This document shows positions 1-64,000 of a stretch of DNA of 64,000 nucleotides, in pieces; the first letter of the stretch is position 1, and each line of letters starts with the position of its first letter. The stretch covers positions 1 through 64,000 of the forward strand of contig JAGGAC010000004.1 in NCBI GenBank assembly GCA_017889635.1, written 5' to 3'. The notes beneath the pieces were generated by a model. The model was not told the origin of the DNA. It did no database searches and saw nothing but the letters and a program-made list of their open reading frames with translations. The stretch comes from Bacillota bacterium (GTDB lineage: Bacteria > Bacillota > Negativicutes > Sporomusales > CTSoil-080). Made by a program: the position numbers and the translations under genes.

Positions 1-77
1 AAGCCAACTATAATCGTAATGCACGCTAAGATACTTATATACAAATAGCCTTCCTTAACAATTGGAGCCTTAACCAT
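1..77 (-). CDS. N-terminal fragment, possibly phosphatidylserine decarboxylase (partial)
   Basis: An open frame starts at ATG 77 and runs off the window edge, giving 25 residues that begin MVKAPIVKEGYLYI and continue into a hydrophobic stretch. A good ribosome binding site (GGGGGTGG) lies 7 bases upstream, and a strong promoter sits about 110 bases upstream. The I-V-K-E-G-Y start followed by a membrane segment resembles short bacterial phosphatidylserine decarboxylases, but 25 residues cannot settle this. The gene follows the glycosyltransferase in the same direction. Confidence 0.45.
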   Translation of the reverse strand, partial: MVKAPIVKEGYLYISILACITIIVG

Positions 78-187
78 CCATCCACCCCCTTTGGGCACCA
101 TGCTCCATACACAAATGCCTGAAAATCATATTTATATTTTCTGGAACATAACAACAAGGCAAGCAATCTGCCCCATTTTCCTCACTC

Positions 188-217
188 ATTATAATATACC
201 CACTTTGTTTTTGTCTA
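188..217 (-). promoter_or_regulatory. Sigma-A-type promoter for the gene at the left edge
   Basis: Read on the minus strand: TAGACA at 217-212, an 18-base spacer, and a perfect TATAAT at 193-188. The -35 box overlaps the stop codon of the glycosyltransferase gene, so the partial gene at 1-77 can be transcribed on its own with a leader of about 100 bases. Confidence 0.65.
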
Positions 218-937
218 ATGTTTTTTGGCTCCAATCACCGCTATGACGAAGCGCGGCAGAGCCATCATTCTTAGTGCCCTTTTCGGTTGCATAAGCAAGC
301 GAAACAGCCATTCCAGGTTCAAGCGTTGCATCCAAAGCGGTGCTCTTTTCATATTTCCGGCCATTACATCAAAAGTACCGCCCACCCCTATTGATACCGG
401 CACATTTAGTTCCTTAAGATGTGTTGCCAACCACTTTTCTTGTTTCGGCACGCCAAGCGCCACTAGTAATATATCCGGCCGAGTTGACCGTATTTCTTCA
501 ATTATTAAGCGCTCGTCCTTGGCGGAAAAAAAACCATTACGCGTTCCTGCCAACTTTAATCCCGGATACTGTTTCTTAGCAGCCTGGCAAGCTTTATCAG
601 CTACCCCCTCTGCCCCACCGAAAAAGTATACTCGATAACCATGTGATGCAGCCTGGGCCAAAAGCCGCTGCACTAAATCATATCCGGCAACTCGTTCCGG
701 AACTTTACATCCTTGATAGCGAGCCGCCCAAACCACCCCGGCACCGTCAGGCACCACCAAATCGGCTTGTTCCAGAATTTGAGCCAAATTACTGTCACCT
801 TTTGTAGCCATAATCATTTCCGCATTCGCAGTAGCAACTACGCGTGAAACTCTTTCGGCAATAAAGTTTTCAAGAATCTCTACCGCCTTATCCATTGTAA
901 CAACGTCAACCCTTACGCCCAACACTCGTGTTTGCAC
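215..937 (-). CDS. WecG/TagA/CpsF family glycosyltransferase
   Basis: This 240-residue protein is a full-length GT26-family enzyme. Members move N-acetylmannosamine or a related sugar from a UDP-sugar to undecaprenyl-PP-GlcNAc, an early step of teichoic acid or other envelope glycan synthesis at the inner face of the membrane. Family hallmarks visible are the TANAEM stretch (near 36-41), the PDGAGVVWA motif (near 63-71), the FFGGAEG turn (near 105-111) and the LGVPKQEKWL motif (near 160-169). The start is GTG at 937, with AAGGGG about 11 bases upstream. The acceptor sugar cannot be told from sequence. It lies next to other envelope genes. Confidence 0.88.
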   Translation of the reverse strand: MQTRVLGVRVDVVTMDKAVEILENFIAERVSRVVATANAEMIMATKGDSNLAQILEQADLVVPDGAGVVWAARYQGCKVPERVAGYDLVQRLLAQAASHGYRVYFFGGAEGVADKACQAAKKQYPGLKLAGTRNGFFSAKDERLIIEEIRSTRPDILLVALGVPKQEKWLATHLKELNVPVSIGVGGTFDVMAGNMKRAPLWMQRLNLEWLFRLLMQPKRALRMMALPRFVIAVIGAKKH

Positions 938-1004
938 AAATAGCTAATCCCCTTAACATGGATTTAACATAATTTAAATAATTATGTTTCATTTTACCAT
1001 ATTA

Positions 1005-3035
1005 TCATATCCCCGGCAATCTTAGCCAAGGCAGTTTCCAGCCAGGTTTTGGAGCAGGAGAAGGCTCCATAGGCTGATTTTGCTGATTAGAAGATCCGTA
1101 GGGATTTTGTTGCCCCGACTTGATCCGTGGATCCAGCGCGGTCGGTTCGGTTCCTCTTACAAAGGCGCTATACTCTGTTTCCGGGCATCCTGGAAATGCA
1201 AGTTTACCAGAATCGGCACAGATCGGAATTTGAGTGGCAACCTGACTGGGAACCATAAAATCCACTGGCTTAGAACCGGCCAAAATTTTTGTCATTAACG
1301 TTCCCCACATGCCAGCTACCTGACTGCCGGATATACCTACAGAAGTACGATCATCATTACCAACATAAATTCCGGCCAACAACTCCGGGGTATAACCAAT
1401 AAACCAGGCAGTTTCGTAATTATCGGTAGTTCCCGTTTTACCTGCGGCCGGACGTCCAATATTGGCAGCAGCTCCAGTGCCGTCCTGAAGCACACCTTTC
1501 AGCATATCAGTAATAATATATGCAACATCCGGCCTAACCACCGCCCGCTGCTGAAACCGCATTTCTTCCAATATTTGACCATTGCCATCCACAACTTTGA
1601 TTATCGCCACCGGTTTAGACACAACGCCAGCATTAGCAAAGGCGGTATATGCCGAACATAATTCCATCAAATTTGCTCCCTTATTCAACCCACCCAACGC
1701 AGCTGCTAAATTGTTATCTTCAGACACAATTGTAGTAATCCCCATTGATTTTGCTAAATCCAAAACATTCGCCATGCCTACTTGCTGCCCAAGTTTTACT
1801 GCTGCCACATTAATCGACCAGCGCAGCGCTTTTTTTAGCGTTACTGGCCCACGATATTTTTGGTCATAGTTTTGTGGCGAATACCCATTAATATTAATTC
1901 TTTCATCAACAATAATTGAGCTTGCAGTACATCCCTGATTGAGTGCTGTAGTATAAACAAATGGTTTGAAAATAGAGCCCGGCTGGCGAACTTCTGCTAT
2001 AACCCTATTAACTTGGCTTTCCTCATAATTTCGACCACCCACAAGTGCTTTTATCTCCCCTGTACGCGGATCTAGAACCAGCACCGCCCCCTGAAACTTT
2101 CCTAGTACCGCTTCTGCAGCCTGTTGTTGTTTAATATCTAATGTTGTGTAAACTTTGAGACCGCCTTTATATACTTGATTTGCACCATATCGCCCCACCA
2201 ATTCGTTTGCTATATAATCAAGAAAGTATGAGGCCTGCACCGTCCGTTTCTTTTTACCCACCAATCGAATAGGTTCTTTCTGAGCATAAACTGCCTGTTC
2301 CGCGGTTATAAAACCGGCATTCGCCATTCCCTGAAGCACCTCGCCTCGCCGCCTGAGTGCTGCCTCAATATCAGCATACGGAGAATATATATTAGGTCCA
2401 CGCGGCAATCCGGCCATTAGGGCGCTTTCAGCCAAACTTAGTTCGGCGGCATGTTTGCCAAAATATGTTTGGGCGGCTGCTTCTACCCCATAAGCACCCT
2501 CACCAAAATATACCTGGTTTAAATACGCCTGTAGTATTTCTTGTTTTGAAAACTTACGCTCAATAATAATTGCAAGTACTGCCTCTTTTAGTTTCCGCCC
2601 CACTGTCTGTTCCTGTGTTAAAAATAAACCTCTAGCTAGCTGTTGAGTAATAGTGCTGCCGCCTTCAGCAAAACTAGCGGTAGTAATGTCGATCCAAATA
2701 GCCCTTAGAATTCCAATTGGATCGACCCCAAAATGACTATAAAACCGTACATCCTCATTGGCAACAACAGCCTGTTGAATATACGGCGACATCTTCGTAA
2801 TCGATATTACAACCCTATTTTCTTCAAAAAGTTTTGAAATTAGCTGTCCATTGATATCATAGACCTCTGTAGCCGCCTTCATTGCAAAGCTCGTCAAATT
2901 ATCGGTGGCCGGAAGACCCCAAAAAGCATAACCAACATCTACAAACATCATCAGAAAAGATGTCGCAAAAATTACCCGGAATATTTTTTTGCACCAATTA
3001 GACCATATTTTAGTGTTAATATTTTTTTTCTCCAT
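1005..3035 (-). CDS. Class A penicillin-binding protein (PBP1A-type)
   Basis: Bifunctional peptidoglycan synthase anchored by one N-terminal membrane segment (about residues 18-40). The glycosyltransferase domain shows EDVRFYSHFG, GGSTITQQLARG and the ERKFSKQEILQAYLN block; it polymerises lipid II. The transpeptidase domain has the SxxK serine in PGSIFKPF, the SxN motif in SINVA, and KTG in GKTGTTDNYE; it cross-links stem peptides. The C-terminus is a Pro/Gln-rich tail. I chose ATG 3035 because AGGAGG lies 8 bases upstream; a TTG two codons earlier is too close to that site. It is transcribed divergently from the deacetylase gene at 3156, another wall-directed enzyme. Confidence 0.93.
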   Translation of the reverse strand: MEKKNINTKIWSNWCKKIFRVIFATSFLMMFVDVGYAFWGLPATDNLTSFAMKAATEVYDINGQLISKLFEENRVVISITKMSPYIQQAVVANEDVRFYSHFGVDPIGILRAIWIDITTASFAEGGSTITQQLARGLFLTQEQTVGRKLKEAVLAIIIERKFSKQEILQAYLNQVYFGEGAYGVEAAAQTYFGKHAAELSLAESALMAGLPRGPNIYSPYADIEAALRRRGEVLQGMANAGFITAEQAVYAQKEPIRLVGKKKRTVQASYFLDYIANELVGRYGANQVYKGGLKVYTTLDIKQQQAAEAVLGKFQGAVLVLDPRTGEIKALVGGRNYEESQVNRVIAEVRQPGSIFKPFVYTTALNQGCTASSIIVDERININGYSPQNYDQKYRGPVTLKKALRWSINVAAVKLGQQVGMANVLDLAKSMGITTIVSEDNNLAAALGGLNKGANLMELCSAYTAFANAGVVSKPVAIIKVVDGNGQILEEMRFQQRAVVRPDVAYIITDMLKGVLQDGTGAAANIGRPAAGKTGTTDNYETAWFIGYTPELLAGIYVGNDDRTSVGISGSQVAGMWGTLMTKILAGSKPVDFMVPSQVATQIPICADSGKLAFPGCPETEYSAFVRGTEPTALDPRIKSGQQNPYGSSNQQNQPMEPSPAPKPGWKLPWLRLPGI

Positions 3036-3155
3036 ACCCAAACCCTCCTCTGTCCAAAAATAGTATACCCAAAGGTTGACAGCACTTACGCGCAGGAATC
3101 ATCATATAAACGCCGAATACAGTACTAAAACCTGACAACAATAGAGGGATTGGTT

Positions 3156-4076
3156 ATGTTAAGCTATTCGACTTTTTTCAGTACCATCTGTCGTATTTTT
3201 GTCGTCATTTTTCTTTTTTCGTCTCTTTCACCTCTTGCCGTACTGGCTTGGGATGATGAGAACATCCCTGACGATCCGGATATCACCACCTTGGCATCAC
3301 AAGTTGGAATTCCCAAAACAAAGGTTTCTCCGCCACCAAATGTCTGTTATCTTAGTGACATTCCTACGGTACCGCAATCAGGTATAGCATTATATGACGC
3401 TCTGACCTTGCCTCAACGGCAGAAGGCTGGACTGCCATTAGGTCTGCCGCAGGTTGCTCCGTACTACGGCCAAAAAGTAGTCTATCTCACCTTTGACGAC
3501 GGACCAGACCCGGATATTACTCCGCTAATCCTGGACATCCTTACAAAAGAAAATGTCAAAGCCACTTTTTTTGTTGTCGGAACGCAAGCAGAAAAATATC
3601 CTGCTATCCTGAGACGCATTTTCCACGCCGGCCACGCTATCGGCAATCATTCTTACAATCATGTATACCGAGATCTTTACCATTCTACAAATTCATTTAC
3701 CAGCCAACTCCAGCATACTGATGAAATTATTAAAGGAGTTATCGGCGTCCGCCCTGTAATTTGCCGCGCTCCCGGTGGAACAACAGGCACTTTTAGCAAG
3801 GAATATTGGAATGCTTTAAGTTCTCAGGGATATAAAGAAGTCGGCTGGAATATCGAATCTGGAGATGCTTCACACACCAAAGCCGACAAACTTATAACCA
3901 ATATAACTAACCAAATCACCAAACATAGTTTTCTCTGGAGTCATTCAATTGTTCTTATGCATGACGGCCGGGGCCATAGTGAAACATTGAAAGCCTTGCC
4001 TGATATTATAACCTTCTTCAAAACTGAGGGCTTTGAATTTCGAGTGGTTACTCTTGAAACCCCGCCTGCCTGGTAA
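3156..4076 (+). CDS. Secreted polysaccharide deacetylase (NodB/CE4 family)
   Basis: The protein has a signal peptide (hydrophobic stretch about residues 8-32) followed by a CE4 NodB domain from about residue 105. Metal and catalytic motifs are present: TFDDGPD (TFDDGP motif 1), NHSYNH (the HxxxH zinc pair), a RAPGG motif for the substrate groove, and LMHDGRG near the end supplying the catalytic His. Such enzymes remove N-acetyl groups from peptidoglycan or other envelope glycans. ATG 3156 follows GAGGGA by 7 bases. The gene stands alone on the plus strand and ends in a strong terminator. Its exact glycan substrate is unknown. Confidence 0.9.
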   Translation: MLSYSTFFSTICRIFVVIFLFSSLSPLAVLAWDDENIPDDPDITTLASQVGIPKTKVSPPPNVCYLSDIPTVPQSGIALYDALTLPQRQKAGLPLGLPQVAPYYGQKVVYLTFDDGPDPDITPLILDILTKENVKATFFVVGTQAEKYPAILRRIFHAGHAIGNHSYNHVYRDLYHSTNSFTSQLQHTDEIIKGVIGVRPVICRAPGGTTGTFSKEYWNALSSQGYKEVGWNIESGDASHTKADKLITNITNQITKHSFLWSHSIVLMHDGRGHSETLKALPDIITFFKTEGFEFRVVTLETPPAW

Positions 4077-4191
4077 TCATATTAAACAAGACGATTATTA
4101 AATACATAAAAAGAGAACCACAGACACTCCATCTATTCATTTCTAATTTGTCATTATGTGTATACCTGCTCTTTCTTTCTCATTATAAGGA

Positions 4192-4238
4192 TACCCCCAC
4201 TCGTAGTTCATTTTTTCTACGAATGGGGGTACTTTTTA
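4192..4238 (+). terminator. Rho-independent terminator of the deacetylase gene
   Basis: A 15-base stem (4192-4206 with 4217-4231, one G-T type mismatch) encloses a T-rich loop and is followed by a T run. It lies 115 bases after the deacetylase stop, in the convergent gap to guaB. Confidence 0.8.
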
Positions 4239-4315
4239 CTGTTCGACTTATCTGAGTTAGTTCATCCTTATAGTTTTTAGGCGGCTTTAATATACTGAAG
4301 CTAAGCTTCTAACTT

Positions 4316-5791
<1,476 letters not shown>

Positions 5792-5811
5792 TTAGTTTCA
5801 TCCGTATTTAA

Positions 5812-5839
5812 GTAATAATATCATATCTAAACAGGTCAA
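5812..5839 (-). promoter_or_regulatory. Possible guaB promoter
   Basis: On the minus strand TTGACC (5839-5834), a 16-base spacer and TATTAC (5817-5812) lie about 40 bases upstream of the guaB start. The -10 box is imperfect. Confidence 0.4.
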
Positions 5840-5929
5840 ATCCAGCTTTTTCTAACAGTTGCTGTAAAAATTTGTCCCAGTATCCCCAAGAGACATTACT
5901 CCAGTAATAAATCCCAACGTTTTGATTAA

Positions 5930-8900
5930 TTAATTCGAAGATTCGAATGTATTTTGCCATTTATAATAATCTTCCATCGCCCTGGCAACGTCAACACTTC
6001 CCAAAACTGGTGCCGCCAATAATCCAGCCTTCTCAAAAGGTGCTATATTCAGCCGTACCCCATAAGATGGGCGAACCTGCTGAATAATCACATTATCCAA
6101 CCGAAAAATAAAGTCTTCAAGCTCACTTACCTGGTAAGTCTTCTTAAGGTATTTTATTTGTTTCTGTACGCATAAGCGAACTTCCGGCAGACAATTAGCA
6201 TCATAGGCGTTGACAAAACAGGAAAAGGCCGGTTTTCCATACATTGGGCGACTAGCAAGCTGCCAAACAATAGGACGTTTACGAAACTGGATAATATGCC
6301 GCTTAAAAAAGTTGTTAGCCAGCCATACTTCTAACGAAACGCCAACAAAAGCCTCAAATTGAGCTTCAAGCATTGGCAGTTCACATACCGCTCCTATATA
6401 TTCACGCACAAAATCAACCACAATTTTATCTTCACCCATAGTAGTCAAAGGTATAAACGCACTTGAGGCGATTGTCTCCAACACCACTCTAGTTATTGCA
6501 TCCTCGGCAAACCGTTTTTCAATCATTCTTGATCGCCACCCTTCACAGGCAAGGCTATCAATTACAAGTGTGTAAATTGATATTGGATGAATCCTCAGTT
6601 TATGCGCCATTTCTTCCAACATAGTAACAAAATAAATCATTTCCTTATCAGGTCCGGCTTCATATATTTCTTTCAAACGATGTTTTATCGCCACTATCTC
6701 TTTTGCTTCGACTAACATACGGTGAGGACGCGGCATAGATATATCCTCAATCACCTTTGGTTCATAATCAAATATTACTGGGTGCTGACAAGCTATATAA
6801 CCGACTTCAGAGAAGATATCCTGGTTTTCAGACTTTGGCAAGTTCAAACTTTCAGCTAATTTGACGTCGATTGCATCCGTAGCCAAAATATATCGAAGTG
6901 CTGCTAACCATGCCTCAGAAAACTGATCAGTCATTTTTTCCGCCAGCGGGAAAAATTGTGTCAAGTCAAAGCCACATTCCCGATCAGTTATTTCCATCTC
7001 ATGTAGTCTGCCTGATGCTTCAGATGCGATCACCGCCAGTTTTCGCAGAATCCTATTAATCTCTTGTTCAAAACCGTGAACAGGCAACCGTTGTAAATCA
7101 GCGGGTTGATAATTAAGAGTAGGATTAAAGGCTTTTAGTATCCACTGGTATATTTTAGAATTCAATAGCGCTAATATAATCCATACGTCTTCATCCTTAT
7201 GTGGAAATACACAGCTAGCCGCCATATCGGTCATATGTCCGGAAGGAAGAAGTTTAGCGGTAAAAGCTTTACTGCTAATCTGCCCATAAACAATTCCCGG
7301 ACGTAACCAATACTTACGGTTTGGTAGCTGAGCCGAATAATGCCGTCTGTAATAATCCTGGGCAAAATCATTCCATAGAATAATATGGGCTGAATTTCGC
7401 TTAAACCGATAGCCACTGGCCTCCTTTTCATACGGTAGCCAGTTCGAAAAATTCCGACGTTCGCATCCTGGTAGTTCCCACCAGTACCGAACAAATCTCT
7501 TATTGTCCGAAGTCTTCATCCCAAGAACTATATCAGCATAGTCCTTTAACTGGCAGGATTCTCTTATCATACGAAGCACGCCGTTTCCAAGCCAATAGAC
7601 CACCGGTGATCCCGCTAAAAGAGTTATTTGGCGCTGAGACCGTATAAAAACCCCATCACTCTTCTCATCTTTGTTATGCCCATGTATCGACTTTAATAAT
7701 CCATTTGCTTTATCTTGTACACCCACTAACCTAAAATATACCCCAGGTTGATCGTCATTTAAAGCCAGAACAAACATTGCGGTATCGACAGAAACTTCGC
7801 GAAAAGCACCTAACCCTAAATGTCCTAACGTCCGGATAGTACCGCACTGAAACATGTCCTTCCTTAACTGACTGTAACTTTTAATAAACAGAAAAGTCTG
7901 AGGAGTTATCATCGCAACATAATGTTCAGCTAATTCCTGGCAACGGATAATGAACGCAGCATAAAGGTTGCCGGCACCAACTGAATAATGCCGCCGCAAG
8001 TATTCCCTTATCATAATAGGGTAGTTACGTTTGTCAATATACGGAGGATTAGTTGCAACCACATCATATTTATTTACCAACAGTTCGGCCAGCGAATTAA
8101 TTGGACTTTCAACCCTTAGCAAAGAACCTAATTCACCAGTGCCTGCCAACATATATTCATCCGCTGCAATAATGTGACGTTCAAAACCAAATTGCGCCGT
8201 CTCGAAAAAACCTGGTGCCGTCTCTTTAGCTCTTAACCAAAGCACTGCGCGAGTTACTTCCAACGCTTTTGCATCAATATCAATGCCAAATAAATTATTG
8301 CTTATAATTGATTCGCACGCTTCTTCTGCATTATAGCCGCCTGTCTCAGTATACATAAGGTATAATAAATCGAATGCCCCTAATAAAAAATTTCCGCAAC
8401 CGCAAGCTGGGTCCAGCACTGTTATTCTTTCAATCGGTTTCTCCTTAATACTTGGCCCATCAACTCTTTTTACATAGAATGGCAAACCGGCTACTATATT
8501 ACTCGCCGGATGCATTCTCCGCCACAAGGGGACAAGTGAATTCTGCAAAAGGAAATCAACCATATAAGGCTCGGTGTATATCTGAGTGATGGGGATAACT
8601 TCTGCTGCGGTAATTTTGGCGAATTTATCTATTCCTATTTTCGCTGAAATAGTTTTTCGTTCATCATCACGCCAATACTGATATAACCATCCCATAGCAT
8701 TAGTAAAGACAAACGCCCCTGCCACTTCGTTAGCGCAAAACAGACTGCGACACTCTCTCAGCACAGCTTCGTCTATTTGTTCAACAGACTTATCATTCAT
8801 AAGAAAAGCAGGTGCCGAACCATTAATTTGCCTAACCCTCATTGATGCCTCTAATCCCAGCTTAAACGCCCAATACCAAGCTTGATCACCAGCATCTTTT

Positions 8901-8986
8901 GCTCCGCATTTTTTAAAATAGCCCTCAAGAGTCTGACGCAACCTAGCAGTCATATCCCTAAGCTTCTTTCTGCCATAATTTTTCAT
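5930..8986 (-). CDS. PglX/Eco57I-like adenine-specific DNA methyltransferase
   Basis: A 1018-residue N6-adenine methyltransferase-type protein. The catalytic domain begins with the TQIYTEPYMVDFLLQN helix typical of the PglX/Eco57I group; motif I is DPACGCGNFLLG (about 192-203) and motif IV is the catalytic NPPY (about 313-316). A second half beginning at GMKTSDNKRFVRYWWE, with ISSKAFTA and LLNSKIYQWIL, resembles the target-recognition part of BREX PglX and type IIL enzymes, and the NFFKRHIIQFRKRPI block is also typical of the PglX C-terminus. No PD-(D/E)xK nuclease is evident at the N-terminus, and none of brxA, brxB, brxC, pglZ or brxL is present in the window, so it is an orphan here. ATG 8986 follows GAGGTG; the upstream TTG 9007 is less likely. 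Confidence 0.8.
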   Translation of the reverse strand: MKNYGRKKLRDMTARLRQTLEGYFKKCGAKDAGDQAWYWAFKLGLEASMRVRQINGSAPAFLMNDKSVEQIDEAVLRECRSLFCANEVAGAFVFTNAMGWLYQYWRDDERKTISAKIGIDKFAKITAAEVIPITQIYTEPYMVDFLLQNSLVPLWRRMHPASNIVAGLPFYVKRVDGPSIKEKPIERITVLDPACGCGNFLLGAFDLLYLMYTETGGYNAEEACESIISNNLFGIDIDAKALEVTRAVLWLRAKETAPGFFETAQFGFERHIIAADEYMLAGTGELGSLLRVESPINSLAELLVNKYDVVATNPPYIDKRNYPIMIREYLRRHYSVGAGNLYAAFIIRCQELAEHYVAMITPQTFLFIKSYSQLRKDMFQCGTIRTLGHLGLGAFREVSVDTAMFVLALNDDQPGVYFRLVGVQDKANGLLKSIHGHNKDEKSDGVFIRSQRQITLLAGSPVVYWLGNGVLRMIRESCQLKDYADIVLGMKTSDNKRFVRYWWELPGCERRNFSNWLPYEKEASGYRFKRNSAHIILWNDFAQDYYRRHYSAQLPNRKYWLRPGIVYGQISSKAFTAKLLPSGHMTDMAASCVFPHKDEDVWIILALLNSKIYQWILKAFNPTLNYQPADLQRLPVHGFEQEINRILRKLAVIASEASGRLHEMEITDRECGFDLTQFFPLAEKMTDQFSEAWLAALRYILATDAIDVKLAESLNLPKSENQDIFSEVGYIACQHPVIFDYEPKVIEDISMPRPHRMLVEAKEIVAIKHRLKEIYEAGPDKEMIYFVTMLEEMAHKLRIHPISIYTLVIDSLACEGWRSRMIEKRFAEDAITRVVLETIASSAFIPLTTMGEDKIVVDFVREYIGAVCELPMLEAQFEAFVGVSLEVWLANNFFKRHIIQFRKRPIVWQLASRPMYGKPAFSCFVNAYDANCLPEVRLCVQKQIKYLKKTYQVSELEDFIFRLDNVIIQQVRPSYGVRLNIAPFEKAGLLAAPVLGSVDVARAMEDYYKWQNTFESSN

Positions 8987-9100
8987 CTCGCACCTCAGCG
9001 CAAGCATTCCGAAATAATTATTAGAATATTTCGTTATAAAAACTCATACTCCTACCAAGCTATATTTACCCCTAACAAAATTAATATTCTAATAGACTAA

Positions 9101-9142
9101 AGGCAGGTCGGACCTAATTAGACTTTTAGGCTTGACCTGCCT
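9101..9142 (-). terminator. Hairpin after the 9212-9709 gene
   Basis: The 9-base arms 9101-9109 and 9134-9142 are perfect inverted repeats, with an inner 5-base stem (9113-9117 with 9126-9130). Read on the minus strand it is followed by a short T-rich stretch, so it probably ends the transcript of the gene at 9212-9709. Confidence 0.5.
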
Positions 9143-9211
9143 TCATACTATATTATACATACACTTTTACTTTTTACATACCGAACTCATATTGACCACG
9201 ATAATAAAAGG

Positions 9212-9709
9212 TTAGTCTTTGCCAATCACAAATGGTGCAAAACCAACCTGAGCCCATACTTCGTTATACATCCCCCGCAACACTCCATCAATGCGCCGCC
9301 GGAGAATTATCTTGATTTCAGCCAGCGAACTAAGAAAGATCCTAGCTGTTGGATAGGGGCAGTTAAGAAGGGCCTGCTGATAAAACTGCCGAGAATTTTC
9401 AATTAGCGCAATAATCATCCATAAATTGGTCAAATTAGCAACTGATTTATCACCTGACAAAGTAAAGCTTTTTATCGCTTGCTGCCATTCACCATCAGAA
9501 CCCAATAACACATTAACAGGCACCTCTGGATATTTTCCATTGCTTACATCAATACTGCACGCTCGATCAAGCAGAAGCTCAAATTCAGCTTGAAACCTGC
9601 TTACAATATCCAATACTAGCTGCAATTCCGCGGATGCCTGCTTGGCTATGTGTTCAACCTCATGGCGAATGCTAGCCTCTAAAACCACAGCAAAACGCAA
9701 TTCTTTCAT
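9212..9709 (-). CDS. Hypothetical protein, helical
   Basis: I do not recognise this 165-residue protein. It starts MKELRFAVV at ATG 9709, with AGGAGG 9 bases upstream. It has no signal peptide or membrane segment. The sequence reads as mostly alpha-helical, with conserved-looking His/Glu near the N-terminus (ASIRHEVEHIAKQA) and a later SRQFYQQALLNCPYPTARIFLSSLAEIK region cut by helices. The HExxH-like order is absent (it reads HEVEH, H-E-x-E-H), so I do not call a metalloprotease. It sits upstream of the methyltransferase in the same direction but is separated by a hairpin. Confidence 0.6.
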   Translation of the reverse strand: MKELRFAVVLEASIRHEVEHIAKQASAELQLVLDIVSRFQAEFELLLDRACSIDVSNGKYPEVPVNVLLGSDGEWQQAIKSFTLSGDKSVANLTNLWMIIALIENSRQFYQQALLNCPYPTARIFLSSLAEIKIILRRRIDGVLRGMYNEVWAQVGFAPFVIGKD

Positions 9710-9845
9710 ACGGCGATTCCTCCTCAAACACAAGCCTGTGTAACATTACTTGTCAGGCTACTTTGATATTTTATTCGGCGATGAGTATATTATCCCTGCC
9801 ATAATCAAGATTACCTTCTTAAAGGACATACAAAATTAGCTTTAA

Positions 9846-10502
9846 TTAAGGAATTAAAATTGAAGTCAAGGTTTTTAGATTAATCCAGGCCCGGAATGTT
9901 CCGAAAAGCGGCAAAATTCCGCCTGTAAACGGTGCGCCAAATACGTTTAGTGCACCAATAGTAACCATCAACGGAGCCGCACTTGTTCCAGGACCAAATA
10001 GGATTACACATTCGTCAACTTCACTAAGTTGACCGCCAATTACCCAGCCTCCCATGAGTAGAACCCCCATATTCTGGCCATCAAATTCTTCTAATTGCTC
10101 CAGCAATCGACTTTGCTGACGCACATAGGTACCTGTACTTTTAGGTTTCACCGGCGATTTGGGAGCACTAATCTGGGTATTGGCTGCGCCACATGCCTTA
10201 CTGATTGGAGGAATAATGTACGGCCCTTCTATCGCTGCCGCAATATTGCATATGTCAATCAGAGCTTCACTTAGTAATATGTCAAATTCAGGGAGGGTAG
10301 CGTTAGGTGGGCGAAACCGCACAGTGTTAACACCGCTTAGGCCAACCGCCGGCAACACACTTATAACCCAATCATCTATGCCGCCTAGTCGCCCAAATAC
10401 AGCTGAACCGTCTAAAAGTAAAAGCAACACATTTCGCCCAGCCAGCCCCTTAAGCTCCCTAGCGAAATCCCTGTTGCAATAGTGGTGTAATCCTGTATTC
10501 AT
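9846..10502 (-). CDS. Hypothetical protein with two repeated domains
   Basis: An unrecognised 218-residue protein with an internal duplication. Residues of about 15-60 (containing LAGRNVLLLLLDGSAVFGRLGGIDDWVI) and about 135-190 (FDGQNMGVLLMGGWVIGGQLSEVDECVI, here described as one stretch of matching order) share a hydrophobic strand, a G-x-x-x-G turn, a strand ending in L-x-x-[IV]-D and a final V-I strand. The halves are joined by a Pro/Lys/Ser-rich linker. The pattern suggests a pair of small beta-barrel (SH3 or LSm-like) domains, which is inference. ATG 10502 follows GGAGG by 7 bases. Its function is unknown. Confidence 0.6.
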   Translation of the reverse strand: MNTGLHHYCNRDFARELKGLAGRNVLLLLLDGSAVFGRLGGIDDWVISVLPAVGLSGVNTVRFRPPNATLPEFDILLSEALIDICNIAAAIEGPYIIPPISKACGAANTQISAPKSPVKPKSTGTYVRQQSRLLEQLEEFDGQNMGVLLMGGWVIGGQLSEVDECVILFGPGTSAAPLMVTIGALNVFGAPFTGGILPLFGTFRAWINLKTLTSILIP

Positions 10503-10605
10503 GCACAAGCCTCCTATTTCATAGCTAGTATAGCTTAATATAACTTATGCCGAATTTACAAAACATGTTACTATTTCCACCACCGCCAAAATCGAGCACT
10601 TCTGC

Positions 10606-10637
10606 AAAAAAAAACGCTGCCGTAGCCGCGTTTTTTT
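10606..10637 (-). terminator. Terminator of the TVP38-family gene
   Basis: An A-run, GC-rich short hairpin (CGC..GC CGTA GC..GCG) and T-run lie 13 bases after the stop of the gene at 10650. The A and T tracts extend the stem, so it may act in both directions. Confidence 0.65.
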
Positions 10638-10649
10638 ATCTTAGCAGGT

Positions 10650-11315
10650 TTAATTTCGCTTCTTTCGTTTTCGCCACCATAGCCAACCGTAAATTGCTAT
10701 TACTCCCAAAACAAGTGCAATCAATCTATATCCATGTTGTCCTAAATAGACAATATCATGCCCGATTAGGACTTTTATTACTACTGGCGGCAACTTACCA
10801 ATCAAAGTCGCCAACAAAAAATCCCGCACGCTAATCCGACTGATAGCTGCTACTGCAGTAATAATCCCAGACGGAGCCAACGGCAACAATCGAGCTATAA
10901 GGAGAGCACTAAAACCATTTGTGGCGCTATAATCATCAACCTGTTTAAGATACCTGCTTTTAGCAATCCATCCTTCCACACTGTTACGAAAGAAATAGCG
11001 CACAAGAACAAATGCAACAACTGCACCAATAAATTCGCCAGCCCAGGAAATGATAATCCCCCAAAAGAGACCATAGACAATGCCAGCTGCCCCAGATAAA
11101 ATCATGAATGGAAATACAATCGTAAAAGTCATTATAACAAAGAGAATTATGGTAACTAAAATTCCACTTGTTCCAAAAGAACGAAGGTATTCTGCCAGTG
11201 CCTCAATATCACCGTGTTCGATTATACTGTATGAATGCTGAAAAAACGCTGGTTGCCACCAGTATGCCAAACCAGCCAAACCAATAATAACTAACCAGCC
11301 CCAAATTTTACCCAT
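10650..11315 (-). CDS. TVP38/TMEM64 family (VTT domain) membrane protein
   Basis: A 221-residue integral membrane protein with about six hydrophobic segments and a basic C-terminal tail (RKRKKRN). The central FPFMILSGAAGIVYG and the following GEFIGAVVAFVLVRYFFR mark the VTT/SNARE-associated domain shared with DedA and TVP38 proteins. These are thought to act as lipid scramblases or transporters, but its cargo cannot be inferred. ATG 11315 follows AAGGAAG. It has its own terminator. Confidence 0.82.
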   Translation of the reverse strand: MGKIWGWLVIIGLAGLAYWWQPAFFQHSYSIIEHGDIEALAEYLRSFGTSGILVTIILFVIMTFTIVFPFMILSGAAGIVYGLFWGIIISWAGEFIGAVVAFVLVRYFFRNSVEGWIAKSRYLKQVDDYSATNGFSALLIARLLPLAPSGIITAVAAISRISVRDFLLATLIGKLPPVVIKVLIGHDIVYLGQHGYRLIALVLGVIAIYGWLWWRKRKKRN

Positions 11316-11395
11316 ATACTTTCTTCCTTTAAAACCTGATTTTCACATATGGACATAGCATACTAAATTTAGCGAAAAAAGGCAACCACAAAAAA

Positions 11396-11415
11396 ACAGC
11401 ACTTAATAGTGCTGT
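11396..11415 (-). terminator. Terminator overlapping the stop of the 64-residue gene
   Basis: The 7-base arms ACAGCAC and GTGCTGT form a hairpin followed, on the minus strand, by seven T. The stem begins at the last base of the stop codon of the gene at 11415. Confidence 0.75.
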
Positions 11416-11609
11416 CACTCAATCTCGCCCAGAAATATTTCGCACGACCCACCTAGCCAATGAACACAGTCTGGGCACCGTCTTAGGTAACGTTCCGGTG
11501 ACACATTGATAAGTGAGTAGCCATACCCCATGGCATTAATAATATGCTCAAACTCGCCGCATTCCCTCGCAATGTCTTGAACCTGTTTCTCGCTAAATTT
11601 TTCTTCCAT
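11415..11609 (-). CDS. Small Cys-containing hypothetical protein
   Basis: A 64-residue soluble protein with a helical first half and a C-terminal cysteine cluster CPDC-x6-C, plus one earlier Cys (RECGEF). The spacing suggests a small metal or disulfide site, but I do not recognise the family. It has a good promoter (11631-11659) and its own terminator, which supports a real gene. The ribosome binding site (TTAGGAA) is weak and close to the ATG. Confidence 0.55.
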   Translation of the reverse strand: MEEKFSEKQVQDIARECGEFEHIINAMGYGYSLINVSPERYLRRCPDCVHWLGGSCEIFLGEIE

Positions 11610-11630
11610 TTCCTAACACCATCCCAGTCG

Positions 11631-11659
11631 ATAATAATATTATTGTTTCCGAAATGCAA
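11631..11659 (-). promoter_or_regulatory. Promoter of the 64-residue gene
   Basis: Minus strand: TTGCAT (11659-11654), a 17-base spacer, and TATTAT (11636-11631), 22 bases upstream of the start codon. It lies downstream of recG, so the small gene is transcribed separately. Confidence 0.6.
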
Positions 11660-11702
11660 AACAATATAAACCTAATATTGTACTGATGGCGCGTATTTAA
11701 AA

Positions 11703-13751
11703 TTAATTATTGCGTATCATCCCAAAATAATTGCCAAAACGTTCGGTCAGAATTGGTTGAACGATAGCAAATTGTTCGCTGTCAACTACGGTTTGCTTGG
11801 CTGCTTTTCTTGCTTCAAGTAAAATATCGGTGTCATGAACAATATCAGCAATTTTCAGATCAGGCAGCCCATGTTGCCTCATGCCAAAAAACTGCCCTGG
11901 TCCTCGTAAGAGCAAATCTTTTTCAGCCAGTTCAAAACCATCGTCCACCTTTACCATGATATCCAATCGTTCTCTGGTTTCGGTATTTTCATTATCGGAT
12001 AATAAAATACAGTAGGATTGGTGTTCACCTCTCCCGATACGTCCGCGCAACTGGTGAAGTTGGGCCAGACCAAACCGATCGGCTCCTTCTATCACCATAA
12101 CACTGGCATTGGGTACATTAACTCCCACCTCAATAACAGTAGTTGCCACCAACACTTTTGTATCACCAGCGTAGAAGGCACTCATCACCCGGTCTTTTTC
12201 CTGGGATTTCATTTTACCATGAACAAGTTCGCAGGATATATTGGAAAAATGTGTCGCGGTCATCTGTTCGTACATTTGAATAGCAGATTTAGCCTCGAAC
12301 TTTTCCGATTCATCAACCAAAGGACATACCACATAGGCCTGACGCCCCGCATTCACTTCTTTGACTATAAAATTGTATACCCGTTGCCGCATTTCACTAC
12401 CTACGGAGTATGTCTTGATCGGCTTGCGTCCTGGAGGTAACTCACGGATAACCGAAACATCTAAATCGCCGTATACAGTTAGAGCCATGGTTCGGGGAAT
12501 GGGAGTCGCTGTCATAACCAAAACATCAGGCATCTTCCCTTTGGCCTGAAAGCTGGCACGCTGACGTACGCCAAAGCGATGTTGTTCGTCAGTTATAACC
12601 AGACCAAGCTGTTTAAATTCAACGTCATCTTGAATAAGAGCGTGTGTCCCTATCACTATATCCACTAGACCGTCCCTAAGACGCGACAAAACCTCCTGCC
12701 TGATGCGGCGCGTCAATTTGCCGGTAAGTACTGCCAGCCTAATACCTAACGGCGCCATTAACTCGGCCAGTGTATGATAATGCTGGTCTGCCAATATCTC
12801 GGTCGGAGCCATCATTGCACCCTGGTAACCATTTTCCACTGCTTTAGCCAAAGCAATTGCCGCTAGCACCGTTTTACCCGAGCCGACATCCCCTTGTATA
12901 AGTCGCTGCATAGGAACAACATCCTCCATGTCAACTTTGATATCGTTTAGCGCTTCCTGCTGATCACTCGTAAGTGTAAACGGTAAACCAGCTATCATTT
13001 TGGTTACTCTTTCACCGTCGACAGCATACTTAATGCCACTCCCATATTTCTGGCTTTTCATTTTTAAATTTAGCAAACCGCATTGTAATAGATACAACTC
13101 TTCAAAAACCAAGCGTTTTCGCGCTTCATTAAGAGACTCTTGATCTGGAGGAAAGTGAATATTATTAAGCGCCAAACGGCGCTCACTCAGTCCGAACTCG
13201 CTTATAATGTCAGGTGACAAAAAATCGCCAGGCGCACCGAAATCGTCAAGTGCTTGACGGATAAGTATTCTAAGCCAACGCTGACCAATATTTTCACAAG
13301 CCGGATATATAGGAACTATCCTACCGGTATGTAAAAGATCCGAACCGTCCATAACCTCCACTTCGGGGTGAGATATCTGGATCTGTCCGAACCTGCGCTC
13401 TACTTTGCCAGAGACAATTAAATCAACACCAGGTCTAAACCACTTTTTCACATATGGTTGATTAAACCAAACCAGTTGCGCTGAACCACTCTTATCCTGT
13501 ACAGTTACTTTAGTAATAGTAAGACCGCGCCGTGGTTTAGATTCTTGACAGTTAACAATGGTTGCTTGGAAAGTATCAACACTGTCATTAGTTAAAAGGC
13601 TAACGGATTTCAGCTGACTACGATCTTCATAACGCCGTGGGTAATGCTCCAATAGATCCCTGACAGTAAAAATATTAAGCTTAGCAAGTAAAGCAGCCTT
13701 TGCCGGTCCCACACCTTTAATATATTTTATGTTGGCCACCCAATTTTGCAA
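11703..13751 (-). CDS. recG: ATP-dependent DNA helicase RecG
   Basis: Branched-DNA helicase that remodels stalled replication forks and recombination intermediates. The wedge/OB domain is at about residues 50-165, followed by superfamily 2 motifs: Walker A GDVGSGKT, MMAPTEILA, the DEQH box in VITDEQHRFGV, TATPIPRT, and motif VI QLRGRIGRG. The length of about 680 residues is normal. The TTG at 13751 has AGGTG 6 bases upstream and yields MQNWVANIKYIKGVGP, so I prefer it over the GTG three codons earlier, which lacks a site. Confidence 0.95.
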   Translation of the reverse strand: MQNWVANIKYIKGVGPAKAALLAKLNIFTVRDLLEHYPRRYEDRSQLKSVSLLTNDSVDTFQATIVNCQESKPRRGLTITKVTVQDKSGSAQLVWFNQPYVKKWFRPGVDLIVSGKVERRFGQIQISHPEVEVMDGSDLLHTGRIVPIYPACENIGQRWLRILIRQALDDFGAPGDFLSPDIISEFGLSERRLALNNIHFPPDQESLNEARKRLVFEELYLLQCGLLNLKMKSQKYGSGIKYAVDGERVTKMIAGLPFTLTSDQQEALNDIKVDMEDVVPMQRLIQGDVGSGKTVLAAIALAKAVENGYQGAMMAPTEILADQHYHTLAELMAPLGIRLAVLTGKLTRRIRQEVLSRLRDGLVDIVIGTHALIQDDVEFKQLGLVITDEQHRFGVRQRASFQAKGKMPDVLVMTATPIPRTMALTVYGDLDVSVIRELPPGRKPIKTYSVGSEMRQRVYNFIVKEVNAGRQAYVVCPLVDESEKFEAKSAIQMYEQMTATHFSNISCELVHGKMKSQEKDRVMSAFYAGDTKVLVATTVIEVGVNVPNASVMVIEGADRFGLAQLHQLRGRIGRGEHQSYCILLSDNENTETRERLDIMVKVDDGFELAEKDLLLRGPGQFFGMRQHGLPDLKIADIVHDTDILLEARKAAKQTVVDSEQFAIVQPILTERFGNYFGMIRNN

Positions 13752-13849
13752 ATTTATCACCTCATCACAGCAAGGATTACCTAGTGATTCGTTAATCCTA
13801 ATACATACAGCAAATAAATCTTCATAGAATAAAGCAGAAAGCTTTCCTA

Positions 13850-14035
13850 TTAAAGTTTATTTAATTCCTTTAATAACTCTTCTACCTTAACAGCATGCAT
13901 TCTAGCCGCATTAGCGACTGTCTCTGTAGCCGACCCCATACAGCCTACACAACTCATACCATAGGCTGTAAAAATCTCTCTTGCTTTGGGACAGAGACGC
14001 AGAACTTCGATCAACGGCGTATCTTTCGTAATCAT
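13850..14035 (-). CDS. DUF1858 domain protein
   Basis: A 61-residue protein consisting of one DUF1858 domain: MITKDTPLIEVLRLCPKA, then a helix ending in YGMSCVGCMG, with the CxxC typical of the family. Such proteins often occur near redox or iron-sulfur proteins; its exact role is unknown. I chose ATG 14035, with AGGAGG 8 bases upstream. A second ATG at 14074 with GAAGGAG 13 bases away would add 13 residues that do not fit the domain. It is divergent from rpmB. Confidence 0.75.
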   Translation of the reverse strand: MITKDTPLIEVLRLCPKAREIFTAYGMSCVGCMGSATETVANAARMHAVKVEELLKELNKL

Positions 14036-14141
14036 TTGACAACCTCCTACGATGTTATCACTTTCTTTTTCCATCTTTATGCCGAAACTCCTTCCGTTGT
14101 ACCATACTCTTAATTATCTCGCCAATTTATCATTCCAGGCC

Positions 14142-14170
14142 TTGCATCAGCTAGACTGATATGGTAGAAT
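14142..14170 (+). promoter_or_regulatory. rpmB promoter
   Basis: TTGCAT (14142-14147), a 17-base spacer and TAGAAT (14165-14170), with rpmB starting 55 bases downstream after a strong AAAGGAGGTGG ribosome binding site. Confidence 0.7.
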
Positions 14171-14224
14171 ATTAACGTTATTGTGGCAAGAGTTTCTTGT
14201 CCTTCGTTAAAGGAGGTGGAATAA

Positions 14225-14416
14225 ATGGCCAATGTTTGCACTGTTTGTGGAAAAGGTGAGCGTAGCGGATTCAATGTCAGCCACTCGCACTTGAAAACCA
14301 AACGCACTTGGAAGCCCAACATCCAAAAAGTCAAAGCCGTGGTAGAGGGTGAAATAAAAAAGATTAATATTTGTACCCGTTGCCTCCGCTCCGGTAAAGT
14401 ACAACGTGCGATGTAA
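14225..14416 (+). CDS. rpmB: 50S ribosomal protein L28
   Basis: A 63-residue ribosomal protein. It begins MANVCTVCGKG and carries the CxxC near the N-terminus and a second CTRC pair (ICTRCLRSGKV), so this is the zinc-binding form. The NVSHSHLKTKRTWKPN segment is the L28 signature. It has its own promoter and terminator. Confidence 0.97.
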   Translation: MANVCTVCGKGERSGFNVSHSHLKTKRTWKPNIQKVKAVVEGEIKKINICTRCLRSGKVQRAM

Positions 14417-14421
14417 CAGCA

Positions 14422-14459
14422 AATAAGGTACGGCGAAAGCCTTGTGCCTTATTTTTTTT
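14422..14459 (+). terminator. rpmB terminator
   Basis: A ten-base stem with a GAAA-capped inner stem, followed by eight T, starts 6 bases after the rpmB stop. Confidence 0.85.
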
Positions 14460-14475
14460 GTATCCATTAACAATA

Positions 14476-14512
14476 AAAGGCGGCTTTCTCGATCTTAAAG
14501 AGAGCCGCCTTT
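14476..14512 (-). terminator. hslO terminator
   Basis: A 14-base GC-rich inverted repeat (AAAGGCGGCT arms), flanked by A/T tracts, 22 bases after the hslO stop. The symmetry means it could also back up the rpmB terminator. Confidence 0.75.
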
Positions 14513-14533
14513 ATCGTTTCTAGTTATCACTTG

Positions 14534-15409
14534 TTAAACTTGCGTTGGAAAGGCTTGCTCAAGTAGCCTTTTAAGCTGCGTGCGATCAAAATTGTATTTT
14601 TCGCCACAGAAATGACAAATGATTTCAGCCTCACCCTGCTCTACCATACCACTCAATTCTTCTGGGCCTAGGCTAACCAACATATTTTCTACCCTCGCAG
14701 TAGAACACTGACAATAGAATGCTAAGTTTGAAGAATCAAAAACCTTAGCCGACATACCGGCAAAAATTTGCTTGAGAATAGCGTTAGCGTCGCTACCCTG
14801 ATTAACAAGTTCTGATACTGGTGGCAGCGCCGCCAAATTTTTTTCTACCACCGCCAATACTTCATCTTCAGCACCAGGCATAGCTTGCACCAAAAATCCG
14901 CCAGCGGCTGCGACACTCAAATCAGAGTTAACTAAAACTCCTAATGCCACAGTAGATGGCGTCTGCTCAGAAACAAGTAGATAGTTAGCAACATCTTCGG
15001 CTATCTCACCGCTAATCAACGGTGCACTGCCAGTAAAAGGCTGCTTTAACCCAGTAAAGCGACGAACAAAAACGTTTCCAATTCCCACAGCGCTGCCCAC
15101 ATCAAGTTTTCTGCTTACAAGCGGCAAATCAACCTGAGGGTTTTCTACATACCCACGAACGGTTCCCTGAGAATTAGCGTCAGCTACTACTGTTCCTAAT
15201 GGACCGTCACCAGAAATACGTATCGTAATTGCTTCTTCAGTTTTTAAGTCAGCCGCCAATAATAGCGCCGCTGTCATCGTCCTCCCCAGCGCTGCAGTCC
15301 CCACCGGATAACAATCGTGTCTTCGCCGCGCCTCCTCCACCAAATTGGTAGTTACAGCCGCGAATGCCCGTACTCCAGAAACAGTAGCTCTTGCCAAATG
15401 ATCGCTCAT
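14534..15409 (-). CDS. hslO: Hsp33 redox-regulated chaperone
   Basis: A 291-residue cytosolic holdase that switches on under oxidative stress when its zinc-bound cysteines form disulfides. The C-terminal redox centre is complete: CQC near residue 240 and CHFC near residue 270 (CxC-x27 to 32-CxxC). The N-terminal SDHLARATVSG and the DGPLGTVVADA segment are family hallmarks. ATG 15409 follows GGAGGAG by 2 to 5 bases. Confidence 0.96.
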   Translation of the reverse strand: MSDHLARATVSGVRAFAAVTTNLVEEARRRHDCYPVGTAALGRTMTAALLLAADLKTEEAITIRISGDGPLGTVVADANSQGTVRGYVENPQVDLPLVSRKLDVGSAVGIGNVFVRRFTGLKQPFTGSAPLISGEIAEDVANYLLVSEQTPSTVALGVLVNSDLSVAAAGGFLVQAMPGAEDEVLAVVEKNLAALPPVSELVNQGSDANAILKQIFAGMSAKVFDSSNLAFYCQCSTARVENMLVSLGPEELSGMVEQGEAEIICHFCGEKYNFDRTQLKRLLEQAFPTQV

Positions 15410-15468
15410 AACTCCTCCTACATCAAATCGATATTTAATTGTTATTCAACTGCAGTCAATCTATAAAA

Positions 15469-15497
15469 AGTATAAGACTTACGAAAGTCAAAGTAAA
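15469..15497 (-). promoter_or_regulatory. hslO promoter
   Basis: Minus strand: TTTACT (15497-15492), a 17-base spacer and TATACT (15474-15469), 60 bases upstream of hslO. A second -35-like TTGACT lies within the spacer. Confidence 0.5.
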
Positions 15498-15526
15498 GTT
15501 CCATATGTCAGATTTAGCACAGTTAC

Positions 15527-15576
15527 AAAAAAGATAACTGCCTTGGAAAATTGTTTACCAAGACAGTTATCTTTTG
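15527..15576 (-). terminator. Terminator of the OFA transporter gene
   Basis: Arms of 18 bases (15529-15546 with 15558-15575, one mismatch) contain the AAAAGATAACTG/CAGTTATCTTTT match and are bounded by A and T tracts, so the hairpin ends the transcript of the gene at 15638. Confidence 0.8.
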
Positions 15577-15637
15577 TATGCTATGCAAAAACGATGCAAA
15601 TCGAATGATTTAATTCCTGCAAACCTCAAGTCAAATC

Positions 15638-16921
15638 TTACATATTGGCCATTTCAATAGCTGTACGCTGCTCTTTCGATACCAGAGCCGCAATAATCCC
15701 TAGTACGCTAACCACAGCTACAATCGCGAAAGATATATGGTACGTTCCGCTAGTTTTCAGCGCATAGGATCCAATCATAACGCCAAATGCCCCAACGAAA
15801 TTACTGACGCTAGTCCAAGTAGCTGCCACCTTGCCAATTACTTCCGGTGAAAAGCTCTTGACAGCAAAATACTGGTTGCCTACTGCAGTAAATGGGTTGA
15901 CAAAGCCAGCCGCTAATAACCATACTGTGAGCACAGCAGGATTGCTATAGATCGAATGTAACAATATTCCGTTAAAAAAGATTAAATTGCATACAAACCC
16001 GGCTATTACCAATACTCCTGACTTTCCCTTAAAAACTTTGTCAATGACAAGCCCGCCAATAAATATACCAAACAAGACACCAACCCACGTACCAGAAGAA
16101 AATTGTCCCGCGGCTTCAGGTCCATAGCCAACACCAACAGGCGGCTCTACAGCCAAATACCCTGGACTCAGATCATTAAATGCATTGTTTGCCCAAACGC
16201 TGAGCGCCATAACTGCCAGACCAAGCCAGAAGGCCGGATTATGCTTAATAACCTGCCAAAAATCACCTTCAGAAGTGGCATCACCAGACGACTCCACATG
16301 ACTATTTGGCGCCTGATAATTTTTCGCAGCAATTGATACAGCAAGAATAAACAAAAAACCAACTAGCAAAATAGTTGACATCCAAGCTATCCCGACTTGC
16401 CAACTACCAGCGCGTTGAACAAGTGCCGGCCCAAGGATAAACCCGCATATTGCCCCCAACATAGTAAGAGCGTTTAAACCCAGTGCCAAGCCCCGCTCCT
16501 TCTCTGAGAACCAAAGTGATACTACTGGGTTAATAACGATCAGGCCAACCGCTCCTCCCAAGGCCGTTAATACCCGTAGAAAAACCACACCATCATAACT
16601 ATGCCCAATAAAGGGATAAGCAGTATTGGCAACAATAAGCACTGCCATACTGCCTACCATTACCTTAAATACGCCAAACTTGTCCAGAAGATATCCTGCG
16701 ATCATAACTCCTACAGCAGTGGAAAAAATATTGAGTCCCATGATGCCAAAGGATGCCGTGCCAATATCTACGCCGAGATCTTTGGCGATTACTCCCATTA
16801 ACGGAGCTACAGCCAAACCAGTCATCATTGAAAAAATCATCATTAGTATCCCTGAAGCTAATACAAACCACCTAAAAGTCGGATATTTCTCCGAATTACA
16901 ACAATTATCTTTGCTACTCAT
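15638..16921 (-). CDS. OFA-type MFS transporter
   Basis: A 427-residue major facilitator with 12 predicted membrane helices. The helix 1 segment GILMMIFSMMTGLAVAPLMG, the GYLLDKFGVFKV loop (motif A-like) and the FSEKERGLALG loop after helix 4 fit the oxalate/formate antiporter family, which mostly moves small carboxylates. A Cys/Asn-rich N-terminus (SSKDNCCNSEKY) precedes the first helix. The gene is next to a VOC protein and a zinc alcohol dehydrogenase, so import of a small organic acid or related compound is plausible; the substrate is unknown. ATG 16921 has AAGGA about 10 bases upstream. Confidence 0.82.
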   Translation of the reverse strand: MSSKDNCCNSEKYPTFRWFVLASGILMMIFSMMTGLAVAPLMGVIAKDLGVDIGTASFGIMGLNIFSTAVGVMIAGYLLDKFGVFKVMVGSMAVLIVANTAYPFIGHSYDGVVFLRVLTALGGAVGLIVINPVVSLWFSEKERGLALGLNALTMLGAICGFILGPALVQRAGSWQVGIAWMSTILLVGFLFILAVSIAAKNYQAPNSHVESSGDATSEGDFWQVIKHNPAFWLGLAVMALSVWANNAFNDLSPGYLAVEPPVGVGYGPEAAGQFSSGTWVGVLFGIFIGGLVIDKVFKGKSGVLVIAGFVCNLIFFNGILLHSIYSNPAVLTVWLLAAGFVNPFTAVGNQYFAVKSFSPEVIGKVAATWTSVSNFVGAFGVMIGSYALKTSGTYHISFAIVAVVSVLGIIAALVSKEQRTAIEMANM

Positions 16922-17258
16922 CTGCCTAATTCCTTTCGTTACTATAAAACCGCACTTCGCTATCTAATCCTTGCGGTTCATATTACATAAATTACCATAA
17001 ATGAACGGTATTTTGTTCACACTTATACGCCATTTACATTGGTTAAAAATTTAAGCCATAAAACAAACTGCCATAAGCATTGTTGCCTCTGGCAGTTTGC
17101 CATAATCCACTATCTCTATCTGGTGCTTATATAGCCCCTGTATTGCTGAAGATGGTCAGATTCTGGTCGATCCAAGAGGAATTCACAGACAAAACCTATA
17201 AGGTTCATATAAGAAGACTTATCCCACAATTGTAACCCATTTCAACTTACTAAACAGT
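16922..17258. other. Intergenic region with terminator, operator-like repeat and ORF remnant
   Basis: This 337-base gap holds an inverted repeat TGAAC-N8-GTTCA at 17002-17019, upstream of the transporter; a terminator at 17064-17099; and a coding-like open frame at 17116-17241 on the minus strand that looks like a decayed gene end. No RNA gene was seen. Confidence 0.5.
17064..17099 (-). terminator. Terminator after the VOC gene
   Basis: Perfect 10-base arms (CAAACTGCCA / TGGCAGTTTG) followed on the minus strand by TTTT, 160 bases after the VOC stop. Confidence 0.65.
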
Positions 17259-17690
17259 CTATTCTGGTTTTTGGATAAGTTCAATTAAATTTCCGGTATT
17301 ATCCCTGATGAATGATACTAAATCGCCTGCCATCGGGAAAACATCCATAGCTACCTCTGCACCTTTGGTTTTCAAATCAACCATTAGACTGCGGAGATCT
17401 TTTACTTCATAAGCGACATGTTTTGTTCCATGAGTCCGAATATCAAGGTTTGGAGTACGCCGATCTTCTGGCAGCGAAGCAGCTCCTTCTACTTCAAACA
17501 ACTCTATACTAAAATCGCCGAGTTCAAGAAATGCAATCCGTGCAGGCAATTGAGGAACGAAATTATCTGATACAAGTTTGAAACCGAACATTTTTTGATA
17601 CCATGCTATTGAAGCTTCGATATCCGGTACGCTAATTCCCTGATGTAAGGGCTTGATAACAGGTTCTGAACATTTATTACAGTTTGCCAT
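17259..17690 (-). CDS. VOC superfamily protein (glyoxalase/bleomycin-resistance fold)
   Basis: A 143-residue single-unit VOC protein. The paired beta-alpha-beta-beta-beta modules are visible: HQGISVPDIEASIAWYQKMFGF and later HVAYEVKDLRSLMVDLKTKGAE, ending SFIRDNTGNLIELIQ. Candidate metal ligands are His in HQGIS, Glu in FSIELFE, His in TKHVAYE and Glu in LIELIQ, the usual one-His/one-Glu per half pattern. Family roles range from methylmalonyl-CoA epimerase to lactoylglutathione lyase; the substrate is not known. It lies about 100 bases behind the alcohol dehydrogenase, probably in one transcript. ATG 17690 follows GGAGG. Confidence 0.82.
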   Translation of the reverse strand: MANCNKCSEPVIKPLHQGISVPDIEASIAWYQKMFGFKLVSDNFVPQLPARIAFLELGDFSIELFEVEGAASLPEDRRTPNLDIRTHGTKHVAYEVKDLRSLMVDLKTKGAEVAMDVFPMAGDLVSFIRDNTGNLIELIQKPE

Positions 17691-17787
17691 ATCTTTGACT
17701 CCTCCATTTCATTAGGCTATTGCCTTAGAAAATTTTTATTATTGTTTACTGCTCACTCAAAATCTTCATTTAAATGCGTTACGTTAT

Positions 17788-18837
17788 TTAGATATTACCG
17801 TTTGGCATAAGAAGAACACGTGCAAGCTCAAGTTTGCCTGTAGCAAGCTCTTCCAGTTTGTTGATCGCATCATCAAGTGGTGCCTTTAATATGGAATAAG
17901 GCTTGGTGTCCAGCTTACCCATACTAATAAGCGCGAATAGCATCGTAATTTCTTCCTTAGTGTAAGTAAAGGTAAACTTCAAATCATACTGGTAATGACC
18001 TAATGCCGCAGTTACCAACTGATAAGGGCGACCATCGTTACCGATAAGCATTACCTGTCCACTTGGCATACAGAGGTTAATGCAGGTATCGATGGATGAT
18101 GGATGTCCTGCAGCCTCAAAGCAAACCTGAGCGCCATTTGCCTGTGAAAGAAGTTCCTTTGCTTTAGCAATGTCATTCTCATTAGACGGATCAAAAGCAT
18201 AATCCGCACCTACTTCGAGAGCAAGTTTACGTTTAGACTCTAAGGGATCAAATGCGATTAAGTAAGTTGGCCCAGCCATCTTTGCAGCTTGGATAGCAGA
18301 AAGACCGATGGAGCCGCACCCTGATACGACAACACTATCGCCAACCTTCATGTCTGACCGACGAACAGCATGGAACCCAACAGCAAGAACGTCAAAGAGA
18401 ACCGCCTGTTCGAAACTTACATTATCAGGGATTATAAAAAGTTCATTTTGTGGAAATTTTGAAAGGACATATTCAGCATACGCGCCTTGTGTGTTAGGCC
18501 CAATGCCAATTGTATTTGGGAAACCGTTTATGCATGTGTTAGGTTTACCTGAATTGCAGGAATAACATTTGCCGCAATCACCAGGAGGTCCGACAGCTAC
18601 GCGGTCGCCGACCTTAACACAAGTAACGCCTTCGCCTATTTCATCAACATAACCAACTGCTTCGTGGCCAAGAACGAGTTCCCAGTTAAAGATACCTTCC
18701 ATTGAATAAGCATGAACATCAGTACCGCAAATACCACAATATGCAATCTTAACAACAACTTGTCCAGGCCCTGCTTGAGGTTTTGGTATGTCTATAAATT
18801 CCACATTACGTGGACCATGATACTTTACTGCTTTCAT
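17788..18837 (-). CDS. Zinc-dependent alcohol dehydrogenase (sorbitol/threonine dehydrogenase-like)
   Basis: A 349-residue medium-chain dehydrogenase. Catalytic zinc ligands are in CGICGTDVH and GHEAVG; the structural zinc site is four Cys in GDCGKCYSCNSGKPNTC. The nucleotide fold shows SGCGSIGLSAIQ followed by an acidic FDP at the end of the second strand, favouring NAD. Its C-terminal part is typical for polyol, threonine or butanediol dehydrogenases, but the substrate is unknown. ATG 18837 follows AAAGGGGGG by 5 bases; a GTG/ATG-like start 7 codons upstream lacks a site. It is divergent from the LysR gene at 19126, which is the likely regulator. Confidence 0.87.
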   Translation of the reverse strand: MKAVKYHGPRNVEFIDIPKPQAGPGQVVVKIAYCGICGTDVHAYSMEGIFNWELVLGHEAVGYVDEIGEGVTCVKVGDRVAVGPPGDCGKCYSCNSGKPNTCINGFPNTIGIGPNTQGAYAEYVLSKFPQNELFIIPDNVSFEQAVLFDVLAVGFHAVRRSDMKVGDSVVVSGCGSIGLSAIQAAKMAGPTYLIAFDPLESKRKLALEVGADYAFDPSNENDIAKAKELLSQANGAQVCFEAAGHPSSIDTCINLCMPSGQVMLIGNDGRPYQLVTAALGHYQYDLKFTFTYTKEEITMLFALISMGKLDTKPYSILKAPLDDAINKLEELATGKLELARVLLMPNGNI

Positions 18838-19046
18838 AAAATCCCCCCTTTCGCACACAACAAATTTTATTTTAAATAATCTTATAAAATGTTAGCTATT
18901 ATTAATATACCACGTGAAAAAAATTTGTAGAAATATTATTTAGTTCTAACATTTATAATAAATTGTTACAAATTCAATCTGTTATGATTTTTTCGAAATA
19001 TAGTGTTTTTCAGAAAATAATCGGATAAATGTTTGGTCAAAGAATA

Positions 19047-19081
19047 TAATTGTAAGAATTTAATTGTAAGAATTTAATTGT
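19047..19081. repeat. Tandem 14-base repeat in the LysR promoter
   Basis: The unit TAATTGTAAGAATT occurs twice head to tail (19047-19060 and 19061-19074), followed by a third half copy (TAATTGT, 19075-19081). It overlaps the -35 box of the lysR promoter and lies in the divergent gap to the dehydrogenase. Confidence 0.75.
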
Positions 19082-19092
19082 CATACTATAAT
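19064..19092 (+). promoter_or_regulatory. Promoter of the first LysR gene
   Basis: TTGTAA (19064-19069), a 17-base spacer and a perfect TATAAT (19087-19092), 33 bases before ATG 19126. The -35 box sits inside the second tandem repeat. Confidence 0.65.
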
Positions 19093-19125
19093 TGTTTTGA
19101 TAGTTACAATTTCAAAGGAGAAATC

Positions 19126-20019
19126 ATGGATATACGGCAATTGCGCAACTTTATTTCGGTTGCTGAACATTTAAATTTTTCTGCAGCTGCTAAAGATCTG
19201 CACATCAGTCAGCCAGCTCTTAGTAAACAAATCACCGATCTGGAATCACAAACAGGTCTTCAGCTTTTTATACGGAATACCCGAAATGTTGAACTTACAT
19301 CTGCTGGCGCCGCGCTCTTCGAAAAATCCTTGGCAATCGTTGCCAGATCAGACGCAGCTATAAACAAAGCCCGCCTAGCCTCCCAAGGGAGTGTTGGACG
19401 ATTGCATATTGGTTATTTAGGTTCGTTTGAAAACAAATTACCAGAATTAATAAGAAAGTTTCGCATTTCTTTCCCAAACTGTGATATTACCTTTTCTCAG
19501 TTCAATTGGGGCCTTCTAAACCAGGCTTTGGAAGACGGCAATTTAGATATCGCCTTTACTCCCTCCTATGGGCTTGAAGGCTTATCTGGAGTAAGCTGGA
19601 AATTAGGTTATCATTCTTATTCCCTTACAGCTATTGTTCCCCAGGAACATCCTTTGGCAACTAAAGAATCGGTACCATTATCAGCTTTTGCTCATGAACC
19701 TTTTGTGGTACTTTCTCGACAGGAATGTCCTCTAGCCTATAATCACATGCGTCAGCTATGTAAAGCCAGTGGTTTTACCCCGAACATTGTTGGCATCGCC
19801 CCGATTCTTGAAACGTTGCTCTTGATGGTTGCAACCGGAATGGGCATTACCATTCATTCGAAGCTTGTTAGTAGTTATGGAATATGCAATCTTCATTACC
19901 TTGACCTCGAAGATTGCCCCTTTACATTTAATATGGCTGTTGCTTGGAAAAGCACCAACTCAAATCCCCTAATCCCCTTATTTCTAAACACCTTTGACAA
20001 AGAATATTGTCTGGTATAA
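19126..20019 (+). CDS. LysR-family transcriptional regulator (first of two)
   Basis: A 297-residue DNA-binding regulator. The N-terminal winged helix (about 1-60) has FSAAAKDLHISQPALSKQI, a standard LysR recognition region; the effector domain (about 88-290) is a periplasmic-binding-type fold. ATG 19126 follows AAAGGAG by 5 bases; an upstream in-frame ATG is not preceded by a site. It is divergent from the alcohol dehydrogenase, the classic LysR target position, and is a close paralogue of the next gene. Shared late block: LETLLLMVATGMGI. The inducer is unknown. Confidence 0.93.
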   Translation: MDIRQLRNFISVAEHLNFSAAAKDLHISQPALSKQITDLESQTGLQLFIRNTRNVELTSAGAALFEKSLAIVARSDAAINKARLASQGSVGRLHIGYLGSFENKLPELIRKFRISFPNCDITFSQFNWGLLNQALEDGNLDIAFTPSYGLEGLSGVSWKLGYHSYSLTAIVPQEHPLATKESVPLSAFAHEPFVVLSRQECPLAYNHMRQLCKASGFTPNIVGIAPILETLLLMVATGMGITIHSKLVSSYGICNLHYLDLEDCPFTFNMAVAWKSTNSNPLIPLFLNTFDKEYCLV

Positions 20020-20020
20020 T
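19994..20020 (+). promoter_or_regulatory. Possible promoter of the second LysR gene
   Basis: TTGACA (19994-19999) and TATAAT (20015-20020) are both perfect but only 15 bases apart. The TGG before TATAAT makes an extended -10 (TGnTATAAT). It overlaps the stop of the first LysR gene. Confidence 0.5.
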
Positions 20021-20140
20021 ACATTATATGGCTATTTTTATTCTTTTTAATTATATCATTTAAAACAATCACTTATAAAACATCCGCAAAAAAATTAGCA
20101 TAAATAATTCATCTATTATCGCGATTGCAAAGGAGTAACT

Positions 20141-21040
20141 ATGAATATCAAGCAATTGCAATACTTTATCTCCGCTGCGGAGTATTCAAACTTCTCTGCA
20201 GCCGCTAAAAATCTTAACATCACTCAACCGGCGCTTAGTAAACAAATCGCCGATCTAGAAGCCCAAATCGGTCTAAAATTGTTTGACCGTAATACACGTT
20301 GGGTCAAACTGACCGCTGCCGGAGCCGAATTCTTAAAAGAGGCTATTGCTATCATTACCGAAACAGAAAGCGCAATAAACTACGCTCGACTCGCCGCCAA
20401 TGGAAATGTCGGCAGTTTATCGATCGGCTTTCTAGGTCCTTTTGAACGCGAAGAATTGCCAAAACTAGTCAGTAACTTTCGCCATAACTACCCCCGCGCC
20501 GCCCTCAGCTTTTCCAAACTCAGCTGGGGAGCACTGACCGAATCTCTGGAAGCCAGCAAAATTGATGTCGCGTTTACTATGACCCAGGGGCTGCATGATT
20601 TGCCAGGCATTTCCTTTCAGTTGAGCCGTCTTTTTTATCCGCTCTCGGTAATAGTACCTGATGATCATCCCTTTGCGAACAAAATTAAAGTTCACATTTC
20701 CGAACTTGCCACCGAACCTTTAATTATTCTTTCACGTTCAGAATGCCCTCAAGCGTATGAACACATGCGTCATATGTGTATATCCAACGGATTTTATCCT
20801 AACATAGTAGCAACTGTCCCCCTCCTGGAAACACTGCTGTTAATGGTTGCAACCGGAATGGGTATTGCCATTCAAACCAAGCATGTCAAAGCCTATGCAA
20901 ATTCCAATCTCCGTTTTATTGACCTTGATGGGTGCTCATTTATTAACGGATATGCTGTCGCCTGGAAAACCACGAACCCTAATCCTTTGATTCCATTATT
21001 TCTAGAGTCACTAAAAAAAGAAAAGTTCCTTATAACCTGA
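20141..21040 (+). CDS. LysR-family transcriptional regulator (second of two)
   Basis: A 299-residue paralogue of the preceding regulator. The helix-turn-helix FSAAAKNLNITQPALSKQI differs at few positions, and the effector domain keeps the same order of motifs (LSRSECPQAYEHMRHMC against LSRQECPLAYNHMRQLC). ATG 20141 follows AAAGGAG by 5 bases. The pair arose by tandem duplication, and divergence is concentrated in the effector domain, suggesting different ligands. It converges with the phosphodiesterase gene across a shared terminator. Confidence 0.93.
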   Translation: MNIKQLQYFISAAEYSNFSAAAKNLNITQPALSKQIADLEAQIGLKLFDRNTRWVKLTAAGAEFLKEAIAIITETESAINYARLAANGNVGSLSIGFLGPFEREELPKLVSNFRHNYPRAALSFSKLSWGALTESLEASKIDVAFTMTQGLHDLPGISFQLSRLFYPLSVIVPDDHPFANKIKVHISELATEPLIILSRSECPQAYEHMRHMCISNGFYPNIVATVPLLETLLLMVATGMGIAIQTKHVKAYANSNLRFIDLDGCSFINGYAVAWKTTNPNPLIPLFLESLKKEKFLIT

Positions 21041-21060
21041 TAATGTTTTACAATTCCTAA

Positions 21061-21100
21061 AATAAAAGTTCGCCGGAAATATTTCCGACGAACTTTTATT
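21061..21100. terminator. Bidirectional terminator between lysR2 and yfcE
   Basis: Arms AATAAAAGTTCG-CGGAAA and TTTCCG-CGAACTTTTATT form a nearly perfect 19-base stem between two convergent stop codons, with A and T tracts on the two sides. Confidence 0.85.
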
Positions 21101-21101
21101 A

Positions 21102-21662
21102 TTAGGTTGAAATTTCTTCTCTAGCCAACACTTCTCCGGTCTGCCAGTCATAAATCTCTATCCTGTTGTCTACTATCAACGCGATTGTACCCCGCTTGTC
21201 TTCGCGTTTGGACATTGACGGTGAGCCAGGGTTAAGCCAGATAATGCCCTCTTGCTTTGTAAGCGTAGCTCTATGAGTATGACCGGTAATAATAACTGCA
21301 GCCTTCATTCTACTGGCTGTTTTCCATACCATATCTTCAGTCAGCATATGACCGTGATTTACAATTATCCTTTTTCCTTCTACCACTACATACGCGTATG
21401 GCGCCTGAACCGGCATACTTAGAACCATGCTGTCAACTTCGGCATCACAATTACCACTGGCAATTGTCACTGGCACAGGACAGTTATTTAATTCTTCCGC
21501 TAATGCCTTTGGATTATACTCGGCTAAAATGTCATTGCGCGGTCCATGGTACAGCACGTCACCGGCGTGAATAATAAAATCAACATCATAGAAATACCGT
21601 TCATAAACTATTCGCCAGGTTTCTATGCAGCCATGAGTATCGCTGATAACGCCGATTTTCAT
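21102..21662 (-). CDS. YfcE/MJ0936-type metallophosphoesterase
   Basis: A 186-residue calcineurin-like phosphodiesterase. The dinuclear metal motifs are complete: SDTHG near the start, HAGD, GNCD, NHGH and GHTH. Family enzymes hydrolyse phosphodiesters in vitro and their physiological substrate is unsettled. It lies 34 bases downstream of ribH and may be read through from the riboflavin operon. ATG 21662 follows GGAGG by 9 bases. Confidence 0.9.
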   Translation of the reverse strand: MKIGVISDTHGCIETWRIVYERYFYDVDFIIHAGDVLYHGPRNDILAEYNPKALAEELNNCPVPVTIASGNCDAEVDSMVLSMPVQAPYAYVVVEGKRIIVNHGHMLTEDMVWKTASRMKAAVIITGHTHRATLTKQEGIIWLNPGSPSMSKREDKRGTIALIVDNRIEIYDWQTGEVLAREEIST

Positions 21663-21696
21663 CAGGCATCGCCTCCGTTGATTATTGCAAATTATT

Positions 21697-22158
21697 TCAA
21701 ATGACTTTTAATAGATTCGCCATTTCAATAGCTGATACCGCCGAATCAAACCCTTTATTACCGGCTTTAGTTCCAGCACGTTCCACCGCCTGCTCAATAG
21801 TTTCAGTAGTCAGGACGCCAAAAATAACTGGCAAACCGCTTGCCAATGACACCTGTGCAACGCCTTTAGACACTTCGGCGCAGACATAATCAAAATGCGG
21901 TGTGTTGCCCCTGATGACTGCACCCAAACAAATTACAGCATCGTATTTCTTGCTTGCCACCATTTTCTGAGCCACTAATGGAATCTCATAGGCACCAGGG
22001 ACCCAGGCAACTTCAATATTTTCATCAACTGAGCCATGACGCTTTAATGCGTCCAAAGCCCCCCCCAACAGTCTGCTGGTGATAAATTCGTTAAATCTGG
22101 CCACAACGATGCCGAACTTTAACCCTTCAGCAACAAGATTACCTTCAAATGTTTTCAT
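21697..22158 (-). CDS. ribH: 6,7-dimethyl-8-ribityllumazine synthase
   Basis: Condenses the pyrimidine from RibD with the butanone phosphate from RibBA to give lumazine; the enzyme assembles as a capsid-like shell or decamer. The 153-residue length is normal. Substrate-site segments seen are [34 protein letters not shown] with its catalytic His, and [10 protein letters not shown]. It is the last gene of the riboflavin operon, after ribBA. ATG 22158 has AGGAGG 11 bases upstream. Confidence 0.97.
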
Positions 22159-22177
22159 ACTATAAATTACCTCCTAA

Positions 22178-23371
22178 TTATTTCAAAAGATGGCCTAACT
22201 TAGATTTTTTTACTGAAAGATACCGCTTATTGAAGTTATTGGCTTTAATCTCCAATGGCACACGTTCAGTAATAGTCAAGCCGTAACCTTCAAGTCCTAC
22301 TCGTTTCTTGGGATTGTTAGTCAACAATCGGATACTAGACAGACCAAGATCGGCGAGAATCTGGGCTCCAATACCGTAATCCCTTAGGTCAGGCGCAAAG
22401 CCTAATAGCTCATTTGCTTCCACTGTATCCTTACCTTGATCCTGCAATGCATAAGCTCTAATTTTATTAGCTAACCCAATGCCACGCCCTTCTTGACGCA
22501 TGTAAAGAAGTACCCCAAGCCCTTCCTCATCAATCCTCTTTATGGCTAATTCAAGTTGTTCGCCGCAATCGCAGCGAAGCGATCCAAGAACATCGCCAGT
22601 AAGACATTCGGAGTGCACACGAACAAGAACATTTTCCTTGCCTGCTACATCTCCCTTTACCAATGCAACATGGCACTGATTATCAATCTCGCTTTCATAG
22701 GCAACCAGTCTAAAATCCCCGAACTTTGTAGGCAGGTTAGTTTGCGCAGCCCTAGTAATAAACTGTTCGGTGCGCTTACGGAATTTTACTAAATCAGCTA
22801 CAGAGATCACTTTCAAACCATGTTTAGCCGCAAATTCCAGAAGCTCAGGCAACCGAGCCATTGTCCCATCATCATTCATAATCTCACATATAACACCTGC
22901 CGGATAAAGTCCCGCCAGCTTAGCCAAGTCCACAGCTGCTTCAGTATGTCCGAGTCGTCGAAGCACGCCACCTTCACGATAACGGAGCGGAAATATATGC
23001 CCTGGACGGCGAATATCCTTGGGTTTAGTCTTAGGATCAAGTACCGCCTTAACAGTTTCAGCTCGCTCAAAAGCAGAAATACCTGTTGCAACACTTTCAG
23101 CATCAATGGAAACAGTGAATGCAGTACCCATTGTCTCAGTATTATTGGCAACCATTAGATCAATATCAAGTTCATCCAGACGACTGCCAGCAACCGGCAT
23201 GCAGATAAGCCCTCGTCCATAAGTTGCCATAAAGTTGATGGCCTCAGGGGTTACCTTTTCGGCAGCCATCAATAAATCTCCCTCATTCTCCCGATCTTCA
23301 TCGTCTACAACAATAATAATCTTACCGTTTTTTATATCCTGAATAGCTTCTTCAATAGTGTTAAGTTTCAA
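22178..23371 (-). CDS. ribBA: Bifunctional RibBA: dihydroxybutanone-phosphate synthase / GTP cyclohydrolase II
   Basis: Fused enzyme supplying both branches of riboflavin synthesis. The RibB half (about 1-200) carries [13 protein letters not shown] (acidic metal loop) and [23 protein letters not shown] cut here into GHTEAAVDL; the RibA half (about 205-397) has the zinc Cys in [20 protein letters not shown], read as C-x10-C-x-C, and QEGRGIGL. I chose TTG 23371 because AAGGAGG lies 8 bases upstream and the product then begins MKLNTIEEA, as in the family. The ATG at 23389 overlaps the ribE stop (ATGA) and would add six residues without its own site. Confidence 0.95.
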
Positions 23372-24007
23372 GTTAAACTCCTCCTTCATAAGGCAAATCC
23401 GTTTTCCAGTAAGAATTCTGCGGTTAATCCTGATTTGACTTGCTGTTGTTCGACTGGCCCAAGTCTCATAAATTTTTCAATATATTTCCCGATTATATCA
23501 GTTTCCAGATTCACTTTATCACGAACTCCTTTAATGCCTAGCGTCGTTGCCGCCGCAGTATGAGGAATAAGCGAAACAGTAAACCAACTATCGCCTAGTT
23601 CAACTACAGTAAGACTAATACCGTCAATAGCTACTGACCCTTTTTTTACTATGTAGCGCATAACTTCTGGGCGGGCTTCTATCTTAACAACGACAGCAAT
23701 ATCATTTTGTTCTTTATCCAGGATAGTCCCCATCCCATCAATATGTCCGCTAACAATATGACCGCCGAATCTATCCCCAACCTTAAGCGTACGTTCAAGA
23801 TTTACGACATCACCGGCTTTCAGCTTTGCCAAAGCCGTGCGTTCAACAGTCTCTGGCATAACATCGGCAGTAAACCATTCGTCAGTAAAATCGACCACAG
23901 TCAGGCAAGTTCCATTAACAGCCATACTATCGCCTAGTTTAATGTCGCCTAGCACTAACCTGGCGCTAACCGTTATCCGGACCGACTTCGCACCTCTGAC
24001 AATATTT

Positions 24008-25150
<1,143 letters not shown>

Positions 25151-25175
25151 AATGGCACCTCAAAATAAAATAAGA

Positions 25176-25206
25176 CCGCTTAAAAAGTGCAAACTTTTTA
25201 AACAGC
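25176..25206 (-). terminator. FMN-riboswitch attenuator hairpin
   Basis: On the minus strand a 13-base stem (CTGTTTAAAAAGT with ACTTTTTAAGCGG) with a TTGC loop is followed by TTATTTTATTTT. It lies between the FMN aptamer and ribD, as expected for transcriptional control. Confidence 0.8.
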
Positions 25207-25258
25207 CTTTCGGACAACAAAAACAACGTGCCTGGTCACTTAGACCAATTAACACAGC

Positions 25259-25376
25259 CTTTTCCCCTCCAGACTATACTGTCGGCACCGGAATTACACC
25301 GGATCAGCCATACGGCTCGCGGGCTTTACCGCCGGTCAGGAATCAAAAGATTGCTCTTTTTCACCTTGCCCCAAAG
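25259..25376 (-). promoter_or_regulatory. FMN riboswitch (RFN element)
   Basis: The minus-strand transcript carries the conserved RFN core segments in order: GGGGCAAGGTGAAA, CCTGACCGGCGGTAAAGCCCGCGAGCC, (split here) GATCCGGTG-N-TTCCGGTGCCGACAGTATAGTCTGGA. These build the six-helix FMN aptamer. Bound FMN should favour the downstream terminator and shut off ribDEBAH. Confidence 0.95.
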
Positions 25377-25400
25377 GCTCAATATTTAATTTCCATAACT

Positions 25401-25429
25401 ATATTAACACTTAATTTTTATCTGGTCAA
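25401..25429 (-). promoter_or_regulatory. Promoter of the riboflavin operon
   Basis: Minus strand: TTGACC (25429-25424), a 17-base spacer and TAATAT (25406-25401). The -35 box overlaps the rpe stop codon, so the riboflavin transcript starts about 20 bases before the aptamer. Confidence 0.65.
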
Positions 25430-26073
25430 GCACCCCTTAACCCATTAATAGCTTGGCTAAGATTATCAGCACCGTAAATGGCCGATCCTGCCACCAGAAT
25501 ATTAGCACCTGCACTAATTACTGCCTTGGCGGTATCAATATTAATGCCCCCGTCTACTTCAATATCCACCGCCAAATTACGAGCAACAAGGATCTCTTTT
25601 AGTCGTTTAATTTTATCAATTGCCAGCGGAATAAACTTTTGCCCGCCATAGCCTGGGTTAACCGACATTATAAGCACCATGTCAACCTCAGTCAATACCT
25701 CTTCTACTATTGAAAGTGGTGTAGATGGATTAAGCGAAACCCCTGCCTGTGCACCATTTTCTTTAATAGTCTGAAGTAGTCGGTGAAGATGTGGCGCAGT
25801 TTCAGCATGTACTGTTATAATGTCGGCTCCAGCTTCAATAAAAGGTAATATCATATCCTGAGGGTTAGTAATCATCAAATGAACATCAAACAACAGCTTA
25901 GTAGCTGAACGAACAGCAGCTACTACCGGTGGCCCGAAAGTTAGGTTTGGTACAAAATGGCCATCCATAACATCAATATGGATTAAATCGGCCCCGGCTG
26001 CCTCAACTCGCTGTATTTCCGACGCTAAACAACCAAAATCAGCAGACAATATTGAAGGTGCAATCTTTATCAT
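25426..26073 (-). CDS. rpe: Ribulose-phosphate 3-epimerase
   Basis: Interconverts ribulose-5-phosphate and xylulose-5-phosphate. The TIM-barrel hallmarks are [22 protein letters not shown] (metal His/Asp), [18 protein letters not shown], and VDGGIN. Its 215 residues match the family. It is the last gene of the fhaA-to-rpe run, 17 bases behind rsgA; the prkC-rsgA-rpe order is conserved in many Firmicutes. Confidence 0.97.
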
Positions 26074-26090
26074 AACTAAAAAACCCTTTC

Positions 26091-26954
26091 TTATTTTCTC
26101 CTAACCTCATTAAGTATTTCCATATAAGAATTGTAGCGTTCCCTGGCAATTTGTCCCTTATCCACCGCCTGCTTGACAGCGCACTGAGGCTCTCTGTCAT
26201 GCAAACAAGAATTAAACTTACAGTTTGGTATAAAGTCTACAAATTCAGGAAAATAGTTCCCTAACTCGTGGGGATCTATATCTGTGAACTCAGTAAAGCT
26301 AAAGCCTGGAGTATCCACCACAAACCCTCCTCCAGACAGAGCAAGCAGTTCCGCATAACGAGTTGTATGCTTGCCGCGACCAATTTTTCGACTGACTTCA
26401 CCGGTAACTAATGCCAAACCTGGTTCAACAGAATTAAGCACACTTGATTTTCCGGCACCAGAAGGACCAGCTAATACGGTGATATGGTTATATAATCCAG
26501 CTCTCAATTCTTGAACTCCAGTTCCTACCTTTGTTGATGATAAAATCACATGATAACCGATACTTTGGTAAAGGTCGGCAATTGATCCTATCATATCAGT
26601 ATCAGCTAAATCAATTTTATTTACACATATAACAGCAGTTAGCCCTGACGACTCCGCCAAAACTAAAAACTTATCCACTAACAAAGTATTTATATCTGGA
26701 TTTACCGCTGCAAAAGTCAACATTACCTGATCAACATTTGCAGCCATCGGGCGTTTGAGCAAACTTCGCCGCGGCAAAATCTGCTCAACAACACCTTTTT
26801 CATCACCTACTGCACTATATTGAACTTCATCACCAACCAGCAGGGAAAACCGCTCCTTTTTAAACCTTCCCCGCAAAGTACACATAGTAACCTTATTGCC
26901 AGTCTGCACATAATAATATCCACTATAGGCTTTCACCACAACTCCTTGTTGCAC
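26091..26954 (-). CDS. rsgA: Ribosome small-subunit-dependent GTPase A
   Basis: Circularly permuted GTPase assisting late 30S maturation. It has an OB fold (about 1-65), then permuted G motifs: G4 CVNKIDL, G1 [10 protein letters not shown]2/switch region [10 protein letters not shown]3 DTPGFS, and a C-terminal zinc site C-x4-C-x1-H-x5-C ([14 protein letters not shown]). The GTG start at 26954 has AGGAGG 8 bases upstream. The gene lies 15 bases behind prkC; its homologue in Bacillus (CpgA) is a kinase substrate. Confidence 0.96.
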
Positions 26955-26969
26955 AGTGGCTGCCTCCTA

Positions 26970-28844
26970 TTACAATAACTGTTCCTGTAACAAAGCTCCA
27001 TTGATATACACCTGAACCCGTACCTGCCCAACGCCTTCCACTGCCTGCTCAATGCGATCACCAGGTTTTTGCGGGTTTTCATACACCACTCTCCGGCCGC
27101 CAGTATCAGTAACAACGATTTGTACTATCTGACGCACAGCTCCATCCGGTACAGTAATCTGCACTACAGCCCGTTTAGTAGCTCCTCCGCTTCCTCCGGA
27201 AACGTTTTTCGCCACATTAAGATCGATAGTAGCCCCTTCGAGAACTTCTGTTCCAGCAGCTGGATTCTGTCCAATTATACTACCAGCAGGATATTGGTTA
27301 CTTGGCGTCTCGCTAACTGTCCCAAGTTTAAGTTTCAAACTTTCAAGTTGTGTTGTTACTGTATTTAGTGGTGTACCACGGAAATCAGGCAACACCGTTT
27401 TACGCGGCCCGGCTCCTTTACTAACCACAAGATCTATTGTCGTACCTTTATTAACCTGAGCCGACGGCCGTGGATTCTGACTTATTACAGTATCCTGGGG
27501 AGCATCAGCAGCAAATTGCTCATCAACTCGCCCTAAGACCAAACCGGCATTCTTTATTTGCAATTCAGCATCCCGGCGACTTAACCCTTTGAGTTCAGGA
27601 ACAACAGCAACTTCCACTCCCTTACTGACAACAATATTGACCGTTCGCTGTTCCTTAACCGTCGTTCCTGCCTCAGGATTTTGGGAAATAACAATCCCCG
27701 CAGGAATCTTATCGTTGAACTCCATTGAAACAGACACCCGAAGGTTTTCATTGGTAATAATTGTCTTCGCTGCTTCGGCCTGTTTTCCAACAACGTTTGG
27801 CACAGTAACCTCGCTTAAACTCCAAAACTTACCGAAAGCCAAAAAGGCACCAACAGAAAAACCTATGAGCAATAAGCCAAGTAGTACCCAAAACCACCGT
27901 TTACGCCAAAGCGGGAGGACATTTTCAACCGGTCTGGCAACTGTATACTTGTCATTAAGCGGCACCCGCGGTAGCACTTGTGTAGGAAAGTCCTCCTTTG
28001 ACAAGCGCCGGGTATGATCATCCCTCATATAGTTTTGCGCCAATTTGAGATCGTCAATCATCTCACCAATATCCGCAAAGCGTTGCTCTGGATTTTTAGC
28101 CATTGCTTTTAACACAATAGCTTCCAACAATGGTGGAATGGCTGGATTGATGCTTCGCGGCAATGGCGGCTCTTCCTGGAGATGTTTTAGGGCAATACTA
28201 ATCGGAGTTTCACCATTAAACGGCACCGTGCCAGTCAGCATTTCAAATAATACCACACCCAAAGAATATATGTCGGATTTCGCACTTACTGCAACACCTT
28301 TAGCCTGCTCAGGCGAGAAGTAGTGTACAGAGCCAACAACAGTACCTGTTTGGGTCATTGTAGCAGCAGTAACCGCTCGAGCAATACCGAAGTCGGTAAC
28401 TTTTGCCCGACCTGCCTTTGTTGTTAAAATATTATGGGACTTGATGTCACAATGGACAAGATTGTTCTGATGAGCATGTTCAAGAGCTTCCGCGATCTCT
28501 AAAGCAAATCTGATCGCTGTTTCTACAGGCAGTGATCCTTCACGCTGGATGCGTTCTTTCAGCGTTTCGCCTGATATATACTCCATTATGATGTAGTACG
28601 CATCATTGTCACGCCCAACGTCATAAATATTAACGATATTAGGGTGGGAAAGGCGTGCGGCCGCCTGGGCCTCCCGCCGAAAACGGGTAACAAATTCATC
28701 ATCATCCGTAAATTGTGACCTCAAAACCTTAACTGCAACAGAACGATCTAGTAGGTTGTCATGGGCCCGATAGACGTCAGCCATACCGCCGCCGCCAATT
28801 CGTTCCAATATTGTATAACGATTATCAAATGTACGGTTTATCAT
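26970..28844 (-). CDS. prkC: PASTA-domain Ser/Thr protein kinase (PrkC/PknB type)
   Basis: Membrane kinase sensing muropeptides or lipid II. The kinase domain (about 8-270) has GGGGMADVY, catalytic Lys in VAVKVL, catalytic loop HCDIKSHN (131-138), DFG and the SPEQAKG segment. Note HCD where HRD is usual. A single membrane helix (about 318-340) leads to three PASTA repeats (about 344-545), each with a QNP-x-[AP]-G-like turn, and a C-terminal domain of beta character (about 555-624). Substrates probably include the neighbouring FHA proteins; the phosphatase gene lies in the same run. ATG 28844 follows a GGGGGTGGAAGG site. Confidence 0.95.
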   Translation of the reverse strand: MINRTFDNRYTILERIGGGGMADVYRAHDNLLDRSVAVKVLRSQFTDDDEFVTRFRREAQAAARLSHPNIVNIYDVGRDNDAYYIIMEYISGETLKERIQREGSLPVETAIRFALEIAEALEHAHQNNLVHCDIKSHNILTTKAGRAKVTDFGIARAVTAATMTQTGTVVGSVHYFSPEQAKGVAVSAKSDIYSLGVVLFEMLTGTVPFNGETPISIALKHLQEEPPLPRSINPAIPPLLEAIVLKAMAKNPEQRFADIGEMIDDLKLAQNYMRDDHTRRLSKEDFPTQVLPRVPLNDKYTVARPVENVLPLWRKRWFWVLLGLLLIGFSVGAFLAFGKFWSLSEVTVPNVVGKQAEAAKTIITNENLRVSVSMEFNDKIPAGIVISQNPEAGTTVKEQRTVNIVVSKGVEVAVVPELKGLSRRDAELQIKNAGLVLGRVDEQFAADAPQDTVISQNPRPSAQVNKGTTIDLVVSKGAGPRKTVLPDFRGTPLNTVTTQLESLKLKLGTVSETPSNQYPAGSIIGQNPAAGTEVLEGATIDLNVAKNVSGGSGGATKRAVVQITVPDGAVRQIVQIVVTDTGGRRVVYENPQKPGDRIEQAVEGVGQVRVQVYINGALLQEQLL

Positions 28845-28859
28845 AACCTTCCACCCCCT

Positions 28860-30266
28860 TTAACGTAATGCCCTGGCAAATATCTCACGAGCAACAGGCG
28901 CCGCTTCTTCGCCGCCTGCTCCTGCATTCTCTATAATAACAGCAACAGCTATCTTCGGATCGTTAGCTGGAGCAAACCCGATAAACCATGCATGCGACGC
29001 ACCATGCGGATTCTCTGCTGTACCAGTCTTGCCAGCAACCTGAATGCCCTTTAGGCCTGCAGCTGAGCCTGTCCCATCATTAACAACGGCCACCATCATC
29101 TTGCCTACAGTCTGAGCAAGTTCCTGGCTGGTTGGCTTCAAAAATTCCTTACTGGAAACTTCCTGTATTATGGCGCCATCAGTATCCGTAATCTTCCCCA
29201 CCAAATACGGCGTCATCATAACACCTTTATTAGCGAAAACTGCAGCCAACATAGCCATTTTTAGTGGTGTAACCAATAGACTTCCCTGTCCTATTCCAGT
29301 CTGTGCCAAATCACCATCACCCAAGTGACCAAAATCAGGCAACCGTGATGGCATTTCCACTAAATCCACTCCGCTTAGACGGTCAAAACCGTAGCGTGTA
29401 AAGGTCTCAGCCATCCTGTCACGCCCAAGTTCTAGTGCCAGTGTACCAAAAGTAATATTACATGACACTGCTAACGCTTCCTTTAAATCAACCTTACCAT
29501 GAGCGTGGTGGTGCGCCTCCGTCAATTCATAATCCGATCCGATTTTCAGACTTCCTTCACATACAAATGTTTTCTTTGTATCGGTAATTTTCTCCGCTAG
29601 CGCCGCTTCAGCAATCATTACTTTTAGTGTTGATCCTGGCGGATATAGCCCCTGTACTGCCCGATTCATCAGCCTACTTTCCTTATCGGTAGCAATAGTA
29701 ACCCAATCGCGGTCTAGCGTCTTCGGATCAAACCCTGGTTTACTAACCATCGCTAATACCGCCCCAGACTTAGGGTCAAGGGCAACAACCGCCCCTCGTC
29801 TATTGCCAAGTGCCTTATAGGCCACCTCTTCCAGATTGGTATCAATAGTCATGATAACATTATTGCCAGTTTTAGCAGTCCAAAGATTAGCAATAGGCCC
29901 AAAAAAATGTAAAGGATTTATAACTCCAGATAATTCGCCATTATAACTATTCTCAATGCCAGTTGTTCCGTATTTTATATCTGTATAACCAATAATGTTG
30001 GCCAGTATTGGCCCATATGGATATCTGCGCTCATACCTGTCATCTTGACCACGTTCACTAAATGCCAAAACCTTACCATTTCTATCAACAATACTGCCTC
30101 GTTTTATCTGAGCCGCAGCTTCAATCGAACGTCGATTTAAAGCATTTGTACTTAAAAATTCACTTTCTACCAACTGAATATACGATATATACACAAATAG
30201 AATAGCTAAAACTCCAAGCAAAAGAAAACTTGTCCGGCGGGCGTTAACTCTTAAATCGTCAAGCAT
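28860..30266 (-). CDS. pbpA: Class B penicillin-binding protein (PbpA/FtsI type)
   Basis: A 468-residue monofunctional transpeptidase with one N-terminal membrane helix (about 11-33), a short dimerisation region (RGSIVDRNGKVLA) and the transpeptidase domain: serine in PPGSTLKV, SCN for the SxN motif, and GKTGTAENPHG. It cross-links glycan made by its partner SEDS protein, encoded directly upstream with an 8-base overlap (ATGCTTGA). This overlap fixes the start at ATG 30266. It is shorter than divisome FtsI and has no PASTA, matching the actinobacterial PbpA shape. Confidence 0.92.
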   Translation of the reverse strand: MLDDLRVNARRTSFLLLGVLAILFVYISYIQLVESEFLSTNALNRRSIEAAAQIKRGSIVDRNGKVLAFSERGQDDRYERRYPYGPILANIIGYTDIKYGTTGIENSYNGELSGVINPLHFFGPIANLWTAKTGNNVIMTIDTNLEEVAYKALGNRRGAVVALDPKSGAVLAMVSKPGFDPKTLDRDWVTIATDKESRLMNRAVQGLYPPGSTLKVMIAEAALAEKITDTKKTFVCEGSLKIGSDYELTEAHHHAHGKVDLKEALAVSCNITFGTLALELGRDRMAETFTRYGFDRLSGVDLVEMPSRLPDFGHLGDGDLAQTGIGQGSLLVTPLKMAMLAAVFANKGVMMTPYLVGKITDTDGAIIQEVSSKEFLKPTSQELAQTVGKMMVAVVNDGTGSAAGLKGIQVAGKTGTAENPHGASHAWFIGFAPANDPKIAVAVIIENAGAGGEEAAPVAREIFARALR

Positions 30267-31518
30267 CGCCTGCACCCGCTTCCGATATAGCAAATAGCAT
30301 ACCAATTAAGATGAAGGTAGCGACCATCGAACTGCCACCATAGCTAATTAGTGGCAATGCAATGCCGGTAAGGGGCATAAACTTAGTAACTCCGCCAACA
30401 ATTACCAAGACCTGTAGTGCTAGTAAAATTGCCAAACCACCGGCCAACAATATATCAAACGCTGATTTGGCCACCATAGCCACCCGGAAAGCTCGATAAA
30501 CCAAAATTATATATAACAGCATCACTGCACCAGAACCTAGCAAACCTAGCTCTTCACCAATTGCCGAAAAAATAAAATCGGTGTGCACTTCAGGAATCAA
30601 GGAAGGAAACCCATACGCCAGACCGCTCCCCATTACTCCACCAGATCCGAGAGCAAATAGCGACTGGACTATTTGAAACGCCATTCCATTTGGATCGGAC
30701 CAAGGATTAAGCCATATATCAATCCTAACCCGAACATGCGGATAAAATTTATACACCATTAGCGAACCTGCGAGAAACATTCCTCCGCCCCAAATAAGGT
30801 AACTATAGCGTCCACTAGCCAAATATGTCATAAGAAGTGCTGTTCCAAAATAAAGAATCGCTGCACCAAAATCACGTTCGAGAGCTAATATAATCATTGC
30901 TAGCCCCCAAATAGCCAAAAGCGGAGCCATTACCCTTTGGTGAGGAACAACCAAAGGGCCTAACCGCTTTGTGGCATAAGCAAGTAGTTCCCGCCGCTCA
31001 CTCAAATATGCCGCCAAAAAAAGGACAATAAATAATTTTGCAAATTCTGACGGCTGTAAATGAATAGGTCCGATAATCAACCAATTTTTATTACCGCCTA
31101 TATCGACGCCGAAGATTTCTGTTGCAAGTAATAATATAATACCAACAGTTCCCCAAATATATTTGTAATCAGCCCAAGCCTCAATTCGCCGACCGGCAAT
31201 ACTAGCGGCAAGAAGTGCAATCATACCAATAGTAGCCCATATTGCCTGGCTTAAAAACAACTCTGGTTTAAGCCTGAAAACAAATACCAAGCCAATCGCA
31301 GTCAAAGCTGCAGCCACAGGTAACAACAGATGGTCGCCACCGCGCCCGAGCCGAAGCATCACATAATGCACTACTATCCACCCGATTGATAGCCCTGCAG
31401 CTATAGCCAGTGCAATAATATCGAGTTTTTCCTGTGCCAAACACACCGTACCTAAGCCTGAAAGAAGAATGAGTCCCGCCAGTACAAGCAGCTTTAGTTC
31501 ATCACTGACCTTACTCAT
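30259..31518 (-). CDS. SEDS peptidoglycan polymerase (FtsW/RodA family)
   Basis: A 419-residue polytopic protein (10 helices visible) that polymerises lipid II together with the adjacent class B PBP. Conserved SEDS features include GGNKNWL, QPSEFAKLF, LERDFGAAIL with the catalytic Asp, and the end GGSSMVATF. Whether it serves elongation (RodA) or division (FtsW) is not decidable from sequence, but the pairing with a PbpA-type enzyme and stp/prkC neighbours resembles the actinobacterial rodA-pbpA pair. It overlaps the phosphatase stop by 8 bases; ATG 31518 follows GGAGAAG. Confidence 0.92.
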   Translation of the reverse strand: MSKVSDELKLLVLAGLILLSGLGTVCLAQEKLDIIALAIAAGLSIGWIVVHYVMLRLGRGGDHLLLPVAAALTAIGLVFVFRLKPELFLSQAIWATIGMIALLAASIAGRRIEAWADYKYIWGTVGIILLLATEIFGVDIGGNKNWLIIGPIHLQPSEFAKLFIVLFLAAYLSERRELLAYATKRLGPLVVPHQRVMAPLLAIWGLAMIILALERDFGAAILYFGTALLMTYLASGRYSYLIWGGGMFLAGSLMVYKFYPHVRVRIDIWLNPWSDPNGMAFQIVQSLFALGSGGVMGSGLAYGFPSLIPEVHTDFIFSAIGEELGLLGSGAVMLLYIILVYRAFRVAMVAKSAFDILLAGGLAILLALQVLVIVGGVTKFMPLTGIALPLISYGGSSMVATFILIGMLFAISEAGAGDA

Positions 31519-32245
31519 ATTTTACTTCTCCGCATTGCACAAGTATTGCAGTTATATTGTCAACACCTCCGGCTGAATTAGCCAATTGAACAAGCGTTTC
31601 TAGAGCCAATGCACTATCTTTATCCGCTATTCTAATAACCTCCAAAATTTTTTCTTCTCTAACCATATTAGTCAAGCCATCAGTACATAAAAGCAGCATA
31701 TCCCCAGGCAAACAATCAATAATGCCGCTTTCGCTCGAGACAGTTTCGCCTGTGCCAACCGCCCGGGTAAGAATGTTGCGTTGTGGATGAATCAATGCTT
31801 CCTCTGGTGTAATGTTGCCGCTCCTGACCAATTCGCCAACCAGCGAATGATCCGGTGTTATCTGAGTCAGCTGATTGTCACGTATGAGATATATCCTACT
31901 GTCTCCTACATGACACCAGTATATCTTGTTATCGTCAAAATAAGCGGCAGTTACGGTAGTCCCCATTCCGGCATACTGATCATTTTCTTGTGAAAGCCGA
32001 TATACCTCGGTATTAGCATCACCAACCGCCTCTGCCAACGCCAAGGCAGGATCTTTTAAATACTCATTTTTAATTATACATCTTTTAATGATGTCAGTAG
32101 CCATTTTACTAGCTATTTCTCCGGCCACATGTCCTCCCATGCCGTCGGCAACAACAAAGAGCGGCGACAGGCATAAGAAGCTGTCCTCATTACTTTCCCG
32201 TACTCTTCCTATGTCTGATTTTGCAAACGCCTGCAATGCTTTCAC
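31511..32245 (-). CDS. PP2C-type Ser/Thr phosphatase (Stp/PrpC)
   Basis: A 244-residue PPM phosphatase that reverses PrkC phosphorylation. Metal-site motifs are RESNEDS, VVADGMGGH, MGTTVT, HVGDSR, DGLTN and GGVDNIT, all intact. The GTG start overlaps the previous stop (GTGA, 4 bases) and its 3' end overlaps the SEDS gene by 8 bases, so translation through the cluster is coupled. Confidence 0.95.
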   Translation of the reverse strand: MKALQAFAKSDIGRVRESNEDSFLCLSPLFVVADGMGGHVAGEIASKMATDIIKRCIIKNEYLKDPALALAEAVGDANTEVYRLSQENDQYAGMGTTVTAAYFDDNKIYWCHVGDSRIYLIRDNQLTQITPDHSLVGELVRSGNITPEEALIHPQRNILTRAVGTGETVSSESGIIDCLPGDMLLLCTDGLTNMVREEKILEVIRIADKDSALALETLVQLANSAGGVDNITAILVQCGEVKYE

Positions 32246-32712
32246 CTCTCAAACCTAAAACTAGCTGACCCAATGGTGATTATGTCGCCTTGTTTCAGCT
32301 GAACTTCGTCCTTAACTCGTTGTTTGTTTAAAAAAGTACCATTAGTACTCTTTAAATCAGTTAACCTAAAACTTTGCTTATACCTAGTAATACAAGCATG
32401 CTCATGTGATACAAAGTTCTCATCAATCACTATTGCATTACCCTCGCCTCTTCCAATGGATGCAGTTTCGCCTATCATATACACCGACTGACTAAGTTTA
32501 ACTTTGTCGGCGCTTACAACAACCAACCGCGCCTGTTCTTCTAGTTCCTCTTTCGCCGCCGCGTAATCAGAGGCAGAGCGCCCGATTGGTGCGTTCTTAA
32601 ACTCACAATAAATTATCTTGAATAAGCGAAACATAAAATAGTAAAGCAAAACTACAAGACCATAATTCAAAATAACGCCAATAATTTTGAGAATAAATAC
32701 CTTTCCGGGCAT
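32242..32712 (-). CDS. FHA-domain membrane protein (FhaB-like)
   Basis: A 156-residue protein with an N-terminal membrane segment (about 9-30) and a C-terminal FHA domain (about 75-156) with GRGEGNAIVID, the conserved SHEHACI and LKSTNGTFLN. FHA domains bind phosphothreonine, here probably on the kinase or its substrates. The order membrane segment-FHA matches FhaB of actinobacteria. It starts at the last base of the fhaA-like stop (TAATG), with GAGGTG upstream. Confidence 0.9.
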   Translation of the reverse strand: MPGKVFILKIIGVILNYGLVVLLYYFMFRLFKIIYCEFKNAPIGRSASDYAAAKEELEEQARLVVVSADKVKLSQSVYMIGETASIGRGEGNAIVIDENFVSHEHACITRYKQSFRLTDLKSTNGTFLNKQRVKDEVQLKQGDIITIGSASFRFER

Positions 32713-33461
32713 TACTTCACCTCATACAAAATAACAGTATTACCCAACTTGATTTTGTCCCCGGACTTAAGCACTTTTCGGGTTATGCGGCAATTATTGA
32801 CGTAAGTGCCGTTAAGACTCTTCGCGTCATAAAGTGTGTGCGAGCCTTCTTCGTAGGTTATATATGCATGCAAGCGAGAAGTATTCATATCATTAAGTGG
32901 CAATTCATTGCTCTCTCTCCGCCCGATATTAACCCTCTCTCCCCCCAAATCGAAACTTAATTCCATATCCTGACCTTCTATAACAGTTAAAAGCCCTGTA
33001 TTACGTTTGAACTGCTGCTTTCTTTCTGGTTGCAATACTTTCTCAAACACTTGGGTATCAGCTGAAATAGCTGGAGACTGCTCTTCAGGAATTGGCTCAG
33101 TATAGCGGCTTTCCACCCGAAAGCTACCTCGTTTCACCATTTCGTTCATAAAAATATCCACGATCGGTTTACCAACAATGGTATAGCCTTTTCGCTTGGC
33201 TTCTTCCGCCACATAGGCAGCAATTTCATCCCTTATAGACTGACCATAAGGATTTAACTTCTCATAATCCTCACCGCTCAAAAAAACACTAAACTGGTTC
33301 GGCACATATACCTTGGCAATGCCAACCGTTTTGTCACTGTCCATCTCACGTGATAGCCGTTTAGCGATTTCTACCGGTTGCAGCCCGCCGGCAAATCTTG
33401 AGCTAAAAAAGCCATCAATATATTTTTCAAATAAATCCTCGACCTTACGTACAAACTTCAT
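32712..33461 (-). CDS. DUF3662/FHA-domain protein (FhaA-like)
   Basis: A 249-residue protein with an N-terminal DUF3662 domain (about 1-115; FSSRFAGGLQPVEIAKRL is its hallmark, with YVPNQFSVFLS), an acidic/polar linker and a C-terminal FHA domain (about 165-249; GRRESNELPL, TSRLHAYI, SLNGTYVNN). In mycobacteria the homologue FhaA binds the phosphorylated pseudokinase MviN and controls wall synthesis. It is the first gene of the run, with its own promoter. ATG 33461 follows AGGGAG. Confidence 0.92.
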   Translation of the reverse strand: MKFVRKVEDLFEKYIDGFFSSRFAGGLQPVEIAKRLSREMDSDKTVGIAKVYVPNQFSVFLSGEDYEKLNPYGQSIRDEIAAYVAEEAKRKGYTIVGKPIVDIFMNEMVKRGSFRVESRYTEPIPEEQSPAISADTQVFEKVLQPERKQQFKRNTGLLTVIEGQDMELSFDLGGERVNIGRRESNELPLNDMNTSRLHAYITYEEGSHTLYDAKSLNGTYVNNCRITRKVLKSGDKIKLGNTVILYEVK

Positions 33462-33491
33462 ACATTAACTCCCTATGATGGTATATCTATC

Positions 33492-33520
33492 ATTATACGT
33501 CATCTAAGGCGTCTAGTCAA
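33492..33520 (-). promoter_or_regulatory. Promoter of the fhaA-to-rpe run
   Basis: Minus strand: TTGACT (33520-33515), a 17-base spacer and a perfect TATAAT (33497-33492), about 25 bases upstream of the ATG region. Confidence 0.75.
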
Positions 33521-33787
33521 AATTAGCCAATTATAATACAGTTATTTCCAACTTACATTTGAATAATACGCTATCACTTGAATACAGTTACTCTATATTG
33601 ACAACACGGCGGCAATCAGGTATCGTAATATGAAGCAAACTTTACTTTTTCTACTTTATTTTATTATTAAGAATTGCACCTACATACACTATTTTAATAG
33701 TATAACACCATAACTTAGCCATATAACTAAGTAGATAAATATCTAGGTAGAATGTTTGCTATTCAATGAAGGTAATCAGAGTCAGCC

Positions 33788-33830
33788 AAGACGCCAAACC
33801 AAAAAAAAAATTATTATTGTTGGCGGCTTG
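33788..33830. repeat. Inverted repeat with A-rich loop
   Basis: Arms CAAG-CGCCAA and TTGGCG-CTTG (one mismatch) enclose a loop with ten A. It lies 80 bases upstream of the dehydrogenase gene. No T run follows on either strand, so it is more likely a regulatory or structural element than a terminator. Confidence 0.45.
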
Positions 33831-33910
33831 CTTGACCTTACTAAGGAAAAATGATTAGTGTAACCCTATAATTTAGTCTATTATTTACTTTTAGAAAGGA
33901 GCAAGTTTTC

Positions 33911-34978
33911 GTGAAACATACTATTACTCTTATCCCCGGTGACGGTACCGGCCCAGAACTTGTAACAGCAACCCGTAGAGTCATCGACGCCACTGGCGTA
34001 AAAATCGATTGGGAAGTTCATGACGCTGGTATCGACGTTGTGGATAAATATGGCACCCCGTTGCCAGAACATGTTTTGGAGTCTATCCGCCGCAACAAAA
34101 TCGCACTCAAAGGTCCTATCACCACCCCTATCGGCACTGGCTTTCGCAGTGTAAATGTAGCTCTAAGGCATTCCTTAAATTTATTTTCCTGCGTCCGGCC
34201 TTGTAAAACATACCCCGGCGTACGGTCCCGCTATTCAGATATTGATCTTGTTATTGTCCGTGAAAACAGTGAAGACTTATACGCTGGTGTCGAATTCGAC
34301 CAGGGAACGCCAGAAGCAAAACAAATCATTGCGATGGGCGGCGGTAAAATCCATAACAATGCCGCTATTTCGATCAAACCCATTTCCCCTTTCGGATCTG
34401 AACGCATTGTTCGCTATGCCTTTGACTACGCCGTAAAAAATGGCCGTAAAAAGGTTACGGCAGTTGCTAAAGCAAATATTATGAAATACACTGACGGCCT
34501 GTTTTACAGGGTTGCTAGGGAAATAGCCGCCGAATATAAAGGTAAAATTGATTATGATGAAGTATTAGTTGATGCAATGTGCATGCAACTAGTCCAACGG
34601 CCCGAAAGCTACGATGTCTTAGTCCTGCCAAACCTCTACGGCGACATTCTTTCCGACCTCTGCGCCGGACTAGTTGGTGGTCTTGGAGTTGCACCCGGTG
34701 CTAACATAGGTAACGATGTGGCTGTATTTGAGGCTACTCACGGCTCTAGTCCCAAATATAAAGGAATGAACAAAGTTAATCCCACCGCACTCATTCTCTC
34801 AGGGATGCTTATGCTGCGCCATATCGGTGAAACCGCAGCTGCAGAGCGCCTGGAAAATGCTATTGCGGCCGTTATTACCGAAGGCCAAAAGGTTACTTAT
34901 GATATGAAATCCGATCGCAATGATCCTAGTGCTGTTGGCACCAGTCAAATGGCTGATGCGATAATAGCCAAACTATAA
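33911..34978 (+). CDS. Isocitrate/isopropylmalate-family dehydrogenase
   Basis: A 355-residue NAD-type beta-decarboxylating dehydrogenase. It carries IPGDGTGPE, the substrate loop [15 protein letters not shown] (with SxNxxLR arginine, isocitrate-like), [11 protein letters not shown], the Lys/Tyr region, and [15 protein letters not shown] with metal aspartates, plus EATHGSSP. The S-V-N pattern favours isocitrate over isopropylmalate. It stands directly upstream of a homocitrate-synthase-like gene but has its own terminator. The GTG start follows AAAGGAG by 10 bases. Alternatives are homoisocitrate or tartrate dehydrogenase. Confidence 0.87.
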
Positions 34979-34995
34979 AACTTACCAAAGTTCAA

Positions 34996-35040
34996 GGGGC
35001 AGTGTTGAAGCTTTAGCTTCAGCACCGCTCCTTATTTATT
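34996..35040 (+). terminator. Terminator of the dehydrogenase gene
   Basis: An imperfect 18-base stem centred on TGAAGCTTTAGCTTCA, followed by CCTTATTTATT, starts 18 bases after the stop. Confidence 0.6.
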
Positions 35041-35140
35041 AGCATATAATTCCCCTAAGAAGCACGTACCTTTTCTAACCAGATCCCTAACAGTTATCAT
35101 AATAACATTACATCAAAACTGACATATTTGATAATAGTAT

Positions 35141-35169
35141 TTGACAATCAAAAATATATCAGCTATGGT
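35141..35169 (+). promoter_or_regulatory. Promoter of the homocitrate-synthase-like gene
   Basis: Perfect TTGACA (35141-35146), a 17-base spacer and TATGGT (35164-35169), 35 bases before the start codon. Confidence 0.6.
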
Positions 35170-35203
35170 ATAGCCAATATACTAAACTATCAGGAGTAGC
35201 AAT

Positions 35204-36358
35204 ATGAGCCCTAATCTTGAGCCAGTTAATTTAGAAACGCCAGTATACATCGTCGATACTACCCTTCGCGACGGTGAACAAACACCTGGAGTTGTTTTTA
35301 CACTCCAAGAAAAACTTACTATTGCTAAACTTCTTGATGAAATCGGCGTTAATCAAATCGAAGCCGGAATTCCAATCATGGGCGGCGATGAAGCCGATTC
35401 CGTTAGAGCAATTGCAAACCTTGGCCTTAAAGCCAGTATAATGGCTTGGAACCGAGCCAAGATTGATGACATTAAAGCCTCATTAGCCTGCGGCGTAACT
35501 GCACTAGAAATTTCCGCTCCCACTTCAGACATTCTCATCAGACAAAAACTTCGCTCTTCGCGACAAGTCGTACTGAATAATATGGCTCAGGCGGTTGACT
35601 ATGCTAAGCAACATGGCGTTTACGTCTCAGTAGGAGCCGAAGATACAACTCGCAGTGACGAAGAATTTGTCATTCAATATACCCACGTAGCAAAACAAGC
35701 TGGCGCTGACCGCTTACGCTACTGCGACACCGTTGGAATTATGGATCCTCTTACCATTTTTGATCGCATAAACCGTCTTAGAAAAGAAGTTCCTATTGAC
35801 ATCGAAGTTCACACCCATAATGACTTTGGGCTGGCGACAGCTAACGCAATCGCCGCTTTCCAGGCTGGAGCCAGCTTTATTTCTACCACCGTCTTGGGTT
35901 TAGGAGAACGGGCTGGCAATGCGGCACTAGAAGAAGTAATTATGGCGTTAAAACATATACTTCATATACCTACCACCTTTAATACCACAAAACTTCAAGC
36001 TACCTGCAACTATGTCGCCAGCGCCGCCAACCGTATTATCCCTGTTTCTAAGCCAATAATTGGAGCAGGTGTATTTTCCCATGAGTCAGGCATTCATACC
36101 GACGCCATCATGAAAGACCCCTCCACATATGAGGCATTTAATCCTATTGAAACCGGACTTGAACGCCATTTTGTCATCGGTAAACATTCTGGATCGACCG
36201 TACTGCGCCAAAGAATGGCCCAACTTGGCTTTGAACTAGACAAAGCCGCAGCGGTTCGTCTCTTAGCAAGTGTACGTGCCTTTTCCGTCAGATACAAACG
36301 TTCACTAACCGATACTGAACTTATCCACCTGTACGAAACTCTTCACCACAACATATAG
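35204..36358 (+). CDS. Homocitrate synthase-like (NifV/LeuA superfamily) enzyme
   Basis: A 384-residue DRE-TIM acyl-CoA condensing enzyme. Active-site motifs are DTTLRDGEQTPGV, EAGIPIMG, HTHNDFGLATAN with metal histidines, and GLGERAGNAALEE. It lacks the C-terminal LeuA regulatory domain and matches NifV length. No nif genes lie in the window. Beside an isocitrate-type dehydrogenase it could be a Re-citrate synthase, which belongs to this same superfamily, so the substrate (2-oxoglutarate, oxaloacetate) is open. ATG 35204 follows AGGAG by 7 bases. Confidence 0.85.
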   Translation: MSPNLEPVNLETPVYIVDTTLRDGEQTPGVVFTLQEKLTIAKLLDEIGVNQIEAGIPIMGGDEADSVRAIANLGLKASIMAWNRAKIDDIKASLACGVTALEISAPTSDILIRQKLRSSRQVVLNNMAQAVDYAKQHGVYVSVGAEDTTRSDEEFVIQYTHVAKQAGADRLRYCDTVGIMDPLTIFDRINRLRKEVPIDIEVHTHNDFGLATANAIAAFQAGASFISTTVLGLGERAGNAALEEVIMALKHILHIPTTFNTTKLQATCNYVASAANRIIPVSKPIIGAGVFSHESGIHTDAIMKDPSTYEAFNPIETGLERHFVIGKHSGSTVLRQRMAQLGFELDKAAAVRLLASVRAFSVRYKRSLTDTELIHLYETLHHNI

Positions 36359-36440
36359 ATTTAAACCAAGGCACAGCTTCTCGACACCATCTCACTTGAC
36401 CAGATATTCCTTACGCGCTATAATATATTTTATAATAAAA

Positions 36441-36480
36441 TGAGACCTCAGTAAGGTTATGCCATACTAAGGTCTTATTT
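36441..36480 (+). terminator. Terminator of the homocitrate-synthase-like gene
   Basis: Arms GAGACCTCAGTA and TACTAAGGTCTT pair with one mismatch and are followed by ATTT, 83 bases after the stop. Confidence 0.6.
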
Positions 36481-36576
36481 CATAAAAAGCAACTTAGCTT
36501 ATTACTGGTACCTGGCCACTATGGTTAGATTGCTGCCAGAATAAATAATAGCTAAAATACTTTGCTGGAGGTAGCC

Positions 36577-37161
36577 TTGGAACAACTAACTGCGTTATTG
36601 CTTAATTGGGGTTGGATGGGGTTACTCATCGCAGCCTTTACAGAATCATTTTGTTCACCAATTTTTCCTGATCTTATTCTAATTCCGCTGGCCCTAGCTC
36701 ATCCTGAAAGCGCCGTGATCTACGGAGTAATTGCTACAATTGCTTCTGCGCTGGGTGGTATTATCGGCTATGGCATCGGCTTCAAACTAGGTGGTCCGGC
36801 CGCCCGCAGAATTATCCCTGACAAGTATGCCGAAAAAGTTCACTTCTACGCCCAAAACAATGCTAAATGGGCAATATTTTTAGCTGCTCTTTCCCCAATT
36901 CCTTATAAATTTGTCAGCATTACCGCTGGAGCTCTCAAAATTAGCTTTCCTGTTTTTCTAATCATATCCATTATTGGCCGAGGTAAACGTTTTTTACTGG
37001 AAGGCCTTCTCATCTACTATTATGGCCCCACCGCTGAGCGTCTTCTTAATCAATATTCAGATGAAATGCTGATGATCACCATGATAGTCCTAGTTCTTGC
37101 AGTTCTAGGTATCTATTACGTTCGTAGGTTAAAAAAAACCGCTTTAGCTGAGCGATTATAA
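36577..37161 (+). CDS. YqaA-family VTT-domain membrane protein
   Basis: A 194-residue membrane protein of the DedA/VTT superfamily with about five hydrophobic segments. The FTESFCSPIFPDLILIPLA stretch, GGIIGYGIG and LSPIPYKFVSITAG are hallmarks of the YqaA branch. The start is TTG 36577, with CTGGAGG 6 bases upstream; the earlier in-frame TTG 36562 overlaps that site. It is a second VTT protein in the window (see 10650). Cargo unknown. Confidence 0.82.
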   Translation: MEQLTALLLNWGWMGLLIAAFTESFCSPIFPDLILIPLALAHPESAVIYGVIATIASALGGIIGYGIGFKLGGPAARRIIPDKYAEKVHFYAQNNAKWAIFLAALSPIPYKFVSITAGALKISFPVFLIISIIGRGKRFLLEGLLIYYYGPTAERLLNQYSDEMLMITMIVLVLAVLGIYYVRRLKKTALAERL

Positions 37162-37214
37162 CAATTATAAAATAAAAACCGGGGTATACACCCCGGTTTT
37201 TATTTTATAATTGT
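37161..37214. terminator. Perfect 25-base-stem bidirectional terminator
   Basis: A 54-base perfect palindrome with a 4-base ATAC loop. It starts at the last base of the yqaA stop and covers the ileS stop and its last three codons, so one hairpin ends both convergent transcripts; A and T tracts give the T run on either strand. Confidence 0.9.
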
Positions 37215-39994
37215 TTAACCACCGTCGCACAACGTTCACAGAGTGCAGAATGTTCAGCGTCCTGACCAACGGTATCACTGTATATCCAGCAACGTTCACA
37301 CTTTGTTCCCCTAGCAGGAGTGACAACCAATGCTACTTGCACTCCATCAGCACGATAGGCGTCAGCCGGAGCCTGTTTCATTCCCTGCTGAAGTTCTACC
37401 CCAGAAACAATCAAAATAGTCGCCAAATCATCCCGGACAGCTGCCAGCCGATCATAATCTTCCCCATCGGCAAAAATGCTAACCGTAGCATCGAGCGAAT
37501 GGCCAATAACCTTTTCCCGGCGCGCATTCTCCAGCGCCTTTGTAATTTCGCCGCGCATTGCCAGTATTTTTCCCCACTTATTTTCAAGTGCCTCATCAAG
37601 ATATTCCTGATGAGCAATCGGCCATGCCGTCATCTCAACACTTTCCGGCATTCCCTTAACTTTCGGCATATGCTGCCAAACTTCCTCCGCTGTAAAAGTC
37701 AGCACCGGTGCAATTATTGCCACCGTGGTAGTAAGAATCTCATACATCACAGTCTGGGCAGCTCGTCTTTCAACCGAACTTGGCACCGAGGTGTACAGAC
37801 GATCTTTCAAGATATCCAGATATATTGAACTTAAGTCAATGGCGCAGAAGTTATGCACCGTGTGGTAAAGATGATGAAACTCATATTCTTCATAAGCCCT
37901 GGTTACTCGCTGGCGGACCTGTTCCAGACGCAAAAGCGCCCAACGGTCTATTTCCAACAACTTATCATAACCTACTTTATCGGTTTCGGGGTCAAAGTCA
38001 GCAATATTGCCGAGAATATAGCGAAAAGTATTGCGAATTTTACGATAAACCTCAGATAATTGTTTCAGAATGTCTTTAGATATACGAATATCAGCCTTAT
38101 AATCGGCAGAAGCAACCCAAAGCCGCAAAATATCTGCACCATACTGTTTAATAACATCCTGAGGCGAGATCGTGTTGCCGATTGATTTAGACATTTTCCG
38201 ACCTTCACCGTCGACAACAAACCCATGGGTAAGCACTGCTTTATACGGAGCCCTACTCCGAGTAGCAATTGATGTTAACAATGACGATTGAAACCATCCC
38301 CGATGTTGATCGCTGCCTTCCAAATAGAGGTCAGCCGGCCAAGCTAATTCCTGTCGCTCTTCTAGTACTGCAGCATGACTTGAACCGCTGTCAAACCATA
38401 CATCCATAATATCGGTTTCCTTACGGAACCCAGCGTGACCACACTCTGGACACTTAAACCCTTCTGGCAGTATTTCAGTAGCGCTATGTGCCCACCAAGC
38501 ATCAGACCCTTCGCGCCGGAACAAATCCGCTACTGCCTTAATAGTGGCATCGTTAATAATATGTTCATTGCACTTTTCGCAATAAAAAATTGGAATAGGC
38601 AAACCCCAAACACGCTGGCGAGAAATACACCAATCATGGCGATCAGCCACCATATTGTGAATCCGCTCTTCACCCCAGGCTGGAATCCACTGGATACCTT
38701 TGATAGCTTCCAAAGCGCTATCGCGAAATCCATCCACCGAAGCAAACCATTGCTCGGTAGCTCGATAAATAATTGGATTCTTGCAGCGCCAACAATGGGC
38801 ATATTGATGTTTTACAGTTCCCTTAGCAAACAAGCGCCCGCGCGAAGCTAGCTCCTTAATCACTGGCACATTGGCGTCATCAACTTTCAGCCCCTGAAAA
38901 ATACCTCCTTCAGCGGTAAAATGGCCGCTGTGGTCCACTGGATTTATTACTGGTAAACCGTATTTAGTTCCAACTTCAAAGTCTTCCTGCCCATGTCCGG
39001 GTGCGGTATGAACGCAGCCAGTACCTTGTTCCAAGGTTACATGGTCACCCAATATAATCGGTGACTGTCGATCCATAAATGGATGAGCAAAAACCATCCC
39101 TTCCAACGCCGAACCTTTTGCACTCCCCAAAACAGAGTAATCAACAAGATTATTGACCTTCATCACTGTTGCCACCAGTTCAGAGGCCAATAAATACACT
39201 TCACCGTTAACTTCGACCCAAGAGTACTCAAGTTCAGGATTTATAGCAATCGCCACATTTGCCGGCATCGTCCATGGAGTTGTTGTCCAGATAATAGCGT
39301 ATACATTTACGGCATCTATACCTGTTGGAAGCTGCCCTTTATCATCCACTAGCGGAAACTTAACATAAATTGAATGTGATTTTTTTTCTGCATACTCAAT
39401 TTCCGCTTCCGCAAGAGCCGTTTCGCAAGAAGTGCACCAGTAAACCGACTTCAACCCTTTATAAATATGGCCTTTTTGGGCCATTTCACCAAAAACCTCA
39501 ATCTGTTTTGCTTCATACTCCGGCTTTAGCGTAACATACGAATTATCCCAATCAGCCCCAACACCCAGTCGTTTAAAATCTTCCCGTTGTATATCAACAT
39601 ATTTCAAAGCATAATTTTTACATTCCATCCTCAAGGCCAATGGATCAAGCTCATGGCGGTTAAGGCCTAAAATTTTGATTGCCGCATGCTCGATCGGAAG
39701 TCCATGGGTATCCCATCCTGGAATATATGGAGTACAAAATCCCTGAAGTGATTTATATTTTATAATAATATCCTTCAATATCTTATTTAGCGCATGACCA
39801 ATATGAATATTACCGTTAGCATAAGGCGGCCCATCATGCAGGATAAACTTTGGCTTATTCGCAGCAGCTTTCAATTTTTCCTGATAAATTCGCTTATCTT
39901 CCCAATACTTTAAAAGTTCCGGTTCCCGCTCCGGCAAATTAGCCCGCATTGGAAAATCAGTTTGAGGCAAATTTAATGTTTTTGCGTAATCCAA
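37205..39994 (-). CDS. ileS: Isoleucyl-tRNA synthetase
   Basis: Charges tRNA-Ile and edits Val. The 929-residue protein has the HIGH motif in GNIHIGHALN (about 60), the editing domain (about 190-390), KMSKS in GRKMSKSIGN (about 600), and the zinc-binding C-terminus CERCW plus CERC. It is the bacterial IleS1 type. The TTG start at 39994 has GGAGGTG 9 bases upstream. It is controlled by a T-box leader, and the stop overlaps the shared terminator. Confidence 0.98.
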   Translation of the reverse strand: MDYAKTLNLPQTDFPMRANLPEREPELLKYWEDKRIYQEKLKAAANKPKFILHDGPPYANGNIHIGHALNKILKDIIIKYKSLQGFCTPYIPGWDTHGLPIEHAAIKILGLNRHELDPLALRMECKNYALKYVDIQREDFKRLGVGADWDNSYVTLKPEYEAKQIEVFGEMAQKGHIYKGLKSVYWCTSCETALAEAEIEYAEKKSHSIYVKFPLVDDKGQLPTGIDAVNVYAIIWTTTPWTMPANVAIAINPELEYSWVEVNGEVYLLASELVATVMKVNNLVDYSVLGSAKGSALEGMVFAHPFMDRQSPIILGDHVTLEQGTGCVHTAPGHGQEDFEVGTKYGLPVINPVDHSGHFTAEGGIFQGLKVDDANVPVIKELASRGRLFAKGTVKHQYAHCWRCKNPIIYRATEQWFASVDGFRDSALEAIKGIQWIPAWGEERIHNMVADRHDWCISRQRVWGLPIPIFYCEKCNEHIINDATIKAVADLFRREGSDAWWAHSATEILPEGFKCPECGHAGFRKETDIMDVWFDSGSSHAAVLEERQELAWPADLYLEGSDQHRGWFQSSLLTSIATRSRAPYKAVLTHGFVVDGEGRKMSKSIGNTISPQDVIKQYGADILRLWVASADYKADIRISKDILKQLSEVYRKIRNTFRYILGNIADFDPETDKVGYDKLLEIDRWALLRLEQVRQRVTRAYEEYEFHHLYHTVHNFCAIDLSSIYLDILKDRLYTSVPSSVERRAAQTVMYEILTTTVAIIAPVLTFTAEEVWQHMPKVKGMPESVEMTAWPIAHQEYLDEALENKWGKILAMRGEITKALENARREKVIGHSLDATVSIFADGEDYDRLAAVRDDLATILIVSGVELQQGMKQAPADAYRADGVQVALVVTPARGTKCERCWIYSDTVGQDAEHSALCERCATVVKQL

Positions 39995-40018
39995 AAATAC
40001 CCACCTCCAAAAATAATA

Positions 40019-40240
40019 AAAAACCTCTATCCCTAAGGGACGAGGTTATATTCCCGTGGTACCACCCTAATTGCTCATATACGCCACTTAATACCTTGTA
40101 ACGTCAGTAATACGGCGAATCCTACTTATTATTCTTCAGTTCGCAGTTCAGGAGGGATATTCGCCGAATAAAACTTACTAGGCTTCCACCACCCCTAGCT
40201 CGCTGAAAACTTTTGACCGGTTACTATCTCCATCATCACT
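40019..40240 (-). promoter_or_regulatory. T-box leader of ileS
   Basis: Minus-strand leader with the T-box AGGGTGGTACCACGGGAA (40068-40049) and a downstream terminator stem AACCTC/GAGGTT (40048-40019) followed by a T run. Upstream lies stem I, with GAATATCCCTCC holding an ATC (Ile) specifier codon (about 40158-40156). Uncharged tRNA-Ile pairing should prevent the terminator. Confidence 0.92.
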
Positions 40241-40271
40241 TTTTACATATATTCAGTTGAATATGAAACAT

Positions 40272-40300
40272 ATTATATAAAACTTCTTGCAATTAGTCAA
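40272..40300 (-). promoter_or_regulatory. ileS T-box promoter
   Basis: Minus strand: TTGACT (40300-40295), a 17-base spacer and TATAAT (40277-40272). The -35 box overlaps the stop codon of the upstream gene. Confidence 0.7.
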
Positions 40301-40614
40301 ATTTTATCTAAAACAGCCTTATCTAAAACAGCAAAGAAACCGTCTCTATCTAAACCGGTTATTTTTATAATCTTTTCACGACTTTTCTGTCCGCTAACAA
40401 TCGTCACATGGCTTTTACCCACAGAAAAAAGTGCAGCAAAGAACGCTATACAAGCCGAATTGGCTGCGCCCTCCACCGGCGGAGAAGTCAGCGCAAGCTT
40501 TAAACTGTCGCCAATCATTCCTAATATAGCATTTCGACTGGCACGTGGCTGCACTTTAACCTTAACAGTAATGCCGCCCTGAAATTCTCGACAATCAAGA
40601 GCTTCCAGCCTCAA
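40297..40614 (-). CDS. DUF167 (YggU) family protein
   Basis: A 105-residue single-domain protein of the YggU group: VKVQPRASRNAI, SPPVEGAANSACI and the KSHVTIVSGQKSREKIIKI region mark the family. Its biochemical role is not established. It is the last gene of the yggS-to-yggU operon. The TTG start at 40614 lies 2 bases after the divIVA stop; a weak GAGGA site is 12 bases upstream. Confidence 0.82.
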   Translation of the reverse strand: MRLEALDCREFQGGITVKVKVQPRASRNAILGMIGDSLKLALTSPPVEGAANSACIAFFAALFSVGKSHVTIVSGQKSREKIIKITGLDRDGFFAVLDKAVLDKI

Positions 40615-40616
40615 AA

Positions 40617-41069
40617 TTAATTATCATCCTCTTCTTCAGTCTGTAATAATTCCAGTTGAGCCTGAATCAAAGTCCGTATCCTGGCCCGATATACCTGAGA
40701 CTGCTTTTTGAGTTCATCATATTCAGCATTAGCACGTCGAACCTTTGATGTCGCTTCTTCCAACAGCTTCTGGGCCCGAACTTGTGCTTCTTTTAGAATC
40801 AGTTCCGTTTCCTTCTTGGCGTTTAGTTTTACATCCTCTGCCGTTTCCTGGGCAATTACTAATGTATTGTGAAGCGTACTTTCCATATGTTGATAATGCT
40901 CTAATTTACCATTCAAGCGATCAAGTGTTTCTTTCAGTTCAAGATTATCTCGGTATAGCTTCTCGTAGTCTCTGACAACCTGTTCCAAGAAAATGTCTAC
41001 ATCTTCCTCGTTAAAACCACGAAAGCTCCTCTTGAAATCTTTATTGTGAATATCCATCGGTGTTAACAT
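40617..41069 (-). CDS. divIVA: DivIVA-domain septum/pole protein
   Basis: A 150-residue protein that binds curved membrane. Its N-terminal DivIVA motif is MLTPMDIHNKDFKRSFRGFNEEDVDIFL, written here in order as LTPMDI then KDFKRSFRGFN, followed by coiled coil with heptad-like Leu/Ala spacing (about 35-140) and a highly acidic tail. It sits in the sepF/ylmH cluster, as in other Firmicutes. ATG 41069 follows AGGAGG. Confidence 0.94.
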   Translation of the reverse strand: MLTPMDIHNKDFKRSFRGFNEEDVDIFLEQVVRDYEKLYRDNLELKETLDRLNGKLEHYQHMESTLHNTLVIAQETAEDVKLNAKKETELILKEAQVRAQKLLEEATSKVRRANAEYDELKKQSQVYRARIRTLIQAQLELLQTEEEDDN

Positions 41070-41085
41070 CTCACCCCTCCTCTCC

Positions 41086-41871
41086 TTATATAAACCGTTT
41101 CAACAATACGCTAATACGGCCTTTTTTTGTTTGTCCTAGCACCTCAGAAACTTCGACTCGTCCACGACCACGCATAGAAATTATGTCTCCTGCTTTAACA
41201 AACTGAGCTGCACTTTTGGCATCCTGCCAGTTAACTTTAACTTTATCTGCAGCAATTTCTCCAGACATCTTCGTCCGTGAAGTTCCGAACCCAGCCGCAG
41301 CCACTACATCCAGTCTGAGAGATGCTACCGTATTTCTAATCTCCTTGACTCGTTCCTCCCGGGGCGCAATATCAGTAAGCGCCAGCGGCTCTATTTCCAC
41401 TGGCGCCACGCCTATTTTTAACAAATTACGACTGATAAAATCAGCCATAGCTGTTTCACATACGATTTGACAGCCATTAGTACCCATAATAATATCGCCA
41501 ATTACTTCCCGTTTCAAACCCAAACCAAGAACAGCACCCAGTACGTCCCTGTGGGAAATCTGAAAATAACGGACATCTACATTAAGAGACAACGCAGCTA
41601 TTCCGAAATCAATACTACCAGGAAAATCATCCTCAACAAATGCAGCCTTTACTCTCTCCGCTCCACAGAATCCTCCGTCAGTCTCAAGTTTGATACGTTC
41701 ATAATGAGCTACTATTGTCTCGGCAATACTATAGCCATGTGGATCAATAAATTCACTGACCCTATACTTACGGGATCTAAGCGCCCCCTCAGCTAAATCA
41801 GTAAGCCGAGCTGCCAGTTCGAAGTCGCCCCCATCTCGGTAATAACGCAAAATTTTATCCCGTTCACTCAT
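41086..41871 (-). CDS. ylmH: YlmH-type S4-domain RNA-binding protein
   Basis: A 261-residue protein with N-terminal part of unknown fold (about 1-170) and an S4 RNA-binding domain (about 180-255; RLDVVAAAGFGTSRTKMSGEI, then VKVNWQDAKS and ISMRGRGRVEV). YlmH is known to bind stalled large ribosomal subunits in the ribosome-rescue pathway. The ATG overlaps the proC stop (ATGA). Confidence 0.9.
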   Translation of the reverse strand: MSERDKILRYYRDGGDFELAARLTDLAEGALRSRKYRVSEFIDPHGYSIAETIVAHYERIKLETDGGFCGAERVKAAFVEDDFPGSIDFGIAALSLNVDVRYFQISHRDVLGAVLGLGLKREVIGDIIMGTNGCQIVCETAMADFISRNLLKIGVAPVEIEPLALTDIAPREERVKEIRNTVASLRLDVVAAAGFGTSRTKMSGEIAADKVKVNWQDAKSAAQFVKAGDIISMRGRGRVEVSEVLGQTKKGRISVLLKRFI

Positions 41872-42680
41872 TTCGTCCCCATCTCCCGAGAACGTTCTGC
41901 TGCCGCTACCACAGCATCAATTAGGGCAGCGCGCACACTCCTTTGTTCCAGTACATGAACCCCCGCAATAGATGTTCCTCCCGGTGATGTAACCATATCC
42001 CGCAGTTTTGCTGGATGTTCACCGGTTTCCAGCACCATTTTAGCCGCTCCCAAAAGAGTCTGAGCAGCTAACGTCAATGCCATCTGGCGAGGCAAACCAA
42101 CTCTCACACCAGCATCAGACAATGCATCAATAAGTACATATGCAAACGATGGACCACTACCAGATAAACCAGTAACAGCATCCATGGCACTCTCATTTAC
42201 TATTACCACCCGGCCAACAGAAGCAAAAACGGTAGCCGCCAAATCCCCCATCGCAGTTGTAGCATAACTGCCTAAAGCAACGGCCGACATTCCCGCTCCT
42301 ACCGCTACAGGAGTATTAGGCATTACCCGTATAACAGGCACGCCCGGCAATTTAGCCTCTAAAACTGCGATAGTAATTCCAGCAGCAATTGATACAACTA
42401 CAGTTGTTTTTTTAGTTGACGAGGCAATTTCGTCCAAAACGCCACTAATAACCTGAGGCTTGACTGCCAAAAACAAGACATCGGCTTGGTTAGACACAGC
42501 TTTACTATCAAGCGATGTTCTTACACCAAAAGTATTAGCTAAAAAACTCAAACGCTCCTCTGAAACATCACTAACAACGATTCGCTCCGCTGCCACTAAC
42601 TTAGCAGTAAGCATACCTCGAATTAAAGCCTCGGCCATTGCTCCGCCGCCGATAATCCCGATTATTTTATTATTCAACAT
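41868..42680 (-). CDS. proC: Pyrroline-5-carboxylate reductase
   Basis: NAD(P)H-dependent final step of proline synthesis. The 270-residue protein has the dinucleotide fold IGIIGGGAMAEALI, the RVMPNTPVAVGAGMSA motif, and the C-terminal signature GSGPSFAYVLIDA and DMVTSPGGTSIAG. It sits among division genes, as frequently seen in Firmicutes. ATG 42680 follows AGGAGG. Confidence 0.96.
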   Translation of the reverse strand: MLNNKIIGIIGGGAMAEALIRGMLTAKLVAAERIVVSDVSEERLSFLANTFGVRTSLDSKAVSNQADVLFLAVKPQVISGVLDEIASSTKKTTVVVSIAAGITIAVLEAKLPGVPVIRVMPNTPVAVGAGMSAVALGSYATTAMGDLAATVFASVGRVVIVNESAMDAVTGLSGSGPSFAYVLIDALSDAGVRVGLPRQMALTLAAQTLLGAAKMVLETGEHPAKLRDMVTSPGGTSIAGVHVLEQRSVRAALIDAVVAAAERSREMGTK

Positions 42681-42712
42681 AATATTCCTCCTGCATCCGG
42701 CGACCTAAACCT

Positions 42713-43141
42713 CTACCGCTTGCTATTCCAAGGTAAAAACGACTTATCACTTTCCTCTCGAGAGCTATAAGCGACATCAACATTATTCGGCGCGCACAGA
42801 AATATATTGTTCCCAATTTTTTGAATACTGCCGTTCAGAGCATAAGTTGTCCCACTAACAAAGTCAACAATTCGTTTTGCTATTTCATTATCGGCATTTT
42901 CCAAATTTACCACCACAGGCTTACGGCTTTTCAGGTGTTCAGCCACATGCTGCGCATCATCAAAAGTACTAGGATCAACCACCATCACTCTCATTTGTTT
43001 TGGCAACGCATTCAAATTAACCAGATTGCCTTTTTTAGTTTTTGGCTCATATTCATCCTGCCTGAGTGTGCTTTCTTCCCCTACAGCATCCTCAGCTTCA
43101 AAAAGTCCCAAACCACCCCAAACCTTCTCAATAAACTTCAT
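42713..43141 (-). CDS. sepF: Cell division protein SepF
   Basis: A 142-residue SepF that aligns FtsZ filaments and tethers them to the membrane. The N-terminal amphipathic helix (MKFIEKVWGGLGLFE) is the membrane anchor; the core (about 45-130) has VMVVDPSTFDDAQHVAEHLK and VNLENADNEIAKRIVDFVSG, both SepF signatures. Located downstream of yggS. ATG 43141 has GGAGG 11 bases away. Confidence 0.95.
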   Translation of the reverse strand: MKFIEKVWGGLGLFEAEDAVGEESTLRQDEYEPKTKKGNLVNLNALPKQMRVMVVDPSTFDDAQHVAEHLKSRKPVVVNLENADNEIAKRIVDFVSGTTYALNGSIQKIGNNIFLCAPNNVDVAYSSREESDKSFLPWNSKR

Positions 43142-43162
43142 GTCCTATGGTACCTCCTTTTT

Positions 43163-43861
43163 TTAATCGCGCGACCCAAAAATACCGGTGCCAACCCTTA
43201 TCAGATTAGATCCCTCTTCCACAGCGACGATAAAATCATTAGTCATACCCATCGAAAGCCACTCGATACTAGTATTGGGGAGGCTTACAGCCTTCAATTC
43301 CATAAATAACTGATACATTTCCTTAAACACCGGCCGAGCAGCCTCTGCATCATCGTAATACGGCGCTATCGTCATTAGTCCACATAGCCGAACATTTTCC
43401 AGAACTGAAGTAATGCGTACAAGTTCTTTTAAGTCTCCCGGAGCCACTCCAAACTTGGTGTCTTCCCCAGCTGCATTTACCTGGATTAAAACATCCTGAC
43501 GTTTGCCAATTTTACCTGCGACCCGATCAATTTCCAAAACCAGTCGTTCACTATCCACAGAATGGATTAGATCAAACTGCGGCACAGCTTGCTGGACCTT
43601 GTTTGTCTGCAGATGACCAATCAAATGCCATTCTGGCTTACGTTCCAAGATTTTAGCTTTTATTAAGGCTTCCTGCACCCTGTTTTCGCCAATTGACCAT
43701 GCTCCAGCGTCAATTGCTTCTCGAACAAGCGCAGCATCCTGGTTTTTTGTAACAGCAACCAATTTCACAGCACAACCTGTCCCGATTACGTCCTTATGCC
43801 GCCGAGTCAGGGCAGTGTGCACACTCTCGTTAATGTTATCTAGATTTTTGGCAATTGCCAC
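43163..43861 (-). CDS. yggS: YggS/YlmE pyridoxal-phosphate homeostasis protein
   Basis: A PLP-binding TIM-barrel protein that buffers cofactor levels. It carries KLVAVTKNQD with the PLP lysine, GENRVQEALIKA, WHLIGHLQTNK, and MTIAPYYD and LSMGMTNDF phosphate loops. I chose GTG 43861, which has GGAGG 8 bases upstream and gives MAIAKNLD; ATG 43882 has only a poor site. First gene of the operon, behind a promoter at 43932-43961. Confidence 0.92.
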   Translation of the reverse strand: MAIAKNLDNINESVHTALTRRHKDVIGTGCAVKLVAVTKNQDAALVREAIDAGAWSIGENRVQEALIKAKILERKPEWHLIGHLQTNKVQQAVPQFDLIHSVDSERLVLEIDRVAGKIGKRQDVLIQVNAAGEDTKFGVAPGDLKELVRITSVLENVRLCGLMTIAPYYDDAEAARPVFKEMYQLFMELKAVSLPNTSIEWLSMGMTNDFIVAVEEGSNLIRVGTGIFGSRD

Positions 43862-44259
43862 GGATAATTCCTCCAATGACATAATATAGTATTCGCCTAT
43901 TAATAATTTTTTCCTCTTACACTCTGGTTTTATTATACTTTTTTATGTTTATGTTTATCAATACTTTTTAACACTAAAGCCTTGTGGATTCTCATACAAA
44001 TTACTTAGGCAAAGGCATTAACAATGGGATTTTATACCGCAAAAATAAGACTATAGTCCTAGTCTGACAATCATCAGTAAACTTACTTTTATTACTGTGG
44101 AGCCCATAAGATAATATTGCTTAATTTTAACTATGTTTGGTAACATTATTCCTATAAGTAAACTTCTTACTCAAACCTAATTAAATTATATTACTAACCG
44201 ATAATTGAAAAAACATATTCACTATACAATATCGCACTCTAGGAGGTTATAGATATAAT
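43862..44259. other. Divergent intergenic region
   Basis: This roughly 400-base gap contains the yggS promoter, one small palindrome (GACTATAGTC at 44049-44058, followed by a second partial arm) and otherwise AT-rich sequence. I see no other gene. Confidence 0.5.
43932..43961 (-). promoter_or_regulatory. Promoter of the yggS-sepF-proC-ylmH-divIVA-yggU operon
   Basis: Minus strand: TTGATA (43961-43956), an 18-base spacer and TATAAT (43937-43932), about 70 bases upstream of yggS. Confidence 0.65.
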
Positions 44260-45675
44260 ATGCAAAAAAATTCCCACCACAACCAATGGTTAGTACTTGG
44301 AGTTACCGCTATAGGCACATTTATGTCCACCTTAGACTCCAGCATTGTTAACGTTGCGTTACCATCAATCACTAACTGGTTTCAAGTTGACCTCACACTA
44401 GCTCAATGGGTAGTATCAGCATACCTATTAGTTATCTCTAGCCTATTGCCGATATTCGGACGGGCTGGTGACATTTACGGACAGCGCCTAGTCTATACCT
44501 CTGGATTTATTGTTTTTACCGCCAGTTCCGCAGCATGTGGATTTTCTAGTAGCATTCTTCTCCTTATCGCCTCCCGAGTTTTCCAGGCAATTGGTGCATC
44601 AATGCTGATGGCCAACGCGCCGGCCATAGTTGCCAAAACATTTTCGCCTGCTTTACGCGGTCGCGCACTTGGTATTGTCGGCTCAGTAGTCGCTCTGGGA
44701 ACCATGACTGGCCCTAGCCTCGGCGGAATACTTATCGGCGCTTTCGGCTGGGAGGCCATTTTCTATGTCAATATCCCCATTGGCATTGCCGGATTTATCC
44801 TTGGACGTTTCATTCTGCCTGTTGGCAAGAAACGGCATGACGAATCCTTCGATGTTGTTGGTGCTAGCCTATTCTCCCTAGGCATATGTAGTCTTCTCCT
44901 CGTGTTAAGCCACGGAGGAGATTGGGGTTGGACCTCACATCGGGTTACTAGCGGCATATTGTTGGCTTTTATTTCCCTACTTTTCTTCATACGGGTAGAA
45001 AAACAAATCAACCACCCCATGATTGATTTGACTTTATTTCACAACTGGCCCTTTTTGGCCGGAAATTTATCTGGGCTACTTTCATTCATGACAATGTCCA
45101 GTAACTTAATTCTGCTACCCTTTTATCTCAGCACAATCCTACAATTAAATCCAACCCATATCGGATTACTAATTACTCCCTTTCCCTTAGTAATGGGTAT
45201 TACTGCCCCACTCAGCGGTTACCTGTCGGAAAAAATCAGCCCGGTAATATTAACAACCTGCGGTTTGACTATCACAGCAGCAGGACTAGTCTTTTTAGCC
45301 AACCTAGGACCAGAGACAGCCCTCTGGCAAGTAGCAGTAATACAAGCAGTACTAGGTATTGGTAATGGCCTTTTCCAGGCACCAAATAACAACAGTATCA
45401 TAAGTTCGGTAGAACAAAGTAAAGCAGGCATTGCCGGTAGCCTCAATGCTCTGACACGCAATATTGGAATGGTTATTGGCACCGCTATAGCGGTGTCAAT
45501 ATTCGAAAACCGACGTCATTATCTTCTGGCTAGTATAGCTCAACCAGATCTTTCCCAAAATACTACTGCCTTTTTATCTGCCTATCACACCGCCCTATTG
45601 ACAGGTGCAGCTTTTGCAGTCCTTGCTGCGGCCATCTCCCTTAACCGCCGTGGTCACGTCAAGGTAAAATCGTAG
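44260..45675 (+). CDS. DHA2-family MFS multidrug exporter
   Basis: A 471-residue exporter with 14 predicted helices (EmrB/QacA type). Motif D1 is TLDSSIVNVALPSI, motif A GRAGDIYGQRLVY, and motif C GTMTGPSLGGILI, all typical of drug:proton antiporters. No adaptor (EmrA-like) gene is adjacent. ATG 44260 has AGGAGG 13 bases upstream, a wide gap. It ends in a shared terminator with the convergent protease gene. Confidence 0.9.
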   Translation: MQKNSHHNQWLVLGVTAIGTFMSTLDSSIVNVALPSITNWFQVDLTLAQWVVSAYLLVISSLLPIFGRAGDIYGQRLVYTSGFIVFTASSAACGFSSSILLLIASRVFQAIGASMLMANAPAIVAKTFSPALRGRALGIVGSVVALGTMTGPSLGGILIGAFGWEAIFYVNIPIGIAGFILGRFILPVGKKRHDESFDVVGASLFSLGICSLLLVLSHGGDWGWTSHRVTSGILLAFISLLFFIRVEKQINHPMIDLTLFHNWPFLAGNLSGLLSFMTMSSNLILLPFYLSTILQLNPTHIGLLITPFPLVMGITAPLSGYLSEKISPVILTTCGLTITAAGLVFLANLGPETALWQVAVIQAVLGIGNGLFQAPNNNSIISSVEQSKAGIAGSLNALTRNIGMVIGTAIAVSIFENRRHYLLASIAQPDLSQNTTAFLSAYHTALLTGAAFAVLAAAISLNRRGHVKVKS

Positions 45676-45752
45676 TACTATTTTATCTTACTAATCGATT
45701 TTTAATCGCCGCTCCTTCCATAATGCAATTCATATTGTCAAAAACTCATCTT

Positions 45753-45790
45753 CTAACAAAAAACCACCGTTAGCGGTGGTTTTTTGTTAG
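45753..45790. terminator. Bidirectional terminator between the exporter and FtsH-like genes
   Basis: A perfect 17-base stem (CTAACAAAAAACCACCG and its complement) with a TTAG loop lies between two convergent stops; A and T runs provide T tracts on both strands. Confidence 0.9.
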
Positions 45791-45807
45791 AAATCTAAAA
45801 TTCAGTT

Positions 45808-47301
45808 TTAAGCTGAGATGGCTGACTTATCGCTATTTATAAACGAACGGAACTCTTCTCCATCAATAGATTCTTTCTCTAGCAGTATATCCACTGTATG
45901 GACAAGCACTGGCCGGTGGTTGCTCAAAATAGCCTGAACCTTGTTTTCTAACTCTTTAAAAATCGTCACAATTGCTGAGTGCAAGGACTCTTGCGGCAAA
46001 TCAGCTGGTGACACAATACCGATTCCAGACATCCCGCCATGAACAATTTTACGCGCTAAATCAGCTGCCTGTTCGAAATCACTTGCCGCTCCAGTACTGC
46101 GGTTTCCTAATATAAGCTCCTCCGCAATGGCCCCAGCAAGAGCTACCGCAATTCTAGCTTTAAGAAAATCACAAGTGTATAAGTACATATCATCCAGCGG
46201 AGTCTGACGAACATAGCCCAAGGCCTTCCCTCGAGGCGAAACATTAACACTAGCAACCGACCCAGGCTGAAAGATTTCGCTAATAATCGCATGGCCTGCT
46301 TCATGAACGGCGATGCGGTGCTTTTCTTCCTTTCCCGGTAAGCGATCAAGTTTCTCTCCCATAATAACTTTATCAATAGCACAGGTAAGGTGCTCGGCTT
46401 TAACTTTGTTTTTTCCTTCTCTTAACGCCATAATCGCCGCTTCATTTACCAAGCTTTCTAAGTGTGCGCCGGAAAAACCAAAAGTAGCTGCTGCAATCTC
46501 TTCAAGCGATACTTCTGGCGCCAAAGGCTTATTTCTAGTATGAAGTTTAAGAATATGCAGACGTCCACCTTTATCCGGCAAATCAACCCGCACCTGACGA
46601 TCAAACCGTCCGGGACGGAGTAAGGCTGGATCAAGCATATCTGCCCTGTTGGTAGCACCAATCACCAACATCTTGATATTATCACCATCAGCAATCCCAT
46701 CCATCTGTACCAACAATTCATTCAGAGTCTGATCATATTCTAGATGTCCGGAATTACTACCTCGTTTTCCGCCAAGCACCTCAATCTCATCAATAAACAC
46801 CACCGCGCTTACTTTTCCCTGTTTTTTTGCAAGCGAGCGCGCCTGTTTAAATATCTCCCTAACTCTTTTTGCTCCAACACCTACATACATTTCAACAAAC
46901 TCCGAGCCGCTTGCAGCAACAAATGCGGAATTAGTAAATTGAGCAGCAGCCTTTGCCAAAAGCGTTTTTCCTGTCCCTGGCGGACCATTAAGCAGTAGTC
47001 CCTTCAAAGGTCTAATACCAAGTTCACGAATGGCTTCGGCATTCGCAATAAAATTCAACGCCTCCACAAGCTCATTTTTGGCGACATCCTGCCCACCGAT
47101 ATCATCGAAAGCAACAGTTTCTTGATTTTTGGGATTTTGAAAGGCTGCGAACGACTTGCTGCCAACGCGTCCATTACCAAAATATATAAGCATACCAGCT
47201 AGCCCGGCAATAAACAAAACCGGCCAAAGATTTACCCCTTGCCAAATCAGATATATTATTATCCCGGTTAGAACTCCGCCACCACTCGCTAATAATCGCA
47301 T
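45808..47301 (-). CDS. Short FtsH-like AAA zinc metalloprotease
   Basis: A 497-residue variant of FtsH (normally about 620-650). Two membrane segments close together (about 10-25 and 27-43) leave only a hairpin outside, so the extracytoplasmic domain of FtsH is missing. The AAA domain is complete: Walker A GPPGTGKT (about 107), Walker B VVFIDEIE, sensor GATNR, arginine finger RPGRFDRQ. The protease domain has HEAGH (about 334) and the third zinc ligand in GAASDFEQA. It presumably degrades membrane or cytosolic substrates. ATG 47301 overlaps the partner stop (TGATG) with GGAGG 7 bases upstream. Confidence 0.88.
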   Translation of the reverse strand: MRLLASGGGVLTGIIIYLIWQGVNLWPVLFIAGLAGMLIYFGNGRVGSKSFAAFQNPKNQETVAFDDIGGQDVAKNELVEALNFIANAEAIRELGIRPLKGLLLNGPPGTGKTLLAKAAAQFTNSAFVAASGSEFVEMYVGVGAKRVREIFKQARSLAKKQGKVSAVVFIDEIEVLGGKRGSNSGHLEYDQTLNELLVQMDGIADGDNIKMLVIGATNRADMLDPALLRPGRFDRQVRVDLPDKGGRLHILKLHTRNKPLAPEVSLEEIAAATFGFSGAHLESLVNEAAIMALREGKNKVKAEHLTCAIDKVIMGEKLDRLPGKEEKHRIAVHEAGHAIISEIFQPGSVASVNVSPRGKALGYVRQTPLDDMYLYTCDFLKARIAVALAGAIAEELILGNRSTGAASDFEQAADLARKIVHGGMSGIGIVSPADLPQESLHSAIVTIFKELENKVQAILSNHRPVLVHTVDILLEKESIDGEEFRSFINSDKSAISA

Positions 47302-47840
47302 CACTTAACCTCCTGGCTAGAGCTTTGACGAGGAATCACTGAGTACAGCGCAGTTTGTCCCTTAGTAAGTTCCACATAAACATATTTTGCGTCCACATAC
47401 ACCCTTGCTTCAACCTGTGCGGTTCTAGCATGAGCCTTTATGCTATCGGCCATTGCCGCAAAATTCCCTGTAGTAATTGCTTCCTGAACATAATAATGAA
47501 TATCATAATATAAGCTTTCTAATTCCGGAGTCCGGTGATCATCTAAAATAACGCTAAAGGACCTACGACCCAATATTTTCTTGCTGGTTGACATTATCTG
47601 ATTATAAGTTTTTTGCAAATCCGCCACCTGACCAAGAGTAACAGTTATTGTTATACCGTCAGAGTTTTTTCCAGCCTCATTCCAAGTAGCTCCTTCAACT
47701 CCAGGTATATCCTGCATACTTTTATTCAGAGGCTTGGCAATCCCATAATTATTCCATACCAATTGCCCTGCTACCAATACTGCTATAGTAATAAATAGAG
47801 TAGCTGCATACACAGTCCAGTTATTATGATTCCAAGTCAT
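47301..47840 (-). CDS. Hypothetical membrane-anchored partner of the FtsH-like protease
   Basis: A 179-residue protein I do not recognise. It has one N-terminal membrane helix (about 9-28), then an exported mixed alpha/beta domain rich in charged residues (KTYNQIMSTSKKI, YYDIHYYVQEA). ATG 47840 follows GGGAGGG by 6 bases, a better site than the upstream GTG/ATG candidates. Its stop and the FtsH-like start share a base, so the two are translated together. It may supply the outside domain the short protease lacks; this is inference. Confidence 0.65.
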   Translation of the reverse strand: MTWNHNNWTVYAATLFITIAVLVAGQLVWNNYGIAKPLNKSMQDIPGVEGATWNEAGKNSDGITITVTLGQVADLQKTYNQIMSTSKKILGRRSFSVILDDHRTPELESLYYDIHYYVQEAITTGNFAAMADSIKAHARTAQVEARVYVDAKYVYVELTKGQTALYSVIPRQSSSQEVK

Positions 47841-48056
47841 TTTTACCCTCCCTGAGTCAAACAAGTTAACATAATTATAACATCATTTACAGATTTCGAA
47901 AACTTGTACTAATTGGCATAATATACGGCAACTGTCACATAATATAAGTAAGCTTAAGCTTTGTCAGAGGTTATTGTACCTGACGATTCTTGGAGCAAAC
48001 TTAGTTTAAGTACCTTACGACCCGATTTCTAAGACAGGTTGAAAGGAGGTTATTGC

Positions 48057-48251
48057 TTGGATAGAGCAGCATTAATTTTAGTCATTATCGGCGCACTTAA
48101 TTGGTTACTGGTAGGATTATTTCAATTCGATCTTGTCGCCAACGTCTTTGGTGGACAAGCTTCACTTATCAGCCGGGCCATATACACACTTGTTGGACTA
48201 TCAGGCGTATGGGCAATTTCACTATTATTTCGCGAACGAGAAAAAGTTTGA
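48057..48251 (+). CDS. DUF378 family membrane protein
   Basis: A 64-residue protein with two membrane helices. It starts MDRAALILVIIGALNWLLVGLF in the order typical of DUF378 (aa segment cited in pieces: ALILVIIGALNW, LLVGLFQFD), with a second helix near IYTLVGLSGVWAI. The true start is TTG 48057, with AAAGGAGG 8 bases upstream. Function unknown, common in spore-formers. Confidence 0.8.
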   Translation: MDRAALILVIIGALNWLLVGLFQFDLVANVFGGQASLISRAIYTLVGLSGVWAISLLFREREKV

Positions 48252-48303
48252 TATCACTATCACGGTTGTAGCAATCAATTCTAATTATGTACGTAAAAAT
48301 TTT

Positions 48304-48334
48304 AAGAGGCCGTCTCTAGAAGAGACAGCCTCTT
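48304..48334. terminator. Bidirectional terminator between DUF378 and pgeF
   Basis: Arms AAGAGGC-GTCTCT and AGAGAC-GCCTCTT form a 14-base stem with one mismatch between the convergent stops, ending in TTTT. Confidence 0.8.
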
Positions 48335-48382
48335 TTCATATTGACATTTTTTAGTGCTATTATCTTCTACTTTCAGTTCTTG

Positions 48383-49183
48383 TTATAGCGCGATAATAGC
48401 ACCAATCCTACCAGTATGGCCTTTTCCTGCACGGTAGGAAAAGAACAGTTCAGTATTGCAGTTAGTGCAAACACCACTAGTCGTTATATTACTATTATCC
48501 ACACCAATATCTACCAGTTGACGCCGGTTAGCTTCCCAAAGATCAAGCAACCAACGTTCCCCCCTGGGAATAATAATATCTTGCCACCAGCTAAACGATT
48601 CTTTTAAAACGCTAATTACTGTTTTATCTACTTCATAGCAGCATGCCCCAATAGACGGCGCAATTGCTACCACGCAATCAGTCGGCTTCGTTCCAAACTT
48701 ATCTTGCATCGTAAAAATAGTCTTCTGGGCAATTTTGGCCACTGTTCCCCGCCAGCCGGCATGGCTAACTGCCACCACATTGTGCGTCGGATCATAAATC
48801 AAAACTGGCACACAATCGGCGAAAGAAAGCATTAACGGTACCCCTTTAGCACCAGTAATAAGCGCGTCAGTCTCCTTAATCAGAGTCGCTCCCTCAGCAA
48901 CATCTTTTTCTTCAACTACATAAATACTATCACCATGTACCTGCCCTGCAGTCACCAGTTTGTCAGCATCAACCCCAACTGCTTCGCAAAACAGACGTCG
49001 GTTAACTTTTACTATTTCAACATCATCACCGGTCGAGAGCCCAAGATTAAGTGTGTCGTAAGGCATTTTACTAAGTCCACCCAGTCTTGTCGACAGGCCA
49101 TGTTTTATATTTAGCTGATCAAAATGCGCAAACGTACCAAACCATACCCCATTACTATGCCGTTTTACACTAAAATTTTTCAC
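48383..49183 (-). CDS. pgeF: Purine nucleoside phosphorylase / peptidoglycan editing factor PgeF (YfiH/DUF152)
   Basis: A 266-residue multicopper-oxidase-like fold protein. Metal-site motifs present are GQVHGDSI, FADCVPVLI, SHAGWRGT and IGACCYEV, with the end CTNCNTELFFSYR. YfiH proteins act on nucleosides or edit peptidoglycan precursors. The start is GTG 49183, with GAGGAGG 6 bases upstream. It lies about 20 bases behind the radical SAM gene. Confidence 0.9.
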   Translation of the reverse strand: MKNFSVKRHSNGVWFGTFAHFDQLNIKHGLSTRLGGLSKMPYDTLNLGLSTGDDVEIVKVNRRLFCEAVGVDADKLVTAGQVHGDSIYVVEEKDVAEGATLIKETDALITGAKGVPLMLSFADCVPVLIYDPTHNVVAVSHAGWRGTVAKIAQKTIFTMQDKFGTKPTDCVVAIAPSIGACCYEVDKTVISVLKESFSWWQDIIIPRGERWLLDLWEANRRQLVDIGVDNSNITTSGVCTNCNTELFFSYRAGKGHTGRIGAIIAL

Positions 49184-49202
49184 TTTTCTACCTCCTCTAA
49201 AG

Positions 49203-50957
49203 TCACTGGCAAACACCACATCGTGTGCACCCTGGCAAGCAAACCGCAGTAGACTTTTTTGCTGCCGCTTTATTACATTCTTCCTTCAAATAAGCATCTG
49301 CTAAACCAATATCAAGCACCTGCCAAGGGAAGATTTCGTCAAAGGTGCGACAGCGATACAAATAGTCCTCCTGATTAATACCCGTTTCTTTCAAAGCCTG
49401 CCGCCATGCCTTTATACCACCACGTTTCTGTGCAGCAAGAAGCACTTCTCCCAGCCGCCTATCCCCCCGAGCCAAGACACCCTGAATATAAGCCTCCCGG
49501 GGCGATTCCACCAGTACCTCAATTCCTTTATCAGCCTTGAACGCCAACTGTATTGTTTTTAGCCTTTTCTCAACCACTGAAAGGTCAACCATTGGTACCC
49601 ATTGGAACGGAGTAAAGGGCTTGGGAACGAATGGGTTTACGCTTAATGTTAATCTCCCCTTACTGCCAAGTCGCTCCATCTCTCGTTTAAGCGTAACTGT
49701 CATTGCAATAATTGAAGCTATATCCTCATCAGTTTCATAAGGCAGTCCAACCATTATATACAGGCGAATATTAGGTATTCCCGCCCGAATCGCCAGACCG
49801 ACCGCCTTAGCCAAATCTTCATCAGTTATCCCCTTATTAATAACCCGCCGCAGCCGTTCACTGCCAGCCTCCGGCGCCAGAGTTAGCGTTTTATGGCCGC
49901 TGACTGCCAAAGCATTTGCCAAAGTTGGAGTAAGTGAATCGGCCCTTAGCGACGCTACCGATAATTTCATTCCTTGACTAAGAATATACTCACACAGTCT
50001 ATCGATATCAGGATAATCAGAAATCGCGGCCCCCACCAACCCAACCTTACTGCGATATTTCGCTGCAAAGTCGACCGCCGCCACAACCCGGTCATAAGAC
50101 CTTACCCTTGGTCGACGAAAACAATATCCAGCCATACAAAATCGGCAATGCCGCCCACAACCGCGCGAAATCTCAATTAAAAACATGTCCCTAAATTCAG
50201 TTTCATCCGTAATAATTACCGTTTGAGCAGGATAGTCGTCCAACCTTTTTATCCACCGGCGACTAATCCTCGCAGGAACATTGGTCAGCTGCTTATATCC
50301 GCTAAGCAGTCCATTAATACCATATTCTGGATGGTAAAACCGCGGCACATAAACGCCATCTATACCTGCAAGGTTCAGCAGTATCTCTGACCGGGATAGG
50401 CCAGCCTTTCGACCATGGTAGTACACATCCAGAAATTCGTTAATTACTTCTTCACCTTCACCAACAATAGCAACATCAATAAAATCAGCGAGTGGCTCAG
50501 GATTAAAGGTGGCACACGGTCCTCCAATAATTACCAGCGGATGATTCTCATCGCGCCGAGCTGCAACAAGCGGTATTTTGCCCAATGCTAGCATATTTAA
50601 TAAATTGAAATAATCCATCTCAAAAGACACGGCAAAAGCCAAAATCTCAAACTCATGTACCGGTCGCTGTGTTTCCAACGTCAATAGTGGCGTATTCGTC
50701 CGTCTGTACTCGTCAGTATCTTTTTTATCCGGCAAAAAAAGCCGTTCACAAGCGGTATCGCCACGCCGATTGATCTCTTGATAAATAATCTGAAACCCTA
50801 AGTTTGACATCCCGACATTATAAGTATTGGGATAAGCTAAAACAAATCCCTTGCGGGATCCTGGAGCATACACCTGTGCTCCCAATTCGGCAATCAGCGT
50901 TTTTTGCAATTTCTCTCTAAGCTGCCAAGACATACTGTGCTTCACATCCCCATACAT
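49203..50957 (-). CDS. TIGR03960-family B12-binding-type radical SAM protein
   Basis: A 584-residue radical SAM enzyme. An N-terminal Rossmann-like B12-type domain (about 30-215) precedes the radical SAM core with the cluster motif SRGCGRHCRFCMAG (CxxxCxxC). The C-terminus has CLPGCTRCGVCQ, a possible second cluster or metal site. The family is usually next to a DUF2344 gene; here it is followed by pgeF instead, so its substrate is unknown. No strong ribosome binding site is evident for either ATG 50957 or the ATG eight codons later. Confidence 0.88.
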   Translation of the reverse strand: MYGDVKHSMSWQLREKLQKTLIAELGAQVYAPGSRKGFVLAYPNTYNVGMSNLGFQIIYQEINRRGDTACERLFLPDKKDTDEYRRTNTPLLTLETQRPVHEFEILAFAVSFEMDYFNLLNMLALGKIPLVAARRDENHPLVIIGGPCATFNPEPLADFIDVAIVGEGEEVINEFLDVYYHGRKAGLSRSEILLNLAGIDGVYVPRFYHPEYGINGLLSGYKQLTNVPARISRRWIKRLDDYPAQTVIITDETEFRDMFLIEISRGCGRHCRFCMAGYCFRRPRVRSYDRVVAAVDFAAKYRSKVGLVGAAISDYPDIDRLCEYILSQGMKLSVASLRADSLTPTLANALAVSGHKTLTLAPEAGSERLRRVINKGITDEDLAKAVGLAIRAGIPNIRLYIMVGLPYETDEDIASIIAMTVTLKREMERLGSKGRLTLSVNPFVPKPFTPFQWVPMVDLSVVEKRLKTIQLAFKADKGIEVLVESPREAYIQGVLARGDRRLGEVLLAAQKRGGIKAWRQALKETGINQEDYLYRCRTFDEIFPWQVLDIGLADAYLKEECNKAAAKKSTAVCLPGCTRCGVCQ

Positions 50958-51067
50958 CGCGATAAAAACTCGCTTGATCTCTACATTAACATTGTTTAAT
51001 TTTATAGTTATACATCGGTTTATTTATTCCCTTTATTGCCACTGTCATAACGTACTCCCCAAAAAAA

Positions 51068-51094
51068 GACAACTCACAATTACTGTGAGCTGTC
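51068..51094 (-). terminator. Terminator overlapping the stop of the 66-residue gene
   Basis: Arms GACAACTCACA and TGTGAGCTGTC form a hairpin followed on the minus strand by seven T. It overlaps the last codons of the gene at 51080. Confidence 0.8.
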
Positions 51095-51280
51095 AAATAT
51101 TTTTTCCTTATACTTACCTAACTGCTTATCTTCATCAGACTTGGCTCCGACGAAGTCCAGCAAAGAGTTTAGTATCATAGCTTGATCCGATAACTTTTCC
51201 GTATAATTGCGCTTCAATACTAATACTTCTACCGTTAAAAGCACCACTAACAACAATAACACAAATTCTATCGGCGTCAT
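51080..51280 (-). CDS. Small membrane-anchored hypothetical protein
   Basis: A 66-residue protein with a single N-terminal membrane helix (about 5-22) and a charged helical tail with possible coiled-coil character. ATG 51280 has GGAGGGG 6 bases upstream and a terminator ends the gene. I do not recognise the family. Confidence 0.55.
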   Translation of the reverse strand: MTPIEFVLLLLVVLLTVEVLVLKRNYTEKLSDQAMILNSLLDFVGAKSDEDKQLGKYKEKIFDSSQ

Positions 51281-51303
51281 TATTTCCCCTCCGCCATTTA
51301 AGG

Positions 51304-51317
51304 ATACTCTAGAGTAT
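51304..51317. repeat. 14-base perfect palindrome
   Basis: ATACTCTAGAGTAT lies between nrdG and the 66-residue gene, overlapping a TATACT box that could be the -10 of the latter. It could be an operator; no regulator is suggested by sequence. Confidence 0.4.
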
Positions 51318-51348
51318 ATGCGGAAAGATCAGACCCGATGACAAAATT

Positions 51349-51864
51349 TTAAACCTGAAAACTAATATCCGCCTCAACACACTGCCCCAGCGTAAAAGAT
51401 TGCACTACATCAATAAGCCGTTGATTACGCGACCCACGAAAGGCTAAACCAATGTCCCTTTCTTCTTCCTTGTACAAGCCATCAACCAGTATATCGGTCT
51501 TGACAAGTAACTGGTGCACTCCCGGATTTCTGTCAGCCATAGCCAACAATTGTTCAAAAGTGTACCCGGAATAAGTAACAATATTAAGTCCAAGTCCTTT
51601 AACGCGCTCAGCAACTAATGCTAACGGCTCAGCCTGAATAAACGGCTCCCCTCCGGAAAAAGTAACACCGCGAATAAGCTTAACTTTAGCAATCTCGGTT
51701 AATAAATCCTCAGTAGTAACAAAAGTCCCTTTATCCAGATCATGTGTCTTGGGGTTATGACAGCCTTTACAACGATGAGGGCACCCCTGAGTAAAAATAA
51801 CGAATCTTATACCCGGTCCGTCGACAACACTCTCTTGGATTGTACCAGCAATTCTCACTTCCAT
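51349..51864 (-). CDS. nrdG: Anaerobic ribonucleotide reductase activating protein
   Basis: Radical SAM activase that installs the glycyl radical in NrdD. The 171-residue protein shows the cluster motif TQGCPHRCKGCHN (CxxxCxxC) and the SAM-binding FSGGEPF. ATG 51864 follows AAGAAGGG 7 bases upstream; the earlier ATG lacks this. It lies 30 bases behind nrdD. Confidence 0.95.
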   Translation of the reverse strand: MEVRIAGTIQESVVDGPGIRFVIFTQGCPHRCKGCHNPKTHDLDKGTFVTTEDLLTEIAKVKLIRGVTFSGGEPFIQAEPLALVAERVKGLGLNIVTYSGYTFEQLLAMADRNPGVHQLLVKTDILVDGLYKEEERDIGLAFRGSRNQRLIDVVQSFTLGQCVEADISFQV

Positions 51865-51894
51865 AAATATCCCTTCTTTACCCACCAACCACTA

Positions 51895-53907
51895 TCAAAC
51901 ATGAGCAGTCCGTTCTTTCAGTTCGTGACACTTCGCGTCATTAAATCGATCCATAGTACTTAAATAACCAGTAATACGACGCACCCGACGAATAGACGTA
52001 GTTCCACATGATGGACAATGCTCGGTATCAATTACCCCGATTTGGCCACACCCGTCACAAAAATCAATAGGAAAATTAATGCCAGCATAACCTATGTCGC
52101 ACTGATTCATATATCGGATAATATCTTCTACCGCACCGAGGTTATTTATCGGCGGCGAATTAAATTCCACATAGCTGATATGTCCTGCATTAGCGTACTT
52201 ATGATATACTCCCTCTATGCGAATCTTATCAAAAAAAGAAATTGGATAGTTAACCGGCACATGAAATGAGTTTGTATAATACTCTTTATCGGTTACCCCT
52301 GGAATCATTCCGTATTCACGGCGGTCCATTGCCACAAATCGCCCGGACAATCCTTCAGCCGGGGTAGCCAATAACGTATAATTAAGATCATAGCGCTCAG
52401 CGGCCTTATCAACCTGATTGCGCATAAACGCAACAATCTCTTCACCTAAAACCTGCGCTTCTTCGCTCTCGCCATGATGCTCCCCTGTCAATGCCACCAG
52501 CGTTTCTGCCAGCCCAATAAAGCCAACAGAAAGTGTCCCGTGCTTAATTACATCTTCGATAACATCCTTAGGTGACAACTTGTCCGAATCAAGATACAAC
52601 CCTTGCCCCATTAAAAACGGCATATCTTTTACCTTAAGCTGCGCCTGCACCTGGTAACGATGATAAAGCTGCTCCACAGTAAGTTCAATAAGCTCAGCCA
52701 GCTTTTGGTAAAACTTCATCAAGTTACGTTCAGCTTTGATCGCTAGTCGCGGCAAATTAATTGTTGTAAAACTCAGGTTTCCCCGCCCATCGGTCACCTC
52801 CGGTCCCCGCCGGTTAGCCATGGTCCTTGTACGGCACCCCATATAACCCACTTGATCGCCGTACGCTTTATTAAAAGAAGCATCCATAAAGCTAAATGTC
52901 GGATTAAGCCGTTTAGCCGCTACCCTAATAGCCAGTTTTAACAAATCGTAGTTCGGATCGCCTGAATTTAAGTTTATACCTGCTTTGATCCTAAAAATTA
53001 TATTAGGAAAAATCGGGTTTTCACCACGACCCAAGCCCTTTTCATAAGCAAGCAGAATATTCCTTGTCACCATTCGCCCGGCTGGTGTAATATCAGTTCC
53101 TAGATTTAAGCTGGAAAAAGGAACTTGAGCTCCAGCCCGGCTGTGCATACTGTTAAGATTATAAATCAGAGCTTCCATAGCCTGAAAAGCTTCATTCTCA
53201 TCGACATTTTCCATGTACGGAGCCATATCCCGGTCAAAAAAGGCGAACGACTGGCCGCCATGCATATCATTCTGTGAACTCTGCAGAATAATCGCTGCTT
53301 GAGCTGTCGCCGAAGCTGGACGTTTAGGAGGCCGGATAAAACCATGTCCGGTGTTAAAACCATCTCGCAGTAACTTTCCTAGCGGTATTTGAATACAAGT
53401 CAGCGTCTTGCCATAAAAGTCAAGATCATGGATATGGAAATCTCCCCTTTTATGAGCTGCCGCCATATTTTCGGGAATCAAACGGTTTAAATAATACGCC
53501 TTGCTGGCGGCACTGGCAATCTGCAACATTTTGGCTGAAGGCGAGTTGGAAACATTAGCATTCTCCTTGTTGGTTTCCACCAAAATCTCTCCAACTGCAG
53601 CCATTAGATCAGATTTAGCTTCCCGTATCCGAGTCCGCTGATTGCGGTATATAATATATGCCTTGGCGGTTTTAGCATGGCCCTTTTCAATTAGCATTTT
53701 CTCCACAGCGTCCTGAACATCTTCCACACTAAATAAACCACCGTTATGTTTTTGTTTCAAATAACGCAGAACATCAAGTGTTAACTCCATAGCCATCTGC
53801 TTGTCCGCTCCGCCAACAGCTTTAGCGGCCTTAAAAATAGCTTCCGTTATCTTAGCCTCATCAAAATGAACTTCTCGTCCGTCACGCTTTCTGATATTTA
53901 CGAACAT
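51895..53907 (-). CDS. nrdD: Anaerobic ribonucleoside-triphosphate reductase
   Basis: Class III, oxygen-sensitive reductase making dNTPs with a glycyl radical. The N-terminal ATP cone (about 4-95) begins KRDGREVHFDEAKI. The C-terminus has the zinc site CDGCGQIGVIDTEHCPSCG in pieces (CDGC, CPSC) and the radical site RRITGYLS (Gly near residue 650). Length 670 is normal. The group sits with its activase and repressor, and probably dominates dNTP supply in this anaerobe. Confidence 0.97.
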   Translation of the reverse strand: MFVNIRKRDGREVHFDEAKITEAIFKAAKAVGGADKQMAMELTLDVLRYLKQKHNGGLFSVEDVQDAVEKMLIEKGHAKTAKAYIIYRNQRTRIREAKSDLMAAVGEILVETNKENANVSNSPSAKMLQIASAASKAYYLNRLIPENMAAAHKRGDFHIHDLDFYGKTLTCIQIPLGKLLRDGFNTGHGFIRPPKRPASATAQAAIILQSSQNDMHGGQSFAFFDRDMAPYMENVDENEAFQAMEALIYNLNSMHSRAGAQVPFSSLNLGTDITPAGRMVTRNILLAYEKGLGRGENPIFPNIIFRIKAGINLNSGDPNYDLLKLAIRVAAKRLNPTFSFMDASFNKAYGDQVGYMGCRTRTMANRRGPEVTDGRGNLSFTTINLPRLAIKAERNLMKFYQKLAELIELTVEQLYHRYQVQAQLKVKDMPFLMGQGLYLDSDKLSPKDVIEDVIKHGTLSVGFIGLAETLVALTGEHHGESEEAQVLGEEIVAFMRNQVDKAAERYDLNYTLLATPAEGLSGRFVAMDRREYGMIPGVTDKEYYTNSFHVPVNYPISFFDKIRIEGVYHKYANAGHISYVEFNSPPINNLGAVEDIIRYMNQCDIGYAGINFPIDFCDGCGQIGVIDTEHCPSCGTTSIRRVRRITGYLSTMDRFNDAKCHELKERTAHV

Positions 53908-53935
53908 TTAAATCTCCCACCTTTAATTTGACCCT

Positions 53936-54403
53936 TTATTGGACCTTTTTTTGTGCTTTCATTAAAGCTTCCAGCTCTTGCATGAAATTGTTGAGATCAG
54001 TAAATTGACGGTAGACCGAAGCAAACCGCACATAAGCAACCTGATCGATATCTTTTAGATGCCTGATCACAACATCCCCAATATAATGGGATGCCACTTC
54101 CCGCTCCATCAAATTGCGGATCTCTTTTTCCACCTTATCTACAAGATTCTCGACGACAGTAATTGGAATGGGCCGCTTCTCACAGGCTCGAAGCAATCCA
54201 TTCAATAGTTTGGATCTATCAAACATTTCTCGCCGACCGTCTTTCTTAATTACCATTAATGGGGTTTCTTCCACAACTTCATAGGTAGTAAACCGCCGCA
54301 TACACTGTAGACATTCTCGTCGGCGCCTGATTGAGCTGCCTTCCTCAGCGGCCCGTGAGTCAATTACCTTACTTTCAGCAAAACTGCAAAACGGGCAGCG
54401 CAT
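53936..54403 (-). CDS. nrdR: Transcriptional repressor NrdR
   Basis: A 155-residue nucleotide-sensing repressor. The zinc ribbon has MRCPFC and CLQCMRRF; the ATP cone (about 48-138) follows with [10 protein letters not shown]. It represses reductase genes when dATP is high. I chose ATG 54403, with AAGGAGG 8 bases upstream. It heads the nrdR-nrdD-nrdG operon, and a NrdR-box pair lies upstream, so it autoregulates. Confidence 0.96.
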
Positions 54404-54724
54404 AATATGTACCTCCTTACCACTAACTATCACACCTGTAATTTAACCGTTAATACCTTCGCCGAATCCCCAGCAAATACCATATGTTGTATTCTTTAAA
54501 TAATATTACGCCACATATTGTGTGAATCCTGCCTCAAAAATAATTTTCTACAAAAAGTTTGAATTTTTTACAAAATAAAAATCCGACAAACATTGGAGTT
54601 GTCCTTCAGCCCAGCGAAATTTCTTACTTTAATAGCTGTTAATATTTCGACATTTTTCACACTTTTGTAACATTTACACAGCTTATACAGGCGCTCTCTT
54701 CCAGATTGCAAAATTAGCAAGTCG
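54404..54724. other. Intergenic region upstream of nrdR
   Basis: This 321-base gap holds the pair of NrdR boxes (54477-54523) and, closer to ymxH, a weak hairpin (54583-54604; GACAAC with GTTTGTC-like arm) that may end the ymxH transcript. No further gene was seen. Confidence 0.5.
54477..54523 (-). promoter_or_regulatory. Pair of NrdR boxes
   Basis: Minus-strand boxes ACACAATATGTGGCGT (54523-54508) and ATACAACATATGGTAT (54492-54477) share 11 of 16 positions and are exactly 31 bases apart, as known for cooperative NrdR binding on tandem boxes. They lie about 75-120 bases upstream of nrdR. Confidence 0.75.
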
Positions 54725-54985
54725 CTAATTATCAACACGTTTCAATTCAACTGTAGGACTTTCCACCAAAATACAGTCAACACCAATCTTATTAATTTTA
54801 TTCCAAGGAATTACAACATCCTCATTACGACCAAACAGCCCTAAAAATCGCCCCGGACCGGGTACAACAATAGCAGTAAGTTTGCCTGTTGAAATATCAA
54901 TCTCAATATCCATAATCCCACCCAATTGCTTGCCATCAATAATATTAATAACCATCTTTGATTTCAGATCGCTTGTCTTCAACAT
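54725..54985 (-). CDS. ymxH: YlmC/YmxH PRC-barrel sporulation-linked protein
   Basis: An 86-residue PRC-barrel protein: MLKTSDLKSKMVINIIDGKQLGGI (cited in pieces MLKTSDL, DGKQLGGIMD), then TGKLTAIVVPGPGR and VVIPWNKINKIG. YlmC/YmxH proteins are common in spore-formers near sigE/sigG; mechanism unknown. ATG 54985 follows AGGAGCGGGGG, so I prefer it to the ATG seven codons upstream. Confidence 0.85.
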   Translation of the reverse strand: MLKTSDLKSKMVINIIDGKQLGGIMDIEIDISTGKLTAIVVPGPGRFLGLFGRNEDVVIPWNKINKIGVDCILVESPTVELKRVDN

Positions 54986-55148
54986 AATCCCCCGCTCCTT
55001 CTGCACTTGTTTTCCTATTATTATATGAAGGACAAGGAATAAATGTGACTAGTGTTTTTTTCAATAAAACTATAAATTCCAGACATTCGTCGAAAACTTG
55101 GCTATATATGGCTGACTTTAACACTCTAAAAATTCTCCAAGCTTTTCT

Positions 55149-55177
55149 TTGACTCGACTGATATTTTTTTATATAAT
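55149..55177 (+). promoter_or_regulatory. Promoter of the 58-residue gene
   Basis: TTGACT (55149-55154), a 17-base spacer and TATAAT (55172-55177), giving a leader of about 90 bases before ATG 55273. Confidence 0.75.
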
Positions 55178-55272
55178 TCAAGTAAAATCAATATTTAACA
55201 GTAAAATTAGCAAAGTCTATGCTCTTTATTTGATATAACAACAAAAAAAATAATCGAAAAGGAGCCCTCTCA

Positions 55273-55449
55273 ATGAAAAACGTTGACATGAATGTAAATG
55301 GCAATATTTTAACAATTAAGGTAGACTTATCCATGAATTTTGGCAAATCGTCAAGCGGTAAATCAACCATCATTGCCAGCACCGAAGGCAACCAATCCAT
55401 TCCAGGCAATGAAAATATAAAAATCGGCTTAAATGTGTATACAAAGTAA
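55273..55449 (+). CDS. Small protein of unknown function (58 residues)
   Basis: A short gene on the plus strand between ymxH and spoIIR. ATG 55273 follows AAAGGAG by 9 bases, with a near-consensus promoter upstream and a hairpin downstream, so I consider it real. The product (starts MKNVDMNVNG) has alternating hydrophobic strands (NILTIKVDLS; IKIGLNVY) flanking a polar GKSSSGKSTIIASTEGNQ stretch. GKSSSGKS looks like a P-loop on first view, but the spacing and lack of other ATPase motifs argue against an NTPase. No cysteines. I do not recognise the family by name. Confidence 0.7.
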   Translation: MKNVDMNVNGNILTIKVDLSMNFGKSSSGKSTIIASTEGNQSIPGNENIKIGLNVYTK

Positions 55450-55452
55450 AAT

Positions 55453-55488
55453 AAAAGCAACCACTCAACATTAAAGGCAGTTGCTTTT
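55453..55488 (+). terminator. Terminator of the 58-residue gene
   Basis: Arms AAAAGCAAC and GTTGCTTTT are perfect, with an 18-base loop, right after the stop codon. They are also downstream of spoIIR on the other strand and may serve both. Confidence 0.6.
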
Positions 55489-55498
55489 ACTTTACTAC

Positions 55499-56092
55499 TT
55501 ATTTATTTTCCCATTCGTGCAAAAGCTCAGCTACTTTCCACCTAATCTCCACTTTGGCTGGAACTTGGTTCTGATTAGCATTGACAGGAACAGCAACCCC
55601 GCCGCTACCATCAACAAAGCACAGCGGCGGAAAAAGGACACACCACCAATTCTTCCCTGCAGCTGCACCAATCAGGATACGGACCGCTTCATACTTACCA
55701 GCCGGAACAACTACTGTTCCGTAGGAACGTATTGGAAAATCAAACCAGCCAGTTTCTATGATTACTGGATAATCAGCACCATTTTCATCAATAATTATCC
55801 GAGCAATCCGCAGTATTTCTTCCCGGTTGTCTCCAATAATACTTCGAGCCTCTACCGGATCATACACTTTGGACATTTTGGGCGTAAGATATGCTACTAC
55901 AGCATCTCGAACCTTTAATTTAAGAGCTTGGTCTTTAGGGCTGTCACTATTAGCCAAAATATGTAACCGAATTATTCCCTCAGGCTTTGCTACATAAGTC
56001 CTGTACTTAGGTTTTGAGTCTAAAAAGATCCATCCGCAAACCAAGAATATTGCTAGTATAGCTAAAAGCCGATACCAACCTTTTTTTTCCAT
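55499..56092 (-). CDS. spoIIR: Stage II sporulation protein R
   Basis: Forespore-secreted signal that triggers SpoIIGA in the mother cell to process pro-SigE. A signal segment (about 7-24) precedes the SpoIIR domain: RLHILANSDSPKDQALKLKVRDAV in pieces (ANSDSPKDQALKLK), GKYEAVRILIG, and NWWCVLFPPLCFVD. The gene starts 21 bases after sigG and is probably read from the sigG promoter, so a SigF/SigG-type promoter controls it. Confidence 0.94.
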   Translation of the reverse strand: MEKKGWYRLLAILAIFLVCGWIFLDSKPKYRTYVAKPEGIIRLHILANSDSPKDQALKLKVRDAVVAYLTPKMSKVYDPVEARSIIGDNREEILRIARIIIDENGADYPVIIETGWFDFPIRSYGTVVVPAGKYEAVRILIGAAAGKNWWCVLFPPLCFVDGSGGVAVPVNANQNQVPAKVEIRWKVAELLHEWENK

Positions 56093-56112
56093 CCAACCTC
56101 TCCCTAAAAAAT

Positions 56113-56886
56113 TTACACAAACTTTCGCATATGTCCTAAGGCAGCTTTTTCCAGCCTTGAAACCTGGGCCTGCGAAATACCAATTTCATCCGCGACTTCC
56201 ATTTGAGTTTTCCCTTCAAAAAACCGTAAAGTTAAAATATGTTTTTCCCGGTCACTCAATTTTCGAAGTGCTTCTTTTATAGTTACTCCTTCTAACCAAT
56301 TTAAATCCAGATTACGATCATCACTAATCTGATCCATTACATAAATCGGATCTCCGCCATCATGATATATTGGTTCAAATAAAGATATAGGTTCCTGAAT
56401 AGCATCCAGAGCAAATACAATCTCTTCTCTGGGTATTTTTAGCTCGTCAGCAATTTCGATGATTGACGGTTCGCGAGAAAATCTATTGACAAGCGAGTCG
56501 CGTATTTGCAGGGCCTTATAGGCAACGTCCCGCATTGATCTGCTTACACGAATAGGATTGTTGTCGCGAAGATACCTCCTTATTTCACCAATAATCATCG
56601 GTACAGCGTAAGTAGAAAATTTGACGTTTTGCGAAAGATCGAAGTTATCAATAGCTTTCATCAAGCCAATACAGCCAACCTGAAATAAATCGTCAACATA
56701 TTCACCGCGATTGTTAAACCGCTGAATTACGCTTAGCACCAGACGCAAGTTGCCATAAATCAACTGTTCGCGTACTTCGATTCTGCCTTGCTGCATTACC
56801 TCAAACAACTCACGCATTTTACCAGCTGATAAAACCGGGAGTTTTGCCGTATTGACACCGCAAATTTCAACTTTATTTATCAGCAC
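56113..56886 (-). CDS. sigG: RNA polymerase sigma factor SigG
   Basis: Late forespore sigma factor. The sequence KVEICGVNTAKLPVLS at the N-terminus is diagnostic of SigG; region 2 has YVDDLFQVGCIGLMKAIDNFD in parts, region 4 has EVADEIGISQAQVSRLEK. I chose GTG 56886, with GGAGGG 6 bases upstream; an ATG five codons earlier lacks a proper site. It is preceded by a SigF/SigG-type promoter, so it differs from the adjacent sigE transcript. Confidence 0.96.
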   Translation of the reverse strand: MLINKVEICGVNTAKLPVLSAGKMRELFEVMQQGRIEVREQLIYGNLRLVLSVIQRFNNRGEYVDDLFQVGCIGLMKAIDNFDLSQNVKFSTYAVPMIIGEIRRYLRDNNPIRVSRSMRDVAYKALQIRDSLVNRFSREPSIIEIADELKIPREEIVFALDAIQEPISLFEPIYHDGGDPIYVMDQISDDRNLDLNWLEGVTIKEALRKLSDREKHILTLRFFEGKTQMEVADEIGISQAQVSRLEKAALGHMRKFV

Positions 56887-56930
56887 TTTCGTCCCTCCCA
56901 TGAACGTCCAGCAGTTTATCTCCTACAAGC

Positions 56931-56959
56931 ATTATTACCAGCCCACAATCATTTTATAC
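56931..56959 (-). promoter_or_regulatory. SigF/SigG-type promoter of sigG-spoIIR
   Basis: Minus strand: GTATA (56959-56955), a 15-base spacer and GGTAATAAT (56939-56931), matching the forespore consensus GyaTA and GGnnAnAnT. It is about 45 bases upstream of the GTG start. Confidence 0.6.
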
Positions 56960-56968
56960 ACCCTTAAT

Positions 56969-57013
56969 ATAAGAACGGGCCTGATGAGCTGACGCTCCCA
57001 GACCCGTTCTTAT
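56969..57013 (-). terminator. Hairpin after sigE
   Basis: Arms ATAAGAACGGG and CCCGTTCTTAT (11 bases) flank a 23-base loop, 69 bases after the sigE stop. The T tract on the minus strand is short, so it may be a partial terminator between sigE and sigG. Confidence 0.5.
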
Positions 57014-57081
57014 GACTATTCTATAACTTAAAGAGAATCAAATAATAAATACCTGAAATGGTTCCGCTTGGCTTATTAGTT

Positions 57082-57825
57082 TCATTCCCCACCCATTAAT
57101 CGAATGTGCTTCTTCATTTTTTGAATTATTCGCTTTTCTAATCTTGATATGTACGATTGTGATATCCCTAACATATCAGCGACTTCTTTCTGGGTGCGCT
57201 CTCCCCCTTCTCCATTGAGGCCAAATCTTAATTCCATAATCCGTTGCTCCCGTCCAGTTAACTTGTTCATTGCAGTATGCAGTAAAGTTTTGTCAACTTC
57301 TTCTTCAACCGATTTGTAAATAATATCATTATCAGTCCCTAGAACATCAGACAATAACAATTCATTGCCGTCCCAATCAATATTAAGCGGCTCATCAAAA
57401 GAAACTTCGGCCCTAGTCTTGCTGTTGCGCCGCAGATACATAAGAATCTCATTTTCAATACACCTCGAAGCATAGGTTGCCAATTTGATTCTCTTAACCG
57501 GATCGAAGGTATTTACCGCTTTTATTAAGCCGATACTCCCAATACTCACTAAATCTTCAATTCCAACACCAGTATTTTCAAATTTGCGGGCTATATACAC
57601 CACTAACCGTAAATTACGTTCAATAAAAACGCTTTTAACAGTATTATCGCCTTTTTGCAAACGATTAAGCAAAAATATTTCCTCGTCATTAGAAAGCGGC
57701 GGTGGCAAAATCTCGGTACTGCCAACATAGAATACTTCATCAGGCTCTAATATTCTTAGAAACTGAAGCAACGCAATAATATGAAGCTTTATCCTTAATT
57801 TAAAAATAGTCCAAGTTATGCGCAT
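57082..57825 (-). CDS. sigE: RNA polymerase sigma factor SigE (precursor)
   Basis: Mother-cell sigma factor made inactive with a hydrophobic pro-sequence (about 1-25, [22 protein letters not shown] region). Region 2 has [24 protein letters not shown] in part ([16 protein letters not shown]), region 4 [22 protein letters not shown] in part. SpoIIGA, encoded immediately upstream with a 10-base overlap, removes the pro-sequence when SpoIIR signals. ATG 57825 follows GGGGGC. Confidence 0.96.
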
Positions 57826-58742
57826 ATGTTTGCCCCCTCTTTACCACTCCCAAACTGGAGTATCCCTGGATGAAGTAATGCGTTATAAGCACCTGCAGCA
57901 TCAATACTGCCGCTATAGACGCCTATCACAACCGAATCTGTCTCTATCCTGCCCTTTTTAGTAACAACCACCATCCGATCAGGTCGAAACCCTAGTAGCA
58001 TACTAGAACCGCCAACCCCACGAAAGGGTATACACTGAACTCTATCCAACCATGCTTGGTCATGGCACTGCCCCATATCTACCAACCACATAGCTGGCAG
58101 ATGCTCCTTTAAATAGCTTTTTGCCGCTTCGCTCAACAGCGTTTCAATCGCCTTATGCTCCACTACAACTACTGGTGTCTGACCTGTAGCAGTAAACAGC
58201 CGATTACCGGTATCCAGTAATGCCATCAAACGTTCCTGTCGACCTCCATAATAAACAATAACCTGATAAATTAACTGCCGTCTAAAAGTATCAGCCTTCA
58301 CCCTTCGCAAGGCCACCAAGAATAGCAACATTACTAATAGTGTCCCCATAACTATATGCTGCCAAGAAGCTGTTATCCAAACCTCGTTACCTGGCACAGT
58401 TGTATAACTAGCACCCACGAAAAATAACCAGCCAAATACTGCACCACCTATCAAAAACGCAATAATATAAAACCAAACTATAGAAACAATAAATGAACGC
58501 CAGCTATGCTTGCCAAACGCAATATAAATAATTATGACCGAAACTAAGGCTTTTGCCATTGGCGTATATAATAAAGCAATGCCAACTGTAACCTCCCCTA
58601 AAGAGTAGACTCCACCCAAAAATGCGGCTGTAATGGCCCGCCAAACCTTATAGTCAATTCCAGCAGACCATCCAGTAAGAATAAGTATGAAGCTATTCAT
58701 GACAACGTTAACAGCTAAAATAATATCGGCATAAATATACAT
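57816..58742 (-). CDS. spoIIGA: Sporulation sigma-E processing peptidase SpoIIGA
   Basis: Mother-cell membrane aspartic protease. Five membrane helices (about 1-150) precede a cytosolic protease domain with the catalytic motif LLDTGN (DTG) near residue 200. It cleaves pro-SigE upon SpoIIR signalling. The length of 308 residues is normal. ATG 58742 follows AGGAAGG. Confidence 0.95.
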
Positions 58743-58829
58743 TCACAGCACCTTCCTGGTGCATATTTACAATCAATCCACAATATGGACCACAAAACAA
58801 TTTATGGAGTAACCGTAGCAGATATTCCT

Positions 58830-58862
58830 ATTATAGCAAACGTATTTTTAAAAAAATGTAAC
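58830..58862 (-). promoter_or_regulatory. Possible spoIIGA-sigE promoter with long spacer
   Basis: Minus strand: GTTACA (58862-58857), a 21-base spacer and TATAAT (58835-58830). Spacing over 20 is a known feature of the Spo0A-activated spoIIG promoter in Bacillus. No clear 0A box (TGTCGAA) was spotted nearby. Confidence 0.4.
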
Positions 58863-58895
58863 TTTGTAGAGTTACGAACGGTGCAAAATAAAGAA

Positions 58896-58915
58896 AGACT
58901 TGGCAAGCCAAGTCC
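58896..58915 (-). terminator. Second hairpin after ftsZ
   Basis: GACTTGGC/GCCAAGTC (8-base arms) with a two-base loop, followed on the minus strand by TTTCTTTATTTT. It follows the stronger ftsZ terminator and may back it up. Confidence 0.5.
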
Positions 58916-58976
58916 TTCTCTGTTGAAAAAGGCCATTTTACAGGGTAACATCAAAATTAACAACCTCCAACTTCAC

Positions 58977-59012
58977 AAAAAATCACCGCAAGCTTAACAG
59001 CAAGCGGTGATT
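58977..59012 (-). terminator. ftsZ terminator
   Basis: Perfect 9-base arms AATCACCGC/GCGGTGATT followed on the minus strand by TTTTT, starting 24 bases after the ftsZ stop. Confidence 0.8.
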
Positions 59013-59036
59013 AGCAAATTGCCCCATTTAGATAAA

Positions 59037-60086
59037 TTACGTACGTCTCATCCAGGCTGGTATATCAAGACCTCCGCGTTTAAAGGGCTCAATAACTGGG
59101 CTTTCTTCGTTCTTAGAGGCTGTGGGCTTGGCATCAAATCCAGTAGCTATTACTGTTACCCGTATCTCGTCATCAAAATTCTCATCAATAACCGCACCAA
59201 AAATAATGTTTGCTTCTGGATCTGCGGCCTGAGCAATAATATCAGCAGCCTCATTGACCTCAAATAAACCAAGGCTGGTTCCGCCAGTAATATTTAACAA
59301 TACCCCTTTAGCACCTTGAATAGAAGTCTCAAGGAGCGGACTCTTTATCGCCGCTTCTGCTGCGGTAATCGCACGATTTTCGCCGCTAGCATTGCCAATC
59401 CCCATCAAAGCTGAACCTGTTTCCAGCATAATTGTTTTCACATCAGCAAAATCAAGATTAATAAGCCCCGGCACAGCGATAAGATCAGATATCCCCTGAA
59501 CCCCCTGTCTTAGGACATCATCAGCAATCCGGAAAGCCTCCAAAATAGGTGTTCGCTTATCCACAACCTGCATTAAACGATCATTAGGTATTGTAATCAA
59601 AGTATCCACTTTTTCCTTCATCTTAGCAATACCACGCTCAGCTTGTCCCTGCCGACGCCGACCTTCGAACGAAAAGGGCCGAGTAACAACCCCTACAGTT
59701 AATGCGCCTACTTCCTTAGCGCATTCAGCAACCACAGGAGCGGCCCCGGTTCCCGTTCCCCCCCCCATTCCAGCAGTTATAAAAATCATATCTGCGCCCT
59801 TAAGCGCTTTAATTATTTCTTCGCGGCTTTCTTGCGCTGCTTTTTCGCCAACCTCTGGATTAGCACCTGCTCCAAGTCCTTTGGTTAACTTTTCACCGAT
59901 TTGAATGCGGTAAGGTGCATGCGACAAAAGCAACGCCTGGGCATCAGTATTCACGGAAATAAACTCCACTCCCTGCAGGCCAGCGGAAATCATTCGATTA
60001 ACAGCATTATTTCCGCCACCGCCGACACCAACAACCTTTATAGCTGCAAACTGGTCTAAATCCATATCAAATTCGAGCATGGACAT
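59037..60086 (-). CDS. ftsZ: Cell division protein FtsZ
   Basis: Tubulin-like GTPase forming the Z-ring. GTP-binding motifs are [22 protein letters not shown] (tubulin signature) and the T7-loop [11 protein letters not shown]; the C-terminal peptide DIPAWMRR is the FtsA/SepF binding tail. 349 residues. ATG 60086 follows AAGGAGG by 6 bases. It lies just behind ftsA and ends in a terminator. Confidence 0.98.
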
Positions 60087-60116
60087 TACTTCCTCCTTAT
60101 TTATCACAAGTACATA

Positions 60117-61319
60117 CTACATAAATCTTTTGATTCTATTAACCAACGAACACCACAAATTGTCGCGACCATCGGTTTCCGATCTTTCTGCCAACGTCCT
60201 CCTGGCAACAGTTCTTAAAATGCCATAACAGGCAACATTAGACGGGTGATCATACTCTACCGGCACCATGCCTTTTAGTCCAACAACTTCGACTAGAACA
60301 CCTAATATTTTCTCGGTATGGGTAGCAAAGCTCGGCAACAAGGCTGATCCTCCGGTCAAAATAACTTTTTCGAGACCATGGCGCGATAAAACTGGCTGAA
60401 TATACTGATGAATCATATCAACAATTTCTTCGACCCGGCTTTCAATAACTTTAGCCAAAAAATCATATGTAACTTTTTTATCAGTAGTGCCATAACTATT
60501 ACAGTCCAGCACAATATCCTGTCCGCGAAGTTCATTGCTAAGCTTAGCGTAGTAACGTTTTATTTCCTCTGCATGGGTTCGACTAACGCCAATGCTCTGC
60601 ATAATATCACTTGTTACATAGTCTCCACCTAAAGGTATGGAGGCAGACAACCAGATCTTACCTTGATAGTATAACACCAAATCAACTAATCCGGCTCCGA
60701 TATCAATTACCATACATGGATGATCAGCAAAAGTCGATGCATAAATTTCTGCTACGGTCACGGCATTAGCTATTACGCCTGCTACCTGAATCCCTTGTGC
60801 AGATAAAGCAGCAATAATTTCTCCAATAACCAACTCAGGTAGGCTCACAATATGAGCCTCCACTTCCAGTCTAGTACCACAGTACCCCACCGGCACCTCA
60901 GAAGATTTCTTCCCATCAACCCAGTATCCAGTAGGCAAAGAATGTAACGTCCTGTGATTTTCAGGTGTTAGAAGCACCGTTGCCGCTCTTGCCGCCCTTG
61001 CTACATCTTCACCGGTAATTGCGTTTTCATGCTTAGTCGCAATACTACCTATACCATTGACTGAAACAATATCCAAGCCACCTATCCCTAGATATACGGT
61101 TTCAACGATGGCTCTCGAGGCCATAACTGCACAATCAATAGCCTCTTTTACTGCCTTAGCTAACTCAGCTGAGTCGGTAAGATGCCCCTTGGAAAAACCA
61201 ACTGTCGGTACAAAGCCACTGCCGATTATTGTGATATTATCCCTACCATTTATCATTCCTACTAATGCCTTAATCGATCCTGTTCCGATATCAACTCCTA
61301 GGGCACATTTTTTTTCCAT
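60117..61319 (-). CDS. ftsA: Cell division protein FtsA
   Basis: Actin-like protein that tethers FtsZ to the membrane. Phosphate motifs are GVDIGTGSIKALV, IDIGAGLVDLVL and GGSALLPSF; the C-terminus RDNLWCSLVNRIKRFM is the amphipathic membrane-targeting helix (segment shown in part). 400 residues. Located 30 bases upstream of ftsZ; ATG 61319 follows AGAGGGA. Confidence 0.96.
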   Translation of the reverse strand: MEKKCALGVDIGTGSIKALVGMINGRDNITIIGSGFVPTVGFSKGHLTDSAELAKAVKEAIDCAVMASRAIVETVYLGIGGLDIVSVNGIGSIATKHENAITGEDVARAARAATVLLTPENHRTLHSLPTGYWVDGKKSSEVPVGYCGTRLEVEAHIVSLPELVIGEIIAALSAQGIQVAGVIANAVTVAEIYASTFADHPCMVIDIGAGLVDLVLYYQGKIWLSASIPLGGDYVTSDIMQSIGVSRTHAEEIKRYYAKLSNELRGQDIVLDCNSYGTTDKKVTYDFLAKVIESRVEEIVDMIHQYIQPVLSRHGLEKVILTGGSALLPSFATHTEKILGVLVEVVGLKGMVPVEYDHPSNVACYGILRTVARRTLAERSETDGRDNLWCSLVNRIKRFM

Positions 61320-61471
61320 TACTGTCCCTCTTAGAACATATTGTGGTTCTTTTCAGTAATGTTTCAACATATTTGGCTTTTTCCCTTTTTTATGTTTGCA
61401 TAAATTGCAAATAACATAGATAATTTTAAATCACTAGCTGCCAGACTGTCGGTTTAACCTCTAACAATAGA

Positions 61472-62092
61472 CTAAAACTTCCAAACATGCTTAACTTCAC
61501 CACCATTAGACTTCAGATTGCGGCCTAAATCTTTGTGTACCTCAAACCCTATTGCCCTATTCTTAGCGTAGTCAAATTGATACTCTAACGGAATATACCA
61601 TTCATCATGATAACCTAAGCCGATACTTACGGCATTATGCTTAATATCCTTGGACCACTTTGCTTTTTCTTCATATAATTTCAACTCCAACAACTGGTTG
61701 ACAATCGGCGTTACATCAAGCTGTCCAGTAGTCTGATGCTGGATTTCCAATTGACCTGATGTACCAAGTTCCACCTTAGCTGAATTAGTCATATTTGGCA
61801 CGTCGTATTCCTTTCCATTAACAATAGCAATTATCCTTCCTGTCTGCTCCCTAAACTGCACCATGTCACCTTGTTCAATAATTGGTACCACAGCAACCTT
61901 CGCTGTACTGTCAGTCTCCGTTTTCACCACTATGGGTTCGGTTATGCCGTTTGAAGCGGATTCCGTAACTGTTACAGTCTCTTTTGGCCCCCATTTATGC
62001 ATCGAGTAAGCGCCGATACCTATCCCCAAAAAGAAAAAAAGTAAACATACACCTACTACAATTCGGGTTGATACTGTGTCTGTCATCGTCAT
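61472..62092 (-). CDS. Hypothetical single-pass membrane protein
   Basis: A 206-residue protein not recognised. One membrane helix near the N-terminus (about 10-32) leads to a Thr/Val-rich stalk, then a domain ending in GLGYHDEWYIPLEYQFDYAKN, GFEVHKDLG and GEVKHVWKF. The closing beta-strand pattern (alternating aromatic/charged) resembles beta-rich tails of some phage-encoded proteins, but this is impression only. ATG 62092 follows GGGGGAGG. It sits between sbp and ftsA, where most relatives have nothing. Confidence 0.6.
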   Translation of the reverse strand: MTMTDTVSTRIVVGVCLLFFFLGIGIGAYSMHKWGPKETVTVTESASNGITEPIVVKTETDSTAKVAVVPIIEQGDMVQFREQTGRIIAIVNGKEYDVPNMTNSAKVELGTSGQLEIQHQTTGQLDVTPIVNQLLELKLYEEKAKWSKDIKHNAVSIGLGYHDEWYIPLEYQFDYAKNRAIGFEVHKDLGRNLKSNGGEVKHVWKF

Positions 62093-62170
62093 TTTACCTC
62101 CCCCATTTACCATTTCCTTCATACTATTCTCATATGGTAAATAGGTGAGTTATAAGCTTTAAAAGACAAA

Positions 62171-62189
62171 AAAAAAGCCTTTCGGCTTT
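62171..62189 (-). terminator. Terminator after the 78-residue gene
   Basis: AAAGCC-GAAA-GGCTTT hairpin followed on the minus strand by nine T, about 10 bases after the stop of the gene at 62198. Confidence 0.85.
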
Positions 62190-62197
62190 AGCATCAC

Positions 62198-62434
62198 TTA
62201 CGTCCACTCAAACTCGAGTGTAACAATAAGTTCATTTCCTTCAGGCTTAATATTATAGTAGGTAGCGCGCGAAAGCACTTTTTGAAACGATCTGATTTGC
62301 TTTGGCGATTCCCCAAAAATCTCAGGAATCCTAATAATTACCAGCGCCTTATTTTTAAAGTTTTCCACGCTACTTACATTATTCGAAACTAATTTTATCC
62401 CTGTAAGTATTCGAATAAAAGTCGCCCGCTTCAT
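62198..62434 (-). CDS. Hypothetical small protein
   Basis: A 78-residue soluble protein: MKRATFIRILTG start, several Ile/Val strands (VIIRIPEIFG), helix IRSFQKVLSRAT, and LIVTLEFEWT end. ATG 62434 follows GAGGTAA by 6 bases and a terminator follows. Not recognised. Together with the gene at 61472 it breaks the usual sbp-ftsA junction. Confidence 0.6.
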   Translation of the reverse strand: MKRATFIRILTGIKLVSNNVSSVENFKNKALVIIRIPEIFGESPKQIRSFQKVLSRATYYNIKPEGNELIVTLEFEWT

Positions 62435-62536
62435 AAAAATTACCTCACATTTACTAATTACCTATATATTACCATAAAATACCAAAATTGCCAATACTTA
62501 AAATATGCTAACCCAAATGTACAGTCAGCTACAACC

Positions 62537-62866
62537 TTATTTTTTGAGAAAGTAACGACGAATTATCGCTAAATTTTGGAATACCCTTAATCCAAAAGCC
62601 AAAAGAGCCACATAATAAAGATCAATCCCTAGCCGATCGCCAATATAAACTAGCCCCGCCGCTAAAAGAGCATTAGTAAAAAAGCCACTAATAAAAACAG
62701 TATTGTCAAACTTATCCTCAGTCCCGGCTCTAAGCCCGCCAAAAACCGAATCAATTGAAGCCAATAGCGCCACTGACATATATTTTGCATATTCAGAAGG
62801 CACACTGCCTGGAAAAGAAATACCAATAATAATCCCTACAATCAACCCAACAATCGGCAGTATCAT
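62537..62866 (-). CDS. sbp: Small basic protein Sbp (DUF1290)
   Basis: A 109-residue integral membrane protein (three helices) with SALLASIDSVFGGLRAGTEDKFD in pieces (ASIDSVFGGLR, EDKFDN) and the basic tail RRYFLKK. Sbp is known only by its place between ylxW/ylxX and ftsA in Firmicutes; mechanism unknown. ATG overlaps the previous stop by 4 bases; GGGAGG lies 7 bases upstream. Confidence 0.9.
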   Translation of the reverse strand: MILPIVGLIVGIIIGISFPGSVPSEYAKYMSVALLASIDSVFGGLRAGTEDKFDNTVFISGFFTNALLAAGLVYIGDRLGIDLYYVALLAFGLRVFQNLAIIRRYFLKK

Positions 62867-63558
62867 TGTTTGACCTCCCCTGCCACCGGCTTGGCATAGT
62901 CAAAACGGAAAGAACCTTTATAAGCCGGAATAGTAACATTATCCTGAACCTTAATTGCTACCTGTATCCCCCAAAACTGTAAAGTCTCCACTACCCCGCC
63001 GCGGAGACGCAGCGCATTTTCCATCGTCTTGGTTTCACCAATTGCCCGAATTTCATAAGGTGGTGCATAATGGGTATTGTTTACCGAAAGAGTAGGACCA
63101 GCACACCTTATCTCAGAAGTAGCAATCAACCGCTGCTCATTTATTGCTATCGCCTCCGCGCCAGCTGCCCTAAGTTCGTTTATCACTTTCAATATATCAT
63201 CATCATGGATAAGATAAAGATTAGGATTATCTCCCAGTTTGGCAGGACGTTTACTATCGTCAATAGTAACTACAACCCCCGGCCCGTTAAGTGCAACTAA
63301 ACCGGCGCCCATTCTTATCAGTTCTTGTTCCTGCGATGCAGCCTCATTGCCTGTAGATTTTCGCAATTTCTCTACTTCTTTTACTAATGTATCCCGTTCT
63401 TTTTCAGTTTGACTAAGCCGCTGTGCCAGATCCTCAACTCGTTGATAAGGTATTGTAGACCTGATATCCTGCGTAGTACGAAATTGCACAGCCAACATAA
63501 CCCCTAACACAACACACACTAGTGCAATGGCGACTTGTCCCTGTTTGATACGTCCCAC
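62863..63558 (-). CDS. DUF881 protein (YlxW/YlxX family)
   Basis: A 231-residue protein with an N-terminal membrane helix (about 7-25), coiled coil (about 42-75), and the DUF881 domain (about 85-220; ALNGPGVVVTIDDS and INELRAAGAEAIAINEQRL in parts). In Bacillus two copies (ylxW, ylxX) sit here; only one is present. The GTG start at 63558 follows GGAGTGGGG. Confidence 0.9.
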   Translation of the reverse strand: MGRIKQGQVAIALVCVVLGVMLAVQFRTTQDIRSTIPYQRVEDLAQRLSQTEKERDTLVKEVEKLRKSTGNEAASQEQELIRMGAGLVALNGPGVVVTIDDSKRPAKLGDNPNLYLIHDDDILKVINELRAAGAEAIAINEQRLIATSEIRCAGPTLSVNNTHYAPPYEIRAIGETKTMENALRLRGGVVETLQFWGIQVAIKVQDNVTIPAYKGSFRFDYAKPVAGEVKQ

Positions 63559-63577
63559 GATTTTCCCCCACTCCAGA

Positions 63578-64000
63578 CTATTGTCGAAATTTTATATATG
63601 GCGAAGCATAATTTAAGTCGATATAATCTACTGCCGCTTTTCGTTCTCCAATATTCTGAAGAATATCACCTGTAAGCTTTGCCTTTTCGGCCAGCTTATC
63701 GCCAGTACCAAGCCTAATGGTTACCGACTGCACGGTATAGGCAGCAATATCACCGCCAGAACTTATATTAACTTCTGAAAGCTGATTAAGCGTATTTTCG
63801 TCTAGCGCTGCCAAATAATCCAACACCTTTTTAAGCGGCACAGCCTCCGCTCTATCACCAATATAAATACTTCCAAGTCTGACTCCTGTTATAATCGGCA
63901 CATTAACCTGTTTAATAGTTTTAAACGCCGACAGTACCATTCCTTGCTTATCCACTTCAACAAAACCATAGGCACTGGCCACTAACGCAAGAGGTTTTCG
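63578..64000 (-). CDS. ftsQ: Cell division protein FtsQ/DivIB (partial, C-terminal part)
   Basis: The frame is open to the window end, so 140 residues of the C-terminal part are seen and the start is missing. RKPLALVASAYGFVEVDKQG and LDYLAALDENTL with VTIRLGTGDKLAEKAKL fit the beta domain of FtsQ/DivIB, and the final DLNYASPYIKFR matches its DL-x-Y-x-x-P-x-[VI]-x end. FtsQ is the extracytoplasmic divisome scaffold. It is followed by ylxW/X and sbp, the expected order. Confidence 0.85.
   Translation of the reverse strand, partial: RKPLALVASAYGFVEVDKQGMVLSAFKTIKQVNVPIITGVRLGSIYIGDRAEAVPLKKVLDYLAALDENTLNQLSEVNISSGGDIAAYTVQSVTIRLGTGDKLAEKAKLTGDILQNIGERKAAVDYIDLNYASPYIKFRQ

Follow-up and report, generated by a model that had tools for sequence, protein, structure and literature searches.

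One of the described systems closest to the enzyme considered here is BREX type 1, with the PglX/BrxX proteins of E. coli HS and Salmonella (PDB 8c45, 8zek, 9ewz). Two reports describe no methylation by E. coli BrxX on its own (PMC11842806) and no activity of Salmonella PglX on its own (PMC11341690). In the former report, BrxX/PglX is described as binding its site and SAM, but methylating only together with BrxB, BrxC, and PglZ, and either the N- or the C-terminal domain of BrxX is suggested to act as a lock on activity (PMC11842806). A 111-residue insert of BrxX is a proposed contact site for BREX partners. PglX of Streptomyces coelicolor (BREX type 2/Pgl) is described as being without the N- and C-terminal domains of BrxX and as methylating in vitro (PMC11842806). 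Persistent PglX-like enzymes are already known in archaea, as described for HG5 of Haloterrigena (N6-methyladenine in CTGGAG; PMC10609329), and the orthologs presented below are a further variant. For CamA of Clostridioides difficile, also an orphan adenine methyltransferase, conservation in a lineage of spore formers is described (PMC8187626). Since BrxX/PglX is reported to be inactive alone, a natural orphan can be used to test why.

In the window, i.e. the whole stretch of 64,000 nucleotides that was analysed, an earlier note had pointed out three same-strand open reading frames of 1018, 165, and 218 residues, the first of them coding for a PglX/Eco57I-type enzyme with motif I and NPPY. The ORF listing confirmed the three frames; the longest versions are 1025, 173, and 220 residues, and internal ATGs give the shorter lengths. 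In the case of the methyltransferase gene, the ATG at 8986 is preceded, at a distance of four bases, by a GAGGTG sequence (8991-8996), which favours the 1018-residue start. The features of the locus are collected in Table 1.

Table 1. Features of the methyltransferase locus (positions in the window).
Feature	Position	Strand	Remarks
PglX/BrxX-like N6-adenine DNA methyltransferase gene	5930..8986	(-)	1018 residues, intact; frame open to ATG at 9007
Shortened N-terminal part	8705..8986	(-)	residues 1-94; 210 in E. coli BrxX; as aligned with E. coli HS BrxX
Motif I DPACGCGNF (SAM binding)	8387..8413	(-)	residues 192-200, intact
Remnant of BrxX insert	8072..8164	(-)	residues 275-305, 31 residues vs 111 in E. 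coli BrxX
Motif IV NPPY	8039..8050	(-)	residues 313-316, invariant in 7/7 orthologs
Target-recognition domain	7070..7621	(-)	residues 456-639; best-conserved domain of ortholog family
PglX-type C-terminal domain	5975..7054	(-)	residues 645-1004, diverged
Terminator-like hairpin, gap between 165-residue gene and methyltransferase gene	9101..9142	(-)	by folding, -30.2 kcal/mol, z -7.5; weak T-run after
165-residue gene, chromosomal neighbour	9212..9709	(-)	no family above cut-off
218-residue gene, chromosomal neighbour	9846..10502	(-)	sub-threshold LSM match, 16.6 bits vs cut-off 23.4
Gene we take to be guaB (IMP dehydrogenase)	4316..5788	(-)	named from sequence

The proposed family assignment held as well. 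The window protein has the core of a gamma-class N6-adenine methyltransferase (motif I and NPPY, both intact) with an adjoining recognition domain. It matched the Pfam models Eco57I (74 bits), MmeI_Mtase (36), N6_Mtase (29), and TaqI_C (27), all above cut-off. The NCBIfam BREX-1 PglX model gave 400 bits, below its cut-off of 500, and the top PADLOC model was PglX, at 365 bits. With BREX type 1 PglX/BrxX, the orthologs share a catalytic domain that carries motif I and NPPY (ca. 28% identity to that of E. coli BrxX) and the PglX-type C-terminal domain. The likeness to HG5, which is archaeal, is that of a PglX-like enzyme persistent in a lineage. S. coelicolor PglX differs in belonging to a defence system, and the BREX-2 PglX model gave only 42 bits with the window protein. 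CamA, at 577-578 residues, is of a different family, its match being limited to 31 bits at residues 186-253, around motif I.

The MmeI_Mtase match, and a match of 320 bits to one PADLOC model labelled type IIG, would fit a single-chain restriction-modification enzyme of type IIG/IIL similar to MmeI, which was one of the options raised previously. The label does not discriminate, however, since the type IIG-labelled model gives an ordinary PglX (L104) nearly the score it has with the PglX model (1399 versus 1477 bits). A Pfam search revealed no nuclease family within the methyltransferase chain, and no cognate nuclease was found among the neighbouring genes. Nucleases of this kind have an alpha/beta fold, while residues 1-120 are predicted to be all-helical (block means of pLDDT 56-92, in an AlphaFold model that is poor as a whole, with mean pLDDT 53 from a 7-row alignment). 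We consider a single-chain restriction enzyme extremely unlikely.

The orthologs are persistent and vertically inherited in a lineage of two families. Full-length orthologs (1601-1774 bits; next best 293) were found in seven of 380 genomes of the class, and these carriers, a sample of only seven of which two are 65% and 96% complete, make up seven of the nine genomes of the two families. In every carrier, the ortholog lies between the 165-residue gene and guaB, the conserved flank 3' of the methyltransferase, in the same orientation; the five relatives with both flanks in view all keep the stretch without the methyltransferase. The only non-carriers among the nine genomes, G018 and G020 (87% complete), are without guaB as well as without the methyltransferase, so the locus was probably not assembled there. 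The copies of each family form one clade in the tree (support 100/98 and 100/100), where unusual composition was flagged by the tree tool in five of the seven orthologs and in L137, described below. None of the 318 matching plasmid records covers 80% of the protein. Ten relatives on viral contigs are all weak matches, and in the eight for which a PglX row could be aligned, the insert is kept, with 101-109 residues.

The claim that brxA/B/C, pglZ, and brxL are missing could be extended genome-wide for two of these genes: PglZ was found in none of the seven carriers (three of three BREX controls positive), nor was BrxC (four of four controls positive), the window's own genome being included in both searches. 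As for BrxA, BrxB, and BrxL, none was recognised among the listed ORFs of the window (a second listing held ORFs of at least 250 residues). Across the phylum, PglZ is present in 33 of the 38 genomes with a PglX match. DISARM (DrmMI) was considered too: its DrmB protein carries a DUF1998/MZB domain, and such a protein was found in none of the six carriers other than G011, the window's genome being one of them; G011 has two such genes, on another contig. The sequence data thus support an orphan without BREX core genes, as the earlier note had it. The nearest relative of the orthologs in the tree (support 100/99) is L137, an atypical BREX PglX of 1558 residues from G279, with 43% identity in the catalytic domain and a similar C-terminal tail. 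Unlike the orthologs, it has an N-terminal domain of 211 residues, an insert of 128, and a longer C-terminal part, and it belongs to a cluster with BrxC (616 bits) and a weak PglZ (34 bits). This points to an origin of the orthologs in BREX.

The methyltransferase and the 165- and 218-residue genes had also been suggested to make up a compact defence module, or the former to be part of a reduced BREX. Inspection of the homologous loci bore out the synteny, as the three genes have the same order and strand in all seven carriers, and, G005 aside, strong relatives of the 218-residue gene occur almost solely in carriers, three of which have a second copy. This near-confinement is explained equally well by shared ancestry of the two families. 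The proposed association, however, was not supported. Of 28 genomes in the order, 19 have the 165-residue gene, and in 12 of these the methyltransferase is absent; the non-carriers G008, G015, and G021 have distant relatives of the 218-residue gene at this locus; and other genes intervene between the 165-residue gene and the methyltransferase in five of the seven carriers. Folding revealed the hairpin of Table 1 and, at the equivalent place in G001, a different hairpin with a better T-run, while a pattern scan for terminators between the genes, with loops limited to 8 bases, gave none. The sole match of the 165-residue protein was to a PHROG of unknown function (E 0.02), and the AlphaFold model of the 218-residue protein was useless (pLDDT 28). 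The two upstream genes are probably not partners of the methyltransferase, given that relatives of both are found at the locus where it is missing, and that a hairpin stands between it and the 165-residue gene in both genomes examined. The three-gene module was rejected on synteny, independent occurrence, and hairpins, the near-confinement of the 218-residue gene being the sole point left in its favour. With no PglZ or BrxC in any carrier, a module or a reduced BREX is very improbable.

Unlike in BREX type 1, the recognition domain of the orthologs is conserved and not variable. Its length is 183-184 residues, compared with 187 in E. coli BrxX, and each of the five base-reading positions of E. 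coli BrxX is invariant in all seven orthologs. The ratio of recognition to catalytic domain identity was 0.996-1.31, with a median of 1.15, in all 21 ortholog pairs, versus a median of 0.71 for other PglX pairs with catalytic identity of at least 45%, only 11 of 304 of which reach 1.00. The comparison set comprised 38 rows, i.e. all other PglX rows minus L100, L101, L106, L119, L122, L128, and L155; the latter was set aside by genus, not by PglZ status, L156 and L157 were kept regardless of PglZ status, L113, which duplicates L141, had been removed beforehand, and rows L105, L116, L121, and L165 are partial. The methyltransferase is under purifying selection (dN/dS 0.23-0.31, six pairs), although less strongly than guaB and recG, whose values were 0.04 and 0.10, from one pair each. 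By domain, dN/dS was 0.18 for recognition, 0.22 for catalytic, and 0.33 for C-terminal, and the recognition value exceeded the catalytic one in one of six pairs.

An active orphan could instead provide a protective mark, by which the chromosome would be safe from the restriction enzymes or BREX systems of incoming elements. The fold derives from BREX, and DNA-protecting orphan methyltransferases are described for mobile elements (PMC12707154). Such a shield should track changing enemy motifs, however, while the recognition domain is here the best conserved, and the gene sits at a fixed place among housekeeping genes. We regard a protective role as unlikely.

Compared with E. coli BrxX, the orthologs are trimmed at two places. 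The N-terminal domain of the family has 82-92 residues, i.e. 118-128 fewer, and the insert 24-31 residues, so that 80-87 of the 111 are gone. An insert of at least 53 residues is present in all 42 other PglX rows. The N-terminal part is down to 87 residues in some other rows, partly through mechanical starts, and five of the 42 have 116 residues or fewer there; uniqueness of the N-terminal shortening to the orthologs was accordingly rejected. The protein might also be a sequence-specific DNA-binding protein in which methylation was lost or depends on a further partner, much like BrxX alone. It keeps the PglX-type C-terminal domain, and BrxX/PglX are reported to bind DNA or SAM, yet to be inactive alone (PMC11842806, PMC11341690). 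Against this, NPPY is invariant in the seven orthologs, motif I is kept as DP[AS]CG[AC]G[NH]FLL, and little is left of the proposed contact sites for partners. The probability of a binder that does not methylate, or not by itself, appears low.

The sequence family, the intact motifs, the absence of PglZ and BrxC, the trimmed domains, the fixed locus, the purifying selection, and the conserved recognition domain are all observed. We think it fairly probable, judging from sequence, that a PglX became independent of BREX and was domesticated, that it now acts by itself as an N6-adenine methyltransferase on one fixed motif, and that its role is regulatory or housekeeping; an enzyme that is alone and trimmed, with its recognition domain preserved at a fixed housekeeping spot, probably makes a domesticated mark for gene control or housekeeping and not for defence. 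The earlier option of an epigenetic regulator is thereby favoured. In the proposed course of events, a PglX/BrxX-type adenine methyltransferase would have separated from its BREX system before the two sister families diverged, a large part of the N-terminal domain and of the insert in the catalytic domain would have been lost, and the gene would have become fixed beside guaB. The conserved target-recognition domain probably binds one short asymmetric sequence, shared among the orthologs, in which an adenine would be flipped out and methylated with SAM by the enzyme without partner proteins; the chromosome would be marked for gene regulation or other housekeeping use. Since BrxX/PglX is reported as inactive alone, stand-alone activity must have been gained or depend on a further partner.

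More tentatively, a BREX specificity subunit may have become a chromosomal epigenetic regulator, by shedding half of the N-terminal domain and most of the insert, escaping partner-dependence, and freezing the recognition domain on one motif, so that the mark would have been held in two spore-former families since their common ancestor. If true, this would be a clear example of how a defence protein can become a chromosomal mark fixed in a lineage, and conservation of the recognition domain on a par with that of the catalytic domain would be a simple sequence sign of domestication.

The orthologs, being without BREX and trimmed in the N-terminal domain and the insert, with the C-terminal domain kept, offer a ready comparison for the BrxX lock. 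Methylation by the orthologs without partners would mean that the C-terminal domain is not sufficient as the lock. Retention of this domain, suspected of holding BrxX inactive, is a point against the reading of a stand-alone enzyme.

Escape from BREX may be a repeated event: in Thermotogota, and in the genus of G146 and G380, there are also PglX lineages that have no PglZ or no BREX neighbours in view. The latter lineage, without PglZ, keeps an insert of 130-131 residues; a rule that absence of PglZ implies trimming was therefore rejected, and life without BREX does not depend on losing the insert. The Thermotogota PglX has 989 residues and an insert of 32.

The three same-strand open reading frames claimed in the earlier note were confirmed in the sequence, and a GAGGTG motif was found four bases 5' of the methyltransferase start at position 8986. 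Profile searches upheld the PglX/Eco57I-type identity proposed there: Pfam domains Eco57I, MmeI_Mtase, N6_Mtase, and TaqI_C were above cut-off, the PADLOC PglX model scored 365 bits, and the BREX-1 PglX model scored 400 bits, below its cut-off of 500. The nearest solved structures were three BrxX/PglX chains (164–167 bits). Ordinary PglX proteins score almost as high with PADLOC model PDLC03600 as with the PglX model, and its type IIG restriction enzyme label can therefore mislead annotation.

Among 60 relatives searched, 18 matched the methyltransferase, but only seven genomes, that of the window included, contained nearly full-length orthologs (carriers); the next best match scored 140 bits. 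A class-wide search of 380 genomes yielded 28 matches, the same seven at 1601–1774 bits, followed by 293 bits. In a phylum-wide search of 398 genomes there were 39 matches, the best besides the window's genome at 278 bits. When named GTDB genomes were scanned, seven loci were obtained: one in Bacteroidales, two in Thermotogota (25–29%), and four of the same orthologs, in metagenome-assembled Bacillota and Selenomonadales. Thus, within the genomes searched, the family is confined to two families of one order. Gene G+C content tracks the host (42% in three low-G+C genomes, 68–73% in four G+C-rich ones). Two genomes from the same family as four carriers (G018 and G020, 87% complete) contained neither the methyltransferase nor guaB.

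The absence of pglZ and brxC, stated in the earlier note for this locus, extends to the family: neither PglZ nor BrxC was found by genome searches in any of the seven carriers, the absences in G002 being weak because this genome is only 65% complete. PglZ was located near PglX in all three related control genomes with a true BREX PglX, and in 33 of the 38 genomes of the phylum having a PglX match; BrxC was present in four of four controls. A DISARM-type MZB domain was found in one carrier of seven, on another contig.

According to tblastn, the gene order hslO, recG, 218, 165, methyltransferase, guaB, in a single orientation, is common to the window and the six orthologous loci. Thus, the proposed three-gene set stands with respect to order and strand, but not as an exclusive unit, since 12 of the 19 genomes with the 165-residue gene (the 165 gene; 28 genomes from the order were searched) lack the methyltransferase, and genes intervene in five of seven carriers. 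In the window and G001, no further gene is called between the 165 gene and the methyltransferase; the two are separated by an FAD oxidoreductase gene and a ferredoxin-like gene in G002, and by several genes in the remaining four carriers. In G005, G008, G013, G015, and G021, recG, 165, and guaB follow the same order with the methyltransferase absent; G010 has recG and 165, guaB not being in the stretch fetched (tblastn). Matches to the 218 gene were also found in 19 of 28 genomes, strong ones of at least 138 bits being confined to the carriers and G005. A second copy (182–187 bits) is present in G004, G014, and G016. In G008, G015, and G021, diverged relatives that share 27–36% identity are located close to the 165 gene. 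The 218-residue protein apparently has an LSM-like start and is made up of two halves that resemble each other; the G001 copy stops about 20 residues early. The 165 gene is followed by a hairpin, a different one in the window (−30.2 kcal/mol, z −7.5) and in G001 (−28.6, z −5.1), and the methyltransferase is therefore probably a separate transcription unit; the window hairpin was not listed by a simple terminator scan. Genes for a sporulation sigma factor, a SpoIIGA-like protein, ftsZ, and ftsA were recognised by eye on the same contig, and the host is therefore probably a spore-former.

Coordinates of genes and clusters in the window and in loci compared
Feature	Sequence	Position	Strand
guaB	window	4316–5788	−
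Methyltransferase gene	window	5930–8986	−
165 gene	window	9212–9709	−
218 gene	window	9846–10502	−
Sporulation/division genes	window	56113–61319	
PglX	L145	8536–12003	
Compact PglX-like protein	L100	991–3960	
Compact PglX-like protein	L101	60–3029	
BREX-like cluster of G279	L137	3741–18823	

Domain lengths were counted on an alignment of the seven orthologs with E. coli HS BrxX, whose N-terminal, catalytic, recognition, and C-terminal domains span residues 1–210, 211–650, 651–837, and 838–1205 (PMC11842806). The orthologs' N-terminal domain has 82–92 residues, and the catalytic-domain insert (390–500 in BrxX, and not seen in other homologs according to that paper) has 24–31; the recognition and C-terminal domains have 183–184 and 333–360 residues. 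The shortest insert among 42 other PglX rows is 53 residues. Counted apart from these, two compact Thermotogota proteins of 989 residues have an insert of 32 and an N-terminal part shortened to 77; no BREX gene was recognised on their contigs, which are both short and where these proteins have other neighbours. Two of the metal ligands in the C-terminal domain of BrxX, D997 and D999, align with gaps in all seven orthologs and D1012 is kept; opposite Y1113, four orthologs have Y and three have a gap (the alignment is uncertain at these places).

Mean pairwise identity of the orthologs is 41% in the N-terminal, 59% in the catalytic, 66% in the recognition, and 43% in the C-terminal domain. The recognition/catalytic identity ratio is 0.996–1.31 (median 1.15; 21 non-independent pairs), compared to a median of 0.71 for other PglX proteins (38 rows; 304 non-independent pairs, each at least 45% identical in the catalytic domain), where 11 pairs reached 1.00. 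Opposite the E. coli base-reading residues K681, D684, R751, Q784, and N823, each of the seven aligned orthologs has L, K, P, M, and N, respectively. The dN/dS of the methyltransferase is 0.23–0.31 (six pairs, one genus), higher than in the single pairs compared for guaB (0.04) and recG (0.10); by domain, it is 0.18 (recognition), 0.22 (catalytic), and 0.33 (C-terminal), recognition being lower than catalytic in five of six pairs. PglZ was also not found by the phylum genome search in G146 and G380, though both carry PglX; this lineage recurs in G455, shows recognition/catalytic ratios of 1.05–1.09 among the three genomes, and retains the insert. At its loci L145, L154, and L155, PglX adjoins genes for a Sel1-type repeat protein and for a dehydrogenase (named by eye); no BREX gene was recognised around PglX in L145.

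Most likely, the methyltransferase would read one asymmetric site, flip out an adenine, and methylate it alone, without partners; the steps at the sequence level are observed, and we infer its activity, motif, and use. Stand-alone methylation is uncertain, because BrxX (PMC11842806) and Salmonella PglX (PMC11341690) are inactive alone, though Streptomyces PglX, which lacks the flanking domains, is reported to be active (PMC11842806). The general idea of a persistent PglX-like enzyme is already known from a Haloterrigena group with motif CTGGAG (PMC10609329). No description of the present family was recognised in the literature on orphan or solitary PglX and orphan methyltransferases, as searched with thin coverage of subscription journals.

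In a 41-row tree, the seven orthologs form a single clade (100/100), within which the two families separate (100/98 and 100/100), and L137, a 1558-residue PglX of G279, is the nearest relative (100/99); several rows, including five orthologs and L137, have unusual composition, and a deeper branch is weak (85/49). The L137 cluster contains BrxC (616 bits), a PglZ match of 34 bits, and ORFs of 272, 200, and 940 residues. The PglZ of this BREX-like cluster is divergent, and the 940-residue ORF resembles, by eye, a PHP/SMC-type protein.
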